A stretch of DNA of 64,000 nucleotides from Melieria omissa (lineage: Eukaryota > Arthropoda > Insecta > Diptera > Ulidiidae). Under the pieces are notes generated by a model, which was not told the DNA's origin, did not search any database, and was given only the letters and a program-made list of their open reading frames with translations. Made by a program: the position numbers and the translations under genes. The stretch lies in assembly GCA_963971225.1 (NCBI GenBank), contig OZ020267.1, forward strand, positions 86,665,648 to 86,729,647, given 5' to 3'. Of the stretch, positions 1 to 64,000 are shown in pieces; within the stretch, counting starts at the first letter, position 1, and every line of letters begins with the position of its first letter.

Positions 1-178
1 TGAAGGTACCATTGATAGATGTTGCGAATTATCGGGGAAAAATGTATTTTTAGAACTACTTTACCGTTATCTGCTAGCACCTGCGACATGTTTAATTATA
101 TTTACACTGAGTTTGTCAATCATAAAAATTTATTTCGACTGTGCGCATGCGTTTTGTGTTTTCAGTGAAAAAATATGT
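1..178. other. unassigned flank
   Basis: AT-rich sequence to the left of the first recognisable transposon end. No coding potential, RNA gene or repeat boundary was seen here. Confidence 0.4.
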
Positions 179-1595
179 TGGACAAAAAAATAGGTGTGTG
201 AAGTGTTGCTTTTACTTCGCTGATTTTCTCTGTGCTATATACCGATAATTTGCCAAGGCTCGAAAATTAATATGTTAAAAAAAGTATTTCGTGATAAAAT
301 GTAACGCATTTTTGCGTTTTTAGATGGGTCGTAAACCTCATTGCACGCCAGAAAAAAGACGTCTTGTGAAAGAGCTGAAAAGCCTGGGAAAACGAATAAA
401 TTTATAACAAATTGTGTTGGTATCAGAAGTTTGTTATAAATGCTTTAAAGCTCAAATCCAGCGCGGAAACACGTGAGCGTCCTTAATTGACTAGCGCAAC
501 TGATGACCATCGCATAGGTTTGCTCGCCAAACAGGACCCCTTCAAGTCGTCAAAGGCAATTTTAGCTGATATGTCGTTTCGGATCAGTTCCAGAACGATT
601 CGGCTTAGGTTGATAGATCCAAATTTGCCTGGAAGAATAGCCCTCAACGTTCCTCTTCTTAGAAAAATACATTTAACCATGAGAAAAGAATTTACATCAA
701 CCCATCGCGAATGGTGTGGTCCTGTGGGCGAATAAAAGTGGCGAAACATCCTTTGGAGCGATGAAACAAAAATTAATTTGTTTTGCAATGATTGCGGAAG
801 GAACGTTCGAAGACTAAAAGGCAAATAGTTCCACATTCGCTTCACCAAGAAGACCATAAAGCATGGCGGGGGAAACATCATGGCTTAGGATTATTTTTCT
901 TGGCAGGGGTGTAGGTCCTATTTATCTAATAAAGGACACCATGATCAGTACGGTACACAAAAACATTTTGCAAAACGTTATGCTCCCCTATGCTGAAGAA
1001 AACATGTGATTAATTTGGAAATTTCAGCAGGATAATGATCCCAAGCATACACCAAAGCTATTGAATGTTTGGTTCAAGGACAATAACGTGACAGTATTGA
1101 CATGGCCAAGTCAGTCCTTCGATCTAAACCCCATTGCGAATTTGTGGGAGGTGATCTAGAAAAACCATTGGCTACAATTAATATCCAAAACTAAAACCAA
1201 TTATGGCAGAAAGTCCAGGATATTTGCTATAAAATACCATTGGAGACCTGCCAAAACTTAATAGCGTCTATGCCCAGAAGGGTGTGCAAAATTTTACAAA
1301 ATAATGGCGGTTATACAGGAAACTAGTACCGTTACTAAGTTTATATTTTAAAAATTAATGTAAGTCTAAAACTTAGCCGTGAATTCGCTGCCTATTTCAT
1401 TACACCTATTATTTTGTCCAAGCAATATTGAAAAAATTAATAAATAATCGTTTATATAAAACGAAATGTTACAAGTTTTAATACTTTTCTTTGTGTTTTT
1501 ACTGCTACTCATCGAAATAAAAAGTAGTCAATTGAATTCCTTAAATCGCTTTCTAAATATTGACATAAAAGTGCTCACACCTATTATTTTGTCCA
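179..1595 (+). mobile_element. Tc1-like transposon, decayed
   Basis: The ends are inverted copies of one 20-mer: TGGACAAAAAAATAGGTGTG at 179-198 and, in reverse complement, 1576-1595, with one mismatch. A further inverted copy of the same motif lies at 1402-1420, so the right end is duplicated or has been extended. Between the ends is a plus-strand Tc1-type transposase relic. The outermost bases and the TA target duplication are eroded. Placement in Tc1 rests on the transposase remnants and the TIR arrangement; the exact family is unknown. Confidence 0.75.
324..1326 (+). pseudogene. Tc1-like transposase pseudogene
   Basis: The relic starts at ATG 324 with MGRKPHCTPEKRRLVKEL, typical of the Tc1 helix-turn-helix start, and runs through a Trp-Cys-Gly-Pro block near 715, the SDETKINLF catalytic block near 760, KHGGG near 860 and a terminal MPRRV block near 1270. 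Several frameshifts and stops break it, and the longest open piece is 82 codons (487-735). It once encoded the cut-and-paste DDE transposase of the surrounding element. It cannot make a functional protein now. Confidence 0.75.
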
Positions 1596-1603
1596 TGAGT
1601 GTA

Positions 1604-2235
1604 AATTAATAAGCTTTTTTACACAATTGAGTAACGATTTGGTAGGTATTCGTGCCTTTTCCCAAAAGATAATACACTCGCGAATAGTGAGATTTGCACT
1701 TTTCTTAACAGTTAAATTCACTTCACGGATGTTATAAAACAAAACTGCAAGAACTTGTCCACTAGAGGGGAGTTTTGAACCCGTTATTTGGTGTTTTACA
1801 TCCCCTATTAGGAATATTGTTTTTTTACAACTGCGTAACTCCACTGACATGTTGACTGATTACAATAAAAAGGCTTACTGCCAATGCGATTGAACTGTGT
1901 GAGGCTGTCAAACTCACACAATCATGAAAGCGTGTCCTCGTCCAAGGAAGCACGTATTGACATGTTTCTATGCAAGTCGGCACGTGTTAGCGTTATTTAA
2001 AATGCGTGAAATTTTTTATACTATTATATTAAGCAAAAACGAAGACTTTTAGGGGGTATGCTTTTCAAAAAAAGAATTCGATTTTTTTGGGACACTCTAT
2101 TTATCATACATCAACATTAGGCGTTTCGGCGCTAAGGGGGAAGCATTGCGGATAGAGGAGTATGAGAAAGACGCTAAAATGATGCAATGGTCCGAGTCTC
2201 CAAGAGGTGCGTGCATTTCAACATCATATTTTTCA
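1604..2235. other. unassigned intergenic stretch
   Basis: No credible gene. The 88-codon minus-strand open frame at 1584-1850 overlaps a transposon end and looks like nothing known. A short hairpin (TGTGTGAG...CTCACACA, about 1896-1920) is visible. Around 2160-2230 the composition becomes less AT-rich, but no family was recognised. Confidence 0.4.
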
Positions 2236-2240
2236 TGGTG

Positions 2241-2795
2241 CAGCCTCGGTAGCCTAGCGTAAGTGCACTAGACTGTCATCCCAGAGGTCGTGGGTTCAAC
2301 TCCCGCCGTGTGCACGTTCCCCGCACTTTTCCAACCAACTTTTCCCATTTTTCCTGTTCTCTAAATTTTCCTAAAAACCCTGCAACATATCCCAAGTTCA
2401 TTGATTCCCAACCCAATTATTCCTATTCCACAAACTTCCACGCAATAGTACGCGGAATTATGCACTGTGCGGCTGATAAAAGCAAACAAATAAACAGACA
2501 CGGCGCACGAGCGACATCTGCAAGGGGAAGCAGACAACTGCGAAAACAGCGCACCAAATTGATCTAGCGAGGTCCCCAACCATTCTGCTATAACCTTCAC
2601 ACAACAGATGGCGCTACGAGCGGAGGCGACGTTCCTGAGCGGCGTTAGATGGGCACCATCACTTAGGACTACCTGCGGCAGGCCAATCACCTACCCTGGT
2701 AGAACAACACAACTGATTAATGTAACCAACACAAGGCTGTCTTGTGGAGGCCCTATGCTCCAGAGAGGAGTCAACACGGAACAAAAAAAAAAATG
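2241..2795 (+). mobile_element. tRNA-derived SINE
   Basis: The head resembles a tRNA gene with an internal RNA polymerase III promoter. The B box GGTTCAACTCC at 2293-2303 fits GGTTCRANYCC exactly, and an A-box-like TAGCCTAGCGTAAG lies about 45 bp upstream. A tRNA-unrelated body of about 480 bp follows, ending in an A tract at 2782-2793. TTCATGGTG just before the head and TTCATGATG just after the A tract (8 of 9 identical) look like a target duplication. No intact tRNA cloverleaf forms, so this is a retroposon and not a functional tRNA. The last 60 bp read like a LINE 3' end, which may identify the partner LINE. Confidence 0.65.
2293..2303 (+). promoter_or_regulatory. Pol III B box of the SINE
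   Basis: GGTTCAACTCC matches the B-box consensus at every fixed position. It lies about 50 bp from the SINE 5' end, the usual distance in tRNA-derived SINEs. Confidence 0.6.
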
Positions 2796-2924
2796 TTCAT
2801 GATGTGAAGTGAGAAAAGAGTCTAGAGTATTGAGAGCTTGCCCATCAACGCAAGGGATATGCGTTGGTTCATGCACTATTTGAGTCACGTTATTAGACTT
2901 GGTAAAGAGCTCGAAATATAAGCA

Positions 2925-3371
2925 TTAAGGAGTTGTGTGGCTGGAATGGCGTAGCCAATTGGAATTTTGAATATTGAAATCACCAGCAACTACAATTTTT
3001 CTATTCGGATAAGATTTCAGAATATAGGAAATAGAATTAGAGAGAAGATCATACTTGTTATAAGTAAAATCTCTTCCTGAATTCGGGCTTCTGTACAGAA
3101 AGCAGAATGTGCGACTGGATATTGAATTTATAGTTATTATAGTTGCTGCTGGCACTGGTACGCAATATTACTGCACACATAAAGAGCAAGATCCTGGGAG
3201 GAGAGAATAATGGCAGTAAAAGTGGTACCCGGGGATGTGAAAATCCAGTGGATCTGCATTCTCACACACCCGGGTCTCACTTAGTCCCATTACATGGGGT
3301 TTATTGAGGTTAACGTATGCGTAAAATGCGAAAAAGTTCGCCCTAAGCACACGCTGCAAAAGGCTAGGCAT
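2925..3371 (-). pseudogene. LINE endonuclease-domain fragment
   Basis: Two minus-strand open pieces (3168-3371, then 2925-3155) lie in different frames. The upstream one carries GLSETRV, the downstream one FLYRSPNSGRDF and VVAGDFNIQNSNWL. These match the APE-type endonuclease at the start of LINE ORF2, including the GDFN block. The reverse transcriptase is absent, so this is a short internal fragment. It ends near the SINE and may have been truncated there. Confidence 0.7.
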
Positions 3372-3441
3372 TTTTCCACCACCATGATCTGGATGGGCTA
3401 AAGGTCAAGGAAAGTAGTCGGGAATGCGATCTGACGCACTA

Positions 3442-3500
3442 AGAAATTGATGATGTTCTGTGGTAAGTGTTATGCCTTTACCACAGAACAGTCAATTTCT
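3442..3500. repeat. inverted repeat, 24-25 bp arms
   Basis: The arm at 3442-3466 (AGAAATTG..GTTCTGTGGTAA) is mirrored at about 3477-3500 (TTACCACAGAAC..CAATTTCT) with a 10-nt loop. The arms differ by a 1-2-nt indel. It may be the end of a small foldback element or a chance hairpin. Confidence 0.5.
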
Positions 3501-3695
3501 CAGTGTCGAACAAGACCGCATGTAGCTGCACTGAATACGGACTGAGGGGGAGACACGGAAAATGAACCACAACAAACACAACGCGAGCAGAGGTCAATGC
3601 GGCGGACGGCGAGAACGAGTTAACGGCAATTTATATTTGTTATTTGCATTGAGTTTAGTTTGGATTAAGACGAACCCGACTGAAATGAGCAAAAA

Positions 3696-3816
3696 TCAAA
3701 GTCGGATTTCTTTTAAACTCGAGCCAAACGCCTGGTGGATCTGAACTTAGCATACTTATAGAAAAGTCGCTCAGTAGGTGCCCCGCTTGTTACTATTTTT
3801 GAGAATAAATTTCAAG
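3696..3816 (+). repeat. dispersed repeat, copy 1
   Basis: This stretch matches 15252-15382 by eye: GTCGGATTTCT, TTAAACT.GAGCCA, the CGGCTGGTGGATCT.AACT block, CAGTAGGT and TTTTTGAG all occur in the same order in both. There is no coding potential. It is a decayed interspersed repeat of unknown class. Confidence 0.6.
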
Positions 3817-3933
3817 CAATTTGTTATTAATTGGTTTGGAAACAACTAGTTATAAACTAGTTGGGAAGTCATGCAGAGGTAGACAATTGATCTGCTGCAA
3901 GTACATCGTTACGTTAAAGTTAGGTTAGGTTAG

Positions 3934-6295
3934 GGTGGCAGCTTAAGAGCTCACGTAGGCCATATTGCGGCCCGTTGTGGTACCACGTGAAGGACGTGGT
4001 TGCCCTTCAAGCTTACACACCCCCCGGGTGTTAGGCAGGAGCCATCCCGATTCCACAATGAATCGGGCGATGCGGCCGATGCTGGGTCCTGTAAGGTCGG
4101 CCAAGCTGCTGAAGAACGGCGCACCCAGCACCCGGAGTCGTCTCCTTGCTAGTGCTGGGCAATGGCACATCAGGTGCTCGACGCTCTCCTCCTCACTCGC
4201 ATCATCACAACTGCGGCAGAAGTCGTTGAATGGGAGGCCGAGTCTCCTGGCGCGTGTGCCGATCGTCCAGTGTCCCGTTAGCACAGAAACTGTGGAATAA
4301 ATGGAATTCCGATTCAGTCAGAGCAATTCACGTGTTCTACCTTGGTTAAGCGAGGGCCAGGTTTCTTTGGAGATCCTACATAGATTCTCCTCCGCCCAGA
4401 GTCGGTTAGCCAGGCGGGAATAGGCCTGCTTAACCATCAATTTGACGGTCGCAAGGGGGGTGCTACACAACGTAGTAGGAGCTGGAAGCAGAGTGCCTTT
4501 TCTGGCTAACTCGTCAGCCGCACAATTGCCGGCGATTCCGCTTTTATTGCTGCCTGGCTATCTGAGAAAATACATATAGCCGAGGGAAGGAGGGTTGCGA
4601 TTGCAACCGACCCACTGCTAGCAGTATAGCCATGGTCTCCGCTTGGAAGACGCTACAGCGGTCAGGGAGACGAGCAGTAATACTGGCCCCTAATTGATCA
4701 CAGAAAACTCCACATCCGACCCTGTTATCAAGTTTAGAGCCGTCCGTGAAGATTTCGATAGCGTTTGGCAGCGGGCGAAGGCCTTCCGTCCAGTCGCACC
4801 TGCTGGGGATCCCTATAGTGAACTTACGCTCAAAGCTAGGGGGAAGGACTATATAGTCGACTAGCCTATAGCCTAACTAGAAGACTCGACGGGATCCAAT
4901 TAAGGATAGCGAAAAGCGCCTTAGTAGGCGTGGAACGAATGGCTCCAGTTATGAGAGTGGCAGCAAGTCTCCTGACTCTATCGAGCTGCTTCAGGTTGAC
5001 TCGGCTGGCTGCCGCGGGCCACCAGACAACAGCCCCATAGAGAAGGATAGGCTCAACCACTGCCTCATATAGCCAGGAAACGACGTGCGGCTGGAGCCCC
5101 CATCTGGCACCCACCGCCCGCCTACAGCAGTAGATGGCCCTGGAGGCTCTTGTTGCCCTTTCAGCGATGTTCGCGCTCCAGGTAAGCTTGGAGTCTAATA
5201 TCAGCCCCAGGTATTTTAACCTCCTTACTCAATTTGAGCGGGGTTCCATTCAGGGCGGGGAGTCTGAAAGGCGGAACCTTGTACTTCCTTGTGAAGAGAA
5301 CAAGATCCGTCTTTTCCGGGTTGGCCGTAAGGCCACAGGAGTTGCTCCATGAGGAGAGGATGTCGAAGAAGTGATTCATCCGCTCGGAGAGTACACTTGG
5401 AAATTTTCCAGCTATGGCCATTGCAACATCGTCGGCATAGGCGACGACCCTGCAGCCAACAGCCTCTAACTTGACAAGCAGTCTGTTCAGGGTTAGATTC
5501 CACAGGAGCGGCGACAGAACGCCCCCCTGAGGAGTACCCCTAGTGACTGACCTGCGAATGTGTGCCGTCCCTAACGTAGAGTTTATGAAACGTCTGCTAA
5601 GAAGGACGCTGATGAAATCTCTCAGTTTACGACCAACGCCAAGTTCAGAGAGAGCCACCCCTATCGCTCGAGGGCAGACATTGTTAAATGCGCCCTCTAT
5701 GTCTATGAAGGACACTAGGGTGTACTCCTTGAATGCCAGCGACTTGTCTATATGGTCGACCAGAGAGTGCAGCGCGGATTCGACTGACCTGCCCCTTGTG
5801 TAGGCATGTTGCGAATCCGAGAGAAGAACTGGGTCAATGAGGCTCCTAATATGGACGTCGAGTATCCTCTCGAGGGTCTTTAGGAGAAAAGATGTCAGAC
5901 TTATTGGTCTGAAGTCCTTGGACTTGGCGTGCGAGGTCTTGGCGGCTTTGGGAATGAAGACCTCCCATGGCGGGAGGTGGATGTGTCCACATTCCAAACA
6001 TGCCCTAAAGATCGCGACAAGCCATGGCACCGTCAATTCCGCGCTTTGCTGTAGCTCGGCTGGAATGACGCCGCCCTGTCCCGGAGATTTAAAAGGCTCG
6101 AAGGAGTTAATGGCTCACGTGACCATGGTGCTGTCAATGCGGACGTCCGTTAAGGACCAGGAAAGTGGTTCCTCCGGAACTACCGCTTCAGCGGAGGTGA
6201 GAACACTCCCCGGAAAGTGCACGTCACCTAACACATCCAGGGTTTCCCTACTGGACGCCGTCCAGACACCGTTTGCCTTGCAAACGTCACGTTAA
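3934..6295 (-). mobile_element. LOA-type LINE, 5'-truncated and decayed
   Basis: Read on the minus strand, this is the 3' part of a non-LTR retrotransposon: reverse transcriptase (about 6295-5160), a decayed linker and RNase H-like region (5160-4300), and a C-terminal zinc motif CRSCDDASEEESVEHLMCHC (about 4222-4160). The element ends at the left in a short tail whose plus-strand reading is TTAGGTTAGGTTAGGG (about 3922-3937). The RT with FIDIEGAFNNV and YADD plus the C-terminal Cys/His motif fits the LOA/R1 group. Several frameshifts and stops make it inactive. Confidence 0.75.
5161..6036 (-). pseudogene. reverse transcriptase piece of LOA-type LINE
   Basis: A 291-codon open piece holds the RT core: KSKDFRPISLTSFLLKTLER, FIDIEGAFNN (first catalytic Asp), TRGTPQGGVLSPLLWNL and AYADDVAMAI (the YADD catalytic pair). 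It would copy the element RNA at a nicked target. The frame is lost after the KEVK block near 5220 and the endonuclease half is absent. Fragments of the C-terminal part continue in other frames at 4866-5114 and 3943-4284. Confidence 0.8.
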
Positions 6296-6512
6296 AATAA
6301 TCATTTATTTTCAAGCAAAATAACTAATTTCTAATCAGTAGGGTAAAAGGTTCGGTTGTGGGCATAGTTCGGTTGTGGGCACCCCTTCGTATCTTTTAAT
6401 AGAAAGCAGGCTGGGTTTTTTTGACTAAGGCCATTTGTTCATTATGGAACCACGATCTTTTTGTGCCAAATACTGAGTCGAACAGACACGCCTGCTTTGT
6501 GCTGGGACCATA

Positions 6513-7246
6513 TACAGTATTGTGCAAAACCGAAGCAACTTTTTCATTTCTTATGAACAAAATACAATATTTTCAAATAGTTGAGATAAATTCGAAAAAA
6601 TGGGGTATTTTTTTTAATCTTAGAATGTAATTACAACAAATATTTACAAAGCAATACATATAACCTCAAATATATACCTAAATTCGCTGTGCACAACGTA
6701 AGCAACTCAGTTAACTTCAGCTACTGTTTTAGAATTACGGTTATCATAACGTTACTGCAAAGGAACTGTAAAGCATGGCGGTGGGAGTGTAATGATTTGG
6801 ACATGCTTCTCTGGTTTTGGTCTTGGCCCTGTACACGCAATTTCGACAAAAATGGATCGCTTTGTGTATAAGGATATTTTAGAAAACCAGACAATATGCC
6901 ACTTTGATGGGTGTTTCAACACGACAATGATCCGAAACACACATCGAAGTTGGTAAAAGAGTGGCTCAGTTCAAATGGGATTACAGTCCTTGATTGGCCG
7001 GCCCAATCACCGGACTTGAATCCCATCGAAAATTTGTTCGGCATTCTTAAAAAGCGTCTGGGTGGAACACGCTTTCGTAATAGGGGCGAATTCTTTTTTA
7101 AGATAAAAGAAGAATGGGGAAAAATACCTGAAGCCACAATTTTAAACCTAATTGAGTCAACGCCTAAAAGATGTGCTGCAGTCATACAAAGCAAAGGGTA
7201 TTACACCAAATACTAGTATAACGTTGCTTAGGCTTTGCACAGCTAA
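6513..7246 (+). mobile_element. Tc1-like transposon, internally deleted
   Basis: The left end TACAGTATTGTGCAAAACCG (6513 on) is mirrored imperfectly by GTTGCTTAGGCTTTGCACAG near 7223-7242, about 16 of 20 matching. The N-terminal half of the transposase is missing. The remaining coding sequence covers the KHGGGSVM block to the C-terminus. Confidence 0.6.
6774..7215 (+). pseudogene. Tc1-like transposase, 3' part
   Basis: KHGGGSVMIW (about 6774) is followed in another frame by the open piece 6911-7216. That piece has QHDNDPKHTSKLVKEWL (second catalytic Asp) and WPAQSPDLNPIENLFG (third acidic residue), in the DD34E spacing of Tc1 transposases. The first catalytic Asp block and the DNA-binding domain are deleted, so the protein would be inactive. 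Confidence 0.8.
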
Positions 7247-8049
7247 TTTTGGAGTTTTTTTCGTTTTCGTAAATGTTTTTACCGTTTGTGAATTGATATG
7301 TTTGGTTTTTTATATATTTGTTGTAACTACATTCTGAGCTTTACATAAATATAAAATTATTCCCACTTCGAATTGAACTATTGGCAAATATGGAGTTTTA
7401 GTTTCATGTAATAACAATACAATACAAGTAATACAATCTTTCTGTGATTAAAAAATAAGACAAAACTTTTTTTAAACATTTTAAATGGTGTCATAAATCG
7501 AAGTGAATCCATCGAGAAGGCGAGTAAAATGCATTTTTATTTAGTAAATTTATTATACTTTGTGATCCAATATTGATTACAACCAATATGTTTACCCCGA
7601 ACAAATTTTTCACTACTTCTCAAAATGGCTGCCAAATTCGGTTGTGGGCACCGCAATTAGTTCGGTTGTGGGCACCCGTCTTTTCGTGATTTGGTAAGTT
7701 TTGGTAAGTTATTTAATCAAAAATGGTCTTTTATCGCATTTTTTGGTTGTTTTAGCTATATCATCCGAGGGTAAATAAAAAAAATCCTCCGATATCTTTT
7801 TTAGGGCCGTTTTCTCATCTTCCCGTTAAAGTGACCGGTAGCTAAAGTGAACTTTAGCTAAAGGTCACTTTAAAGTGGCCGGTAAATATTTTCGTTTTCT
7901 CATCTTCCTGATAAATATAAATTTAACAGGTCTGATTTTTTGGCATCACTGGTCAGCATTGGGCAGCACTTGGCGGCGCAATCAGCTGTTTGTGAAAAAT
8001 TATAATTATTTTTGAAGGAAAAAATAAAAATTTTGCCTGGCAAAATCTT

Positions 8050-8223
8050 GTTGATGCTTTTACTGGCAAATGGGGCGTGTCCCAACGTTGGAAATCGTTG
8101 AGGGACAAGTTTGACAGCTTGAAGCGCAAGTCCAAGCTGGAACTTGCAGCGCAGAAGAGCGAGACGTATCGCACAGGTGGCGGCCCAGCAGCGATTGGAC
8201 ATGTCAGCAGTGCAAAGCAGTGA
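8050..8223 (+). pseudogene. Harbinger Myb/SANT-like protein fragment
   Basis: A 57-codon piece reads FTGKWGVSQRWKSLRDKFDS and then a Lys-rich helix and TYRTGGGPA before a stop. The W-K-x-L-R-x-K-F and TGGGP pattern is that of the Myb/SANT-like DNA-binding partner encoded by PIF/Harbinger elements, which helps bring the transposase to the ends. The N-terminal part is missing or shifted, so it is a relic. Confidence 0.65.
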
Positions 8224-8236
8224 AATAGTCCAATTG

Positions 8237-9080
8237 GCTGTTATACACTTTGTTTCAAAGCTATAAAGACATTCATTTTTTTCGTTATATGGGAAAATTA
8301 AAATATATTAAATACAAATAATAATGCAGTTTTTTTCCTACATGGTCAACATAAAAAATAGCAACAATAACTTTTTTGTGCTAACGGTAAATATTGAGAG
8401 AAAAAGAGAAATGTAAAAAATTCCATAGAAACGGTGTTTCATTGCTATAAAGACACTCACTCCACTGTTGATAAATAAAACAACAATCACTTTTTCGGTG
8501 CAGTTAGTAATTTATTACTCTACCATTATTTGCAATGAAATCATAAATTCTATTTGGCATAGAATTTGTGTAGTTGTTTAGCATTTCTGGGGTCACTTGT
8601 TCCCATGCAGCTAAAATGACCTCTTTCAACTGCTCCACTGTGTCAAATTGTCGAAAATTTGCATACACCTTCCGGACTAGCCAACCCCAGATGTTCTCAA
8701 TGGGATTGAGATCCGGAGAACAAGCGGGCCAACCCATTGTCTCAATATTTTGACATCTAAGCCACGTTTTGGTTGATCTGCTCGTGTGGATTCTGGCATT
8801 ATCCTGTTGGAATATGAATGCTTGCTCCTGGTGGTTGCCAATATAAGGAAGCAAACTATGCTCCAACACTTCCTGATATTCCGAGCTATTCATTCTGCAA
8901 GTTGGGAACGCCAACGGGACTGTGCCTGAGCTTGAGAAGCTACCCCAAACCATTTGCGATTGGCCACCAAAATTTCTCTTAGAGAAATACCGTGGTTCCA
9001 TTCGCAAATCTCTCCAATATCCTAAAAACCCATCAGGACCATCAAGGTTGAATTTTTTTTCATCAGTCCTTCTACCATTC
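8237..9080 (-). mobile_element. Tc1-like element, 5'-truncated, in the Harbinger
   Basis: A minus-strand Tc1-type transposase (8504-9077) is followed by two direct copies of a terminal motif containing GCTATAAAGACA.TCA, at about 8258-8275 and 8444-8462, roughly 190 bp apart. That is an IR/DR-like end. The opposite end is missing, with the coding sequence starting abruptly near 9077. It interrupts the Harbinger element at 7804-9415. Confidence 0.7.
8504..9077 (-). pseudogene. Tc1-like transposase, catalytic domain, N-truncated
   Basis: The frame is open from about 9077 to the stop at 8504. The motifs occur in order: TDEKKFNLDGPDGF (first Asp, upstream of the first Met at 9007), GGGQ-like GGQSQMVWGSF, FIFQQDNARIHTS (second Asp), and WPACSPDLNPIENIWGW (DPNxE block) 34 residues on. 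The whole DDE core is therefore present and uninterrupted. The paired-like DNA-binding domain is lost with the 5' end, so no functional transposase is expected. Confidence 0.8.
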
Positions 9081-9418
9081 TATATTTGCCGCATTTTGTG
9101 ACTCCGTACTTTCAAAAGCATCTTCCAGTGCATGAATTTAAGAAACACGCCTATTTTCCATACCGAAAGATCTCAAATTCAAATTTCATTTCAAATTGTA
9201 ATTTCATTATCAGCTGTTTTTTGTTTGTAAACAAACATATGCATGTACTTGGCACCATTTCCACTTAAAGTTCACTTTAAAGTTTAACAGGCACTCAATC
9301 CTCCCGGTAAATTTTATCGGGAGGATAGCTTAACGGGCAGATGAGAAAACGAAAATGCGTTTATCGGCCCGTTAAAGTGAACTTTAAAGTTAACGGGAAG
9401 ATGAGAAAACGGCCCTTA

Positions 9419-10372
9419 ATGTGCTGGATGTAATTTAACATTGTTCTGCAGATAAGCTAACCACAAAGTCGACTGCCGCAGCGTGGGCGATTTCCCGAAC
9501 GCTACAAAAAGAAGGTGGAAGAAAATTTCGGAGACGTCAAAGCTGTCGACGGTGGTCTTTTCTTCTTTTCGTGGATGTTATCGGATCAGGTTAACTGGTG
9601 TTTTCCACCTTCTTCACGTCACAGCACTTGAAGAGTGTTGATTAATTAGGTTGAATTTCATTTTACTTTAGGTCTTCTTGACAGCCCAGGAGAATGACTT
9701 GGTCACTTACATTTTGATTGCATTGTGCATTGTGCTTCAAATCATTAAAACTTAATATTTGTCTACATTCGTGTTGGTTTTTCTTCATATTTCCCCGTTT
9801 CCAGCAGATTTTCCAAGGGTGCCCACAACCGAACCAAAAAAACATTTTCGTTAAAAATGACTATTTACAAAATAAAAAAAAAAAAAAGTTTCTATTTGAC
9901 GGAATCGATTTACTTTTGTCATTGCTTGTTAGGTAAAGTCTCTAGCTTTCCATAGAAGTCCATATGTCCGATTAAGAAGAACTTGGTAAAAAGTTATGAG
10001 CCAAAAACAAAAAGGTGCCCACAACCGAACCTATTCCCCCTACTGTACAGAAAAAGACTAGTTATAAATTAGTTACATTTCCTGCACATTATATGTGCAG
10101 GGTAATTGAATACATAAATACATATTCAGTTTTGACTAATTTTTGGTGTTCAAGTTAAATTTTGATCTTTGGTGTATTTAGAGACCTATAGCAGTTTTAA
10201 GGCGAATATTTTTTTAGTACATTTTGTCCCTAAAAAGTCCTGTTTCAAAGGACGTTTTTGGCACTTTGGAAAGGGTCGAATTGACCCATAAACATGGAAG
10301 CTACAAGGTTAAAGTGTCCTACAAAAATGTTCCCCGTAGTATTTTACATCAAATATCTGAACACATCATATA
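9419..10372. other. right arm of the 6336-10045 element, then spacer
   Basis: 9419-10045 is the right part of the outer TIR element and has no recognisable gene. 10046-10372 is spacer with a perfect 9-bp-stem palindrome at 10081-10101 (CCTGCACAT-TAT-ATGTGCAGG). Confidence 0.5.
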
Positions 10373-11116
10373 GAGTAAGTTCGGGTAATGTGATATAGTG
10401 GCTGTTTTCACAAGTGCGTTGACATTTTTCAAAATAAACCTTTTTAAAACATCATAGCAACTAAAAAACTCGTGCTGCATGATTTTGGATGTGTTTGCTT
10501 AAATAGTTTACAGTCAGTGTGATTAAGTGCTTTGAGTATGTTTTCACAAGTGTTTGGTCATGCGCGCATAAAAGGTACAAACAAAATATTATTAGAAAGT
10601 TCGAGACCAATCGAAAGTAAATCAGTGATATCAATAATGAGTTTGCGAGGTACGCTCTTCTGAACAAAATTATTATTGTTTTTCTATGAGATTTTTTTCG
10701 CAAAAAGCCAATTTCGGGTAATGTGATCTAGTACATCACAGTACCCAAACTTATGACAGCAGTACTATTTGTATACAGAAATATATACAGTCGAACTTCC
10801 CTATAGTGAACTTCTATATAATGAAGTTCTCCATATAATGAATTAATTTCAAAGACACAGCTTTATCGTTCTATTCTAAGTGCATTTTTATCTCATAATG
10901 AATTTCCATATAATGAATATTTCTCTACAATGAATAAATTAGTTGAAAACTTCGCTTTCATTCGTTTTTTGTCTCCATATAATGAATTTTTCCATGCTAT
11001 GTTCTGTCACGCATATTAACAACACTGAATAGCGAAAAAAAGTAAAACATATTTAGGGGAAGAAAGTCACATCACTAACAATTTTGTTTTGTTTGTTTTG
11101 AGTGAATAAAGAGAAA

Positions 11117-11323
11117 ATGTCGCAGCGAAGTAGCATTTCTCTAAAAAAAAAATTATTGATTATTAATAAAGTTGAAGAGGGAGTAACAAAAACAAAACTA
11201 AAAGAAATATTGCCAAACAGTTTGCTTCTCTTGATATACTTTGAACCTTTGTGGAGATGAAGAGCAACGTACCGAATAATATTTTTAAGTCTCTAAATGG
11301 CTTTGTTGAGGAAGAAAAATGGA
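11117..11323 (+). pseudogene. pogo-type transposase N-terminus fragment
   Basis: ATG 11117 opens MSQRSSISLKKKLLIINKVE followed by EGVTKTKLKEIL. This matches the psq/CENP-B-type helix-turn-helix that opens pogo and Tigger transposases. The frame breaks at once, and the DDE core is deleted. Confidence 0.6.
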
Positions 11324-11383
11324 AGGGTAAATAAAATATGAAAACAAAATCATAATTTCTATATAATGAAGTTTCTATATAAT

Positions 11384-11591
11384 TGTTCAGATGTACTATG
11401 CTGTATCTAGTGATTCGTCGATCCCAATCTTTCCTTCTCCTTTTGTAATCTTCTGCTCCCCGGTTTCGGCCGTTCGTATCGTTTACTGTTTCTCGTATTA
11501 TCTGTGTCTTGTAATTCGTACGTCAAGAAATAAAGATCTCAAACCCGAACCACCACGTAGTTTTTTCTACCGCTCCGCACGAATCCGAACA
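11384..11591 (+). repeat. BEL/Pao 5' LTR
   Basis: It begins TGTTCAGATG and ends GAATCCGAACA. It contains a polyadenylation signal AATAAA at about 11530. The right LTR differs by small indels, including loss of the last roughly 20 bases, so the insertion is old. Confidence 0.8.
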
Positions 11592-11605
11592 TGGTCCTTC
11601 GAGCC
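11592..11605 (+). promoter_or_regulatory. BEL primer-binding site
   Basis: TGGTCCTTCGAGCC follows the 5' LTR directly. This is the usual place and sequence style of the tRNA primer-binding site of insect BEL/Pao elements, where minus-strand DNA synthesis starts. Confidence 0.65.
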
Positions 11606-12302
11606 TACGCGAACTCGCGCCGCGTATACAATAAATAACAAACTACAAAATACAAAACAATTAACAATTACAAACACTGATAAAATTTTCAACATTTTCA
11701 AACACAAAACAATTCCCAACAAGTGCAACAATTTCAAGTGCAAAAACTAAAAGTGAAAAGACAACAAAAAACAAACATAGTTACAACAACAAAAATTACA
11801 AGGGAACAACACCAAAAAAACATAGTGACAACAAGCGGAAAAGTGACAAACAAATACACATATTGACAACACAAATCAAACAAAAAAGTGCAACGAAACA
11901 CTAACTAATTACAAGAAACTAAGTAAAAAATGTTACAAAAATACATAAAAAAAGTGCACAAATTCAAGAAAGTAAAACAAAAATGCAGTGGACAGTGCAG
12001 TGCAAGAAACAATAGCAACAAAACCACGCACATCAAAAATACAACAACAAACACACCCACAACAGACACAAAGCAGACGAGGAGAACTGCACAAACAACA
12101 ACTGCACAAGCAACGTAGCACAACAGCAGCGGACACACAGATCCAGCAGGAGATCCCCAATCTCGGGCACGGGGCCCAAACACAGATAAGCGAAACATTT
12201 ATATTATTGAAATATAAATAACACATACTCCCAAACAAATATATTAAGCCCAAATTTATTTATTTATATTAATATTACAATTACATTATATTAATATTAC
12301 AA
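11606..12302 (+). other. BEL leader
   Basis: A-rich, CAA-rich untranslated leader between the primer-binding site and the inserted LINE. Open frames here (for example 11905-12253) are composition artefacts of the repeated ACAAC. Confidence 0.6.
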
Positions 12303-12313
12303 CACGTTGCGCT

Positions 12314-14926
12314 CCTTTGCACACGAACTGTTTGATAATGATACCTTGCTTGACCAGCTATGTGTTTCTATTTCTGGTTCACCTGAGCAGTTAGTTATCT
12401 GCGTTTCTTATATTCCGCCTAATAGCTCTGACTCATTATATTCAGCTCATGTTAATAATATCTTAAATCTGCCGGATCTAGATAAAGCAAATGTGCACTT
12501 CTGTGTTTTGGGAGATTTTAATCTCAGTAAACTCTCGTGGTCCTATTCTGATGCAGAGAATAAATTAACTCCATCGAATGTGACTGCTGCTCATGAGATA
12601 TATCTAATTGACAGTTTTTGCTGCTTTGACCTTGTGCAAATTAATAAATTTTTTAACAAACTGAATCGTTTGTTAGACTTAATTTTCCTAAGTGACGCTG
12701 TCAAACACACTCTGGTCGAATGTATGTTCCCGATATCTCCATCAGACATGCATCATGTGCCGCTGGTGCTCCATGTTGAATTTTATGAATTTTTAAAACT
12801 ACCAAATTCGTCGGACAGGCGGAATTTTAACTTTAAAATTTGTGATTTTGATATCCTAAATAACTTTATCGGTAGTTCTGATTGGATTAATAAGTTGACT
12901 AACTTTGATACTGCTTCATGCTTTGATATATTTTGCAATGAACTATATGACGCTTGTTGCAGATGGGTTCCTTTGGTCAAACCAAAACTTTACAAGTTAC
13001 CCTGGTACACTAAAGAATTAAAAAAATTGAAGAATTTAAGAAATAAATTTTACAATCGCTTCAAGACGTCAAATGATGCAAATGATAAAAACGTATTCCT
13101 AAACTATTCAAAGGAATTCGCTGTTCTCGACAGATTTTTGTTTAATAACTATATCTTAAACTTTGAAACCAGTATTAAAAGCAACCCAAAAGCCTTTTGG
13201 CAGTTTATTCAATCTAAAAAATCGCATTCGGACATCCCTTCTTTAATGGCTTATAATGGAGTTTCTTCGAATTCTGCGCTTGGTATCGCAAACCTATTTG
13301 CTAATTTCTTTATGTCAAATTTCGCAGCGGATTCAGAATCAATTGACAGCTCCATATTAGACAATATTCACTCGTCGTTTGAGTTTGGATCTTTGAAAAT
13401 CACGGAAGGTGATGTCATGGCAGGTATCATGAAACTAAAGCTTTCGGCTAAGGCTGATAGTGATGGCTTCTCTTCTCTGTTTTTTAAAAACTGTGCTTCT
13501 ACAATTTGTAAGCCTCTATGTCATATTTTTAATCTCTCTTTGTCTTCTGGTGACTTCATTGGAAGATGGAAAATTGCGCATATTACTCCAGTGTTTAAAA
13601 ATGGGAGCAAATATGATATTTCAAACTATCGCCCAATTTCGAAACTTTCAACCGTGTCAAAATTGTTTGAAGTAATTGTGAAGGAATACTTAGTTTTTCC
13701 TCTCTCTAGAATTATTTCCCTTAATCAGCATGGATTCATCGCTGGCCGATCCACAGTAACTAACCTAGCTGTTTTCACTGAATACTGCTTCTCAGCTTTT
13801 GAAGAGAGACTTCAAGTTGACACTATTTACACTGATTTCTCGAAAGCTTTTGACAAAGTGTCACACAAACTTCTTACTTTGAAATTGGAGAGGCTTGGTT
13901 TTCATTCTTCTTTCTTGAAATGGATACACTCTTACTTATGTGGCAGACTTTGCCATGTTGTTGTGGATAGCATAAAGTCGAAGTCTTTTGCTGCCACATC
14001 TGGTGTTCCCCAAGGAAGCATCCTTGGGCCGTTATTTTTTCTGTTGTTTATAAACGATATCGAGTCTTGCTTTTGCAACACAAATTTCCTTTTGTATGCA
14101 GATGATCTTAAAATCTTTCTTAAAACTCGCTGTGTTAGTGATGTGGCACGTATTCAAACTGATTTGGATAGTTTGAATATCTGGTGCCTTTAAAATCACT
14201 TAGCTCTTAATGTTAAAAAATGCTATCACATAACCTTTTCGAGATTGAATAATAATATTCACACTTTTTTCCCATTGCAAATAATCGCCTTAAAGATGTT
14301 AATGAGATATCAGACTTGGGAGTACTGCTCGACTCCAAATTGACGTTTGTCAATCACATCACATAAATAATATAATCCCTAAAGCATATGCTATGTTAGC
14401 CTTTATACGTCGAAACTGCTCTGATTTTAAAGACCCCTATATATACAAGCTTCTATACTCTGCTTTCGTGAGGTCTAGGCTAGAATACGCTGCTTTTATT
14501 TGGAATCCGTTCTATGCTGTTCATATTAATCGCCTCGAAAGAGTACAGAAGACATTTCTAAAATTTGCCCTATTATCACTAAACTTTCATGAACCGATTC
14601 CTTCGTATAAGTCACGTTGCTTACTTATAAATTTGAAATCATTAGAATCGAGGCGCATGGTAAATTCATTATTATTCGTATATGACGTCATTTGTGGCAG
14701 TACCAAGTGCCCTGCTTTACTTAGTCTTATAAACTTCTTCGTCCCAATCAGATCTACTCGAACAAATAAATTATTTGTAGTAAAGCATTACAAGTCGAAC
14801 TATGCTTATAATCAACCGCTTGCTAGATCATTAATGCAATTAAATAAGTTGGCTTGCAGCAATGATGTTGATTTTTCCATTTCAAAACCAAAATTTAAAG
14901 AATTAATTAATATGTTTTATACTTAG
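12314..14926 (+). pseudogene. LINE ORF2: endonuclease and reverse transcriptase
   Basis: The open stretch to 14193 carries the second half of the endonuclease (CVLGDFNLSKLSW; LLDLIFLSD; SPSDMHHVP, the SDH-like site) and the RT (NYRPISKLSTVSKLFE; TIYTDFSKAFDKVSH; TSGVPQGSILGPLFFLLFIN; LLYADDLKIF). An in-frame TAA at 14191-14193 and a shift near 14265 separate it from the C-terminal piece at 14393-14926. Few lesions in nearly 2.6 kb imply a moderately young copy. The first endonuclease residues are lost by 5' truncation. Confidence 0.85.
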
Positions 14927-15042
14927 TCCAATTGTTAATCTAATTCTTAAGTAATGTTACATTTTGTATATTTTCTAGCCTGTAGATATTTTGTATTTCG
15001 ATTGGCTTAAATAAATAAATAAATTAAATGACACTCATACGC
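12314..15042 (+). mobile_element. CR1/Jockey-type LINE inside the BEL leader
   Basis: The 11-bp target duplication CACGTTGCGCT occurs at 12303-12313 and 15043-15053. The 5' end is truncated inside the endonuclease domain, and the 3' end has the tail (AAAT)n near 15008-15024. It carries an ORF2 pseudogene with endonuclease and RT. The YADD RT and the C-terminal RSRLEYAAFIWNP block fit the CR1/Jockey side of LINEs; clade assignment by eye is uncertain. Confidence 0.8.
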
Positions 15043-15251
15043 CACGTTGCGCTGCGCCAAAAAATGCACATATCGCAATTACACAGTTTGAATGTGGTTT
15101 TTTTGCATTGGTGTCTTAAGCAAATTTGTTGGTCGTTAAAATATCTACAAACTTGCCGAAGACAGTAAAGCGATATTCGGAACGATTTAGGACCTATTAG
15201 CATTTAAATGTTCGAAGACTTAAGCGACAAACTTCCCGAAAATTACCAAAC

Positions 15252-15382
15252 TTCAAAGTCGGATTTCTCTTAAACTAGAGCCAATCTTACCAAACGGCTG
15301 GTGGATCTCAACTCAGTATACCTATAGGAAACTCACCCAGTAGGTCCCCCCATGTCTAAATTTTTGAGGGCAAATTTCACGC
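15252..15382 (+). repeat. dispersed repeat, copy 2
   Basis: Partner of 3696-3816: same order of blocks (GTCGGATTTCTCTTAAACT, GGCTGGTGGATCTCAACTCA, CAGTAGGTCC). It belongs to an unclassified insertion or to BEL leader sequence between the LINE and the mariner. Confidence 0.6.
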
Positions 15383-15415
15383 ACAGTGTATTTATTTATT
15401 TATTTATTACACATA

Positions 15416-16727
15416 CTACTGTGATCAAACTGAAAGGTGAATTTTGTTATATTTTTAAAATCTTTATTTATTCTTGCAAATCCATTTCATCTCCTTCAAA
15501 GTAATCCCCTCGCGCTGCAATATACTTATGCCAACGAATTTTCCATTCATCATAGCACTTGGAAAAATCCTCCGTCGGGATGGCCATCAGAGCCTTCTTC
15601 GATTCAGCTTTTATCTCCTCAATTGAGTCAAAACGGTGTCCTCGGAGTGGTCTTTTGAGTTTGCTGAACAGCCAGAAGTCACACGGGGCCAAATCAGGCG
15701 AATACGGTGCTTGCGGAACGATATTTGTTGAATTTTTGGCGAAATGATCACGAAGAACCAATGCAGTATGAGATGGTACATTATCGTGGTGCAGAAACCA
15801 AGAGTTGCCGGCCCACAATTCTGGCCTCTTGAGGCGAATAGCTTCACGTAAGCGGCGCATAACGGTCAAATAATATTCCTTGTTGACAGTTTGGCCCGGC
15901 GGAAGGAATTCATAATGCACCACACCACGATAATCAAAGAAAACTGTCAACATGACCTTGATTTTTGAGCGACTTTGACGCGATTTTTTTGGTCTTGGCT
16001 CACCTTTTGCACGATATTCGCTCGATTGATCGGTTGTTTCGGGATCGTAAGCGTAGACCCAAGTCTCATCTCCAGTTATGATGCGTTTCATTACGTTTTG
16101 ATAGTCAGAAAGCATTGTTTCACAGATGTTAACACGACGGTCTTTTTCGAAAAAATTGAGTGTTTTTGGAACCATTCGAGATCTGACTCTTCTCAAGCCC
16201 AATTCGTCTTTCAAAATCGCCTGCACCGATCCAAATGATATGCCCGAACTATCAGCAATGTCTAATAGTTAATCGACGATTTTCAAGCACCATTTCTTTG
16301 ACTTGTTTGACGTGATGTTCATCAGTCGATGGTTTTGGCCGATTTGACACCACATTTTTCTCAACACTCTCACGACCGGCTTTGAACTCGTTATACCACT
16401 TGTAAACACTTTTAGAAGACAGATTTTGATCACCAAAGGCTTTTTGCAACATCCTCAACTTTTCTGCAGGCGAAATTTCATTCCGCAAACAAAATTTAAT
16501 GCAACTTCTTTGTTCAATAAATTCAGACATAGCAAAAATCGAAGAATTCACTTTTAGAGCCTCACAAAACGACGCGTATCTCAAATACTAATGAATATTT
16601 TGACGTGAAATTTCATAGCATAGATGTCACTAACAGTGCTACCAACTTACAGAAACAAAAAATTTATCGATTCGAAAAACCCGCGAAGTTTAAATTAAAA
16701 ATTCACCTTTCAGTTTCATCACAGTAG
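15416..16727 (-). mobile_element. mariner, nearly intact
   Basis: TIRs of about 28 bp (CTACTGTGATCAAACTGAAA from 15416; mirrored to 16727 with one mismatch) are flanked by TA at 15414-15415 and 16728-16729. The 1.31-kb length is normal for mariner. The transposase lies on the minus strand with a single reading-frame lesion. Confidence 0.9.
15468..16584 (-). pseudogene. mariner transposase with one frameshift
   Basis: N-terminal piece 16584-16252: FIEQRSCIKFCLRNEISPAE, AFGDQNLSSKSVYKWYNEFK (paired-type HTH) and VKEMVLENRRLTIR. The frame then breaks near 16262 and resumes for 252 codons to 15468. The resumed part has TGDETWVYAYDPET (first Asp), FLHHDNVPSHTALV (second Asp) and YSPDLAPCDFWLFSKLK (third Asp, DD34D). 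All catalytic residues and both TIRs are present. The lesion looks like a small deletion between Ile-Arg and the Ile-Ala-Asp block. Confidence 0.9.
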
Positions 16728-16729
16728 TA

Positions 16730-17296
16730 CATATTCGATTATATACAAAATTTGGTGTTTAATAATAATTTCCCCCATTCTTGTTTACATATTTTGTGTT
16801 TATTCCCACTATATATATACCAATTTCTCGACGCATTTACACACACAGTTGTAAACTTCTATCCTCAACAGAAATACAAATTCGTATTGAAAACGTTTTA
16901 CACTTTCGTGTACATTTTCCCAGTTTTTAACTATCGTTCGCGCGGACGCGGTAAAACTTCCGGTTTATTTCCCATAAGCCTTGTTTTTATATTCAATCGA
17001 ATTTTAAACCTCCTTTCGAGTTTTTTTAAGCCATTTCAATGCCTGTTGGAGTATCCCTCTCCAAGATATCCAAAGTCAACCGAGGCACATTTGACAGTTC
17101 CTGTCACTCGCGAGGCACTCAAAACTCGCTCCAAGCCACCTAGTCCCAAAGCAACCCACCCCAGTGTTGCCACATTTGGGTTTGAGTCCGAGAGACTTGC
17201 AATTATGCACAACGTTTTCATCGGCTCCCATTGAGGATTTGACCAAATCACTGGTCCAAATTTACCAAAAAAATCTGCAAGCCCAATGGGAGAGGC
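16730..17296 (+). pseudogene. BEL leader and gag start
   Basis: After the mariner the BEL leader resumes (TATCGTTCGCGCGGACGCGG near 16932) and a candidate gag ATG lies at 17039. Codons around 17090-17290 in two frames give SCHSRGTQN, KPPSPKATHPSVATFGFESE and SSAPIEDLTKSLVQIYQKNL. The same leader and gag start recur at 59560-59936 and 63280-63656, which fixes the reading. Small frameshifts break it. Confidence 0.7.
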
Positions 17297-17299
17297 TAA

Positions 17300-17755
17300 G
17301 GGCGCTGTTATGCAGACGGTCAAATGACCGTCGGTCACGATACTTTTTACGCTCTCGTTTTGTTTTTTCTACTCTGTGCCAAAACCCTGTTATACGGTCA
17401 CCAGTACACTTTTCGCTTACTTGCAGCACTTTTTCCGTACTTTTTCATTTCGACGCATTACGTACAACACAAATGTAAACAAACGATGAGGGTTGCTACG
17501 AACCATTTTTTCCGTCATTAGATACATATTTTCGCGACAAGTGTGCCGTTTTGCTCCGAAAACACATGTGTTGTGAATAATTTCACAACGCAACACTGTT
17601 TTGATCGCATGATTTGGCATCGAGAGCCTCATCATTTTTGACCGACGCGGTCAAATTTTACTCTCCCGCTCTCTCTCTCAATTTTTCATTTTACATTGAA
17701 GCAACAACAACTATCGTGACCGACCGGTAATTTGACCGTCTGCATAACAGCGCCC
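17300..17755. mobile_element. Harbinger-type MITE, short copy A
   Basis: The ends GGGCGCTGTTATGCAGACGG are mirrored, with the same TGACCGTC boxes inside, and TAA flanks both sides (17297-17299, 17756-17758). It inserted into the BEL gag region, whose sequence resumes afterwards. At 456 bp it lacks about 390 bp that are present in copy B (30657-31500). The TWA target duplication suggests PIF/Harbinger origin. No coding sequence. Confidence 0.8.
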
Positions 17756-17929
17756 TAACGCGGGCACATCAGTCAGTCTTGGATTTACACTTTTCGGTGT
17801 TCTAAGCAAATCAGCTATGGAGCGAATGATGTCGAACTTTTGCTCGATGGTTAAGCCAGTGTATCGACATAATTCCCGTACAACACAGATGGCGCTGAAG
17901 TGCGTATTCTAGCAGAGAGAGTTATCCGA

Positions 17930-18329
17930 AATTTTCGGCCTGCCCGATTTGCACCCGTATGGCCTCTGAGGGTTAAGATGCTCCAACCTCAGTCCCCCCA
18001 GCCTGCTACGCATATGGAACCGGTTCAACCCCTAGAACCAGCAAATACTTCCTACATTTGCCTTCGAGATCCTCCTTGCGACACTGAAACATTCTTCGGG
18101 GGCTATGAGCAGTGGCCGTCCTTTCGGGACATGTTTACTGCGGTATACCTTAACCACCCCCAGCTCACTCCAGCCCAAAAATTGTATCACCTCCGATACA
18201 AAACGCAAGGCCAAGCCGATGCTATTGTTATTATTGTTGTTGAATTTCAGACTCGCGTGGGAAGCCCTAAGATCCCGATATGAGAACAAACGCATCCTCG
18301 TTGACAACCAAATTCGATATTTATTAATT
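17930..18329 (+). pseudogene. BEL gag, DUF1759-type segment
   Basis: In frame from about 18050: LRDPPCDTETFFGGYEQWPS, FRDMFTAVYLNHPQLTPAQK, LYHLRYKTQGQADAI. After a TTATTATTGTTGTT slip near 18225 it continues as NFRLAWEALRSRYENKRILV. This is the capsid-like gag segment of BEL/Pao elements. It is cut at 18329 by the foldback insertion and resumes at about 19500. Confidence 0.8.
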
Positions 18330-19500
18330 ACACAGCGCAACAAAAAAACACTTTTTTTCTGTTGCATGGAGTTTTTCTACTGTTTCTTACTAATGTGGGT
18401 GCGCTGATTCCGAATCTACCCTCCGATTTTTTCTAGCAGCTCTAGTTTGTGAGATATAGGTACCCTGTCATTTTTTCAGTTTTTCCTCTACTTTTTCTAT
18501 ATTTTCGATCGTAGTTTCTAAACCAAAAAACCGATTGAAATGATTTTAACCTTATCGCATTAACAACACCGCACGGCTTCTTTTCCGATGCAACTTATTT
18601 TTATAAGTATTGAAATGCCGCGGTAATTGGACCTCAAAGTTGGAAAAAATAGAATTTTAAGGCGTTTTCTTTGATGGTCAAAAACATACACATTTTTTGT
18701 AAAACAATTAGAGTTAGTTAGTTATAATGAAAGTCGACACATCAAGCAACACAACACTGCTAAATTATTTGGGGGAATACACATTCGCATCGAAATAACA
18801 GAAAAAATGTACCATCGCGATTTTCTGAAAAAAAAGATTTTTCCTTAAAAAATTAGGGGCCAGAAAATATGCAAAGTTTTTAATGTTGTTTTTGTATCGA
18901 GCAATTCAAAATATTTTTGTTTTTTGCTTGTATGCCAAACTATAAATGGAACATATAAAAGAGCATATTTTGAGGCTCCTAATTTTTTAAGGAAAAAGTA
19001 TGAAAAGAGATGTAAATCGCGATGGTACATTTTTGTTATTATTTCGATGCGAATGTGTATTCCGCCAAATAATTTGGCTGTGTTGTATTGCTTGATGTTT
19101 CTTCTTAAGATATTCATATACTTCGTAACTTGATTTATGAAACATCTGTACAATTTTTGCCATCAGAAAAAACGCCTTTAAATTCAATATATTCTTACTT
19201 TGAAACCTTATTTCCACGCCTATTTATAACGCATAAAATTGATTAATGTCAGGAAAGATGGCGTGAAATGTTGTAAGTGCAACGATATAAAAATCATGTC
19301 GATAGGATTATTGGTTCAGAAATAACAGTCGAAAACGAGAAAAAAGCCGAGGAAAATTCGAAAAAGTGACACGCCCATTTTTTGCAAAAACTAGAGCTGT
19401 TACATAAAAACGGAGTATGGTTTTGAAAACAGCGTGGAAAAACGATTCAGATTCATGTAAAAAACTCCATGCAACAGACATGCTGTTGTGCAGTGTTATC
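18330..19500. mobile_element. foldback element with arms of about 530 bp
   Basis: The left arm runs from CAGCGCAACAAAAAAACACT (about 18332) to about 18870, and is mirrored by about 18960-19500. Clear matching blocks are TGTTGCATGGAGTTTTT (18360; inverted 19461), AGCTCTAG, AATACACATTCGCATCGAAA (18776; inverted about 19042) and CCTTAAAAAATTAGG (18843; inverted about 18978). The loop is about 90 bp. The arms are diverged (perhaps 75-85% by eye), and there is no coding sequence. It splits the BEL gag gene. Confidence 0.75.
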
Positions 19501-19845
19501 GCTCGTGAACACACCGAAAATAGTGAGGCACTTCAGCGGATCCAGAACTCTATAAACAATTCTCTGTTCGTTCTCAAGTCTCAGGCCGTAGACACTGACA
19601 ATTGGGATCCGCTGTTGGTATATATATGTTCTTCCAAATTGCCCGAAGCAACCCTAGCTTTATGGGAACAATCTCTGACATCCCGGAAGGATCTGCCACC
19701 CTGGACACAGATGAATGAGTTCCTCACGTGCAGATACGAGATAGTGGAACGGCTGAATTTATTTCGGCCTACCAAGTCTAAACCAACCCTCATCTTCCAA
19801 TGTCCTCAAAAATCGGACCAACAGATCCTTAAACCTTCACACTGA
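19490..19845 (+). pseudogene. BEL gag, continued
   Basis: REHTENSEALQRIQNSINNS, then LKSQAVDTDNWDPLLVYICS and SKLPEATLALWEQSLTSRKD. This is the C-terminal half of the BEL gag domain. It continues the 18329 segment once the foldback element is ignored. The stop near 19843 is followed by the zinc-knuckle frame at 19847. Confidence 0.8.
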
Positions 19846-19846
19846 A

Positions 19847-20434
19847 GTGAAAAAGGACTTCGCGTGCAAGCTCTGCAACGCAAATCATTCCGTACGGACT
19901 TGCCAAAGCTTTAAAAGGCTCACCCCCCAGAGTCGCTTAGCATATGTGAAAAAGCACAAGATCTGTGTAAATTGTCTTGCTATATCTCACCTAATTCAGG
20001 GCTGTACAAGCAATTTCGCATGCGTATATTGCCAGAAAAAGCACCACTCTTTGCTTCGTCTCCCCAAAGGCAATGCGCAACCCAATCACTCTCCCAATCG
20101 ATCACCTCCGACCACTTCTCTGATCTCAACGGTTATCCAACAACCGAGCAACAACTCCTGTACTCATTCTCCCCTTTCCTATACGCCACCCAGCACATGT
20201 TCAACGCAAAGTACGCTCCCAGTACCAGCCCTTCACCCAAATAATGGCACCCAGTCACTTCTGCCTTCGGCACTGGTGTCCATTAAACACTTTGGAAAGT
20301 TGTCCGGAGTTCGAGCGTTGATCGATCAAGGCTCTCAGCGCACCTTCATTTCCTCGAAGGTCCAGAGACGCCTAAAATTGCCGATCGAGAAATCTAACCT
20401 CCAGATCTCGGGCATGGGCGGACAAATTGTGAAA
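19847..20434 (+). pseudogene. BEL zinc knuckles and aspartic protease start
   Basis: Three Cys-rich units in a row: CKLCNANHSVRTC, CVNCLAISHLIQGC and CVYCQKKHHSLL (nucleic-acid binding by the gag C-terminus). A Ser/Pro-rich linker follows, then VRALIDQGSQRTFISSKVQR, the retropepsin active-site region with DQG where the usual motif is D[ST]G. The frame runs without a stop straight into LINE sequence at about 20435, because a LINE inserted in frame. Confidence 0.8.
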
Positions 20435-22276
20435 AAGTTTCTGCACGAACAGCGCCAAGGGGAAAAAGTTCTTAAATGCCATCGTGGTAGTAAGAACTTT
20501 TGGTCATTCGTTAAGAAGGTGAAGGTCCAAACATCATCTTCAATTCCAACTCTTCTTAACAATGATCAAATCATCACTCACTCTGTTGATAAAGCTAATT
20601 TGTTGGCTAAAATTTTCGCAGAGAATTCCTCTCTGCCCCCCAGCGATCAATCACTACCCGTAGTCGAGAACGTATCTTGCTCTATGCCAGAAATTCATTT
20701 TCGGACACGAGTAGTTAAAAGAGTGCTTGCAAATCTCGATGTAAATAAGGCTTCAGGGCCGGACGGCATTCCAGCCATTGTTCTAAAAAAATGCGCTTCT
20801 TCGCTGGCTTGTACATTACGCAAACTTTTCAGCAAGTCATACACCACAGGTGTATTTCCGACATGCTGGAAGGTGGCAAATGTTCAACCAGTCCCCAAAA
20901 AAGGCAAGACTACTGACCTTGTGAACTACCGGCCTATAGCAATCTGCTCGGTGCTTTCCAAAGTAATGGAAAGCATTGTTAACTTTAACCTTGTGAAGTA
21001 TCTTTAGCACAATAGATTGCTAAGTGACCGCCAATACGGCTTTCGAAGACAGCGATTGACGGGAGACCTTATGGCGGTCCTCACCGAGAAATGGAACCAT
21101 AGCATTCTAAGCCTCGGTGAAAGCAAGGTTGTTGCATTGGATATTTCAAAGGCCTTTGACCGGGTATGGCATAAAGCACTCGTGTCTAAATTGATTGCCT
21201 ATGGCGTCGGTAGTATCTCCTCTCGTTGGACTACGAGCTTCCTCTATGATCGCTCTATTCGTGTTGTAATAGACGGCATAGCCTCGGAAAAGCATTCCCT
21301 TAGCGCGGGAGTGCCACAGGGTTCGGTCCTTTCTCCAACCCTTTTCCTTATCTTCATAAACGACCTATTGTCGTCGACGAAGAATCCCATCTACTCGTTT
21401 GCGGATGACAGCACCATTTGTCATTCATATTCTTTCACAAAGCGCCCCAGCTCTGTGGAGATTGAGAGAGAACGGTGCCGTATGAATGACACACTCAATA
21501 GCGACCTACAAACGATCTCCAAGTGGGGTCAAGCGAACAGGGTCCATTTTAATCCTCGCAAGACCCAATGTTGTCTGTTATTCCACAAACGAGTCTCCCC
21601 ACATCCCAACACATCCCTGGTTATGGATGGTGTGAGTATTGCGGAATCGGCAGCTCTTGATGTTCTGGGCATGTCCATTAAGAACGATCTTCGTTGGAAC
21701 GATCATATTTTTGGCGTGTCGAAAGAAGCAGCCAAGTGCCTCGGCTTTTTAAAGCGGTGCAAAAAATATTTCACTCCGTCCGATCTCCGCATCATTTATA
21801 CCACCTATATCCGACCTAAAATGGAGTTTAATTCGCACCTATGGGCAGGGGCTTCAAAAACCCATTTGGAGCTTCTGGATCGGGTGCAAAACCGTGCGAT
21901 TAAACTTATAGGGGACAGTAGGGCATCCAGCTCTATTGACTCCTTGGAGCATCGTAGAAACGTGGCATGTGTGGTTTTATTTTACCGATATTTTTTCGGT
22001 AATTGCTCAGTGGAGATGAGCAGCTTACTGCCATCACTCCGGGTATTTCCCCGGACAACCCGTTTGAACACTGGCGCCCATGCATTCCACGTCGAAACGA
22101 TGTTCCCTCGCACTACGCACTACAGGGAAAGTTCGTTTCTGGCCCGTACAGCGCGATTGTGGAATGGTCTCCCTGCAGATGTTTTCCCCAGCACCTATGA
22201 TCTTGATGGATTCAAGGCCAGAGTCCATAAATTCTTCACCCAACTTCCTATCTCCCAACCTATATATCCTTCCTGA
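20435..22276 (+). pseudogene. LINE reverse transcriptase, one stop codon
   Basis: The single frame is broken only by TAG at 21005-21007. Upstream: NLDVNKASGPDGIPAIVLKK and VNYRPIAICSVLSKVMES. Downstream: DRQYGFRRQR, ALDISKAFDRVWHKALVSKL (first Asp), SAGVPQGSVLSPTLFLIFIN, YSFADDSTIC (catalytic Asp pair as FADD) and the CR1-like C-terminal domain. The endonuclease is lost by truncation. The frame is shared with the BEL zinc-knuckle ORF upstream. Confidence 0.85.
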
Positions 22277-22352
22277 GCCAGCGCTATGCCTCGCATTTAT
22301 AGGGGTCATCCCCTGCGCGTTGGCTCGTCTATAAAAAAAAACAAAAAAAAAT
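20435..22352 (+). mobile_element. CR1-type LINE inside the BEL protease region
   Basis: The 5'-truncated LINE begins within the linker before the RT and ends in a poly(A)-like tail (22332-22351). CACAAAT/ACAAAT on either side is a candidate short target duplication. BEL protease-like sequence resumes afterwards (LPKLTEFLSLSKINPPSLTD, then LADPNVCGS). RT plus the C-terminal RLWNGLPADVF and FKARVHKFF blocks are typical of CR1-group LINEs. Confidence 0.8.
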
Positions 22353-23241
22353 TAGCACAAATCTCCCCGTGCAAGCAATCATACTTCCAAAGTTAACGGA
22401 ATTTCTCTCCCTTTCCAAAATAAACCCCCCCAGTTTGACCGATTTGGCCACGCTAGATCTTGCTGATCCCAATGTATGTGGCAGCTTACACAGTACACCT
22501 GTCATCATATTTGACAAATGTCGCCGCGGTGCCAAATCACCATACGCATACTGGTCCCGCCCTTCGAAAAAACCTTCCTGCTCCAACGGAAGTTCTTTCT
22601 GACGTGAGTGCCGCCCTCAATCCCGTAGGGTTTCCACCCAAGGAAATAAAGGCAAATCACGCACCATCCCTGCACATTCAGACTCAAAACGGAAAACCCC
22701 CCTTTCGTTGCCAAACGTTTCGCCCCCCAATGAGACTGCGAAAAAGGGTACTACACAAGCGTTGGCTCGACGCCACGCGTCAATATGCACAGCAATTGAT
22801 GGAAACTGCAGCCCCCTCGCATTTCCACATTGCACCCCTCCATACAATAACCCTCGAGCGCATCCATCCCGGGTCGGAGTCAGTCTCCATTCCCGTGCGA
22901 CCTGTTCCAAGCGCCTTCATTCCTCTGACGGAAACTCAAGCGAACCTCATCGCTTGACAAACCGATCACACCCCACACCAACGATGTCAACATCATCATT
23001 TACCACATCTGACCTCTCTTTTGCAGATCCAGAGCTAACGACCCCGCAGCAGTTGCCCTGCAGACTGTCCCGCACGTCCGCGCTCCGGCATCGCGGAATG
23101 GCGAAAACCTCCCAGCCGTCAGCCCATCCTACAGCCAGGCAGCCGCGCATCACCGCCAAACCATCACTAGCCGCCTTCCGCCGCAACCCTGGGCGGGACC
23201 GCGGTACCCCATATTATTGCAATCAGTAATGGCGGCCGGGA
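22353..23241 (+). pseudogene. BEL protease remnant and 3' end of pol
   Basis: ILPKLTEFLSLSKINPPS and LDLADPNVCGS (about 22376-22485) continue the BEL protease. The RT, RNase H and integrase that should follow are missing. A roughly 700-bp Pro/Thr/Ser-rich open region (22460-23229) of uncertain origin leads to the pre-LTR motif TAATGGCGGCCGGGA. The same pre-LTR wording occurs in the inverted BEL copy near 60180. Confidence 0.6.
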
Positions 23242-23459
23242 TGTTCAGATGTACTGTGCTGTATCTAGTGATTTGTCGATCCCATCACTAATCCCAATCT
23301 TTCCTTCTCCTTTTGTAATCAGGTTCCCCATATCTTCTGCTCCCCGGCTTCGGCCTTTCGTATCGTTTACTGTTTCTCGTATTCTCTGTCACTTGTAATT
23401 CGACGTCAAGAAATAAAGATCTCAAACCCGAACCACCACGGCGTATTTTTTTCTACCGA
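23242..23459 (+). repeat. BEL/Pao 3' LTR
   Basis: Starts TGTTCAGATGTACTGTGCTG as the left LTR does. It has two small insertions relative to it and lacks the final segment. AATAAAGATCTC supplies the polyadenylation signal. Confidence 0.75.
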
Positions 23460-23789
23460 ATAATAATTAATTTTTTTTTTGGTCCCGTGCGAATTACTTA
23501 TAGGGAAATTCGACTGTACATGCTTTATTTTATAATATTTGAAGTGGTATAATCTCAATAATATGTTATGGTTACGTTTCAGATTAAAAAAATCTATGAA
23601 ATCACGTTTCTCGATACAAATTATTAACCCTTGGTTTACCCCGTCAGATTGTGATTTTCCGAAAAAATGAGTGAACAAGTTCTAATTATTTTTGATTTGG
23701 AGTATTTTCACCAAGTTTGAAACTAATAGGTCTGTTAAATAAAATGTTTTCGGGTATATCACATTACCCGCCGATGGTATATCACATTA

Positions 23790-24300
23790 GGTAGGTAGGT
23801 TAAGTGGCCGCCTCACGGGCATCACTTAGGCCTGGTGGCCCATTGTGGGAGATACCACATGGTGGGGAGATGACTCCGCCTACACACTTCCCTAAGGTGA
23901 GAGCCATCTGGTGGCTCTGATGAATTTGTTAAGATTGCTTGGGGGCATCCGCTCAAGATCTGCTAAGCAGCTGAAGGAGTGCTGTCCCAAGAGACGTAGG
24001 CGTGTTCTTGCAAGCGCCGGACATTCGCAGAGGAAGTGCTCAACAGTTTCCTCACAGTCTTCGTTCCTACAGCTTCTGCAGAAATCACTGTACAGCAGGC
24101 CTAGTCTTCTGGCGTGTTGACCGATGGGGCAGTGTCAAGTTATGATTCCTACGACAATCCCTATTGAGAGTTTGTTTAGCAGGATCAATTCCCTGGATCT
24201 GCTCAGATCGATTGTTGGCCAGATCTGTCTTGCTGTGTGGCATGTATCTTCTTCGAGCCATCTAGTGTTTGCTCTACGAAGATAAAAGCTCTTGAGGCGT
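23790..24300 (-). mobile_element. LOA-type LINE, 3' end only
   Basis: The minus strand reads GQHARRLGLLYSDFCRSC, then NEDCEETVEHFLCECPALAR: the C-terminal zinc motif, very close to the copy at 3934-6295. The tail, seen on the plus strand, is TTAGGTAGGTAGGTTAAG at about 23789-23806. Only about 500 bp remain. It inserted in the right arm of the outermost TIR element. Confidence 0.75.
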
Positions 24301-24524
24301 AATATATTACATTACCCGCCACTTTTATCAGACGCCAATATTTAGATATATTGATTTTTAATTAAAAAATCGTCAACAGTTTATCTTAAAGAGTTAATTA
24401 TCTAGATATACTAAATAATATGTCAAAGAGCAGTTTAAGACCAAAAACAATTTCTTTTAAGGCAAAGTGTGTCGGGGATCGGCGTAAAACAAACAGGTAT
24501 ATAACATTACCCGAACTTACTCTA

Positions 24525-25026
24525 CCTGTAAGATCACATGCTTTTCGTATTTCGATTCGCAATAATAACATGCCAAAGAGGCACCCTCGAGTTCACCTCA
24601 AAAAAATTGAGACGTAATTTTATTATTATTTTTCCCCCCTCTACTAAAATCCGTTGTGAGAACCTTATTTTGAAAAAAATATTCTATATCTCTGAATAGA
24701 AATTAAGAAAAGCATTTTTTCTACGTCATTCTATTTTTGGAACAAAACAAAATGGGTTGTAGGAATTGGCATTTAATTTAAGGGTGATGTCTTGTAAATT
24801 CGAGCGATTGTTCACAGTTATGGTTTTGTCTTCTAGGTTGTTCTGCCAAGGCATATATATTTAGATAACTTGCGAAAAGTAAGTGTTCGAGAGGACTCTT
24901 GCACGTTGTGTTTTGATCGTAAAGCGACGATTACATTGGATCCATGTCATCACAGGTAAGACCTTAATAATAGGAATAGATTTCATAACACTTCGTGCAT
25001 GTGACCGTGATGTTCTCGACTAAACA
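24525..25026. other. unassigned spacer
   Basis: AT-rich sequence between the right end of the 10373-24522 element and the TTAA-flanked element. Only short open frames; nothing recognised. Confidence 0.4.
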
Positions 25027-25553
25027 TTAACACGTTGAGCCTGGCGCCGAATTTCATTCATTTCATTCATATCATTGAGATATTTCTTTTTTAACTTTAA
25101 GCCGCCTGCTACACGTTCAATATTTATTGTGATATTTGGATCGCGATCCATATTGGTGGTTTGAGAGATCGCGCGCGAATGCTACATGTTCAATATTTAT
25201 CGCGTCAGTATTCACATAATTGTTATTCTGAGTGGTTCGTTCTTCTTCCAATTTGAAAATGAATTCTTTCAAAATTTGTTTCTGTCGTCAGCTCCGATTC
25301 TACCGACAGCACACATGCTTTATTTCTTATTTGTTTTATTTTAATTTCACCATGTACTGCCGAACCGCTTATTGATATCATGAAATATGCTACACGTTCA
25401 ATATTTATTGACAGTTTTGTGATCCGCGATCCAGATTTCAAAATATTTAAATATTTTGCGATATGGATCACGATCCATCAACATTGCATGCTAAACGTTC
25501 AATAAATATCGCGATACTGGATCGCCTAATACTGTCGGTCGCACGGACCGACG

Positions 25554-27321
25554 CACACTGGGGTAATTCATGCCGATTTTGGCGATTAATTCACCCGGAC
25601 TATTTAGACATGAAAAAAGTATTAGGTTTAGTTAATTATAGATAAAGAAGTAGAAAATAAATGTATTTGAACATACTTTAGTGGATTTTTTTTATTTATG
25701 ATCAAAAATGCAAAATTGTTACAAAAGGGTATTATACAGAATTCCCCGCTTATTTATTAATTACTATCGGAATCATCATCGTATTCACCCACGCTTTCAC
25801 CTTCGCATCCATTGTTATCATCATTATCGTTAATTCGCGTTCTTCTTCCGCAATTATCAACAAATCCAATGGTTCCCTTGGCGTGCGCGTAACTGCTTTA
25901 TGAGGCAATTTCATTTCTGTCGATATAATGGGATCACAATTTATAAGCAGTCTATTTAGAACGTCTTCGTTGGTTTTTTCTCGGCTACTTTTTCAAGAAA
26001 AATATTTCCTGAAAGCCTTAAAATCTTTATTTCTCGCTTCCCGCGCTTCTTCAGATAATTCATCGATTCGCAACAAGGCGTGAGCTATGACCTCTGGTCC
26101 ATTAATGAAATATTTATGAACAGTCGTAGGCATGTTATACCAGGGATAGTACTCAACGAAAGATTAGGCACAATTTAAGGCAAAGAGTTGGTCATTATGT
26201 AATAAAGACTTAAACGAGTATACCAAATAACATTGGATTTCGTTCCTAAATAAAAACAACCACCTTTTTTAATATCTTGAAAAAGTAGTCTTTTGCAGTT
26301 ACCTTTTACCTAATTAGTTTAATGCACATCACTGCGGTTATTTCAATCGATTACTCATAAGTAATACAAACAATAACAATGCCCAATACTGCAACTTCTG
26401 ATAAATAAGGTCAGCTGACCTAGTTTTGCACACACCGTACAACAAAGCCAAATGAAATAATCTAAGATATCGAAATTTTACTTGGTTCTGCATTATTTGA
26501 GATTATTTTGTATTGTGTTTCATAAATATCTTAAAAACCAAAAATACTCACGTGTCGCGATATCCCGCCTAATATGTCGTCTAATATGCTGGTTAATATA
26601 AATCTAACATGCCGGCCCTCCGTAATGTAGGTTAAAAAGCATATAGAAATACTAAAAACCATACATTGAACAACAACAAAACTAACATAAAACATATCGC
26701 TTGTTGCTTTTCTCATATTTTTTGCATTTACATTTATTTTTTGTCTTTCCTTTCACGGACCGCGTGCATATTTTGCCAAAACTTCACATACAAAAATCGA
26801 AATGCTGCAAAAGTGCGCAACAATAGCGCAACTTTTTTTTCATAGAAAGTTGCTAGAATATCCACAGATTACGACTATGACAATATTTTAGGTGAACATC
26901 ACTGAACAAACAACTATATGTTTATGAATAGGGCCAACATAAGGCAATTTTTAGGCTTTTTAAAAAAAAAATAACAAAAATATTTACGAACACTTAAAAA
27001 ACAAAAAAAATTTATATTTTAATACTAAAATACCTGAACAAGTAGCCTCCATTATCAGTTTTATGCTACTTTAAAAACTTGTAAAACAAATTTGATTTAA
27101 ATAATTGAAAAATTCACGTTTCACGCTGTGCGCACGTGAAATGAAATTAAATGTCAACTTTCAGAGTGCTTTGCGGGAAAACGGTAAACTATTTTGCAAC
27201 AACTCTTTTACGTAGTGATGCAGAGTTTTATCCACTTTAACCCGGTACCAAAAACGTATCTGTATCTTTATTTTTCGTTTTTGAATTAATCGCCACTTTA
27301 CTTATATATTACCCCAGTGTG
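25554..27321 (-). mobile_element. Transib-1 (RAG1-related transposon)
   Basis: Both ends read CACACTG, then 23 bp, then GATTAATTC. Left: 25554-25560, spacer 25561-25583, nonamer box 25584-25592. Right, inverted: 27315-27321, 27292-27314, 27283-27291. Heptamer and nonamer are identical at the two ends while the middle of the spacer differs. The 5-bp target duplication is CGACG (25549-25553 and 27322-27326). This is the structure of Transib termini, and a Transib-like transposase relic lies inside. Confidence 0.85.
25757..26166 (-). pseudogene. Transib transposase C-terminus, RAG1-like
   Basis: The minus strand reads YYPWYNMPTTVHKYFINGPE, then VIAHALLRIDELSEEAREAR, NKDFKAFRKYFS, a stop, and SREKTNEDVLNRLLINCDP. 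It closes with an acidic D/E/N-rich tail in a shifted frame near 25760-25860. By eye this aligns with the RAG1 core C-terminus (FHK, PEII, SEGNESGNKLFRRFRK, EDVL), the region holding the third catalytic acidic residue. In Transib the corresponding Glu lies in the SEEAxEARNK block. The remainder upstream (26170-27280) is not recognisable, so the gene is dead. Confidence 0.75.
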
Positions 27322-27514
27322 CGACGCCAGCCAAACGAAAATTCTAGTGCCGGTTCTCAGGGACCGGCGCCGGCCACACGGAAAGTTCACTGGCGGTCCC
27401 CAGGGACCTCTGCCGGGCCCAACGTGTTAAGCTAATTCCACCACAATGCAAGGAGTAAATAAATCCCCTCACAGCTTAAACTGTCAAGCAACGTTTTGAA
27501 GTATTGCGGACATG

Positions 27515-29424
27515 TACTACTGTGCCCAAAAAATACCCTGATTTGTGTTATACAATGAAAAATCTTTATTTTTTTATTTTATAACCTTCAACTCCCCCTC
27601 CCCCTACTCACCCTTTAATGCAATCTTCGATTCGGCTTTATCTCCTCAATCGACTCAAAACGATGTCGCCGGAGCGGTCTAATAAGATTAGCTAAATCAG
27701 GCGTCTACGGCGCACAGTGTTGCGAGTAGTGACAAAAATGCCAAAATGCAACTGTATAAGCGCGAAAATCTGAATACAAGGTTTTGTTGGAAATACTTCA
27801 GTTAAGAGAAATCCGAAGTTTTATGAAAAAATATTGGATAACATAGAAGTTTCGAGCTCTTAAATTAAGCTCTTCCAGCGTTGAAAAAAATGTGTGTACA
27901 AACAGCAAATTTTTCCTTTGACTTTGAGGTTGAATATTTTAAAATAAATTAAGAGCAGGTCTCTAAAAGTTACTATTGTCGTAAGTTTTATATAATCTAG
28001 GTCTGTCAAGACCAACATTTTGCTGATTACTTTCACCTATGAGCAGTACCGTTATGATGAAAATTAAGTAAAGAAAGCGAGGGAATAAAAAGTGAGTTCA
28101 AATTTTAAAAGTGATTTAAAAAAAAAACGTTAAATATCACTTTTGAAATGTTTTGATATTTTGTTTTGGCAAGTATGTAGATTATGCTGTACAATTTTTA
28201 GCTGCGCATATTTGCGCGAATGGAAGTTATTGGCATTTTTCGGTGAAGACTTGAGTGCAAATTCGCGATATTTTCACAGTTTGGTTGAAAGCCAATAGCA
28301 ATCGGTCAATTAATGCTCTGCTGGTGATGGAAAAATTTGTTGAAGATAGCTCCGGAAAATCAATTACGATTACCATTATATTCGAAATAGAGGGGTTAAT
28401 AGAGTTTCGACAGTACACTTTGATTTTTTTTCGTACAGAACCAGAAGTTGACAACCCTACTACTTCAATTGTATGGGAGGCGCCCTCTGGGGGTGAATTT
28501 TTGAACTTTAATAAATTTTGTATTTTTGGCATTCAGGAATGTTGACGATTTTTTAATAAATCATTCAAATCGGTTAAGTACTTTGCCAGATACGATGTTT
28601 CTTCGCTTACTTGACTACATTTACAAGTGTGGAGTCAGTTCCATTGAAAATTACTAGTTTTGTATTGCAGCCACCTTCAGAGTTAGATGTAGCGGTTAGG
28701 TGTGTGTATAGAAAAAATATTCGAAAGGGAAAATAAATTTGGGTCAGTCTTACATATGGTACGTCTGGGACTAACCTGAGAGCAGCGGGAGCCCACTTTA
28801 TAAAAACGATGGTTTTGTATGGGAGCCTCATTAAGGGTTGGAGATAGGTGGTAAGAATGTTCGAAAAAAAGATTCAGGAGGAAATCCTGAATAGTGGGGT
28901 CAGTCTAAGATTTTAACCCTCTAAGAGCAATTTCTGAGCAGCCATGGAGCACTTTATCGCGATTTTATTTTCAATCACTTTAAAAAAAAACGCAATTTAT
29001 CTGTATACACATTTATAAATAAATTTATATTAAAATACAAATATTTTGAATGCAGCTTTTATGAACTAAGATAATTTTCATTTTTAATATAAAGTTTTTT
29101 CAAATCCGTTTGTATAGGAGGTAGTCGAAGTTTTAGTCCGATTTCAAAATTGAAAAATGAAATTTTGCACAGTAAGTTCTTTACTCATACAATAACTGTA
29201 TACCAAATTTCATTTATATATAACCACTCCTTCCATTTGTGTCACGCCGCTATATGAACTCGCAACACTGTGCGGCGGAGGTTGCGGAATGATTTGGGTC
29301 GAATTTTCGGCGACATGGTCACGAAGAACGAGTGGAATGTGGGATGGCGAATAATCGTAGTGCAAAAACAGAGTTGTAAAATATATAAAAATTCCCTTTT
29401 TGTGTCGTACAAAACCGAGCATAA
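27515..29424 (-). mobile_element. mariner fragment split by Transib-2
   Basis: The left TIR TACTACTGTGCCCAAAAAAT begins at 27515. Minus-strand mariner sequence runs to 27712 and resumes at 29273-29424. Across the join, the wording matches the intact mariner at about 15610-15780 (TCAATCGACTCAAAACG, CTAAATCAGGCG, TTGCGGAATGA.TT, CACGAAGAAC). This confirms the exact insertion site of Transib-2. The rest of the mariner is missing. Confidence 0.75.
27713..29272. mobile_element. Transib-2, non-autonomous, 12/23-type ends
   Basis: Left end: CACAGTG (27713-27719), 12-bp spacer (27720-27731), ACAAAAATG (27732-27740). Right end, inverted: CACAGTG (29266-29272), 23-bp spacer (29243-29265), ACACAAATG (29234-29242). 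The target duplication CGGCG (27708-27712, 29273-29277) is exact, and the interrupted mariner supplies the empty-site context. Both ends share CACAGTGTTGCGAGT and GTGACAxAAATG, the difference being 11 extra bp in the right spacer. No Transib coding sequence is visible. The two facing 96-101-codon frames at 28227-28545 match nothing I know. Confidence 0.85.
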
Positions 29425-29467
29425 CTCACACACTGACATTTATGCTGCCAACCTAAAAAAACAATTA

Positions 29468-29869
29468 TGGTATTCACAGTTTGCCGGAAAATTTATTTCG
29501 GGCAACTTTCCCTAAAAATTAACAACCTAACTGTGAGCACCCCATTGTATATTTTTCAAACAATTGTGCAACATTTTTCAAAATAAAAATGCCTCGCTCA
29601 AATGGCAAACAAACGTCGAACATCAAATAAAGAATTCGTCCCGATAGTGGCATAAAGTACTCAAAAAAATTCGCTCCGTCGATTGTGTCAACAAATTAAT
29701 TTGACTTTGTTTTTTGCCTATTTCAATAAACATGCTCGGCAGTGCGGCAAATTTTGAAACTACCGGTATCTATGTTTTTCATACAAAACAAACACAATTG
29801 AGATACCATATGGGAAAATTGCCAAGTGGGAAATTTAACATGCTAGATACCGCTGAACTGTGAACACCA
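29468..29869. mobile_element. TA-flanked MITE, about 400 bp
   Basis: The left end TGGTATTCACAGTTTGCCGG (29468 on) is mirrored at 29869 (TGGTGTTCACAGTTCAGCGG in reverse), about 16 of 20 matching. TA flanks both sides (29466-29467, 29870-29871). No coding sequence. It is probably a Tc1/mariner-derived MITE. Confidence 0.6.
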
Positions 29870-29871
29870 TA

Positions 29872-30656
29872 AATATTTCGGCGAAAATAATTACCAACGT
29901 AGTTTAAATTGAGATTCCGAGTGCATGTTTTGGACACAGTAGTATATGAAACTAACAGCTTTATTCTGGCAATCGCAAAATATTCTTCTCCATTTTTGCA
30001 AAATTTATTAACAAGTGCAATAGCTTCAAAATCATCAAGCATGAGTTGAGTTTCGATGACTTTTGCTGGGGTTTATGGACGTTTTGGGCAAGAAGAATGA
30101 AATTATGACGAGGAAGCGTCGCTGTTAAGCCAATTGAAGGTAATCCTTTTGATATGAAATCGCTCTGCCGTGATTTGATTTAGCAAATGACACGACACTC
30201 GTCTTCCTTGGCCTCCTAACAACGAGCTTTTTTCTTGTAATGCTCTTACCAGAATGATGCAAATTTTTGGAATAATAATGGAGGAATAAATTCTAGAGAA
30301 AGTGCCAGAATATGGTTGTATTGAGAAGTAGGAATTTAAGTCCCGTTAGTCTACACCATTTTCATTAAAAAATGAGAAAACCGTAGTCGATAAGAAATAC
30401 AATTTTTTATATTCAGCAGTATTACCGTTATTGAAACTAGAGTAGATTCTTTAAAATTTTGGCAAGTGTCATTTTCGTTGTCGCAAATGTTTACTTAATT
30501 ACAACTGCGCGTTCCCATTGTCGGTTCAGAACGACACAGGGGACTGCCGATATGCGTCATGTGGATTTTTCTTCATACTACATGTATGAACATTTTCTAT
30601 TGCTAGCATTCATTGTAATTCTTAGTTAAAAATCAGCCGCAATTCACGTTACGCTA
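29872..30656. other. unassigned spacer
   Basis: The 88-codon minus-strand open frame at 29779-30042 overlaps the MITE end and is not recognised. The rest is AT-rich sequence without a gene or clear repeat boundary. Confidence 0.35.
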
Positions 30657-31500
30657 GGGCGCTGTTATGCAGACGGTCAAATGACCGTCGGTCACGATAC
30701 TTTTTACGCTCTCGTTTTGTTTTTTCTACTCTATGCCAAAACCCTGTTATGCAGACGGTCATTTGATCGCTGGTCACAAGTACACTTTTCGCTTACTTGC
30801 AGCACTTTTTCCGTACTTTTTCATTTCGAAGCTGCGTTTTTCTGTTCTCAGCAACATTGCCTGAACGAAGTCTTGTGAAATTAAATAAATAAAAATGGAT
30901 ATTGGCTTAGAAGCACTTAATTTTGGCAACGGATATGCCAAAAAAGTTGTATTTTGGCGGGACGAACACAGGAGAGTCATCAGAAAGTGTTTGCAAATTT
31001 ATATTTCGTTCCAACACCAGAAACACTCGCAAAAGGAGATCCTGTGCCACAAAACTATGGCGCAAAGAAAGAAGAAACAAAGGCTCATTTGCTTTCGTTT
31101 CACATCAACTTAGGCTGAATGATAATCAGGCTTATAAGAATTAACTCATAACACAAATATAATAATTATTTACCACTTAATTTGTAATTTTCCCGTTTTT
31201 GGAAAGCCACGTACAACAAAAATGCAAACAAACGATGAGGGTTGCTACGAACCATTTTTTCCGTCATTAGATACATATTTTCGCGACAAGTGTGCCATTT
31301 TGCTCCGAAAACACATGTGTTGTGAATAATTTCACAACGCAACACTGTTTTGATCGCATGATTTGGCATCGAGAGTCTCCTCATTTTTGACCGACGCGGT
31401 CAAATTTTACTCTCCCGCTCTCTCTCTCAATTTTTCATTTTACATTGAAGCAACAACTATCGTGACCGACGGTCATTTGACCGTCTGCATAACAGCGCCC
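30657..31500. mobile_element. Harbinger-type MITE, long copy B
   Basis: Same ends as copy A (GGGCGCTGTTATGCAGACGG and inverse) and near-identical flanking 150 bp on each side. A central block of about 390 bp (30830-31210), absent from copy A, holds short open frames with LEALNFGNGYAKKVVFW and Arg/Lys-rich text. The flanks CTA and TTA fit a TWA target duplication with one change. Copy A is most simply an internal deletion of a copy-B-like element. Confidence 0.8.
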
Positions 31501-32033
31501 TTACAAAAATTTATCATTCCCTGATCAAATTTAAGATTCTGGCAGACTAGTTACTGTAATTTCAGAAAGCGTTCCAAGATGACGAATTTCCAAAAATACT
31601 TTCACGATGCAAGTAAAGCAACTTTCCTATGTACTATTTCCTTCAAAAAGCGACTTTTAGGTCTGCTTTCCGCAAATATCTTGTTTACTAGTCACACTGT
31701 AAATTTCCCTTAATACTTTTTAAAATGTTTTGCAAATGTGTAGGTTGCGACGCAGTTAAGAATTTCGGTGTAAACTATGTGCGTAAACTTACACAGGAAC
31801 GAACCCTTTAAAGCACCCAGTATACCATGGATGGAAGCATATATTGTGAAACTACATCGGTTTATAATAATTGTATTTTACCTTGGATACTTGATTTAAA
31901 TAATAATTCTCATTTTGAAATGAAAATGGTGCAATAGTCCGCCTATTTACTGGCAATATATATATAAGTTATATACTCTAGGTATGTATGTAAACTTGTT
32001 TTGTCCAAAGACTAACAGTGCATAAATTTTCAG
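31501..32033. other. probable intron or intergenic sequence
   Basis: Nothing coding was recognised. If 32034-32169 is a true last exon, this stretch is the 3' part of its intron, ending in a polypyrimidine-like ATAAATTTTCAG acceptor at 32022-32033. Confidence 0.4.
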
Positions 32034-32169
32034 AGGATTCTGCACGACGTGTGCAAAACAGCTGAAGTTTTGCCCAATGTGCCGATCGGACATACAAGCG
32101 AAAGAAATTACAGAAAGTCCCACAAAGGGTGAAACTGGAGACTGTGAAGCGCCGATGTCGAACACGTGA
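32034..32169 (+). CDS. RING-finger gene, probable last exon
   Basis: A TTTTCAG acceptor is followed by an open frame (codons from 32035) reading GFCTTCAKQLKFCPMCRSDI and 24 more residues to TGA at 32167-32169. C-x2-C followed by C-P-x-C-R is the second half of a C3HC4 RING finger, of the kind found at the C-terminus of E3 ubiquitin ligases. The first half (C-x2-C and the Cys-His pair) must come from an upstream exon, which I could not find in the roughly 500 bp before; TEs further left may lie in the intron. The gene would converge on BCS1. Confidence 0.5.
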
Positions 32170-32400
32170 CGGAAAACTCCGCGATAATTCTCGCTTGCCT
32201 GAACTGAGCTACCACCGTTCGGTACGCCTGCCAGTTCAGAGGCTACTCCAGTCATTAAATTCTGGGCCTTTCCTCAACTCTGGCAAGAATTTTGCTGCTG
32301 CATGATCAAATATATGCGAGCCATTTATGATTTCGTGTAAATATACTTTGTAATAATCCGTACTTTGATTTTAAACGTTAAGACATTCTCTTATTACATA

Positions 32401-32406
32401 AATAAA
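32401..32406 (+). terminator. candidate polyadenylation signal of the RING gene
   Basis: AATAAA 232 bp after the RING exon stop and 49 bp before the BCS1 stop on the other strand. It fits a compact convergent gene pair. Confidence 0.4.
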
Positions 32407-32454
32407 AAAAATCAATATGTGTACAACAGAACTCGTTTCCTTATAAGCACATAG

Positions 32455-33777
32455 CTATGCGGCACTCGATGCAGATTGCTGTTGCAGCGATTCACTTCGA
32501 TTTCTCTCCCAGATCTGCGATATGCATTCAAGAACAGTTTGTACGGAAGAGGTTTTATGGCGCATAAAATAACCCTGCACTTGTGCCGGGCTGACTGGAC
32601 GACCGTCGGCGATCACCCTATGAGCAAACTCGACAGCGGTGTGGGGAGCCAATTGTTCGTCACGACAATAAAAGCGCAGGAACATCTCCTTCAGTTGATG
32701 TGAACCACAAAACCCCACATACTCCTTAATGTCCACGCGGCCTGGGCGAATGAGCGCGGGATCTAACCGATCCAAGTAGTTGGTTGTCATAAAAACGATT
32801 CGCGCTTCCGTTGAAGCCACTCCATCTAGACAATTTAGTAAGCCGCTAAACGTAATGCGATTCAAGCCCTCATAAGCCGTCGCCTGTTGTTTCACATCTT
32901 CACGCGACGCGAAGGCGGCGTCAACATCTTCTAGAAGGATGATAGACTGTTCCGGTGCGACATTCAGCAAATGGTTGAGGCGGTCATCAGTGAGGCCACG
33001 CTCGGATAAGTTGAGCAGGCAAATGCCATACTCCAATTGACCAGCCAAAGCTGTGATAAAGCTTGATTTACCGCAGCCAGGCGGCCCATGGAGTAGGTAA
33101 CCCCGGCGGTATGGGATTCCACGATCGATGTACCATTGCGAATTGCCGATGAATTCTTTGCAGTCAGCAACTATGCGCTCAGCTACTCCTTTTTCTAGAA
33201 CCACAGAAGACAGTGGACGTCTTCGGCGAGGGTGACCAAATGGCCGCCACTCAGAGCCCATCGCTGTGTACATGACAGTTTTGCCTTCTGTAGCTTCGAG
33301 TGCCATCTGGCGAGCCTCCTCCAAAATGTTGAAATACAACTGCTTGTCACGTCCGAACGCTGTCAATGTCACACTTTCCCAAGGAACGCCCATGTGTAAA
33401 TCCAACGTTTGCTGCTCGCGTGTGCGCTCTACTTGAATCCAGATGCCTCTATAACGGAACAAATGTTTTCCAATACTTGGAATAAAGTCGTATTTAGTGC
33501 GAATCTGCCCTGTTTCCCTTTGAACGAAAGACGTTTCAACGCTTAGATGCTGTGTTTCACGGGCCCCCCGAACCGTAATCCATTGAAGCAGCCATTGGTA
33601 CGACTTGTCACGGCACGGGACTTCTAACGTTATCATCATGTGTCGGCGGAAAAAAATCAAAGCAACTTGCAGTCCTTTGCGCAGTATTGCTGCCCCAGCT
33701 CCGATACCAAACAATCCAAAACCAGCGCTAAAGTACGGATTTGCTGATAAACCACCAACAAGCTCCGAAAACGGCAT
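32455..33777 (-). CDS. Bcs1: mitochondrial chaperone BCS1 (AAA ATPase)
   Basis: A 440-residue protein in one exon, the length of insect and vertebrate BCS1. BCS1 sits in the inner mitochondrial membrane and uses ATP to move the folded Rieske iron-sulfur protein across it during complex III assembly. Visible in order: [20 protein letters not shown] and a glycine-rich membrane segment (about 15-40), the BCS1-specific domain with [20 protein letters not shown] (about 43-62), and [16 protein letters not shown]. Then come Walker A GPPGCGKS (231-238), Walker B LLEDVDA (281-287) and the arginine-finger block RPGRVD (344-349). I chose Met at 33777 and not the in-frame Met 10 codons upstream (33807), because family members begin with MP[FL]S at this point. 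The frame is intact. A Harbinger element starts about 104 bp upstream of the start codon. Confidence 0.95.
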
Positions 33778-33881
33778 CCTGGTAAAATTATCTAATATAT
33801 TACACAAAACTGCAACTGGTCGCTAAAACAGCGAAAAGGAACGGACAAGGAGACTCAGGTGAATAAATAATTCCAATCGCA
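33778..33881 (-). promoter_or_regulatory. remaining BCS1 5' flank
   Basis: Only about 104 bp of native upstream sequence remain between the BCS1 start and the Harbinger TTA at 33882-33884. It must hold the 5' UTR and perhaps the proximal promoter. No TATA box is evident, and the AT-rich ATATTAGATAATTTTACC precedes the start codon. The native flank continues at 53080. Confidence 0.5.
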
Positions 33882-33957
33882 TTAGGCTGAAAACATAGCG
33901 GTGCGGCAAGCAAAGCGTAGAGCGAGCAAAGAGTCAAGCAAACATAGTGAGGCGGCG

Positions 33958-35312
33958 CACAATGGGGTAAACATGCCAAAAACCCGCGCATTGCCTATTT
34001 TATGCTGTAGTATCTAAACGGTTAAAGATAAATACCTCAAATTTGGACACCTCCTTCAAAACTCTTCAGAGATTGGCCCACTATAATTTTTTTTTATTTA
34101 TTGTACCGTGCACCGCCACCCTACAGTCGGCAATTAGGCATTTTTTAAAATCGTCATTAGTGAAAACAAAACACAAGTTATAGTATTTAAATCAACCCAA
34201 ACTGACTAAGGAATACTCTAGATTGTAGCCACGCCCCGATTTTTCGCCTCCTTTCATAAAATACCCACATAAAATACAATCATGTAGGGTAACTCGTATT
34301 TAAACAAAAACCATTTGATACGGGTTGATACGGCTCATAACGGGTTAATGGGGAGTACCACGCCCACTTACCGTTATTAATAACCACAAAAGTGCAGATG
34401 ACGTTGGTTAGTATATAAATATAATAAATTTTCCCAATTTAACAAAGTATGCTTATATGGCAACCCTACGTAAAAGTAGTCGTACCATGCCCATTTTTAT
34501 GTCAGAGTTTAGTTAGGCCACTTGTAAATTCGTTACAAAGTTTTATTGAAATATATTGCCTTTTTGAAGAATCATCCTGCGTACCAGCCGAAAAAATTGA
34601 TAAAAAATATTTTGTTTTAGCATATTTATTAATTCAGGTGATAAATCACATCAATTTTTATTTATTTATTTTTTTTAATACTACATATATGCACCAAGTG
34701 TTATAAACGTACCGACCCATACGCGCGTTAAAAAGTTTTCAGTTCATATATATTTGTTTTCTTACTAAGAGACGTGAATAAAAGTCCAAAAATCTAACCA
34801 TTCCGCAGCTTTCCGCAGACAAGTTGGGTACCATTTTTTTTATGAACGTTGCCACTTATCTTTCTTAAAGATTTTCGATGATCCATGATGAACCATAAAA
34901 GTTATACGCCACGAAAGTAAGACATTTTCCTAAAAAATCGTCGTTTTTGCCCAAACTTTGAGAACTTATATCTTAACAAGAAAATGTGCCATGTAAAAGA
35001 ATTATATGTCAAATTAATTGTAGGAATATGCTTATTATGTGTGCTAAAAATTTGATTATGTTTATAAACAACGATTTTATTGAGATTTTTGCACACCAAT
35101 CAAAAAAGTTACGTCGACAAAATGAAATTGAGTATAAAAACACCCAACTTTGAATGGCAATATAGCAGCCAGTTTTGGTCCAATTTACATGCAAAAAGCG
35201 TTTTCTGACTGCTACATGCATGTAGATTACAAAAAATCCCAAAAAGAAGTTAGGCCCGTAACTTTAAGATTAGCCGTAATGCGCGGGTTTTCGGCATGTT
35301 TACCCCATTGTG
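33958..35312. mobile_element. Transib-3, non-autonomous
   Basis: The ends CACAATGGGGTAAACATGCC (33958 on) and inverse (to 35312) are matched for about 36 bp with one or two differences. The target duplication is CGGCG (33953-33957, 35313-35317). CACAATG is, as I recall, the Transib consensus heptamer. A CCAAAAACC box (33976-33984) lies 11 bp after the heptamer; at the right end it is CCGAAAACC. CAC-TGGGGTAA--CATGCC is shared with Transib-1, which suggests a common group. The interior (1.3 kb) has no coding sequence. Confidence 0.8.
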
Positions 35313-35374
35313 CGGCGCTGCAAGAGTAATCAAAAGAATTATTCTATCTATCAATCTATCTGTTATCTTTAAAA

Positions 35375-35665
35375 ATGGATTTAATTTCTGAAAATTCCGC
35401 ATTAACAATATGGTACATAATAAAAAAAAACAAAGAAAACAAAAGAAGGTACAGTGTGCATAATATTAACAAGGAACGGAAGATTCATGGTGAATTTCAC
35501 CACCTTTACAATCAACTGCGCGAAAGTCCTCAGGCATATTTCCGTATGCAAATGTCCACTTTTGATTATATACTTAAAAAAATCAAGCATAGATTAATAC
35601 AAAAGTGGACAAATTTTAGCAAAACACCTATCGGCGCAGAAGAAAGATTAGTTGTTACGTTAAGG
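35375..35665 (+). pseudogene. Harbinger transposase, exon 1
   Basis: ATG 35375 opens a 97-codon frame with RRYSVHNINKERKIHGEFHH, YFRMQMSTFDYILKKIKHRL and FSKTPIGAEERLVVTLR. It ends exactly at a GTAAGT donor (35666 on). These are the N-terminal blocks of PIF/Harbinger (HARBI1-type) transposases, where an intron after the LAVTLR block is common. The exon itself is open. The next exons are more than 11 kb away because of insertions, so expression of an intact transposase is unlikely. Confidence 0.8.
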
Positions 35666-36411
35666 TAAGTTCAATTATTTGTTTTATTCAAGTTGTCAAG
35701 GCGATTGACACCATGGTTGCCACTCGCCTAAAATTTTTTCTACCAAAATCTTTTATAAAAAGTTACCAAAAGTTACCAATTTTTTCATTGACAAAAAAAA
35801 AAAACAAATATACAAAACAATGCATTTCATAACAAAGGTCCAAAACATTGTTCACTTTACTAGTAAAATCATGACATGTACACCTACGGTCAAAATCATA
35901 GCAGTACATGCATGTATAAACCGCTAGATTAAAGAAACACCAAACTTGAAAGGATTGCCGCAACATTTTGTTTTTACAACATCAACAATTATAAACATAA
36001 AATGTTGCGGCAATCTTTTCAAAAATTTGGTTTTTCTTTAATCTAGCGGTTTATACATGCATGCACTACTATTATTTTCACCGTTACATTTCAAACATAA
36101 AAACAATATACAAAATAATACATTTCATAACATAGATACATACAAAACAAATAATTGTTCACTTTAAAAGCATAGTGAAATAAATAAAGTGAACCAGATA
36201 CTGACAACTCTCTTGATTCGGCAGGCTTATTTTATGTCACTATGAACAAATATGTCAAATACTTAACGCTTTTTGTTCAAAAAATATTTTCTTTTTTTCC
36301 AAGAGGCATAACATCTGTAGCATAGTAAAATAAAAATTACTGAAATGCCGAAGGAATCGTGCACGCTATGTAGAACTGCTCATGGGGGCACGATCCCATG
36401 TATTCTGTACC

Positions 36412-36473
36412 TTAAATGTGCAGCAAAAAAGAAAGTGGGAAAGTAAATGTGCAGCAAAAAAGAAAGTGGGAAA
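36412..36473 (+). repeat. 31-bp direct tandem duplication
   Basis: AAATGTGCAGCAAAAAAGAA plus AGTGGGAAAGT occurs twice back to back (36412-36442, 36443-36473) without a mismatch, a recent slippage event. Confidence 0.8.
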
Positions 36474-36879
36474 GTAGTTGTAATACTGAGTTCGGCACAC
36501 ATGCGTTTAGTGATGAGCAAAACGGCGATTTTCAAATCAGTGTGATTTGCGATTGCGATGTGAAAATCACTGTGATTGAAAACTGCGATTTTGAATCACT
36601 GTGATTTTCAATCACAGTTCTATTGCAAGAATCTATCTATCGCACGCGGCAGCTCGCGGACTTGTTTGAATGCGAAAAAATGAACATTGGTTTTCAATTC
36701 AAATGTTAGTCGGAAGAAAATGTCTAATATTAAGGAAGTTACACATCCAGTTCTTAGCAATTTACATCCATAAAACTTTAACTTTATGACTTTATGTTGC
36801 TACAGTTACAGAGCAACTTTCCATACAAATTTCACTTTGATGATGGAATTGTAATTCGTGGTGGAAACGACAGCCATTA

Positions 36880-37573
36880 TTGTAAAACAGTGATTTACAA
36901 TCGCTCTTTTCGTTGCCAGTTAACCCTTTCAGTCACAATGTCCAATATATTGGACTAAAGCCCATACAATTCATACAGCCCGGCATTATTTTTATGTCGG
37001 AAAGGGTTAAGGTGCGATTCGCTTCTGATTTGTTCACAGCGATTTTGGCAAAACAGTGATTTTCAATCGCTGTTTTCGTTGCCAGTCAAGGTGCGATTCG
37101 CTTCTCATTTCTGTGGCCGATTTTATGAAGTTTTCAGGAGAGCACTTTCAATTTTTGAATTTGCTTTGAATTACAGATAAATTACAGATAGATAAATTTT
37201 AGATTTTTGGGCGTAAAACATTCATTTTATGAGCAAAAGCCCTAGAATTTTGTGTAGAAGTACATTTGAATACGACGAATGCAATGGTGGTAATAACTAA
37301 ATTTTGTCCTAACTCGACTTTGGCTGTTATTCCTTACGGCCACAGATTTGTTCACAGCGATTTTGGCAAAACAGTGATTTTCAATCGCTATTTTTGTTGC
37401 CAGTCAAGGTGCGATTCGCTTCTCATTTGTTCACAGCAAATTTGGCAAAACAGTGATTTACAATCGCTGTTTTCGTTGCCAGTCAAGGTGCGATTCGCTT
37501 CTCATTTGTTCACAGCGATTTTGGCAAAACAGTGATTAGGAAAATAGTGATTTACAATCGCTGTTTTCGTTGC
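36880..37573 (+). repeat. 79-bp tandem repeat array
   Basis: The unit GGTGCGATTCGCTTCTCATT-TGTTCACAGCGATTTTGGC-AAAACAGTGATTTTCAATC-GCTGTTTTCGTTGCCAGTCAA recurs at about 37011, 37089 (interrupted by a MITE), 37409 and 37488, with a partial unit at 36880. Units differ at a few positions. An 81-bp foreign stretch (36922-37009) splits the first partial unit. Confidence 0.8.
37111..37345. mobile_element. small TIR MITE, copy 1
   Basis: Nearly identical to 52356-52612 but lacking most of the left TIR after CTGTGGCC. The right TIR is complete. ATTT on both sides is a 4-bp target duplication, and the interrupted 79-bp repeat gives the empty site. Confidence 0.8.
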
Positions 37574-38425
37574 CAGTCAATCGCAATGTGACACTATGAT
37601 TGCAAAATCACAGTGAAAAAATCACCGGTTGCGATTTTTTGCTCAACACTACATGCGTTCGAGAACTGCAAAATCAAACGGGTTAATTCAAAACGAATTG
37701 ACGTGAAACAAATTTTCAAAGCAATTGACATTTTTTTAGCATGCCTCTCCCTAGCTGGTTCACTTTATTTATTTCATTATGCTTTAAAAGTAAATATCAA
37801 ATTCAATATTAACCCTGGAATACTAATTTTCAACTGTATAACAAAACGTTCGCAATGTTAATCGAATAGTAGAAGTGTGCCAACAATGCTCCCATTGAAC
37901 CGGGCTGAAGGCACTGTTGCCAGTGCTGCGTATTTAATGTATATAACAGGATGTGATATAAATTTATAAATAAAAAACAAATTTTCGTGTCTATTACTTC
38001 AAATCAATTTTTGATTGCAAATGTTACCAAAATGAAAATAAAGTTACCAAGTTACCAAACAGTTTAAAAGTTACCAATTTTGGTAGAAAGTTACCAATTG
38101 TGTCATCCGTGATTGACACTTACATATGTTTTCTTCAAACAAACAACTTATTTATTATGCGGCCTTTAGATGGTCGCACATGTTTGCATTCATGTGCGAT
38201 GGGGAAAATGTGCGATGAGCGTTTACACTGTCAAACATGGCGCGCGCATTTGCATGTATTTCTCTAAATTTGCATGTAGCACCTCATATGCTGCGTTTTT
38301 TTACATTTATTTGTATATTCTTCGCTTTTCACTTTCCACAATTCGGGATGGTGTCTACCAGGCGCCTATGAAACCGGTAATTATTTTTGAAAAAACACGT
38401 TTATTGTGAGGAAATGATTACAATT

Positions 38426-38900
38426 TTATTCTTCAAAGTAATGGCCATCGCTAGCTACACATTTTTCCCATCTCTCAGGCAATTTATGGATGCCTCGCCA
38501 AAAAAATGTTTCGCCTTTTGCCTGAAACCAATCATCGATCCATTTTTTGGCTTCTGCGTGAGAATTGAAGCGCTGTTCCGTTAATGCGTGGCCCATCGAT
38601 GCGAACATGTGATAATCCGAAGGCGCCAAGTCTGGTGAGTAAGCCGCATGAGCAAGAGCTTCCCAGTTGTACGATGCAACCAATTCTTTGGTGGCTCTAG
38701 TGCGGTGTGGTGGTGCGTTGTCATCGAGGAAAATCACTTTGTGTTGCCTGGCTTCATATTCTGGGCGTTTTTGGCGTATAGCACGGTTCAAATCGGCCAA
38801 TTGTTGTTGGTAACGTTCATCGTTAACCGTTTCACCAAGTTTTAGAAGGTCATACCATATGACAAAATTAACTGTGTCCGCAAATCGTAATTTGTAGGCA
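38426..38900 (-). pseudogene. mariner transposase, C-terminal half
   Basis: The minus-strand frame reads LGETVNDERYQQQLADLNRA, IFLDDNAPPHRTRATKELVA (second Asp), YSPDLAPSDYHMFASMGHAL (third Asp) and IHKLPERWEKCVASDGHYFE to the stop at 38426. The first catalytic Asp and the HTH are missing; foreign sequence follows upstream and then LINE sequence at 38962. This subfamily differs from the mariners at 15416 and 48903. The ending resembles the copy at 57287. Confidence 0.8.
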
Positions 38901-39054
38901 CGTAATCCGACATTTTCCGGAGCGTCAAACAATGCGTTGTTGGATGAAACTTGACAAATTGTGAACTGAATATTGTTGCAGGGCGAAATTCGAAGATACC
39001 CTGCGGGATAGGATAACCTTAGGACTATGGTTAACCAAGAAATGGTGCACAAAG

Positions 39055-40189
39055 GTGGGGCTGAATATAAACCCGGCGAAGACCACCATCGTACCATTCA
39101 CTAGAAAATATAAACTTGACGCTCTTAGACCAATCCGTCTGGATGGGATAGAGCTAGAGTTCCAGAAGGAGGTGAAATATCTAGGAGTTATACTAGATCA
39201 GAAACTTCACTGGAAAGGACATTTGGAGGAAACGATAAAGAAGGCCACCAGGGTCTTCATGACCTGTAGGTCCACAGAAGGCAAAAGTTGGGGTTGCACC
39301 CCGACTATTCTGAGATGGATCTACACGGCGATCGTGAGACCTATGATAACGTATGGTTCAGCTGTCTGGGTTAACAAGACCAGCCAACTAACCACTATCA
39401 AGGCGCTCAGTAAGCTACAAAGACTGGCATGCGTATGTATAACAGGGGCTATGAGAACGTGTCCAACAGCATGTATGGAGGTTCTCCTCGAACTAACACA
39501 TCTTCATTTGCACATACAGACCCAGGCGAAGAGGGCTCTTCTACGGATGACTGATATAAATATCGGGGCTGAGGGTTTCCTGAGCCGTAAGAGGATTGAT
39601 ACTCTTACGAATCAGTATCCCGATATTGCAATACCGAGGGACACAATCTCACTAAAGTTCAGTTTTGTCAAGAGATTTAAAACTGAACTCAGTAACAAAA
39701 GTAACTGGGTAGGTATATCGGAAACGTTTCTGATAGACCAGCATATGATATCCTGGTACACAGATGGCTCCTTAACGGAGGAGGGTACCGGGATAGGCGT
39801 ATACGGGCCGAGAATAAGATACTCGGAGACTACGGGAAAACACACCACTATCTTCCAGGCGGAAATATACGCCATTGAAAGGTGTGCTTATTTCAATCTG
39901 GCGAGGGGTTACCGGAACCGAAAGATTGCTATCCTCTCCGACAGCCAAGCGGCAATCAAGGCTCTAAGATCCTACCAGATGTCCTCGAAACTGGTTTTGG
40001 AGTGCCTTGAGAAGCTAAACGAACTTGGCCGTCACAACCAGGTCTGGATACTCTGGGTTCCGGGCCACGCTGGTATTGAAGGAAACGAACGGGCCGATGA
40101 ACTGGCAAGGAGGGGAGCTTCCACACCTTTCGTCGGCCCGGAACCTTTTTGTGGTTTGGGAAAAGGAGCTGCTTCTATCCTAACTAGAA
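39055..40189 (+). pseudogene. LINE copy 1: RT end and RNase H
   Basis: Open for about 380 codons: GLNINPAKTTIVPFTRKYKL, KEVKYLGVILDQKLHWKGHL, then RNase H with WYTDGSLTEEGTGIGVYG (Asp), FQAEIYAIERC (Glu), ILSDSQAAIKAL (Asp) and WVPGHAGIEGNERADELA (Asp). The frame then enters copy 2 leader sequence and stops at 40258-40260, so the apparent C-terminus is not native. The true continuation is at 45731. Confidence 0.85.
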
Positions 40190-40539
40190 GGTGGTCTGCC
40201 GCCTGCTCTTCTCTACCATCAATCGGGTCCTCATACCGGTTGGTGGTGGGGAAGGACTAGTGCGGAAACTAGACTAGACCTCCTCGTGGTGGCCACCGGT
40301 AACAGCCACTTCGGGTAGGGTCTTGTCTCTGCCCGTTAGTGGCTGGCTAACTAGTCGATTCCCCCTTTCAATCTCCCACATCCCACTACTTCTTTATTTT
40401 TACCCCTTTCCCTCTTCCCCCCCCCCCTAATCCAAGGTGTCACGCGACCCGTGCCTATTGGATGGTTTGCAGCCAGGGGGTAATACCGGCTGTATTTTAA
40501 CGGAGCCTCTCTGATACCTGCCCACCTCAGAGAGTAACT

Positions 40540-42018
40540 ATGGGCTTACCGTGCTACTGGGGGCTATGGCACGGCGGACCTTCCTTTCCCCTACACTCGT
40601 GGGATCTAGACATGAATGAAAAAAAATTGAGAAACCTCAATTCGATGGCGGGAACCTATACCGCATCACAACTGGTGAATCAGGTGGAGCGTATCCAAGA
40701 TACTGATTCCCAGGTATATACTCCTCGGAGTAAGAAGACGGCTAGACGTACAGTATCTGGAAAATTTGGCGTCAAAGTTGGCAAATTTGGGCCAAAGCCA
40801 GTACGGACAGAGACAAAGGACCAACGGAAGGAAAGTCGGGTGGTAGTGGGGTCTGCGGGTGCTTCGGCATCCAAGGACGCAACACCACAACCCTCGACCA
40901 GTACTGGTCTGAAATCTGGACAGACTCGCAAGCTGGGTAAGCTGATAGAGGCCAGAAGGGAAACGGGGTTGAGCGGCGCAGGTGCAAGGTGGTATCTGCG
41001 CTACCTCGATGACGGCTTAACGCCGGAGCAGGCCAAACAAAAGGTCTTGGACCGCGCGAAACCCTCTTTGCCTGATGCGAAGAAGCGGGGCGCAACTGAG
41101 ATCAGTCCTCAGGAGGGCAATATAGCCAAAAAGCCCAAAACTGAGGACCGGACACGGACGGCTCCAAAGCAGAAAACGGGTTTCAGGAGGCCAGGTTGCT
41201 CGTATGCCAGTGCTGCAAAGGGCGTTAGACTGGCGATACTGCCGAAATCTTTCCCTGTTGGCATACTCTCTAGGGAGGAACAGGGACAGATCGAAGACGC
41301 GCTCGTAGCGGAGATGGTCAAGGGCTGGAGGTCAAAACTTCAGTTCGACGGCATCCACTTTCGACCAGGCCTCATACTGGTGGACTGTGCGAGCGCGGAC
41401 ACCGCAGAATGGCTGAAAGGCCTAGTCCCCATTCTACCTGGCTGGAAGGGGGTGGCGTTGACTACGTGCGACGGGGACCGTATACCCGGCGTGCACATGT
41501 TAACTGTCTACCTCCCGAAGGCGGCAGGGAAGGACAATAAGCAGCTCCTTGATCTCCTCATTGCAGAAAATGAGGGGCTGCAAACGAATTTGTGGAGGGT
41601 CTTCCGTTCGAGGGACGAGAAGATGGGAAAGGTCCTGACGATTGGGGTCGATGACCAATCGCTCGAGGCCATTACGAAGTGTAACGGCGTTTTGAGGTAC
41701 AGGTTTGGCACTGTACCGGTTCATGTTCACAAGCGCCGCGAACAACCCAAGGCGGACGATACGCCGGCAGCCAAGACTCCAGCGGAGGCCAGCACGGCTA
41801 TTCCGGAGGAGGTGGCTACCTTAGTGGAAAAGGAGGCAGCCAGCAGCGAGGTCATCGAGGAAATCACTCTATTACCTCACGAAGTTGAGGGGATTGACGC
41901 GATTGACCTCTCGATGCTGAGCATGGCTGCGGACGATGAAGACTCGGACAGAGTCACCCTGTCGGACCTCGATAGAGAGGGGGGTCTGACGGAGGAAGAA
42001 GGCGGTGCCGACAAATAA
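40540..42018 (+). CDS. LINE ORF1 protein (nucleic-acid-binding)
   Basis: 492 codons from ATG 40540. An in-frame Met at 40612 (MNEKKLRNLNSMAG) is an equally possible start, and the 24 residues before it look like UTR. The N-terminal half is basic and Ser/Thr/Pro-rich (VYTPRSKKTARRTVSGKFGV). The middle reads ILPKSFPVGILSREEQGQIE and GWRSKLQFDGIHFRPGLILV, the RRM-like domain type (DUF4780-like) found in ORF1 of LOA-group LINEs. The C-terminus is acidic. Such proteins coat the LINE RNA. No CCHC knuckles were seen. It ends 7 bp before the ORF2 ATG. Confidence 0.8.
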   Translation: MGLPCYWGLWHGGPSFPLHSWDLDMNEKKLRNLNSMAGTYTASQLVNQVERIQDTDSQVYTPRSKKTARRTVSGKFGVKVGKFGPKPVRTETKDQRKESRVVVGSAGASASKDATPQPSTSTGLKSGQTRKLGKLIEARRETGLSGAGARWYLRYLDDGLTPEQAKQKVLDRAKPSLPDAKKRGATEISPQEGNIAKKPKTEDRTRTAPKQKTGFRRPGCSYASAAKGVRLAILPKSFPVGILSREEQGQIEDALVAEMVKGWRSKLQFDGIHFRPGLILVDCASADTAEWLKGLVPILPGWKGVALTTCDGDRIPGVHMLTVYLPKAAGKDNKQLLDLLIAENEGLQTNLWRVFRSRDEKMGKVLTIGVDDQSLEAITKCNGVLRYRFGTVPVHVHKRREQPKADDTPAAKTPAEASTAIPEEVATLVEKEAASSEVIEEITLLPHEVEGIDAIDLSMLSMAADDEDSDRVTLSDLDREGGLTEEEGGADK

Positions 42019-42025
42019 GGCAACC

Positions 42026-45000
42026 ATGACCAGCACTGCAGTTGCGCAGATAAATCTGCATCACGCGAAGGCCGCGTCTGCCGTCATCGCGAGAGCAATC
42101 CTCAGGTCTAAACTGAGTGTGGTGCTGGTCCAGGAACCCTGGGTTTGCAGGGGCCAAATCAAAGGTTTGGCGGAAAAGAACATCCAGGTAATATGGGATA
42201 TTAGGAGCAATAACCCAAGAGCCTGCATGTTACTAACCAATGGTTTGAATTTTACTTGTCTTTCAGAATTCCTTTACAGGGATCTGGTTGCGGTGCAAAT
42301 CCCGGTAAACATAAACGGGACCGCGCAAGACATCGTGATGGCCACAGGCTACTTCCCAGGAGAAGACGCTCTTGCCCCGCCAGAGTTAGTCTCTAAACTG
42401 GTGAAGTACTGTGAGCAGAAGAAGCTGCCACTAGTACTTGGATGTGATGCCAACGCACACAGCGAAGCCTGGGGAAGCAGCGACACTAATCAAAGGGGTG
42501 AGTACCTTCTTGAATTCATTGTCAGTAATAAACTAGAGATTTTTAACGTGGGAAATATACCAACGTTTGTAACCAGTGCGAGAGAGGAGGTCCTGGATAT
42601 TACCATAGGAAATACTCCAAGCTCCGGACTGGTTAGAAACTGGAGGGTATCCAGCGAACCCTCAATGTCGGACCATAGAATCATAAGGTTCGATATTGTG
42701 GGGGCCGTCTCGGTCAGGAGAATCTTAAGAAACCCCAGGAAGACAGACTGGGAGAAGTTTCATGAGACACTGAGTGCAAACTCCACCAATCTGGGGGGAG
42801 GAGACAAAATCAGGAACTCATTGGAGCTAGATACAGCAGTGGAGTGCTTCAATAAGACGATTATTGACGCGTATGAAACTAGCTGTCCTGTTAGTAGGGT
42901 AGAATCTTCCAGGGATGTGCCCTGGTGGAATAAGGACCTAAGTATACTGCGAAGCAAGGTTCGCAGGCTTTTCAACCGGGCTAAGCGTACCGGGAACTGG
43001 TCCGAGTACAAAAGTACACTGACCCAATATAATAAGGAGATCAGGGAATCTAAGCGCAGGAGTTTTAGAAATTTCTGTGAGAACATAGAGCAAACCTCAG
43101 AGGCATCTAGACTCTACAAGGTTATGGCAAAAGGCAACAGTCTGTCCTCTACTAGCCTCAGGAAGAGCAACGGAGAGTTTACTGAGAGTGAGGAGGAGAA
43201 GGCAAAGCTACTCCTGGATACTCACTTCCCGGGGTCTGTTGCTTTGGGGGGAACGAGGCAGGCTGAGGCACTCTGCAGAATCTCTAGAAGAGATTGGCTA
43301 GTGGCAATGGAAATCTGCACGGAGGAGAGATTGCGGTGGGCGGTGTGTACCTTCAAACCACTTAAATCTCCTGGACCCGATGGCATTTTTCCTGCCCTAC
43401 TACAGAAAGGGATGGACGTCATCAAACGTGATCTCTTGAGAATAGCTAGAGCCAGTCTGGCGCTGGGATATATACCAGAAGCCTGGAGGAGGGCAAAGGT
43501 AGTCTTTCTACCAAAGGTCGGGAAAAAGGACCCCCTCCACCCGAAGTCCTTCAGACCGATCTGCCTGACTTCATTCATGCTGAAGACTCTAGAGAAGGTC
43601 GTAGACAGCTACGTAAGGACGACAGTCCTAATAGACAAACCCTTACACACGTGTCAGCATGCGTACAGAGCAGGGCGCTCCACTGAAACTGCACTGTACC
43701 AGCTGACAGGTGAGATACAGGAGAGTCTAAACGAGAAGGAGATGGCACTTTGTGCCTTCCTGGATATTGAGGGGGCTTTTGATAACACCTCTCATATAAC
43801 CATAGACAGCGCCTTATCCAGCAGGGGGTTAACGGATACCCTGAAATGCTGGATAAACAGCATGCTCGCTACTAGGAAGGTGGAGATTCAGACTAGTACG
43901 GGCGAGATTATAGGGGCCACCACGACCCGGGGCTGTCCACAAGGTGGTGTATTATCGCCACTGCTGTGGAGCCTCGTAGTGGATGGCCTCCTACAGGAGC
44001 TGTCTAACTCTGGACTAACGGTACAGGGTTACGCAGATGATATCGTAATCATATGCAGCGGAAAATTCGAAGATACCCTGCGGGATAGGATAACCTTAGG
44101 GCTAAGGTTAACCAAGAAATGGTGCGCGAAGGTGGGGCTGAATATAAATCCGGCTAAAACCACTATCGTACCCTTTTCAAGAAAGTACAAACTTGACGCT
44201 CTCGGACCAATCCGTTTAGATGGAATTGAGATAGAGTTTCAGAAGGAGGTAAAATATCTAGGTATTATACTAGATCAGAAACTCCACTGGAAGAGACATA
44301 TTGATGAAACGATTAAAAAGGCCACCAGGGTCCTGATGACCTGTAGGTCCATAGCAGGTAAAAGCTGGGGCTGTACACCAGCCATACTGAGATGGATCTA
44401 CACGACGATCGTGAGGCCTATGATGACGTATGGTTCAGCGGTCTGGGTTAGTAGAACCAGTCAGCAGACCACCATCAGGGCTCTCAGCAAGCTCCAAAGA
44501 CTGGCATGTGTGTGCATAACAGGGGCTATGAGAACGTGTCCGACAGCATCCATGGAGGTTCTTCTTGAACTTACACCTCTTCATTTACATATACAAACCC
44601 AGGCGAAGAGGGCTATCCTACGGATGACTGACGTAAATATCGGGGCCGAGGGTTTCCTGAGTCGTAAGAAGATTGATATTCTTACGAACCAGTATCCCGA
44701 GATTGCAATACCGAGAGACACAATTACTCCGAAGCTCTGTTTCACCAAGAGGTTTAAAACAGAACTTAGTAATAAAGTAAGCTGGGTAGGTATATCAGAG
44801 ACATATCTGATAGATCAGTACATGATTTCCTGGTACACAGATGGCTCTCTGACGGAGGAGGGTACAGGAATCGGGGTGTATGGACCGGGGATTAGATACT
44901 CGGAACCGACAGGAAAGCACACCACCATTTTTCAGGCGGAAATATACGCCATTGAAAGGTGCGCTCACTTCAATCTGGCAAGGAAATACCGAAACCGGAG

Positions 45001-45658
45001 GATCGCGATCCTGTCAGACAGCCAAGCGGCAATCAAAGCATTAGGATCCTACCAGGTATCCTCGAAACTGGTGTCAGAATGTCTTGAGAAGCTGAATGAG
45101 CTTGGCCGTTACAATCAGGTATGGGTCCTCTGGGTCCCGGGTCACGCCGGTATTGATGGGAATGAACAGGCCGACAAACTGGCAAGAAAGGGGGCGTCTA
45201 CTCCTTTCGTCGGCCCAGAACCCTTCTGCGGTTTGGGAAAAGGAGCACTATCCATCCTTTACAGGAAAGACGAGATAGCCATCCGGAATAAATACTGGGA
45301 AAAACAACCAGGCCTTGAACATTCCAAGATGGTTATCGGATCTTATAATAGGAAAAGGTTCGAGGAATGTATGAGTCTCTCAAAGAATAATCTAAGGATT
45401 ATCACAGGTATATTGACAGGGCATTGTAGATTGAACTATCATCTAACCAAACTAGGTATCAGGGTCAACGAACTCTGTAGATACTGTGTGCAGGACAATG
45501 AAACTGCAATACACATACTAGGTACATGCCCTGCACTAATGCACAAACGGAAAAAGCACCTGGGTGACTTTATTATACCAGGATCGGACTGGGTTTCCAA
45601 AGGCTTAGGAAATATACTAAGATTCCTTTTGGATACTGGACTCACGGACGAACTGTGA
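42026..45658 (+). CDS. LINE ORF2: endonuclease, RT, RNase H, zinc motif
   Basis: 1,210 codons from ATG 42026, which follows the ORF1 stop (42016-42018) after 7 bp, so reinitiation is likely. Domains in order: APE endonuclease (QINLHHAKAA, VLVQEPW, LVLGCDANAHSEAWGSS, SDHRII; about 1-220); RT (FRPICLTSFMLKTLEKVVDS, AFLDIEGAFDNTS, GCPQGGVLSPLLWSL, GYADDIVII; catalytic pair near residue 669); RNase H (WYTDGSLTEEGTGIGVYG near 937, QAEIYAIERC, ILSDSQAAIKAL, WVPGHAGIDGNEQADKLA). A C-terminal zinc motif CRYCVQDNETAIHILGTC lies near 1,150. All catalytic residues are present. It makes and inserts the element's DNA copy by target-primed reverse transcription. Confidence 0.95.
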   Translation: MTSTAVAQINLHHAKAASAVIARAILRSKLSVVLVQEPWVCRGQIKGLAEKNIQVIWDIRSNNPRACMLLTNGLNFTCLSEFLYRDLVAVQIPVNINGTAQDIVMATGYFPGEDALAPPELVSKLVKYCEQKKLPLVLGCDANAHSEAWGSSDTNQRGEYLLEFIVSNKLEIFNVGNIPTFVTSAREEVLDITIGNTPSSGLVRNWRVSSEPSMSDHRIIRFDIVGAVSVRRILRNPRKTDWEKFHETLSANSTNLGGGDKIRNSLELDTAVECFNKTIIDAYETSCPVSRVESSRDVPWWNKDLSILRSKVRRLFNRAKRTGNWSEYKSTLTQYNKEIRESKRRSFRNFCENIEQTSEASRLYKVMAKGNSLSSTSLRKSNGEFTESEEEKAKLLLDTHFPGSVALGGTRQAEALCRISRRDWLVAMEICTEERLRWAVCTFKPLKSPGPDGIFPALLQKGMDVIKRDLLRIARASLALGYIPEAWRRAKVVFLPKVGKKDPLHPKSFRPICLTSFMLKTLEKVVDSYVRTTVLIDKPLHTCQHAYRAGRSTETALYQLTGEIQESLNEKEMALCAFLDIEGAFDNTSHITIDSALSSRGLTDTLKCWINSMLATRKVEIQTSTGEIIGATTTRGCPQGGVLSPLLWSLVVDGLLQELSNSGLTVQGYADDIVIICSGKFEDTLRDRITLGLRLTKKWCAKVGLNINPAKTTIVPFSRKYKLDALGPIRLDGIEIEFQKEVKYLGIILDQKLHWKRHIDETIKKATRVLMTCRSIAGKSWGCTPAILRWIYTTIVRPMMTYGSAVWVSRTSQQTTIRALSKLQRLACVCITGAMRTCPTASMEVLLELTPLHLHIQTQAKRAILRMTDVNIGAEGFLSRKKIDILTNQYPEIAIPRDTITPKLCFTKRFKTELSNKVSWVGISETYLIDQYMISWYTDGSLTEEGTGIGVYGPGIRYSEPTGKHTTIFQAEIYAIERCAHFNLARKYRNRRIAILSDSQAAIKALGSYQVSSKLVSECLEKLNELGRYNQVWVLWVPGHAGIDGNEQADKLARKGASTPFVGPEPFCGLGKGALSILYRKDEIAIRNKYWEKQPGLEHSKMVIGSYNRKRFEECMSLSKNNLRIITGILTGHCRLNYHLTKLGIRVNELCRYCVQDNETAIHILGTCPALMHKRKKHLGDFIIPGSDWVSKGLGNILRFLLDTGLTDEL

Positions 45659-45712
45659 AGGCCATGAAGGGGGCACAATAGATCTCTTAGGTCGCGGTGC
45701 ACATTCCCCGGC

Positions 45713-45730
45713 AATAATAATAATAATAAT
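45713..45730 (+). repeat. (AAT)n tail of LINE copy 2
   Basis: Six AAT units end the LINE directly before the target duplication. Copy 1 ends in the same repeat near 46133-46148, so the tail is a family trait. Confidence 0.85.
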
Positions 45731-46271
45731 CCTAACTAGAAAGGACGAGTTAACCAGTAGGAATCAATACTGGGATAATCTACCAGGTTTAGAGCATTCC
45801 AAGTTGGTTATCGGGTCCTACAATAGGAAAAGATTCGAGGATTGCATGACCTTATCAAAGAATAATCTAAGGATTATCACGGGAATGCTAACAGGGCACT
45901 GCAGATTGAATTATCATCTAGCCAAACTAGGAATCCGTGAAAACGGGTATTGCAGGTTCTGCTTGCAGGAAAACTACTAGGTTAGTGCCCTGTACTCATG
46001 CATAAAAGAAAGAAACACCTGGGCGACCATCTTATACCAGGTACGGACTGGGTATCCAGTCACTCACTGACAGTCTGTGAAGTCCAAGAAGGGGGCCAAA
46101 TAGATCTACAGGTCGCAGTGCGTCATCCCCATCAATAATAATAATAATTGTTCACATATGACAGAAGAAGTAAACATGACATTTGGTACGGTTCCGAAGT
46201 TTATAAATATTCGGCTATTTACCGCTAGATGTCGTTACCGGTTTCATAGGCGCATACCTGGTATACACTCG

Positions 46272-46583
46272 AATGAACTCCCTCCATAACATTTCATTTC
46301 TTTGCGACGCCATCCTCACTGTTCGGTGTCTACCGATCGAATGACAAAATGCACTATGTGCGTCACACAGCCATTTACACGGTCGCGCATGTGCGTCACG
46401 CCGACAGAGAAATCCAAAAATTTTGAAAACCTTCAAACATGTCCGACGACACGAATTTCTTGCGTTTACACGGTCATTCTTCTTGTCACGCCGCACATGA
46501 TTGCAAACATGTCCGACCGTCTTAAGGCCGCATAACAAAAAACAACGACCGTCTTGTCAGCTGCCGCCGAAATTGCGTATTGA
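46272..46583. repeat. duplicated block, copy 1
   Basis: About 310 bp from AATGAACTCC to AAATTGCGTATTGAA recur at 54862-55174 with only a handful of differences. The block includes the right half of the TGCGGCCTT element and about 50 bp of Harbinger flank beyond it, so it copies a junction and not just an element. Confidence 0.75.
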
Positions 46584-46894
46584 ATCCAAATCATTTTGGG
46601 TGAAAACTCAATGGCAAGAAATGAAATGGGCAGGAAGCCCTATATCTTTGGAAGATACTCCGAGCGCTTCAGAAAGGCGTTGAGAAACCAAAACATGAAG
46701 ATGATATCGGAGTAGCTTTCTAAACACGTGAGGAGGATGCAATAAATAAATAAAATTCTACGGAAGCAAGAACAAGAAAAAGAATATTACTGTGTCCAAA
46801 AAATGTGTCCCATGTTTTTTGCCTCATACAAAAAGACTTTCACCAGCTGACAAGATGCTCAAAATGCAAGGCTTTTTCTACAATTTTGTTTATG

Positions 46895-47476
46895 TTAACC
46901 TAAATCGTCAACAGATTGATCCGCACAACCCCCAGCATAAACAAAATTGTGGACAAGGCCTTGCATTTTGAGCCTTAATAGCATCTCCTCAGCTGGCGAA
47001 AGTGTTTTTATGTGCGGCAGTAAACTATGCAAAAATTGCGCATCATCATCTTCTTTCTGTTCTTCTTGCTTTCGGAGGATTTTAATTTTATCCTCCTCAA
47101 GTCTTACGTGCGCTGCTTCGATATCATCCTCATCCCGCTTTCGTTTTTTAACGCCTCTCTGGCGTGAAGTGCTCGGAGTTTCTTCCAAAGTAGGGCTTTC
47201 TGCTATTTCATTGCTAGCCATTGAATTTTCATCCAAATCTATTTGGATGCAATCCCCAATTTCAGTTTCCTTTAGATTCCTACTGCTCGGTCTGGTTGCA
47301 AACTGGTCCTTGAGAAAAGAGATGCTTTCAAAAAACGTCCAGTTGGAGGACCACTTTGCGACTGCTCCATCTCCAGATCGAGGAGTTTGGAATTTGCGCA
47401 GCTCCTTCCGGAATGTGTCTCGCAGAGACTTCCATTTATTCCGGACGACATCTCCTATAAAAGATAAAAACAATTA
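46895..47476 (-). pseudogene. Harbinger MADF/BESS protein, exon 2, copy 1
   Basis: After a TTTTATAG acceptor (minus strand, near 47477) the frame reads GDVVRNKWKSLRDTFRKELR and FQTPRSGDGAVAKWSSNWTF (second half of a MADF DNA-binding domain). A low-complexity linker with KKRKRDEDD follows, then a BESS-like end FLHSLLPHIKTLSPAEEMLL. The frame is open through 190 codons. MADF/Myb-like proteins are the second gene of PIF/Harbinger elements. Its exon 1 is at 52721-52860. Confidence 0.75.
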
Positions 47477-47504
47477 AAAACATAAATGTATTCTTTTTTT
47501 ATAG

Positions 47505-47580
47505 ATATTTGGCTACGGGATCATCATGTATGGTAACTAACATTGTGACACGAGAATTTTATATATTAGAGTTATCATTA
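47505..47580 (+). pseudogene. Harbinger transposase exon 2, copy 1 fragment
   Basis: After a TTTTTTATAG acceptor the plus strand reads YLATGSS, the block that follows LAVTLR in Harbinger transposases. The sequence then diverges. It is the duplicate of the exon at 49974 and lies back-to-back with the minus-strand MADF exon. Confidence 0.55.
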
Positions 47581-47608
47581 AAAGAACATTATTTACTAAA
47601 CTTTCCTT

Positions 47609-48182
47609 TTAAGGTTTGCTTTTTGCAGTCCGGATATACCTGTCTTTGTTCTTGTACGTAACGTAGTAAAAATTGCTTCTTTTCTCTTCCACAGTAGTTA
47701 AGCCATGGTAATCGTGAATTAACTTAACCGCTCTTTTAGCCGTATCGTTAACTGCTCTCAATGTCAGCACATTTTTTCTTAGCATATTGAAACGAGGTAT
47801 TATTCGACCATGAAGCAAGACACTCGTTGAGGAAACTGTCATCATGAGTCGATTGAATACGGCCTTGCTTTTGATCAAAACAAAATCATCAATTTTCCTT
47901 GAAATTGAAAAAGATAGAAATAAGTTATCTAAGCAAAGTTATAAAAGAAAACTTTTAGAAAATTTTTACTAGTTTTACTAACTGAAAAGTAGGTCACCGA
48001 GTTCTTCCTTCGAAGAGATGTAGGTTTACCGTGGGCTGTTGAGTGCTGCTTTTGAGATGCTTTTGTCGATTCTTTCGTAAGTCTTCATGATGTTCAAAAA
48101 GCATAAATCCTGGTATGGTGCCTGTACCGCTAAAGTGCATTGCAGCCAAGGCTTTACGTAAGATGTCACGAGGAACAGGCAC
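47609..48182 (-). other. minus-strand open frames, unrecognised
   Basis: Two pieces: 48182-47994 (PVPRDILRKALAAMHFSGTG) and 47878-47609 (LTLRAVNDTAKRAVKLIHDY, then HGLTTVEEKRSNFYYVTYKN). The second resembles a NDxAxRxVxLxxDY text I associate with transposon-derived arthropod proteins, but I cannot name the family. They may be exons of a TE inserted between the two duplicated Harbinger segments. Confidence 0.4.
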
Positions 48183-48218
48183 ATGTCTAATAGAGCTACC
48201 AAGTCTAAGTGGTGGGCA

Positions 48219-48682
48219 GTGTAACGAAAAGACAGTCTGTCGCTGTGCAAAGCAACCCTGTCGCTAAGCGCCGTGCTATAATTCAATCTGGCAACGACGG
48301 CCGCGATAATAAGGGAAACTTTTAGGCCAACCTGGCAATGATAGAAACTTGTATGCCAACCTAGCAATGATGGCAACTTTTAGTCCAACCTGGCAATGAT
48401 GGAAACTTTTAGTCCAACCTGGCAATGATGGCCGCGATCATCATGGAAATCTTTAGTCCACTCCGGAATGTGCGAGAACGATCTGCGCGATGGCCGGACA
48501 GGTATAAAAGGCAGCCGGGTGCGGCGCAGCGAGTCAGTCTTATTTTGACTAGTGAAGGTGCCACACGGAGCAATTAAGTGTAAAGACAGTAAAGTGTGAA
48601 ATTGGTGAAATAAAGTGATTGTTGGTTTTCATTGACTGCATTTGGATAATTAAAGTTGTTTTATCTTCAAATTTTATTGCAT
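48219..48682 (+). mobile_element. solo LTR candidate with core promoter
   Basis: It starts TGTAACGAAAAGACAGTCTG and appears to end at TTTTATTGCA (48682), where duplicated Harbinger sequence resumes. It contains three to four direct repeats of a 29-bp unit (48327-48430), a TATAAAA box (48502-48508), an initiator-like TCAGTC 30 bp on (48532-48537) and AATAAA (48609). The order enhancer repeats, TATA, Inr, poly(A) signal is that of an LTR. No internal region or second LTR is present. The target duplication was not established. Confidence 0.55.
48502..48508 (+). promoter_or_regulatory. TATA box of the solo LTR
   Basis: GGTATAAAAGGCAGCCGG, with an insect initiator-like TCAGTCTT starting about 30 bp downstream. 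It is a complete-looking Pol II core promoter within the Harbinger element. Confidence 0.6.
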
Positions 48683-48902
48683 CAAAATCATTTTTGGTGA
48701 AAACTCAATGGCAAGAAATAAAAAAGCAGGAAGCCTTATATCTTTGGAAGATACTCCGAGCGCTTAAGAAAGGCGCTGAGAAACGAAAACATGAAAGTGA
48801 TATCGGAGTAGCTCTCTAAACACGTGAAGAGGATATAATACATAAAATAAAAGGAAATACAAAAATAAAATTCTGCGGAAGCAATAACAAGAAAAAGAAT
48901 AT

Positions 48903-49381
48903 TACTGTGTCCAAAAAATAAGGTGACATTTGAATTATCGATTATCGTGGTGTTGTGCATTATGAATTCCTTCCGTCGGGCCAAACAGTCAACAAGGAAT
49001 ATTATTTGAACGTTATCCGTCGTTTGCGTAACGCTATCCGCCTAAAAAGGCCGGAATTGTGGAAAGACAATTCTTGGTTTTTCGTGTTCATTTCGCCAAA
49101 AACTCAACCCATATCGTTCCGTAACCACCGTATTCAAAAGACCGCTCCGGGGACACCGTTTTGATACGATAGAGGAGATTCAAGCCGCAGCGAGGACGGA
49201 ACTGAAGGCCATCCTGGAAAGTGACTACAATCAGTGTTTCGAAGATTTGAAAATCCGTTGGCATAAGTGCATTGCATAGGGAGGGGATTACTTTGAAGGG
49301 GATGAAATTGATTTTGAAAAATAAATAAAGAATTTTAGAAGAATAAATACAATGTCACTTTATTTTTTGGGCACAGTAGTA
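48903..49381 (+). mobile_element. mariner, internally deleted (479 bp)
   Basis: The left TIR TACTGTGTCCAAAAAATAAG is mirrored at 49381 (TACTACTGTGCCCAAAAAAT). The transposase remnant on the plus strand reads VVHYEFLPSGQTVNKEYYLN, RLKRPELW, then jumps past the second and third catalytic Asp to FDTIEEIQAA and a terminal GDYFEGDEIDFEK. The deletion removes most of the catalytic core. Confidence 0.8.
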
Positions 49382-49424
49382 TGATCATGTCCCATGCTTT
49401 TTGCCTCATACAAAAAGCCTTTCG

Positions 49425-49916
49425 TCAGCTGGCAAGATGCTCAAAATGCAAGGCTTGTTCCGCACAAGCACCCGAAGTACCGTCTGCACGACACTCAGCA
49501 TAAACAAAATTGTAGACAAGGCCTTGCATTTTGAGCCTTAAAAGCATCTCAGCTTGCGATAGTGTTCTTATGTGCGGCAGTAAACTATGCTGAAATTGTA
49601 CATCATCATCTTCTTTTCGTTCTTCTTGCTTTCGCAGAATTTTTATTTTGTCTTCCTCAAGTCTTATAAGCGCTGCTCCGATATTACCATCCAAATTAGT
49701 TTGGTGCAATCGGCAATTTCAGTGCTTTCCTTAAAATTCCCACTACTCGGCCTGGTTACAAATTGGTCCTTCAGAAACGACAGGCTTTCAAAGTAGGTCC
49801 AGTTGGATGACCACTTTGCTGCTGCCCCATCTCCAGATCGAGAAGTTGGGAATTTGCGCAGCTTCTTCCGGAAAGTATCTTCCAGGGACTTCCATTTATT
49901 TCGGACGATATTTCCT
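49425..49916 (-). pseudogene. Harbinger MADF/BESS protein, exon 2, copy 2
   Basis: Reads GNIVRNKWKSLEDTFRKKLR, KFPTSRSGDGAAAKWSSNWT and a BESS-like QFQHSLLPHIRTLSQAEMLL. It is a close paralogue of 46895-47476. A frameshift near 49700 and an internal deletion of the linker break it. The TTTTTTTTAG acceptor on the minus strand at its upstream edge is kept. Confidence 0.75.
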
Positions 49917-49973
49917 AAAAAAAAGTTAAAAACATACATTTATTCTAAAACAACTTATTTCTTGTTTTTATAG

Positions 49974-50071
49974 ATATTTGACTACGGCGTCATCCTCTCG
50001 CATTCACTTTTCGAATGGGTGCCACAACTGTGTCAAAAATTGTACGTGAAACCCATGATGCAATTATAAAG
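49974..50071 (+). pseudogene. Harbinger transposase, exon 2
   Basis: After a TTTTTATAG acceptor: YLTTASSS, then (shifted by one base) LAFTFRMGATTVSKIVRETH and DAIIK before a GTGAGA donor at 50072. This is the standard second block of PIF/Harbinger transposases. An inverted copy of its 3' end plus donor lies at about 50740-50772. Confidence 0.7.
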
Positions 50072-50801
50072 GTGAGATCTTCCTTGACAGCTTGTTTTTG
50101 ACACTGTCTTATACAACGAGAACCAATGTTGTGTAGTACACTTTCAAAAGAAGGGGAAAAACGACGAAGTAAATTAAAAGTTTCAAATACAAATTAATAA
50201 ATAGTGATTGTAGCAAAAGGTTTAAGGTTAGTTTATTATTTTGCGCATTTTATTTGATTTTTTATATTGATTATTTTTTATCTTTATATTTAAATATTTT
50301 ATTCTAAAATGAATGCGACATTTAAAAATCAGCTTCTTCAAAGTGATTTTCGCAAACCCGCGCACATTTGCTTAGCTCTACGCCACATACTTTGCTCCAC
50401 ACATCTCTGCGTTGCTCGTTTTGAGGGACGTGATCAAATTTAGCGCGATTTTGAAGTGCGCTGTGGCACAATGAGCAGCTAGAGCTTGGCCTTTTTTAAA
50501 ATTTGCACAACGGTTTGAAAAATCTGATGTTTTTTGACAATTGAAATTACAGTGATACCAAATTTCAAAGTCAATATAACGATTAAAGGAAAGCAACATT
50601 TTTATTTGTATCGCCTATAGAAATGAATGCTGAAATTTTTTCCCCCTTTTTGTTTAAAAGCATTAAATACAACATTCTTTTCATCGACGTTTCTATAAGA
50701 CAGAATGTCAACAAATTTTTTCAGTTTTCTGTCAATGAAGAACTCACCTTTATAATTTCATCATGCGTGAAACCATGAACGCGATTTGAGAAGTTTTCCA
50801 G

Positions 50802-51544
50802 CTGATACACATGAAAATGCCTACGGAAACCTCTTTCAAAAAAATTGCTGCTGATTGTTACCAAAAATGGAACTTCCCAAATTGCCTCGGCAGCATCGAC
50901 ACAAACATGTGCGGATAAAATGCCCTGCTCATTCTGGCGCAATGTTTTATTATTATAAACATTTTTATTCTGTTGTGTTGCAAGCTGTAGCAGATGCCGA
51001 CTGCAAATTTATAGCAATTGATGTTGGAGGATATGGGAATCAAAGTGATGGTGGAACCTTTCGGTCTTCTTCACTTTCTCATGCAATGGAAAGTGGAAAT
51101 CTAAATATTCCCCCCGATACGACTTTGCCATTGACTGTGGTTACCGTCCCATATGTGTTAATAGGAGATGAGGCATATCCAATATTGACGTATTTATTAA
51201 AGCCATACTGCAGAAATAACTTGGGTGCTGATAAAGAGCATTTTAATATGCGTCTTTCGCGAGCATGAAGATCAGTAGAATGTGCCTTTGGTATAATAAA
51301 TGCGAAATTTAGAATTTTATGGAAGCCAATTGAAACCTTACCAGAAACGGCAGACAAAATTATGAAAGCAATATGCGTTTTGCATAATACAATTATTGGT
51401 ATGGAAGGATTTGATGCGCAATGTGAGCAACTCGCTGCACAATGCTCCAATATGCCAAGGAATAGAGAGAATAATAGAGCTTGCAGTTCTGCAAATATTG
51501 TAAGGGATTCGTACAAGACGTTTTTGTGTGAGAACCGAATTTAG
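50802..51544 (+). pseudogene. Harbinger transposase, exon 3 (catalytic)
   Basis: The acceptor TTTTCCAG at 50794-50801 is followed by MPTETSFKKIAADCYQKWNF and PNCLGSID (first Asp). After a frameshift near 50899: KHVRIKCPAHSG, FIAIDVGGYGNQSDGGTFRS (second Asp in the DVG block), LIGDEAYPILTYLLKPY, a TGA after RLSRA near 51268, RSVECAFGIINAKFRIL (catalytic Glu in the E-C/R-A-FG block) and a C-terminal tail to 51544. DDE residues are visible, but one frameshift and one stop inactivate it. Confidence 0.85.
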
Positions 51545-51552
51545 CACATTAA

Positions 51553-51968
51553 AATCCCTTACAATATTTGCAGAACTGCAAGCTCTATTATACTCTAGAG
51601 TTGCTCACATTGCGCTTCAAATCCTTCCATATCAATAATTGTGTTATGCAAAAAGCATATTGCTTTTGAAATTTTGTCTGCCGTTTCTGGTAAGGTTTCA
51701 ATTGGCTTCCATAAAATTCTTAATTTTTTCAATAGTGGAGAGTCGTATTGGGAGTGGAGAGTCGTATCGGCAGGAATATTAAGGTCTCCACTTTACATTG
51801 AATGAAAAAGTTAAGAAGAATGAAAGGTTCAACATTGTTATAAACTTGTAGTTGAAATCTGCTACAGCTTCCGACGCCACAAAATAAAAATGTTTATAAT
51901 TGAAAAACATGGTGTTTGCCGTCGATGCTTCCGAAGCAAATTGGGAGGTTTAATTTTTGGTAATAATC
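51553..51968 (-). pseudogene. inverted partial copy of Harbinger exon 3
   Basis: The minus strand repeats the exon-3 text with roughly 280 bp missing in the middle, from LNLPICFGSIDGKH-like sequence (near 51960) to the C-terminal FGI-less end at 51553. It begins 43 bp after the end of the plus-strand arm (AATCCCTTACAATATTTGCA mirrored at 51490-51509). The arms differ at many positions, so the two copies diverged or came from different elements. Confidence 0.75.
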
Positions 51969-52355
51969 ATCTGCTTATTCAATGTTGTTAATGTTCGTAT
52001 TAATTCATGTAGATTGTTCACAATAATAAATATTCAATGTTCTATGAGTTCTTATGTTTAATGTGTAATTTTATATAATGCTTTGATGTAACAATGTTGG
52101 TGTTATGTGAATAGTGTAAATCGCTGGTGATTGAAGGATGAACACTTGTTGCCGATTTAGGTTAAAGAAAATCTTTAATTTTTAAATTTAATCTAAAATT
52201 TAAATGTAAAAAATATACAAAAATTCAACATTGTTAACAACAAACATCTAAACGCCACTGAACCGCGAGGGACATCCGTTTTGGGTGAAAAGCAACAAGC
52301 AGTTCAGTGACGGAAAAAGAAAAAGAATAAAAAAGCCTCGGTGTTAAGAATATAT
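51969..52355. other. Harbinger internal sequence, no gene seen
   Basis: AT-rich stretch between the palindromic transposase copies and the 257-bp MITE. No feature recognised apart from short ATT/TAA runs. Confidence 0.4.
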
Positions 52356-52612
52356 CTGTGGCCGTAAGGAATAACAGCCAAAGTCGATTTTATGAAGTTT
52401 TCAGGAGAGCACTTTTAATTTTTGAATTTGCTTTGAATTACAGATAAATTACAGATAGATAAATTTTAGATTTTTGGGCGTAAAACATTCATTTTATGAG
52501 CAAAAGCCCTAGAATTTTGTGTAGAAGTACATTTGAATACGACGAATGCAATGGTGGTAATAACTCAATTTTGTCCTAACTCGACTTTGGCTGTTATTCC
52601 TTACGGCCACAG
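52356..52612. mobile_element. small TIR MITE, copy 2 (complete)
   Basis: 32-bp perfect TIRs beginning CTGTGGCCGTAAGGAATAAC. ATAT on both sides fits the 4-bp target duplication deduced from copy 1 (37111-37345). The two copies differ at very few of about 230 shared bases, so the family moved recently. Non-coding. Confidence 0.85.
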
Positions 52613-52720
52613 ATATATTGATTTTAAATTATTGACCGTTGTTAAAATTACTTTCGCACACAACAGTTGCATTTGCCGCAAAAACACTACTATATAACTT
52701 AAAATATGTTTGCTACTTAC

Positions 52721-52860
52721 GTGTTGTTTGCATTTGTGCTGCAACCTCGTCCCATTCTTTGTCCAGGACGTGACGGTTATGATGCATGGGATCTTTTCGA
52801 TCCCATAATGCATTTTTGGCGAATATTGCACTTATTAATCCGTCTACGTTAATTTTTATG
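52721..52860 (-). pseudogene. Harbinger MADF protein, exon 1
   Basis: The minus strand reads KINVDGLISAIFAKNALWDR, KDPMHHNRHVLDKEWDEVAA and QMQTT, then a GTAAGTAG donor at 52720. This is the first half of a MADF domain (LI.AI..N..LWD......H.......W..VA). It joins the exon-2 text GDVVRNKWKSL in phase. No ATG is seen directly upstream (ATA occurs), so the start is lost or on another exon. Confidence 0.7.
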
Positions 52861-53079
52861 TTCACAGAAAATTTTCAACAATAGAAATGTTATTTTTTTT
52901 TCAAGTAGAGCAAAGTGCCAGCAAAGCGATGAAAACAAAATATTTTGAAATCGTCGTTTGCTCTTTTCAGCTTTCTTCGCTTTGCTCGTGCCTATGTGCG
53001 CTTCGATTCAAAAGCGTTGATTTGTTTTCGTCGCTTTGCTCGCCGCTTTGCTTGCCGCTCCACTATGTTTACAGCCTTA

Positions 53080-53250
53080 GTTTCTATTGCCCATTAATTG
53101 TAGCCAGACAACTGTGAAAATTAAAGCTGTATAGCGACAGAATGAAAATTTTGCTTCAAAGTCGCTAACAGTAGTGTCCGACCAAAGGTTAATTTGTGGC
53201 CGAAGCCGAATACTAAAACATCTATATATATGTATATATATATATATCTA
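53080..53250. other. displaced BCS1 upstream flank and AT microsatellite
   Basis: From the Harbinger TTA onward this should be the sequence that once lay next to 33881, upstream of BCS1. It ends in a (TA)n microsatellite at about 53220-53250. No promoter element was identified. Confidence 0.45.
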
Positions 53251-53252
53251 TA

Positions 53253-53856
53253 GGGTGTTTTTTTAGAGGTATAGAACTTCGAATTGAAATAAAACACAAG
53301 AAAATCGTTTTAATGTCCATCAATTTGGCTTTATTGGAAGGATAATTTTATGCCATTAATGTTTAAATATGATTTCGGGCATGTGGCCGCCGCGGCTGGC
53401 TCAAATAAAGCCAATTCTACAGGTCCAATTTTCAACCACTTTGACAAAGCTCCAATTGCTGTGCACGGTGGCGAATCGATTCATTCGGGTCCTCTTCAAC
53501 ATTTTGCTCTACAGCGGCAATTGTTTCTTCGGTGCGCACTGTTCGACGTCTCTGCGGATGCGTATTATCACATAGAGTAAACGTAGTGCGAAAACGACCC
53601 ATGGTTAACCGAATTAATTGCTCTGATGGACGATTATGTCGACCGTAAAATGGACGGAGCTTGCGGTAAACTTCGCGAACTGAACCATTATTTTCGAAAT
53701 AAATTTGCACGATTTGCAAGCGTTGTTCTTTTGTCAACCTGTTCATGATGAAATGGCAAACCAAACTGAACATAAATGACATTAGAGTTGCCAGATTTGA
53801 CCACAAAATGCCAGTTTTATCTCTATTCGAAAAACAAACCTCTAAAAAAAACACCC
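53253..53856 (-). mobile_element. IS630/mariner-like element, internally deleted
   Basis: The ends GGGTGTTTTTTTAGAGGT (53253 on) and inverse (to 53856) are flanked by TA (53251-53252, 53857-53858). The 604-bp body holds only the transposase N-terminus on the minus strand. Confidence 0.8.
53432..53746 (-). pseudogene. IS630-like transposase N-terminus
   Basis: MNRLTKEQRLQIVQIYFENN, GSVREVYRKLRPFYGRHNRP and QRRRTVRTEETIAAVEQNVE. This is the helix-turn-helix start of an insect IS630/mariner-type transposase. The catalytic domain is deleted. The frame is open to the deletion point near 53432. Confidence 0.75.
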
Positions 53857-53858
53857 TA

Positions 53859-54645
53859 TATATAAAATATATAAAAATAAGTCTTGGTCCGTTCAGTTGC
53901 TTAAAATTTGAAAAAAAAACTGGACCAAATTGGATACTTTCATCGGCGGGTTTGTTCGTAATTGCTACACGAAAGTTTAGGAAAAAAGAGAGGTCGGGAT
54001 AACGGGGCGTGGCACCAACAGTATACAGTTTTAGAAAATAAATTAAATTTGGTACGAACTTACTAATTTTTTTTTTTAGGATGAAAAAAACGCACGTTGC
54101 TCGAATATTGATGCTAATAGAATTATTGATTGGAGTTTCGCGACCAAACTCCTCCAAAACAATAAAAAGCCCCAATCGTACATTTTTATTCATGAAAATT
54201 TTTTAAACTTGTTTATTTTCAAACTTCACTTTTCAAATTTTCTTCGTTTTGTTTACTTCCCGCTGCTTCTGAGAGCTTCAAAGTTCTTTCCACACACTTC
54301 CCCAAAAATGAAAACGAGAGTTCTCATATCGAGTTACGGAAAGCGAAAGTGTATAGTTGAGCGTTCGATATCGAATCGATGTGTCTAGCCAACGACGGTC
54401 GAGTATCGAATTACGGAAAGCCACCCCTGACTGACTGACTAATTGATTGAAAGATTTATCATCGCCCAGCCCAATCCGGTGAAGCAACAAACATGAATTT
54501 CTGAGTGTAGGTACATCTTGAAGAATGAACCTGCGTTAAGACGGGCTTTTTTGAAATTCGTCTAAAAAGGCAACACATCGTGTTGTACGAAGAAACGTGA
54601 TTTAATAAACATATTAAATTTGAACGTCCTGAAAATATTCTAGAT
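53859..54645. other. unassigned spacer
   Basis: AT-rich with a poly(T) run near 54068. A minus-strand frame entering from the IS630-like element is only read-through. No gene or transposon end identified. Confidence 0.4.
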
Positions 54646-54860
54646 CAAGGGTGAGCAACATTTTTAATCAACGGGCCAATTTAAATTGTGAAATTTTTTG
54701 GCGGACCGCACATAAAGTAATACTTTACTTAATAATTTACAAAACTTTATTTATGATAAGTATGAGAACAAAATCGACAAAATAAATTCCATTTTAGAAA
54801 TGCCTGGCGGGTTGCATAAACATGTTTAACGGGCCGCGTGATGCTCATCCCCCATCACTT
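54646..54860. mobile_element. possible hAT-type MITE
   Basis: AAGGGTGAGCAACATTTTTA with AACGGGCC inside is mirrored loosely by AACGGGCCGCGTGATGCTCATCCCCC. Ends of the GGGTGAGCAAC type are common in hAT elements. No target duplication was found and the match is poor. Confidence 0.3.
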
Positions 54861-54861
54861 G

Positions 54862-55174
54862 AATGAACTCCTTCCATAACATTTAATTTCTTTGCGACGC
54901 CATCCTCACTGTTCGCTGTCTACCGATCGAATGACAAAATGCACTATGTGCGTCACACAGCCGTTTACACGGTCACACATGTGCGTCACGCCGACAGAGA
55001 AATCAAAAAATTTTGAAAACCTTCAAACATGTCCGACGACACGAATTTCTTGCGTTTACACGGCCATTCTTCTTGTCACGCCGCACATGATTGCAAACAT
55101 GTCCGACCGTCTAAAGGCCGCATAACAAAAAACAACGACCGTCTTGTCAGCTGCCGCCGAAATTGCGTATTGAA
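54862..55174. repeat. duplicated block, copy 2
   Basis: Partner of 46272-46583 with the same junction flank. It is followed by CACTTACATATGTTTTCATC, which also follows the hAT element at 38117. This place therefore derives from the same Harbinger intron text, rearranged. Confidence 0.75.
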
Positions 55175-55236
55175 ATGCGTTTGAACACTTACATATGTTT
55201 TCATCAAACAAACAAATAAACAAACAACTTATTTAA

Positions 55237-55612
55237 GTTAACACACTTGCTCTGCCACCTTAGCGAATGCACCTACCTTAAACTGCTGACGGTGCATGTG
55301 CTAAGTGCAATTTGATCCTCACGCGCTGCACGCGTATCCGGCTAAGTCGCTGGCAATGAACTCCATCGTGGGAAGTGCCAAATCAGCGAAATTAGGCAAT
55401 AAGCGGCATAGAACGATAAACTTAGAGCTAAGTTAATTTAGTCGACGTGACTTACTTCTGTTTTGGTAGCCGTGGAGTACGGTAATAAACCTCATTTTTT
55501 GATACTAATTAAAAGCGTTTCTTTTCCTTTGCAGCGAATCCAGAGGGGCCAAGTGGTGGCCCACTCTAATTTTTTAGCGCTCCCCAAGGGGAGTGTTTTA
55601 ACTGGCGCCCGA
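55237..55612 (+). repeat. 5' LTR of a truncated LTR retrotransposon
   Basis: It starts AGTTAACACACTTG and ends GTGTTTTAACT, the AGTTAAC style of gypsy-group LTRs. AATAAA lies at about 55482. A primer-binding site follows directly. No 3' LTR is in the window, and the element breaks off after about 0.6 kb of leader. Confidence 0.6.
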
Positions 55613-55630
55613 GCAGGGACCCACATTTTT
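55613..55630 (+). promoter_or_regulatory. tRNA-Lys-type primer-binding site
   Basis: TGGCGCCCGAGCAGGGAC is an 18-mer matching the classic tRNA-Lys primer-binding wording with one change. It sits right after the LTR, where reverse transcription is primed. Confidence 0.75.
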
Positions 55631-55729
55631 TAAATGTGGTCCTAGCGTTTTTAAAGATGCTTGCCTGGCAGTGATAGTGAGTGAAAATTGTGTGACAAGT
55701 GAATTGTGGAAAAATTAATAAGAAGTGCT

Positions 55730-56039
55730 GGGCTGCGATTCTTACGAGACCCTCCAGCCCACGAATAAAATTTACAAATATAAAGAAATACGTCTCGATC
55801 CTGCGATTCCTACGGGACCCTCCAGGATATAATAAATGAAAAAGACCTGTGACCCCTAAGACCCTCAGGCCTTAAATAAAAATTGGAAAAGTGAGAGAAA
55901 CCTGTGATAGTGCTCAGCGATTCATCACCTTCGGGGAGACCCTCCTGGCACTCACAGGAAAATTTAAAAATAAAAATGGTAAACTGTGATGGTGCTCAGC
56001 GATTCATCACCTTCTGGGAGACCCTCCTGGCACCCACAG
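55730..56039 (+). repeat. five iterated hairpin modules in the LTR leader
   Basis: Modules at 55730-55760, 55799-55827, 55846-55869, 55901-55958 and 55984-56039. Each closes with a complementary stem (GGGCTG/CAGCCC, TCCTG/CAGGA, CCTG/CAGG, CTGTGA/CACAG with GTGC/GGCAC) and each exposes GACCCTC on its 3' side. Four also carry GCGATTC. Stems differ while the inner motif is kept, which is the pattern of selected RNA structure. Confidence 0.65.
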
Positions 56040-56120
56040 AAAAAATAATATTTTTTTTTAAACTTGCAAGGGCCACCGTGCCCACTCGTTAAAAAACAGA
56101 AAGAGAAAATCCTCGACAAA

Positions 56121-56216
56121 ATGGTAGTTCTAAAGGAACTTGGGTTCAACTCCATGTCAGGACATATCACAAATTTTTTGACACGTCACTCTCTCCTTGT
56201 TAAACGCTGGGAATAG
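56121..56216 (+). pseudogene. possible gag start
   Basis: ATG 56121 gives MVVLKELGFNSMSGHITNFL and 11 more residues to a stop near 56214. Its place after the leader fits the start of gag. It is too short to recognise, and no further coding text follows. Confidence 0.3.
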
Positions 56217-56663
56217 TCGCTCGCCTATAAATATTCTAATGCGATAGACAATTCGCGGTGATATGTCGCTGTACACATAAGAACACAGCGCCGTTTTCAC
56301 GCAATTGGTCTTCTACTTTAACCCATAATAGAGAGTTGCAATTGTGCATTTGAAAGCTGTTTCAAGACACCCTCTCTCTTTGCACGGCACTGCACTGCAC
56401 TTGCTCAGTGCAAACAGATCGAATCAGAGGTGCCAGCGAAGAGAAGCAAAACATGTGTGTGCATGACATATGAGAGCTGAGTCTTTGTTGCTTTATAACA
56501 TTAGTGTGTGCGAACACACTAAAGGCAATGCACAGTAAAGGCAATGAAATTTACTGCAATGACACTGAATGCAGTAAGTTATACTAATAGAACAATATTA
56601 CGCATATTTTGAGTTTTTTGAATGGTATTTAATTCAAATTAAATTTCATATGAATTTACAAAT
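56217..56663. other. unassigned spacer before the tandem block
   Basis: Contains TGCACGGCACTGCACTGCAC-type short repeats and GACACTGAATGCAGTAAG near 56562. The last motif recurs inverted near 58957 (CATTGCATTCAGTGTA), hinting at an old inverted structure, but no element could be defined. Confidence 0.35.
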
Positions 56664-56736
56664 ATGAATGAGAAATCACGGCTAAGCTGCGGTGTTCGCT
56701 TAAGCTAAAGCCGGGGGAATATGGAAATATATAAAT

Positions 56737-57287
56737 TTGGACGAGTTGCCATTTATTAGGGAAAGTGAGAACTTCGAGAAGGTTATTATTTTGTACGTTA
56801 TAATAAAATATGTTTGTAGGGCTCGAGAGAAGCAGGAGAACCGAGGAGAACAACTAGAAGCATTGCTTGATGAAGATTCGTGCCAAACCCAAGAAGAGCT
56901 TGCCGAATCGTTGGGAGTGAGTCAGCAAGCCATTTCAAAACGTCTCAAGGCCCTGGGCATGATTCAGAAAGAAGGAAACTGGGTGCCGTACGAGTTGAAA
57001 CCGAGGGACATCGAGCAAAAGTGGTCAAAAAGTACCTGGAAACGCTGAAATGGGAAGTCTTGCCCCACCCGCCGTATTCCCCAGATGTCGCCCCTTCTGA
57101 CTTCCACCTATTCCGTTCGATGGCACACGGCCTGGCAGATCAACATTTTCAATCCTTCGAAGAATTGGAAAAATGGATTGCTTCATGGATAGCGTCAAAA
57201 GAGGACTCCTTTTTTCGAGCCGGGATCCGAAAATTGCCGGAAAGATGGGAGAAAGTTGTCGCTAGCGACGGACAATACTTTGAATAA
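56737..57287 (+). pseudogene. mariner transposase, core deleted (block copy 1)
   Basis: The N-terminal part (QTQEELAESLGVSQQAISKR, LKALGMIQKEGNWVPYELKP) is joined after a deletion and frame change to the C-terminal part (HPPYSPDVAPSDFHLFRSMA, IRKLPERWEKVVASDGQYFE). The first two catalytic Asp blocks are gone, the third (PDVAPSDF) remains. The right TIR, read inward, is TATCAGGTGTACAACTTTGC (to about 57367). The same structure lies at 60457-61007. Confidence 0.85.
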
Positions 57288-57399
57288 TACATCTGTAAGC
57301 ACTTTTTCGCAATAAAGCTTTTAATTTTGGAAAAAAAACGGCGGAAGCAAAGTTGTACACCTGATAGTTAAAATGTAATTGAAACTAAGTTTTGTCCAA

Positions 57400-58748
57400 A
57401 AATTAATAACTTTGTGAATATGCTTTTCTCGCTTGAACTCCCTGCAGAAGTTTCGGCGTGCATTTTATTAAATTCGGTGTTTTGTCAGCGGTTATTTTGT
57501 TATATCCTTGAATTGTTATATTGATTTACTATATCTTTGAAGATGGAGTGTTGTTGGGCTCAGGGTTCAAGTAACCCCCTTATATGCTCAATTAGATGCA
57601 CGTTAGGTGACTAGGGAGGAACTTTTTGAACTTTGTTGAGTTAGTTAATAGCAAACACAGCTTTGCATCGTATGCATTGCGCCTTAAGGTCATCGTAAAG
57701 TTGAATGAAATGTTGGAACCTGATCCAAAGAATATGTAAATAACCTCTCGGAACCATTTCTAAATAAAACAACACAGCCTGCTCACTCCTTTACTAGACA
57801 TGCAGCCCCATACCATACCGCCTCAAATGCTATGCTTTGCTGTTAATGTCAGATTTTTGTTATTAACTGAATCCTCTTCAAATTAGTTGATGCCGTTTAA
57901 TGCCAAATATGCCAAACCATTATCAGAGAATAATAAATCTTCCTACGCCATAGATAACAACACATAGTCCTGGAAATCCTTTTCCTCTTTCACGAAAGCA
58001 ATTATATGCTCCTTGTTAGTAAGCTAAATATGAGATTCTTACATGCTGTTATGTAGAGAAAATATGTTTATTTCAGGACTTTTCTTATAAAGTCACTGCT
58101 ACTGGGTTGTATAAAATATTTCTGTACATTTCTGAAGAAATCGGATGCAAGTAGTCTTAGATTATGATTATGATGATCTAATCCTATTGCCTGGGTAGCT
58201 TAAGAAAATGGCCAGATCGTAGTAACGAAGCAAGATTTTCTGTTTTTTTGTGATTTAAGATGGCTTTTTAGAATAACGAATGTGCTCTTCCAAAAATTTC
58301 TCTAATTTCACGAAATTTTTTGTCAATTTAGGAAAGATTTAGTAAGATTATCCTTTTATCCATTTTTATTTTTTTCGCTTGGGTTCTATTGCTTTCTATA
58401 TAATTTCAAGCACATATACGTTTAAAAATAATTTACAAGTCCGTTTACTGGAATACAATCAATGGAATACAAATTTCCAAATAAAAATAAAAAGCATAAC
58501 TGGAAACCCCCGTTATTAGTTTTGTACGCAAACTTATTCTGCTCCGTTTTGTGAGTATATTGTCAATAAATACGAATACATGGAAAATTATAATTTTAAT
58601 ATATCTAAAACAGAACAAAAAATGTAGTTTAAGCATATATGAAAAATGTGGATAAGTTTTTATAAAGAAAGAACCAATTTTTGAGGTCAAAATTAATCAT
58701 AACATAATGTTGACTTGCCTGTACGCAAACTTATTCTGACTAGTGTAT
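57400..58748 (-). mobile_element. Tc1-like remnant (block copy 1)
   Basis: Around 57740-57830 the minus strand reads MVWGCMSSKGVSRL, the GGGSxMVWG-type block of Tc1 transposases, and LRRNAYDAKLCLLLTN follows. CAGAATAAGTTTGCGTACA occurs at 58540-58520 and 58740-58720 as a repeated end. Heavily mutated. The copy in the second block is at 61120-62468. Confidence 0.55.
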
Positions 58749-58749
58749 T

Positions 58750-59560
58750 TTTTATTATCACATTTAATTAATTTTTTAAAATAACATTTATATATTACAT
58801 TAATATTACATTTAAATTATTTATTTAAATATATTTTATTTACTCACATCATCAACCTCCATTTTAATTGATATTTTGTCAGAAACTAAAATGTTTTACG
58901 AAACTCCCTCACTTAATTACGCGTGTCAAGTAGCAAACTCTTCTTGTAATCACTCATTGCATTCAGTGTACAGGTAGCATTTTGGCCCGTTACGCACTGT
59001 CAACGACTCATTAACATTGCTTGCAGTGTATATAGCAGAGAGAAAACAGTGCGTGTCTTGCAGAGACAAGCAATTGAGTGTTGACTGCTGTTGCGGTTAG
59101 CGTTTTGTTGTCATTCTCATACTGCTCTCTTACTACAGTGAATGCTGGCAATCAGTGCACACTGCACCGAATCACACTGTGTGTAGGGAGAAATGAATCA
59201 TCCATTGCAGCTCTTTAATATATATTTATACACAAATATATACACACGAATTCACGTGATCACATACATAAAAAATCACTTTTTCACAAATAAACACATA
59301 TTTTCACACACATTTTACTGCACATTTATATTATTTTTATATTCTAGTACATACAATTCCCATTCTTTTACATACATTCCCTACTCACATTAACAAAAAA
59401 TTTGCTTACTACCCATTCACATGTTTACTACCCATTCACATTCAAAAATTTTGTTTGTGCCCATATATACATATATATTTCCCTACACGTTAGCACATAC
59501 CCGGGTGAAACCTCTTTTGCTCGACTTAAATACAAATTCGGTTTGACGAATTGTCCCATT
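58750..59560. other. AT-rich part of the composite block
   Basis: 58750-58860 is almost pure A/T. 58900-59170 has repeated TTGCAGTGTA and CATTCAGTG words. 59200-59560 is BEL-leader-like A/T/C-rich text with many CACA and ATTCAC words. No gene. Mirrored at 62470-63280. Confidence 0.5.
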
Positions 59561-59936
59561 CCCAACTCTTCCCATTTTCAAATATCGTTCGCGGGGACGC
59601 GGTAAGACTACACGTCTATTTCCCCAATACCCTACACACATATATTTATTTAAACTTTTTACCCTTTGTCGAGCTTTTCAAACAAAATGCCTGCTGAGCG
59701 ATCCCCTAAACGCCAACTTATCACAATGGAGACTCCGTCCTCCCAAAGTCAGCCAGTGCACGTTTGACAGTTCCTGTCACTCAGGGGCCACCAAACACTC
59801 GCTCCAAACTCTCTAGTCCCAAAGCAACCGATCCCAGTGTTGCTAAATTTACATTCGAATCCGATAGACTCGTGCAATTATGCACACAATTTTCATCGGC
59901 TCCCATTGACGATTTGACCAAATCTCTGTGTAAAAA
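59561..59936 (+). pseudogene. BEL leader end and gag start (block copy 1)
   Basis: TATCGTTCGCGGGGACGCGG (near 59583) matches the leader of the BEL at 16932. ATG 59687 opens MPAERSPKRQLITMETPSSQ, and after a stop or shift the text continues as LSSPKATDPSVAKFTFESDR and SSAPIDDLTKSL to 59936. There it runs into an inverted LTR. Same in the second block at 63281-63656. Confidence 0.75.
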
Positions 59937-60169
59937 CCGATCGTCGCGGAGCGGGGTAAATGAAACGCGTTGGGTGCGGTTAGGGGGTTGTCGGTCTTTA
60001 TTTGTCGACGTTAGAATCACGAGTGATTACAAGAAGTACATGAAACATTGAACGAGACAAACGGCCGAAGCCGGGGAGCAGAAAATAGGGGGAAACATGA
60101 GTACAAAGGGAAAGAAAATGAAGGGATTAGCGGTGGGAAAGGCAGATCATTAGAGACAGCACTCATTTA
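59937..60169 (-). repeat. BEL LTR in inverted orientation (block copy 1)
   Basis: Read on the minus strand it has TTCTGCTCCCCGGCTTCGGC, TTCTTGTAATC, AATAAAGACCGACAACC and ends near CGCTCCGCGACGATCGG, in the same order as the BEL LTR at 11384. Upstream of it (60170-60360 minus) is the pre-LTR text with ATGGCGGCCGCGATGG. It therefore faces the plus-strand gag start. Same at 63657-63889. Confidence 0.7.
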
Positions 60170-60456
60170 ACCATCGCGGCCGCCATTGCATATTGCAATC
60201 AATGGATGCCGCGGGCCAGACGGGCGAGGACTCCGTGGTGCAGCTTTTGCGGGTGCGGGTGTGCCATCCATCGATGCGTCGTCCTCGAGGGAGTGCTGCT
60301 GCAGCGGTTGGGGCGTAGTCACCGATCTGCAAATATATGAGATGTCAGTTAATTGGAAATAAAAGTATTAAGGCTGACATCGTGGGAATGAGAAATCGCG
60401 GCTAAGCTGCGGGGTTCGCTTAAGCTAAAGCCGGGGGAATATGGAAATATATAAAT

Positions 60457-61007
60457 TTGGACGAGTTGCCATTTATTAGGGAAAGTGAGAACTTCGAGAA
60501 GGTTATTATTTTGTACGTTATAATAAAATATGTTTGTAGGGCTCGAGAGAAGCAGGAGAACCGAGGAGAACAACTAGAAGCATTGCTTAATGAAGATTCG
60601 TGCCAAACCCAAGAAGAGCTTGCCGAATCGTTGGGAGTGAGTCAGCAAGCCATTTCAAAACGTCTCAAGGCCCTGGGCATGATTCAGAAAGAAGGAAACT
60701 GGGTGCCGTACGAGTTGAAACCGAGGGACATCGAGCAAAAGTGGTCAAAAAGTACCTGGAAACGCTGAAATGGGAAGTCTTGCCCCACCCGCCGTATTCC
60801 CCAGATGTCGCCCCTTCTGACTTCCACCTATTCCGTTCGATGGCACACGGCCTGGCAGATCAACATTTTCAATCCTTCGAAGAATTGGAAAAATGGATTG
60901 CTTCATGGATAGCGTCAAAAGAGGACTCCTTTTTTCGAGCCGGGATCCGAAAATTGCCGGAAAGATGGGAGAAAGTTGTCGCTAGCGACGGACAATACTT
61001 TGAATAA
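60457..61007 (+). pseudogene. mariner transposase, core deleted (block copy 2)
   Basis: Same as 56737-57287 with one amino-acid difference noticed (LLNEDSC in place of LLDEDSC). The deletion junction is identical, which shows that the block was duplicated after the mariner was deleted. Confidence 0.85.
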
Positions 61008-63280
61008 TACATCTGTAAGCACTTTTTCGCAATAAAGCTTTTAATTTTGGAAAAAAAACGGCGGAAGCAAAGTTGTACACCTGATAGTTAAAATGTAATT
61101 GAAACTAAGTTTTGTCCAAAAATTAATAACTTTGTGAATATGCTTTTCTCGCTTGAACTCCCTGCAGAAGTTTCGGCGTGCATTTTATTAAATTCGGTGT
61201 TTTGTCAGCGGTTATTTTGTTATATCCTTGAATTGTTATATTGATTTACTATATCTTTGAAGATGGAGTGTTGTTGGGCTCAGGGTTCAAGTAACCCCCT
61301 TATATGCTCAATTAGATGCACGTTAGGTGACTAGGGAGGAACTTTTTCAACTTTGTTGAGTTAGTTAATAGCAAACATAGCTTCGCATCGTATGCATTGC
61401 GCCTTAAGGTCATCGTAAAGTTGAATGAAATGTTGGAACCTGATCCAAAGAATATGTAAATAACCTCTCGGAACCATTTCTAAATAAAACAACACAGCCT
61501 GCTCACTCCTTTACTAGACATGCAGCCCCATACCATACCCCCTCAAATGCTATGCTTTGCTGTTAATGTCAGATTTTTGTTATTAACTGAATCCTCTTCA
61601 AATTAGTTGATGCCGTTTAATGCCAAATATGCCAAACCATTATCAGAGAATAATAAATCTTCCTACACCATAGATAACAACACATAGTCCTGGAAATCCT
61701 TTTCCTCTTTCACGAAAGCAATTATATGCTCCTTGTTAGTAAGCTAAATATGAGATTCATACATGCTGTTATGTAGAGAAAATATGTTTATTTCAGGACT
61801 TTTCTTATAAAGTCACTGCTACTGGGTTGTATAAAATATTTCTGTACATTTCTGAAGAAATCGGATGCAAGTAGTCTTAGATTATGATTATGATGATCTA
61901 ATCCTATTGCCTGGGTAGCTTAAGAAAATGGCCAGATCGTAGTAACGAAGCAAGATTTTCTGTTTTTTTGTGATTTAAGATGGCTTTTTAGAATAACGAA
62001 TGTGCTCTTCCAAAAATGTCTCTAATTTCACGAAATTTTTTGTCAATTTAGGAAAGATTTAGTAAGATTATCCTTTTATCCATTTTTATTTTTTTCGCTT
62101 GGGTTCTATTGCTTTCTATATAATTTCAAGCACATATACGTTTAAAAATAATTTACAAGTCCGTTTACTGGAATACAATCAATGGAATACAAATTTCCAA
62201 ATAAAAATAAAAAGCATAACTGGAAACCCCCGTTATTAGTTTTGTACGCAAACTTATTCTGCTCCGTTTTGTGAGTATATTGTCAATAAATACGAATACA
62301 TGGAAAATTATAATTTTAATATATCTAAAACAGAACAAAAAATGTAGTTTAAGCATATATGAAAAATGTGGATAAGTTTTTATAAAGAAAGAACCAATTT
62401 TTGAGGTCAAAATTAATCATAACATAATGTTGACTTGCCTGTACGCAAACTTATTCTGACTAGTGTATTTTTTAATATCACATTTAATTAATTTTTTAAA
62501 ATAACATTTATATATTACATTAATATTACATTTAAATTATTTATTTAAATATATTTTATTTACTCACATCATCAACCTCCATTTTAATTGATATTTTGTC
62601 AGAAACTAAAATGTTTTACGAAACTCCCTCACTTAATTACGCGTGTCAAGTAGCAAACTCTTCTTGTAATCACTCATTGCATTCAGTGTACAGGTAGCAT
62701 TTTGGCCCGTTACGCACTGTCAACGACTCATTAACATTGCTTGCAGTGTATATAGCAGAGAGAAAACAGTGCGTGTCTTGCAGAGACAAGCAATTGAGTG
62801 TTGACTGCTGTTGCGGTTAGCGTTTTGTTGTCATTCTCATACTGCTCTCTTACTACAGTGAATGCTGGCAATCAGTGCACACTGCACCGAATCACACTGT
62901 GTGTAGGGAGAAATGAATCATCCATTGCAGCTCTTTAATATATATTTATACACAAATATATACACACGAATTCACGTGATCACATACATAAAAAATCACT
63001 TTTTCACAAATAAACACATATTTTCACACACATTTTACTGCACATTTATATTATTTTTATATTCTAGTACATACAATTCCCATTCTTTTACATACATTCC
63101 CTACTCACATTAACAAAAAATTTGCTTACTACCCATTCACATGTTTACTACCCATTCACATTCAAAAATTTTGTTTGTGCCCATATATACATATATATTT
63201 CCCTACACGTTAGCACATACACGGGTGAAACCTCTTTTGCTCGACTTAAATACAAATTCGGTTTGACGAATTGTCCCATT

Positions 63281-63889
63281 CCCAACTCTTCCCATTTTCA
63301 AATATCGTTCGCGGGGACGCGGTAAGACTACACGTCTATTTCCCCAATACCCTACACACATATATTTATTTAAACTTTTTACCCTTTGTCGAGCTTTTCA
63401 AACAAAATGCCTGCTGAGCGATCCCCTAAACGCCAACTTATCACAATGGAGACTCCGTCCTCCCAAAGTCAGCCAGTGCACGTTTGACAGTTCCTGTCAC
63501 TCAGGGGCCACCAAACACTCGCTCCAAACTCTCTAGTCCCAAAGCAACCGATCCCAGTGTTGCTAAATTTACATTCGAATCCGATAGACTCGTGCAATTA
63601 TGCACACAATTTTCATCGGCTCCCATTGACGATTTGACCAAATCTCTGTGTAAAAACCGATCGTCGCGGAGCGGGGTAAATGAAACGCGTTGGGTGCGGT
63701 TAGGGGGTTGTCGGTCTTTATTTGTCGACGTTAGAATCACGAGTGATTACAAGAAGTACATGAAACATTGAACGAGACAAACGGCCGAAGCCGGGGAGCA
63801 GAAAATAGGGGGAAACATGAGTACAAAGGGAAAGAAAAGGAAGGGATTAGCGGTGGGAAAGGCAGATCATTAGAGACAGCACTCATTTA
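63281..63889. pseudogene. BEL gag start and inverted LTR (block copy 2)
   Basis: Repeats 59561-60169: gag start on the plus strand (ATG 63407) up to 63656, then the minus-strand LTR 63657-63889. No new feature. Confidence 0.7.
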
Positions 63890-64000
63890 ACCATCGCGGC
63901 CGCCATTGCATATTGCAATCAATGGATGCCGCGGGCCAGACGGGCGAGGACTCCGTGGTGCAGCTTTTGCGGGTGCGGGTGTGCCATCCATCGATGCGTC

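Follow-up and report, generated by a model that had tools for sequence, protein, structure and literature searches.

The window, a stretch of 64,000 nucleotides from the fly Melieria omissa, carries a BCS1 gene (32455-33822), whose best matches, 85% identical, are in Ceratitis capitata and Rhagoletis pomonella. It also carries a non-autonomous, MITE-like element inserted into a mariner transposase relic (Table 1). The original prediction had fixed the boundaries of this element to the base from its exact target duplication and from the interrupted mariner, and both lines of evidence held: when the element was removed and the flanks were joined, they aligned through the junction with a mariner copy at 15596-15807 (69% over 215 bp), and the protein of that copy matches the flanks on both sides. 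A second, different Transib relic with symmetric CACACTGGGGTAAT ends lies ~390 bp upstream, and holds a broken fragment of a transposase C-terminus on the minus strand (26190-25855).

Table 1. Coordinates of the element, its ends and its surroundings within the window.
Feature	Position	Strand	Remark
Second, different Transib relic	25554-27321		Target-site duplication CGACG at 25549-25553 and 27322-27326
Mariner transposase relic, 3' part, left of the insertion	27624..27712	-	
Target-site duplication CGGCG, left copy	27708..27712	.	
Non-autonomous Transib-like element (MITE-like), 1560 bp	27713..29272	+	No transposase similarity found
Left heptamer CACAGTG	27713..27719	+	
Left spacer, 12 bp	27720..27731	+	TTGCGAGTAGTG
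Left nonamer-like block	27732..27740	+	ACAAAAATG
Left positions 29-39, second A-rich conserved stretch	27741..27751	+	CCAAAATGCAA
Right nonamer-like block	29234..29242	-	ACACAAATG; family majority ACAAAAATA
Right spacer, 23 bp	29243..29265	-	
Right heptamer CACAGTG	29266..29272	-	
Target-site duplication CGGCG, right copy	29273..29277	.	
Mariner transposase relic, 5' part, right of the insertion	29273..29376	-	

The element has two features of Transibs, a 5-bp GC-rich target duplication and ends that start with CAC and resemble the heptamer of recombination signal sequences (RSSs). It contains no stop-to-stop open reading frame of at least 120 aa, and transposase remnants within it were rejected, as tblastn (E up to 1) with three Transib proteins of the same genome (A, B and C) gave no match. 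The predicted pair of a 12-type left end (CACAGTG-12-ACAAAAATG) and a 23-type right end (CACAGTG-23-ACACAAATG) was confirmed to the base, as were the nonamer scores against ACAAAAACC, 7/9 on the left and 6/9 on the right. A scan of spacers from 5 to 39 placed the optimal nonamer score at 12 on the left and at 23 on the right; 9-mers from the element's own interior score at least 7 in 0.45% of cases and at least 6 in 1.9%. Because the majority right end of the family carries ACAAAAATA, which scores 7/9, the window copy has a variant right nonamer, and the form typical of the family comes closer to the RSS nonamer than was originally seen. Judged by sequence, both spacers thus appear to be followed by an A-rich nonamer (ACAAAAATG and ACAAAAATA, both 7/9). 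The right-end module GTGACAAAAAT reappears exactly (11/11) at the 12 position of the left end, and comparison of the two ends gave a best register shift of +11, with 14/19 positions identical; a shift of +2 gave only 10/19. The displacement of a shared module by 11 bp between the ends, proposed from this one copy, is supported family-wide.

We searched the 490-Mb assembly (164 contigs) for relatives. A first look gave 356 candidates for the left 100 bases and 438 for the right 100; 40 were scored for each, and all 40 matched in both cases. Forty copies with an exact match to the left end were then selected in the order of their genome positions and read. All 40 matched the interior of the element; 33 reached the right terminus and 7 did not. 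The 23-bp register is kept at the right end of all 33 as well as in the window copy, and the majority of these 34 right ends is CACAGTG-TTGCGAGTTCATATAGCGGAGTG-ACAAAAATA. An automatic best-score scan agreed on spacer 23 for 33 of these ends and assigned the remaining one, L041, to 29; this end has ATAAAAACA in register at 23, and the scan had favored a 9-mer of higher score lying 6 bp deeper in the element. Twenty copies were also chosen by their right end, and 240 bases were fetched at the expected left end, which was present in 16 and missing from the fetched bases in 4. All 16 left ends start with the 12-bp arrangement; one has lost a nonamer base and one has a spacer substitution. Among the 33 two-ended copies, target duplications were exact in 21, with one mismatch in 9, two in 2 and five in 1, and 11 of the 21 exact duplications fit CGNCG in full.

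Exact patterns with variable gaps extended these readings to the whole genome. The left pattern, CACAGTGTTGCGAGT-N(0-30)-GTGACANAAATG, has 131 exact matches genome-wide and its reversed control none; among the 100 of the 131 that were listed, 99 have a 12-bp spacer and the other is the right end of the window copy. The right pattern (the family right module, gap 5-30) has 142 matches, again with none for its control; among the 100 of these that were listed, which extend as far as C3:74.8 Mb, 99 have a 23-bp spacer. The sole exception among those 100 is an exact right-type end at C1:62898130-62898172, whose spacer exceeds 23 by 5 bp. A scan of viral contigs with the exact patterns gave 0 matches. 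The genome therefore holds well over a hundred related ends, with a 12-bp left and a 23-bp right spacer throughout the copies examined, rare exceptions aside. Equal spacers in other copies, which the original prediction had named as evidence against itself, were thus looked for, and the listed matches do not refute the prediction.

To see how ends lie relative to each other, we counted left ends on C1-C3 (131, the union of three left patterns, with the 12-position module intact in 94) together with the 100 listed right ends. Fifty-two pairs lie no more than 6 kb apart, and all are convergent left-right pairs; this set of ends contains no left-left, right-right or same-orientation pairs, and no 12/12 or 23/23 derivatives were seen in it. 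Such exclusiveness does not prove that pairing follows a rule, because descent of whole copies gives the same result.

The same genome contains Transib families of another build. In four of them (A, B, C and D), as in the relic at 25554-27321, both ends are in the same register, with a best shift of 0. Families A-D resemble the 12/23 family in their CAC-starting ends and in their 5-bp target duplications, most of which, among those read, are rich in GC; the heptamer is CACAGTG in A, C and D and CACTATG in B, and an A-rich block stands at spacer 22 on both ends of A and B. They differ from the 12/23 family, with its shift of +11 and no transposase, in having transposase frames, which are open in A (up to 689 aa) and B (up to 672 aa) and interrupted in the copies read of C and D. 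Protein B matches HzTransib (6pqn) at E 2e-98, RAG1 of 6xnx at 7.4e-08 and the RAG1 entry of Pfam. Transib transposases are very diverse in this genome: protein C as query gave 2,416 first-look candidates, and many of the 100 matches listed are long open frames (up to 839 aa) with 42-58% identity to the query.

Against this abundance, an autonomous partner was sought beside the family's own ends. A PF12940 search of the genome returned 68 places (68 scored of 166 candidates), and the protein C search, far from exhaustive, returned its 100 matches from 97 scored candidates. With five second pieces of the same loci set aside, 95 protein C places remained, all of them more than 6.7 kb away from the 222 listed family ends. 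The PF12940 places on C1-C4, 66 once those on C51 and C72 are set aside, all lie more than 7.5 kb from 149 family ends. Within the reach of these non-exhaustive searches, no partner thus turned up beside the listed ends: the genome has many Transib transposases, and none of those compared is near the listed ends of the family. Family end pairs 3.3-5.3 kb apart do exist and could hold an autonomous partner; long copies of this kind include C1:51483398-51487336, C4:3573547-3577594 and C3:55416880-55422201. One of the pairs, of 4,544 bp, spans a nearer left end, and a 2.5-kb piece of one long pair (L053) gave no Transib protein match. The element is very probably one copy of a non-autonomous Transib family, presumably mobilized in trans by a Transib transposase.

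The original prediction held that a 12/23 pair outside RAG and ProtoRAG would be notable. Its reading of the locus as a Transib-type element stands, and the 12/23 pattern proved to be family-wide, but the novelty does not survive. Kapitonov and Jurka (2005) are reportedly the source of the report of 12/23 Transibs. In passages of PMC8355894, some Transibs are said to have 12/23 asymmetric ends, with credit to an earlier paper, its ref. 8, and the legend of its Fig. 2 lists Transib5 of D. melanogaster and Transib2, N1, N2 and N3 of An. gambiae. As described there, those elements share with the present family the heptamer, the A-rich nonamer and the combination of a 12-type with a 23-type end; they come from other hosts, and the comparison is one of descriptions only. 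Excerpts of PMC9435367 attribute asymmetric ends to all subgroup I Transibs and both kinds of ends to subgroup II, and excerpts of PMC8289069 attribute symmetric ends to most Transib families. HzTransib (6pqn) is a Transib whose transposase is related to those of this genome; the latter excerpts describe its ends as symmetric and as resembling the nonamer hardly or not at all, whereas the 12/23 family is asymmetric. The vertebrate RSS pair recognized by RAG1/RAG2 has the same exact CACAGTG and spacers of 12 and 23, and differs in that the nonamers of the fly element reach 7/9 at best and that the latter is a mobile insect element. ProtoRAG and other RAG-like transposons are alike in the asymmetric ends of the amphioxus element and in 5-bp GC-rich duplications, according to portions of PMC8355894, PMC8289069 and PMC7204232; amphioxus ProtoRAG differs in its spacing, given in PMC8355894 as 27/31 and not 12/23, and in the presence of a RAG2-like gene. 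Parts of PMC4411706, PMC6941560, PMC11844651, PMC1852546 and PMC12230796 served as general background only.

The conservation of the ends, which bears on whether the spacing serves a function or is simply carried along, was examined in 22 near-full-length copies (21 of the 33 two-ended copies and the window copy). Of the 858 cells in the right terminal 39 columns (7+23+9), 22 are mismatched, and none of these columns has an indel; among interior 39-column windows, 1 of 1,424 is equally low when gaps are counted and 11 of 1,424 when only substitutions are. Across 34 right ends, mean identity is 0.95-0.99 in blocks of columns 1-39 and 0.89-0.90 beyond, and reaches 0.97-1.0 in the heptamer columns. 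Bases 1-28 of the left end cannot be judged for constraint in this way, because the copies were selected on those bases. Counts of intact left patterns gave total matches of 131 for the 12-position module, 117 for positions 29-39 and 117 for control positions 52-61, with 100 places listed for each pattern; in 85 control copies on C1-C3, the 12-position module was kept in 58 and positions 29-39 in 62. Nonamer conservation, the other point on which the original prediction had staked its case, thus holds for the right end, which is constrained and free of indels, but on the left the 12-position module showed no measurable advantage in intactness over its neighbors. A strict 12/23 reading is at its weakest in these counts.

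They also lend weight to the view that the spacing difference is a founder feature that hitch-hikes without a role in pairing, the transposase tolerating either spacing. Within a single family, conservation does not tell function apart from shared descent, the left module is preserved about as well as the sequence around it, and most Transib families are symmetric in the account excerpted from PMC8289069. The constraint over all 7+23+9 columns of the right end argues against this view, as do the other 12/23 Transibs reported from Drosophila and Anopheles in passages of PMC8355894. On balance we regard a founder feature as possible, though not probable.

The left end offers a further reading. 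Mean identity is 0.949 in its columns 29-39, compared with 0.852 in columns 40-60 and 0.884 in columns 61-90; columns 29-39 contain 2 mismatches, a level reached by only 5 of 1,443 interior 11-column windows, which places them with the best conserved. These positions thus also seem constrained, and the left end may exceed a 28-bp 12-signal. Within this stretch, CCAAAATGC sits at spacer 21 and scores 6/9 against the nonamer consensus. Both ends could accordingly be bound over ~39 bp with CCAAAATGC as the true inner site on the left, a proposal that we consider doubtful, and it is just as doubtful that the ACAAAAATG at the 12 position is an extra or vestigial copy and the 12/23 look a by-product. 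Binding over ~39 bp may hold in the symmetric Transibs of the same genome as well, and families A and B, each with an A-rich block at spacer 22 of either end, are in keeping with it. Against it, the right-end module is exact over all 11 positions at the left 12 position, and a common ~39-bp layout needs the shift of +2 rather than the far better +11. The high identity of columns 29-39 is itself open to challenge, as selection of copies by an exact match to bases 1-28 favors identity nearby and columns 91-140 reach 0.932 as well. A single indel in one copy, or chance, as the origin of the apparent 12/23 pair has virtually no likelihood left and is ruled out by the family-wide spacing, with 12 or 23 bp kept by 99 of 100 exact left and 99 of 100 exact right ends among the matches listed and by 33 of 33 other right ends in the 23-bp register.

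Transib transposase belongs to the DDE enzymes and is related to the core of RAG1. For a non-autonomous element mobilized in trans, a transposase dimer would cut at the CAC of each heptamer, presumably through a nick and a hairpin as described for Transib and RAG, with one end of each kind paired. On the left end, the shared GTGACAAAAAT module would be contacted closer to the heptamer than on the right, by 11 bp or one helical turn; insertion would then favor GC-rich targets like CGNCG. It is no more than a guess that unlike ends have to be paired; the combination could simply be inherited. A true 12/23 restriction, in which a transposase that has no RAG2 would cut efficiently only with one 12-type and one 23-type end bound together, symmetric ends being used by sister Transibs of the same nucleus, seems to us unlikely; if it were real, the 12/23 rule would predate RAG2 or have arisen independently of it. 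A many-copy 12/23 family, with the symmetric families A and B as built-in controls, makes the need for asymmetry without RAG2 testable, a matter that bears on how vertebrates came by the 12/23 rule; the worth of the family is as a test system, the 12/23 arrangement itself being already in print.

Several other repeats lie in the window. A direct duplication of ~3.6 kb (56666-60280 and 60386-64000, 99.6% identical) contains an open reading frame that looks mariner-like by eye. Segments at 18358-19478, 46569-47263 and 51305-51726 match themselves in reverse complement over ~460-1140 bp (70-76%); these long palindromes are probably inverted-repeat elements. An element whose inverted ends of 50 bp (AGGGCGCTGTTATGCAGACGG) match at 96% occurs twice, at 30656-31501 and 17299-17759, the two copies being ~96% identical to each other over one 300-bp part and 87% over another.
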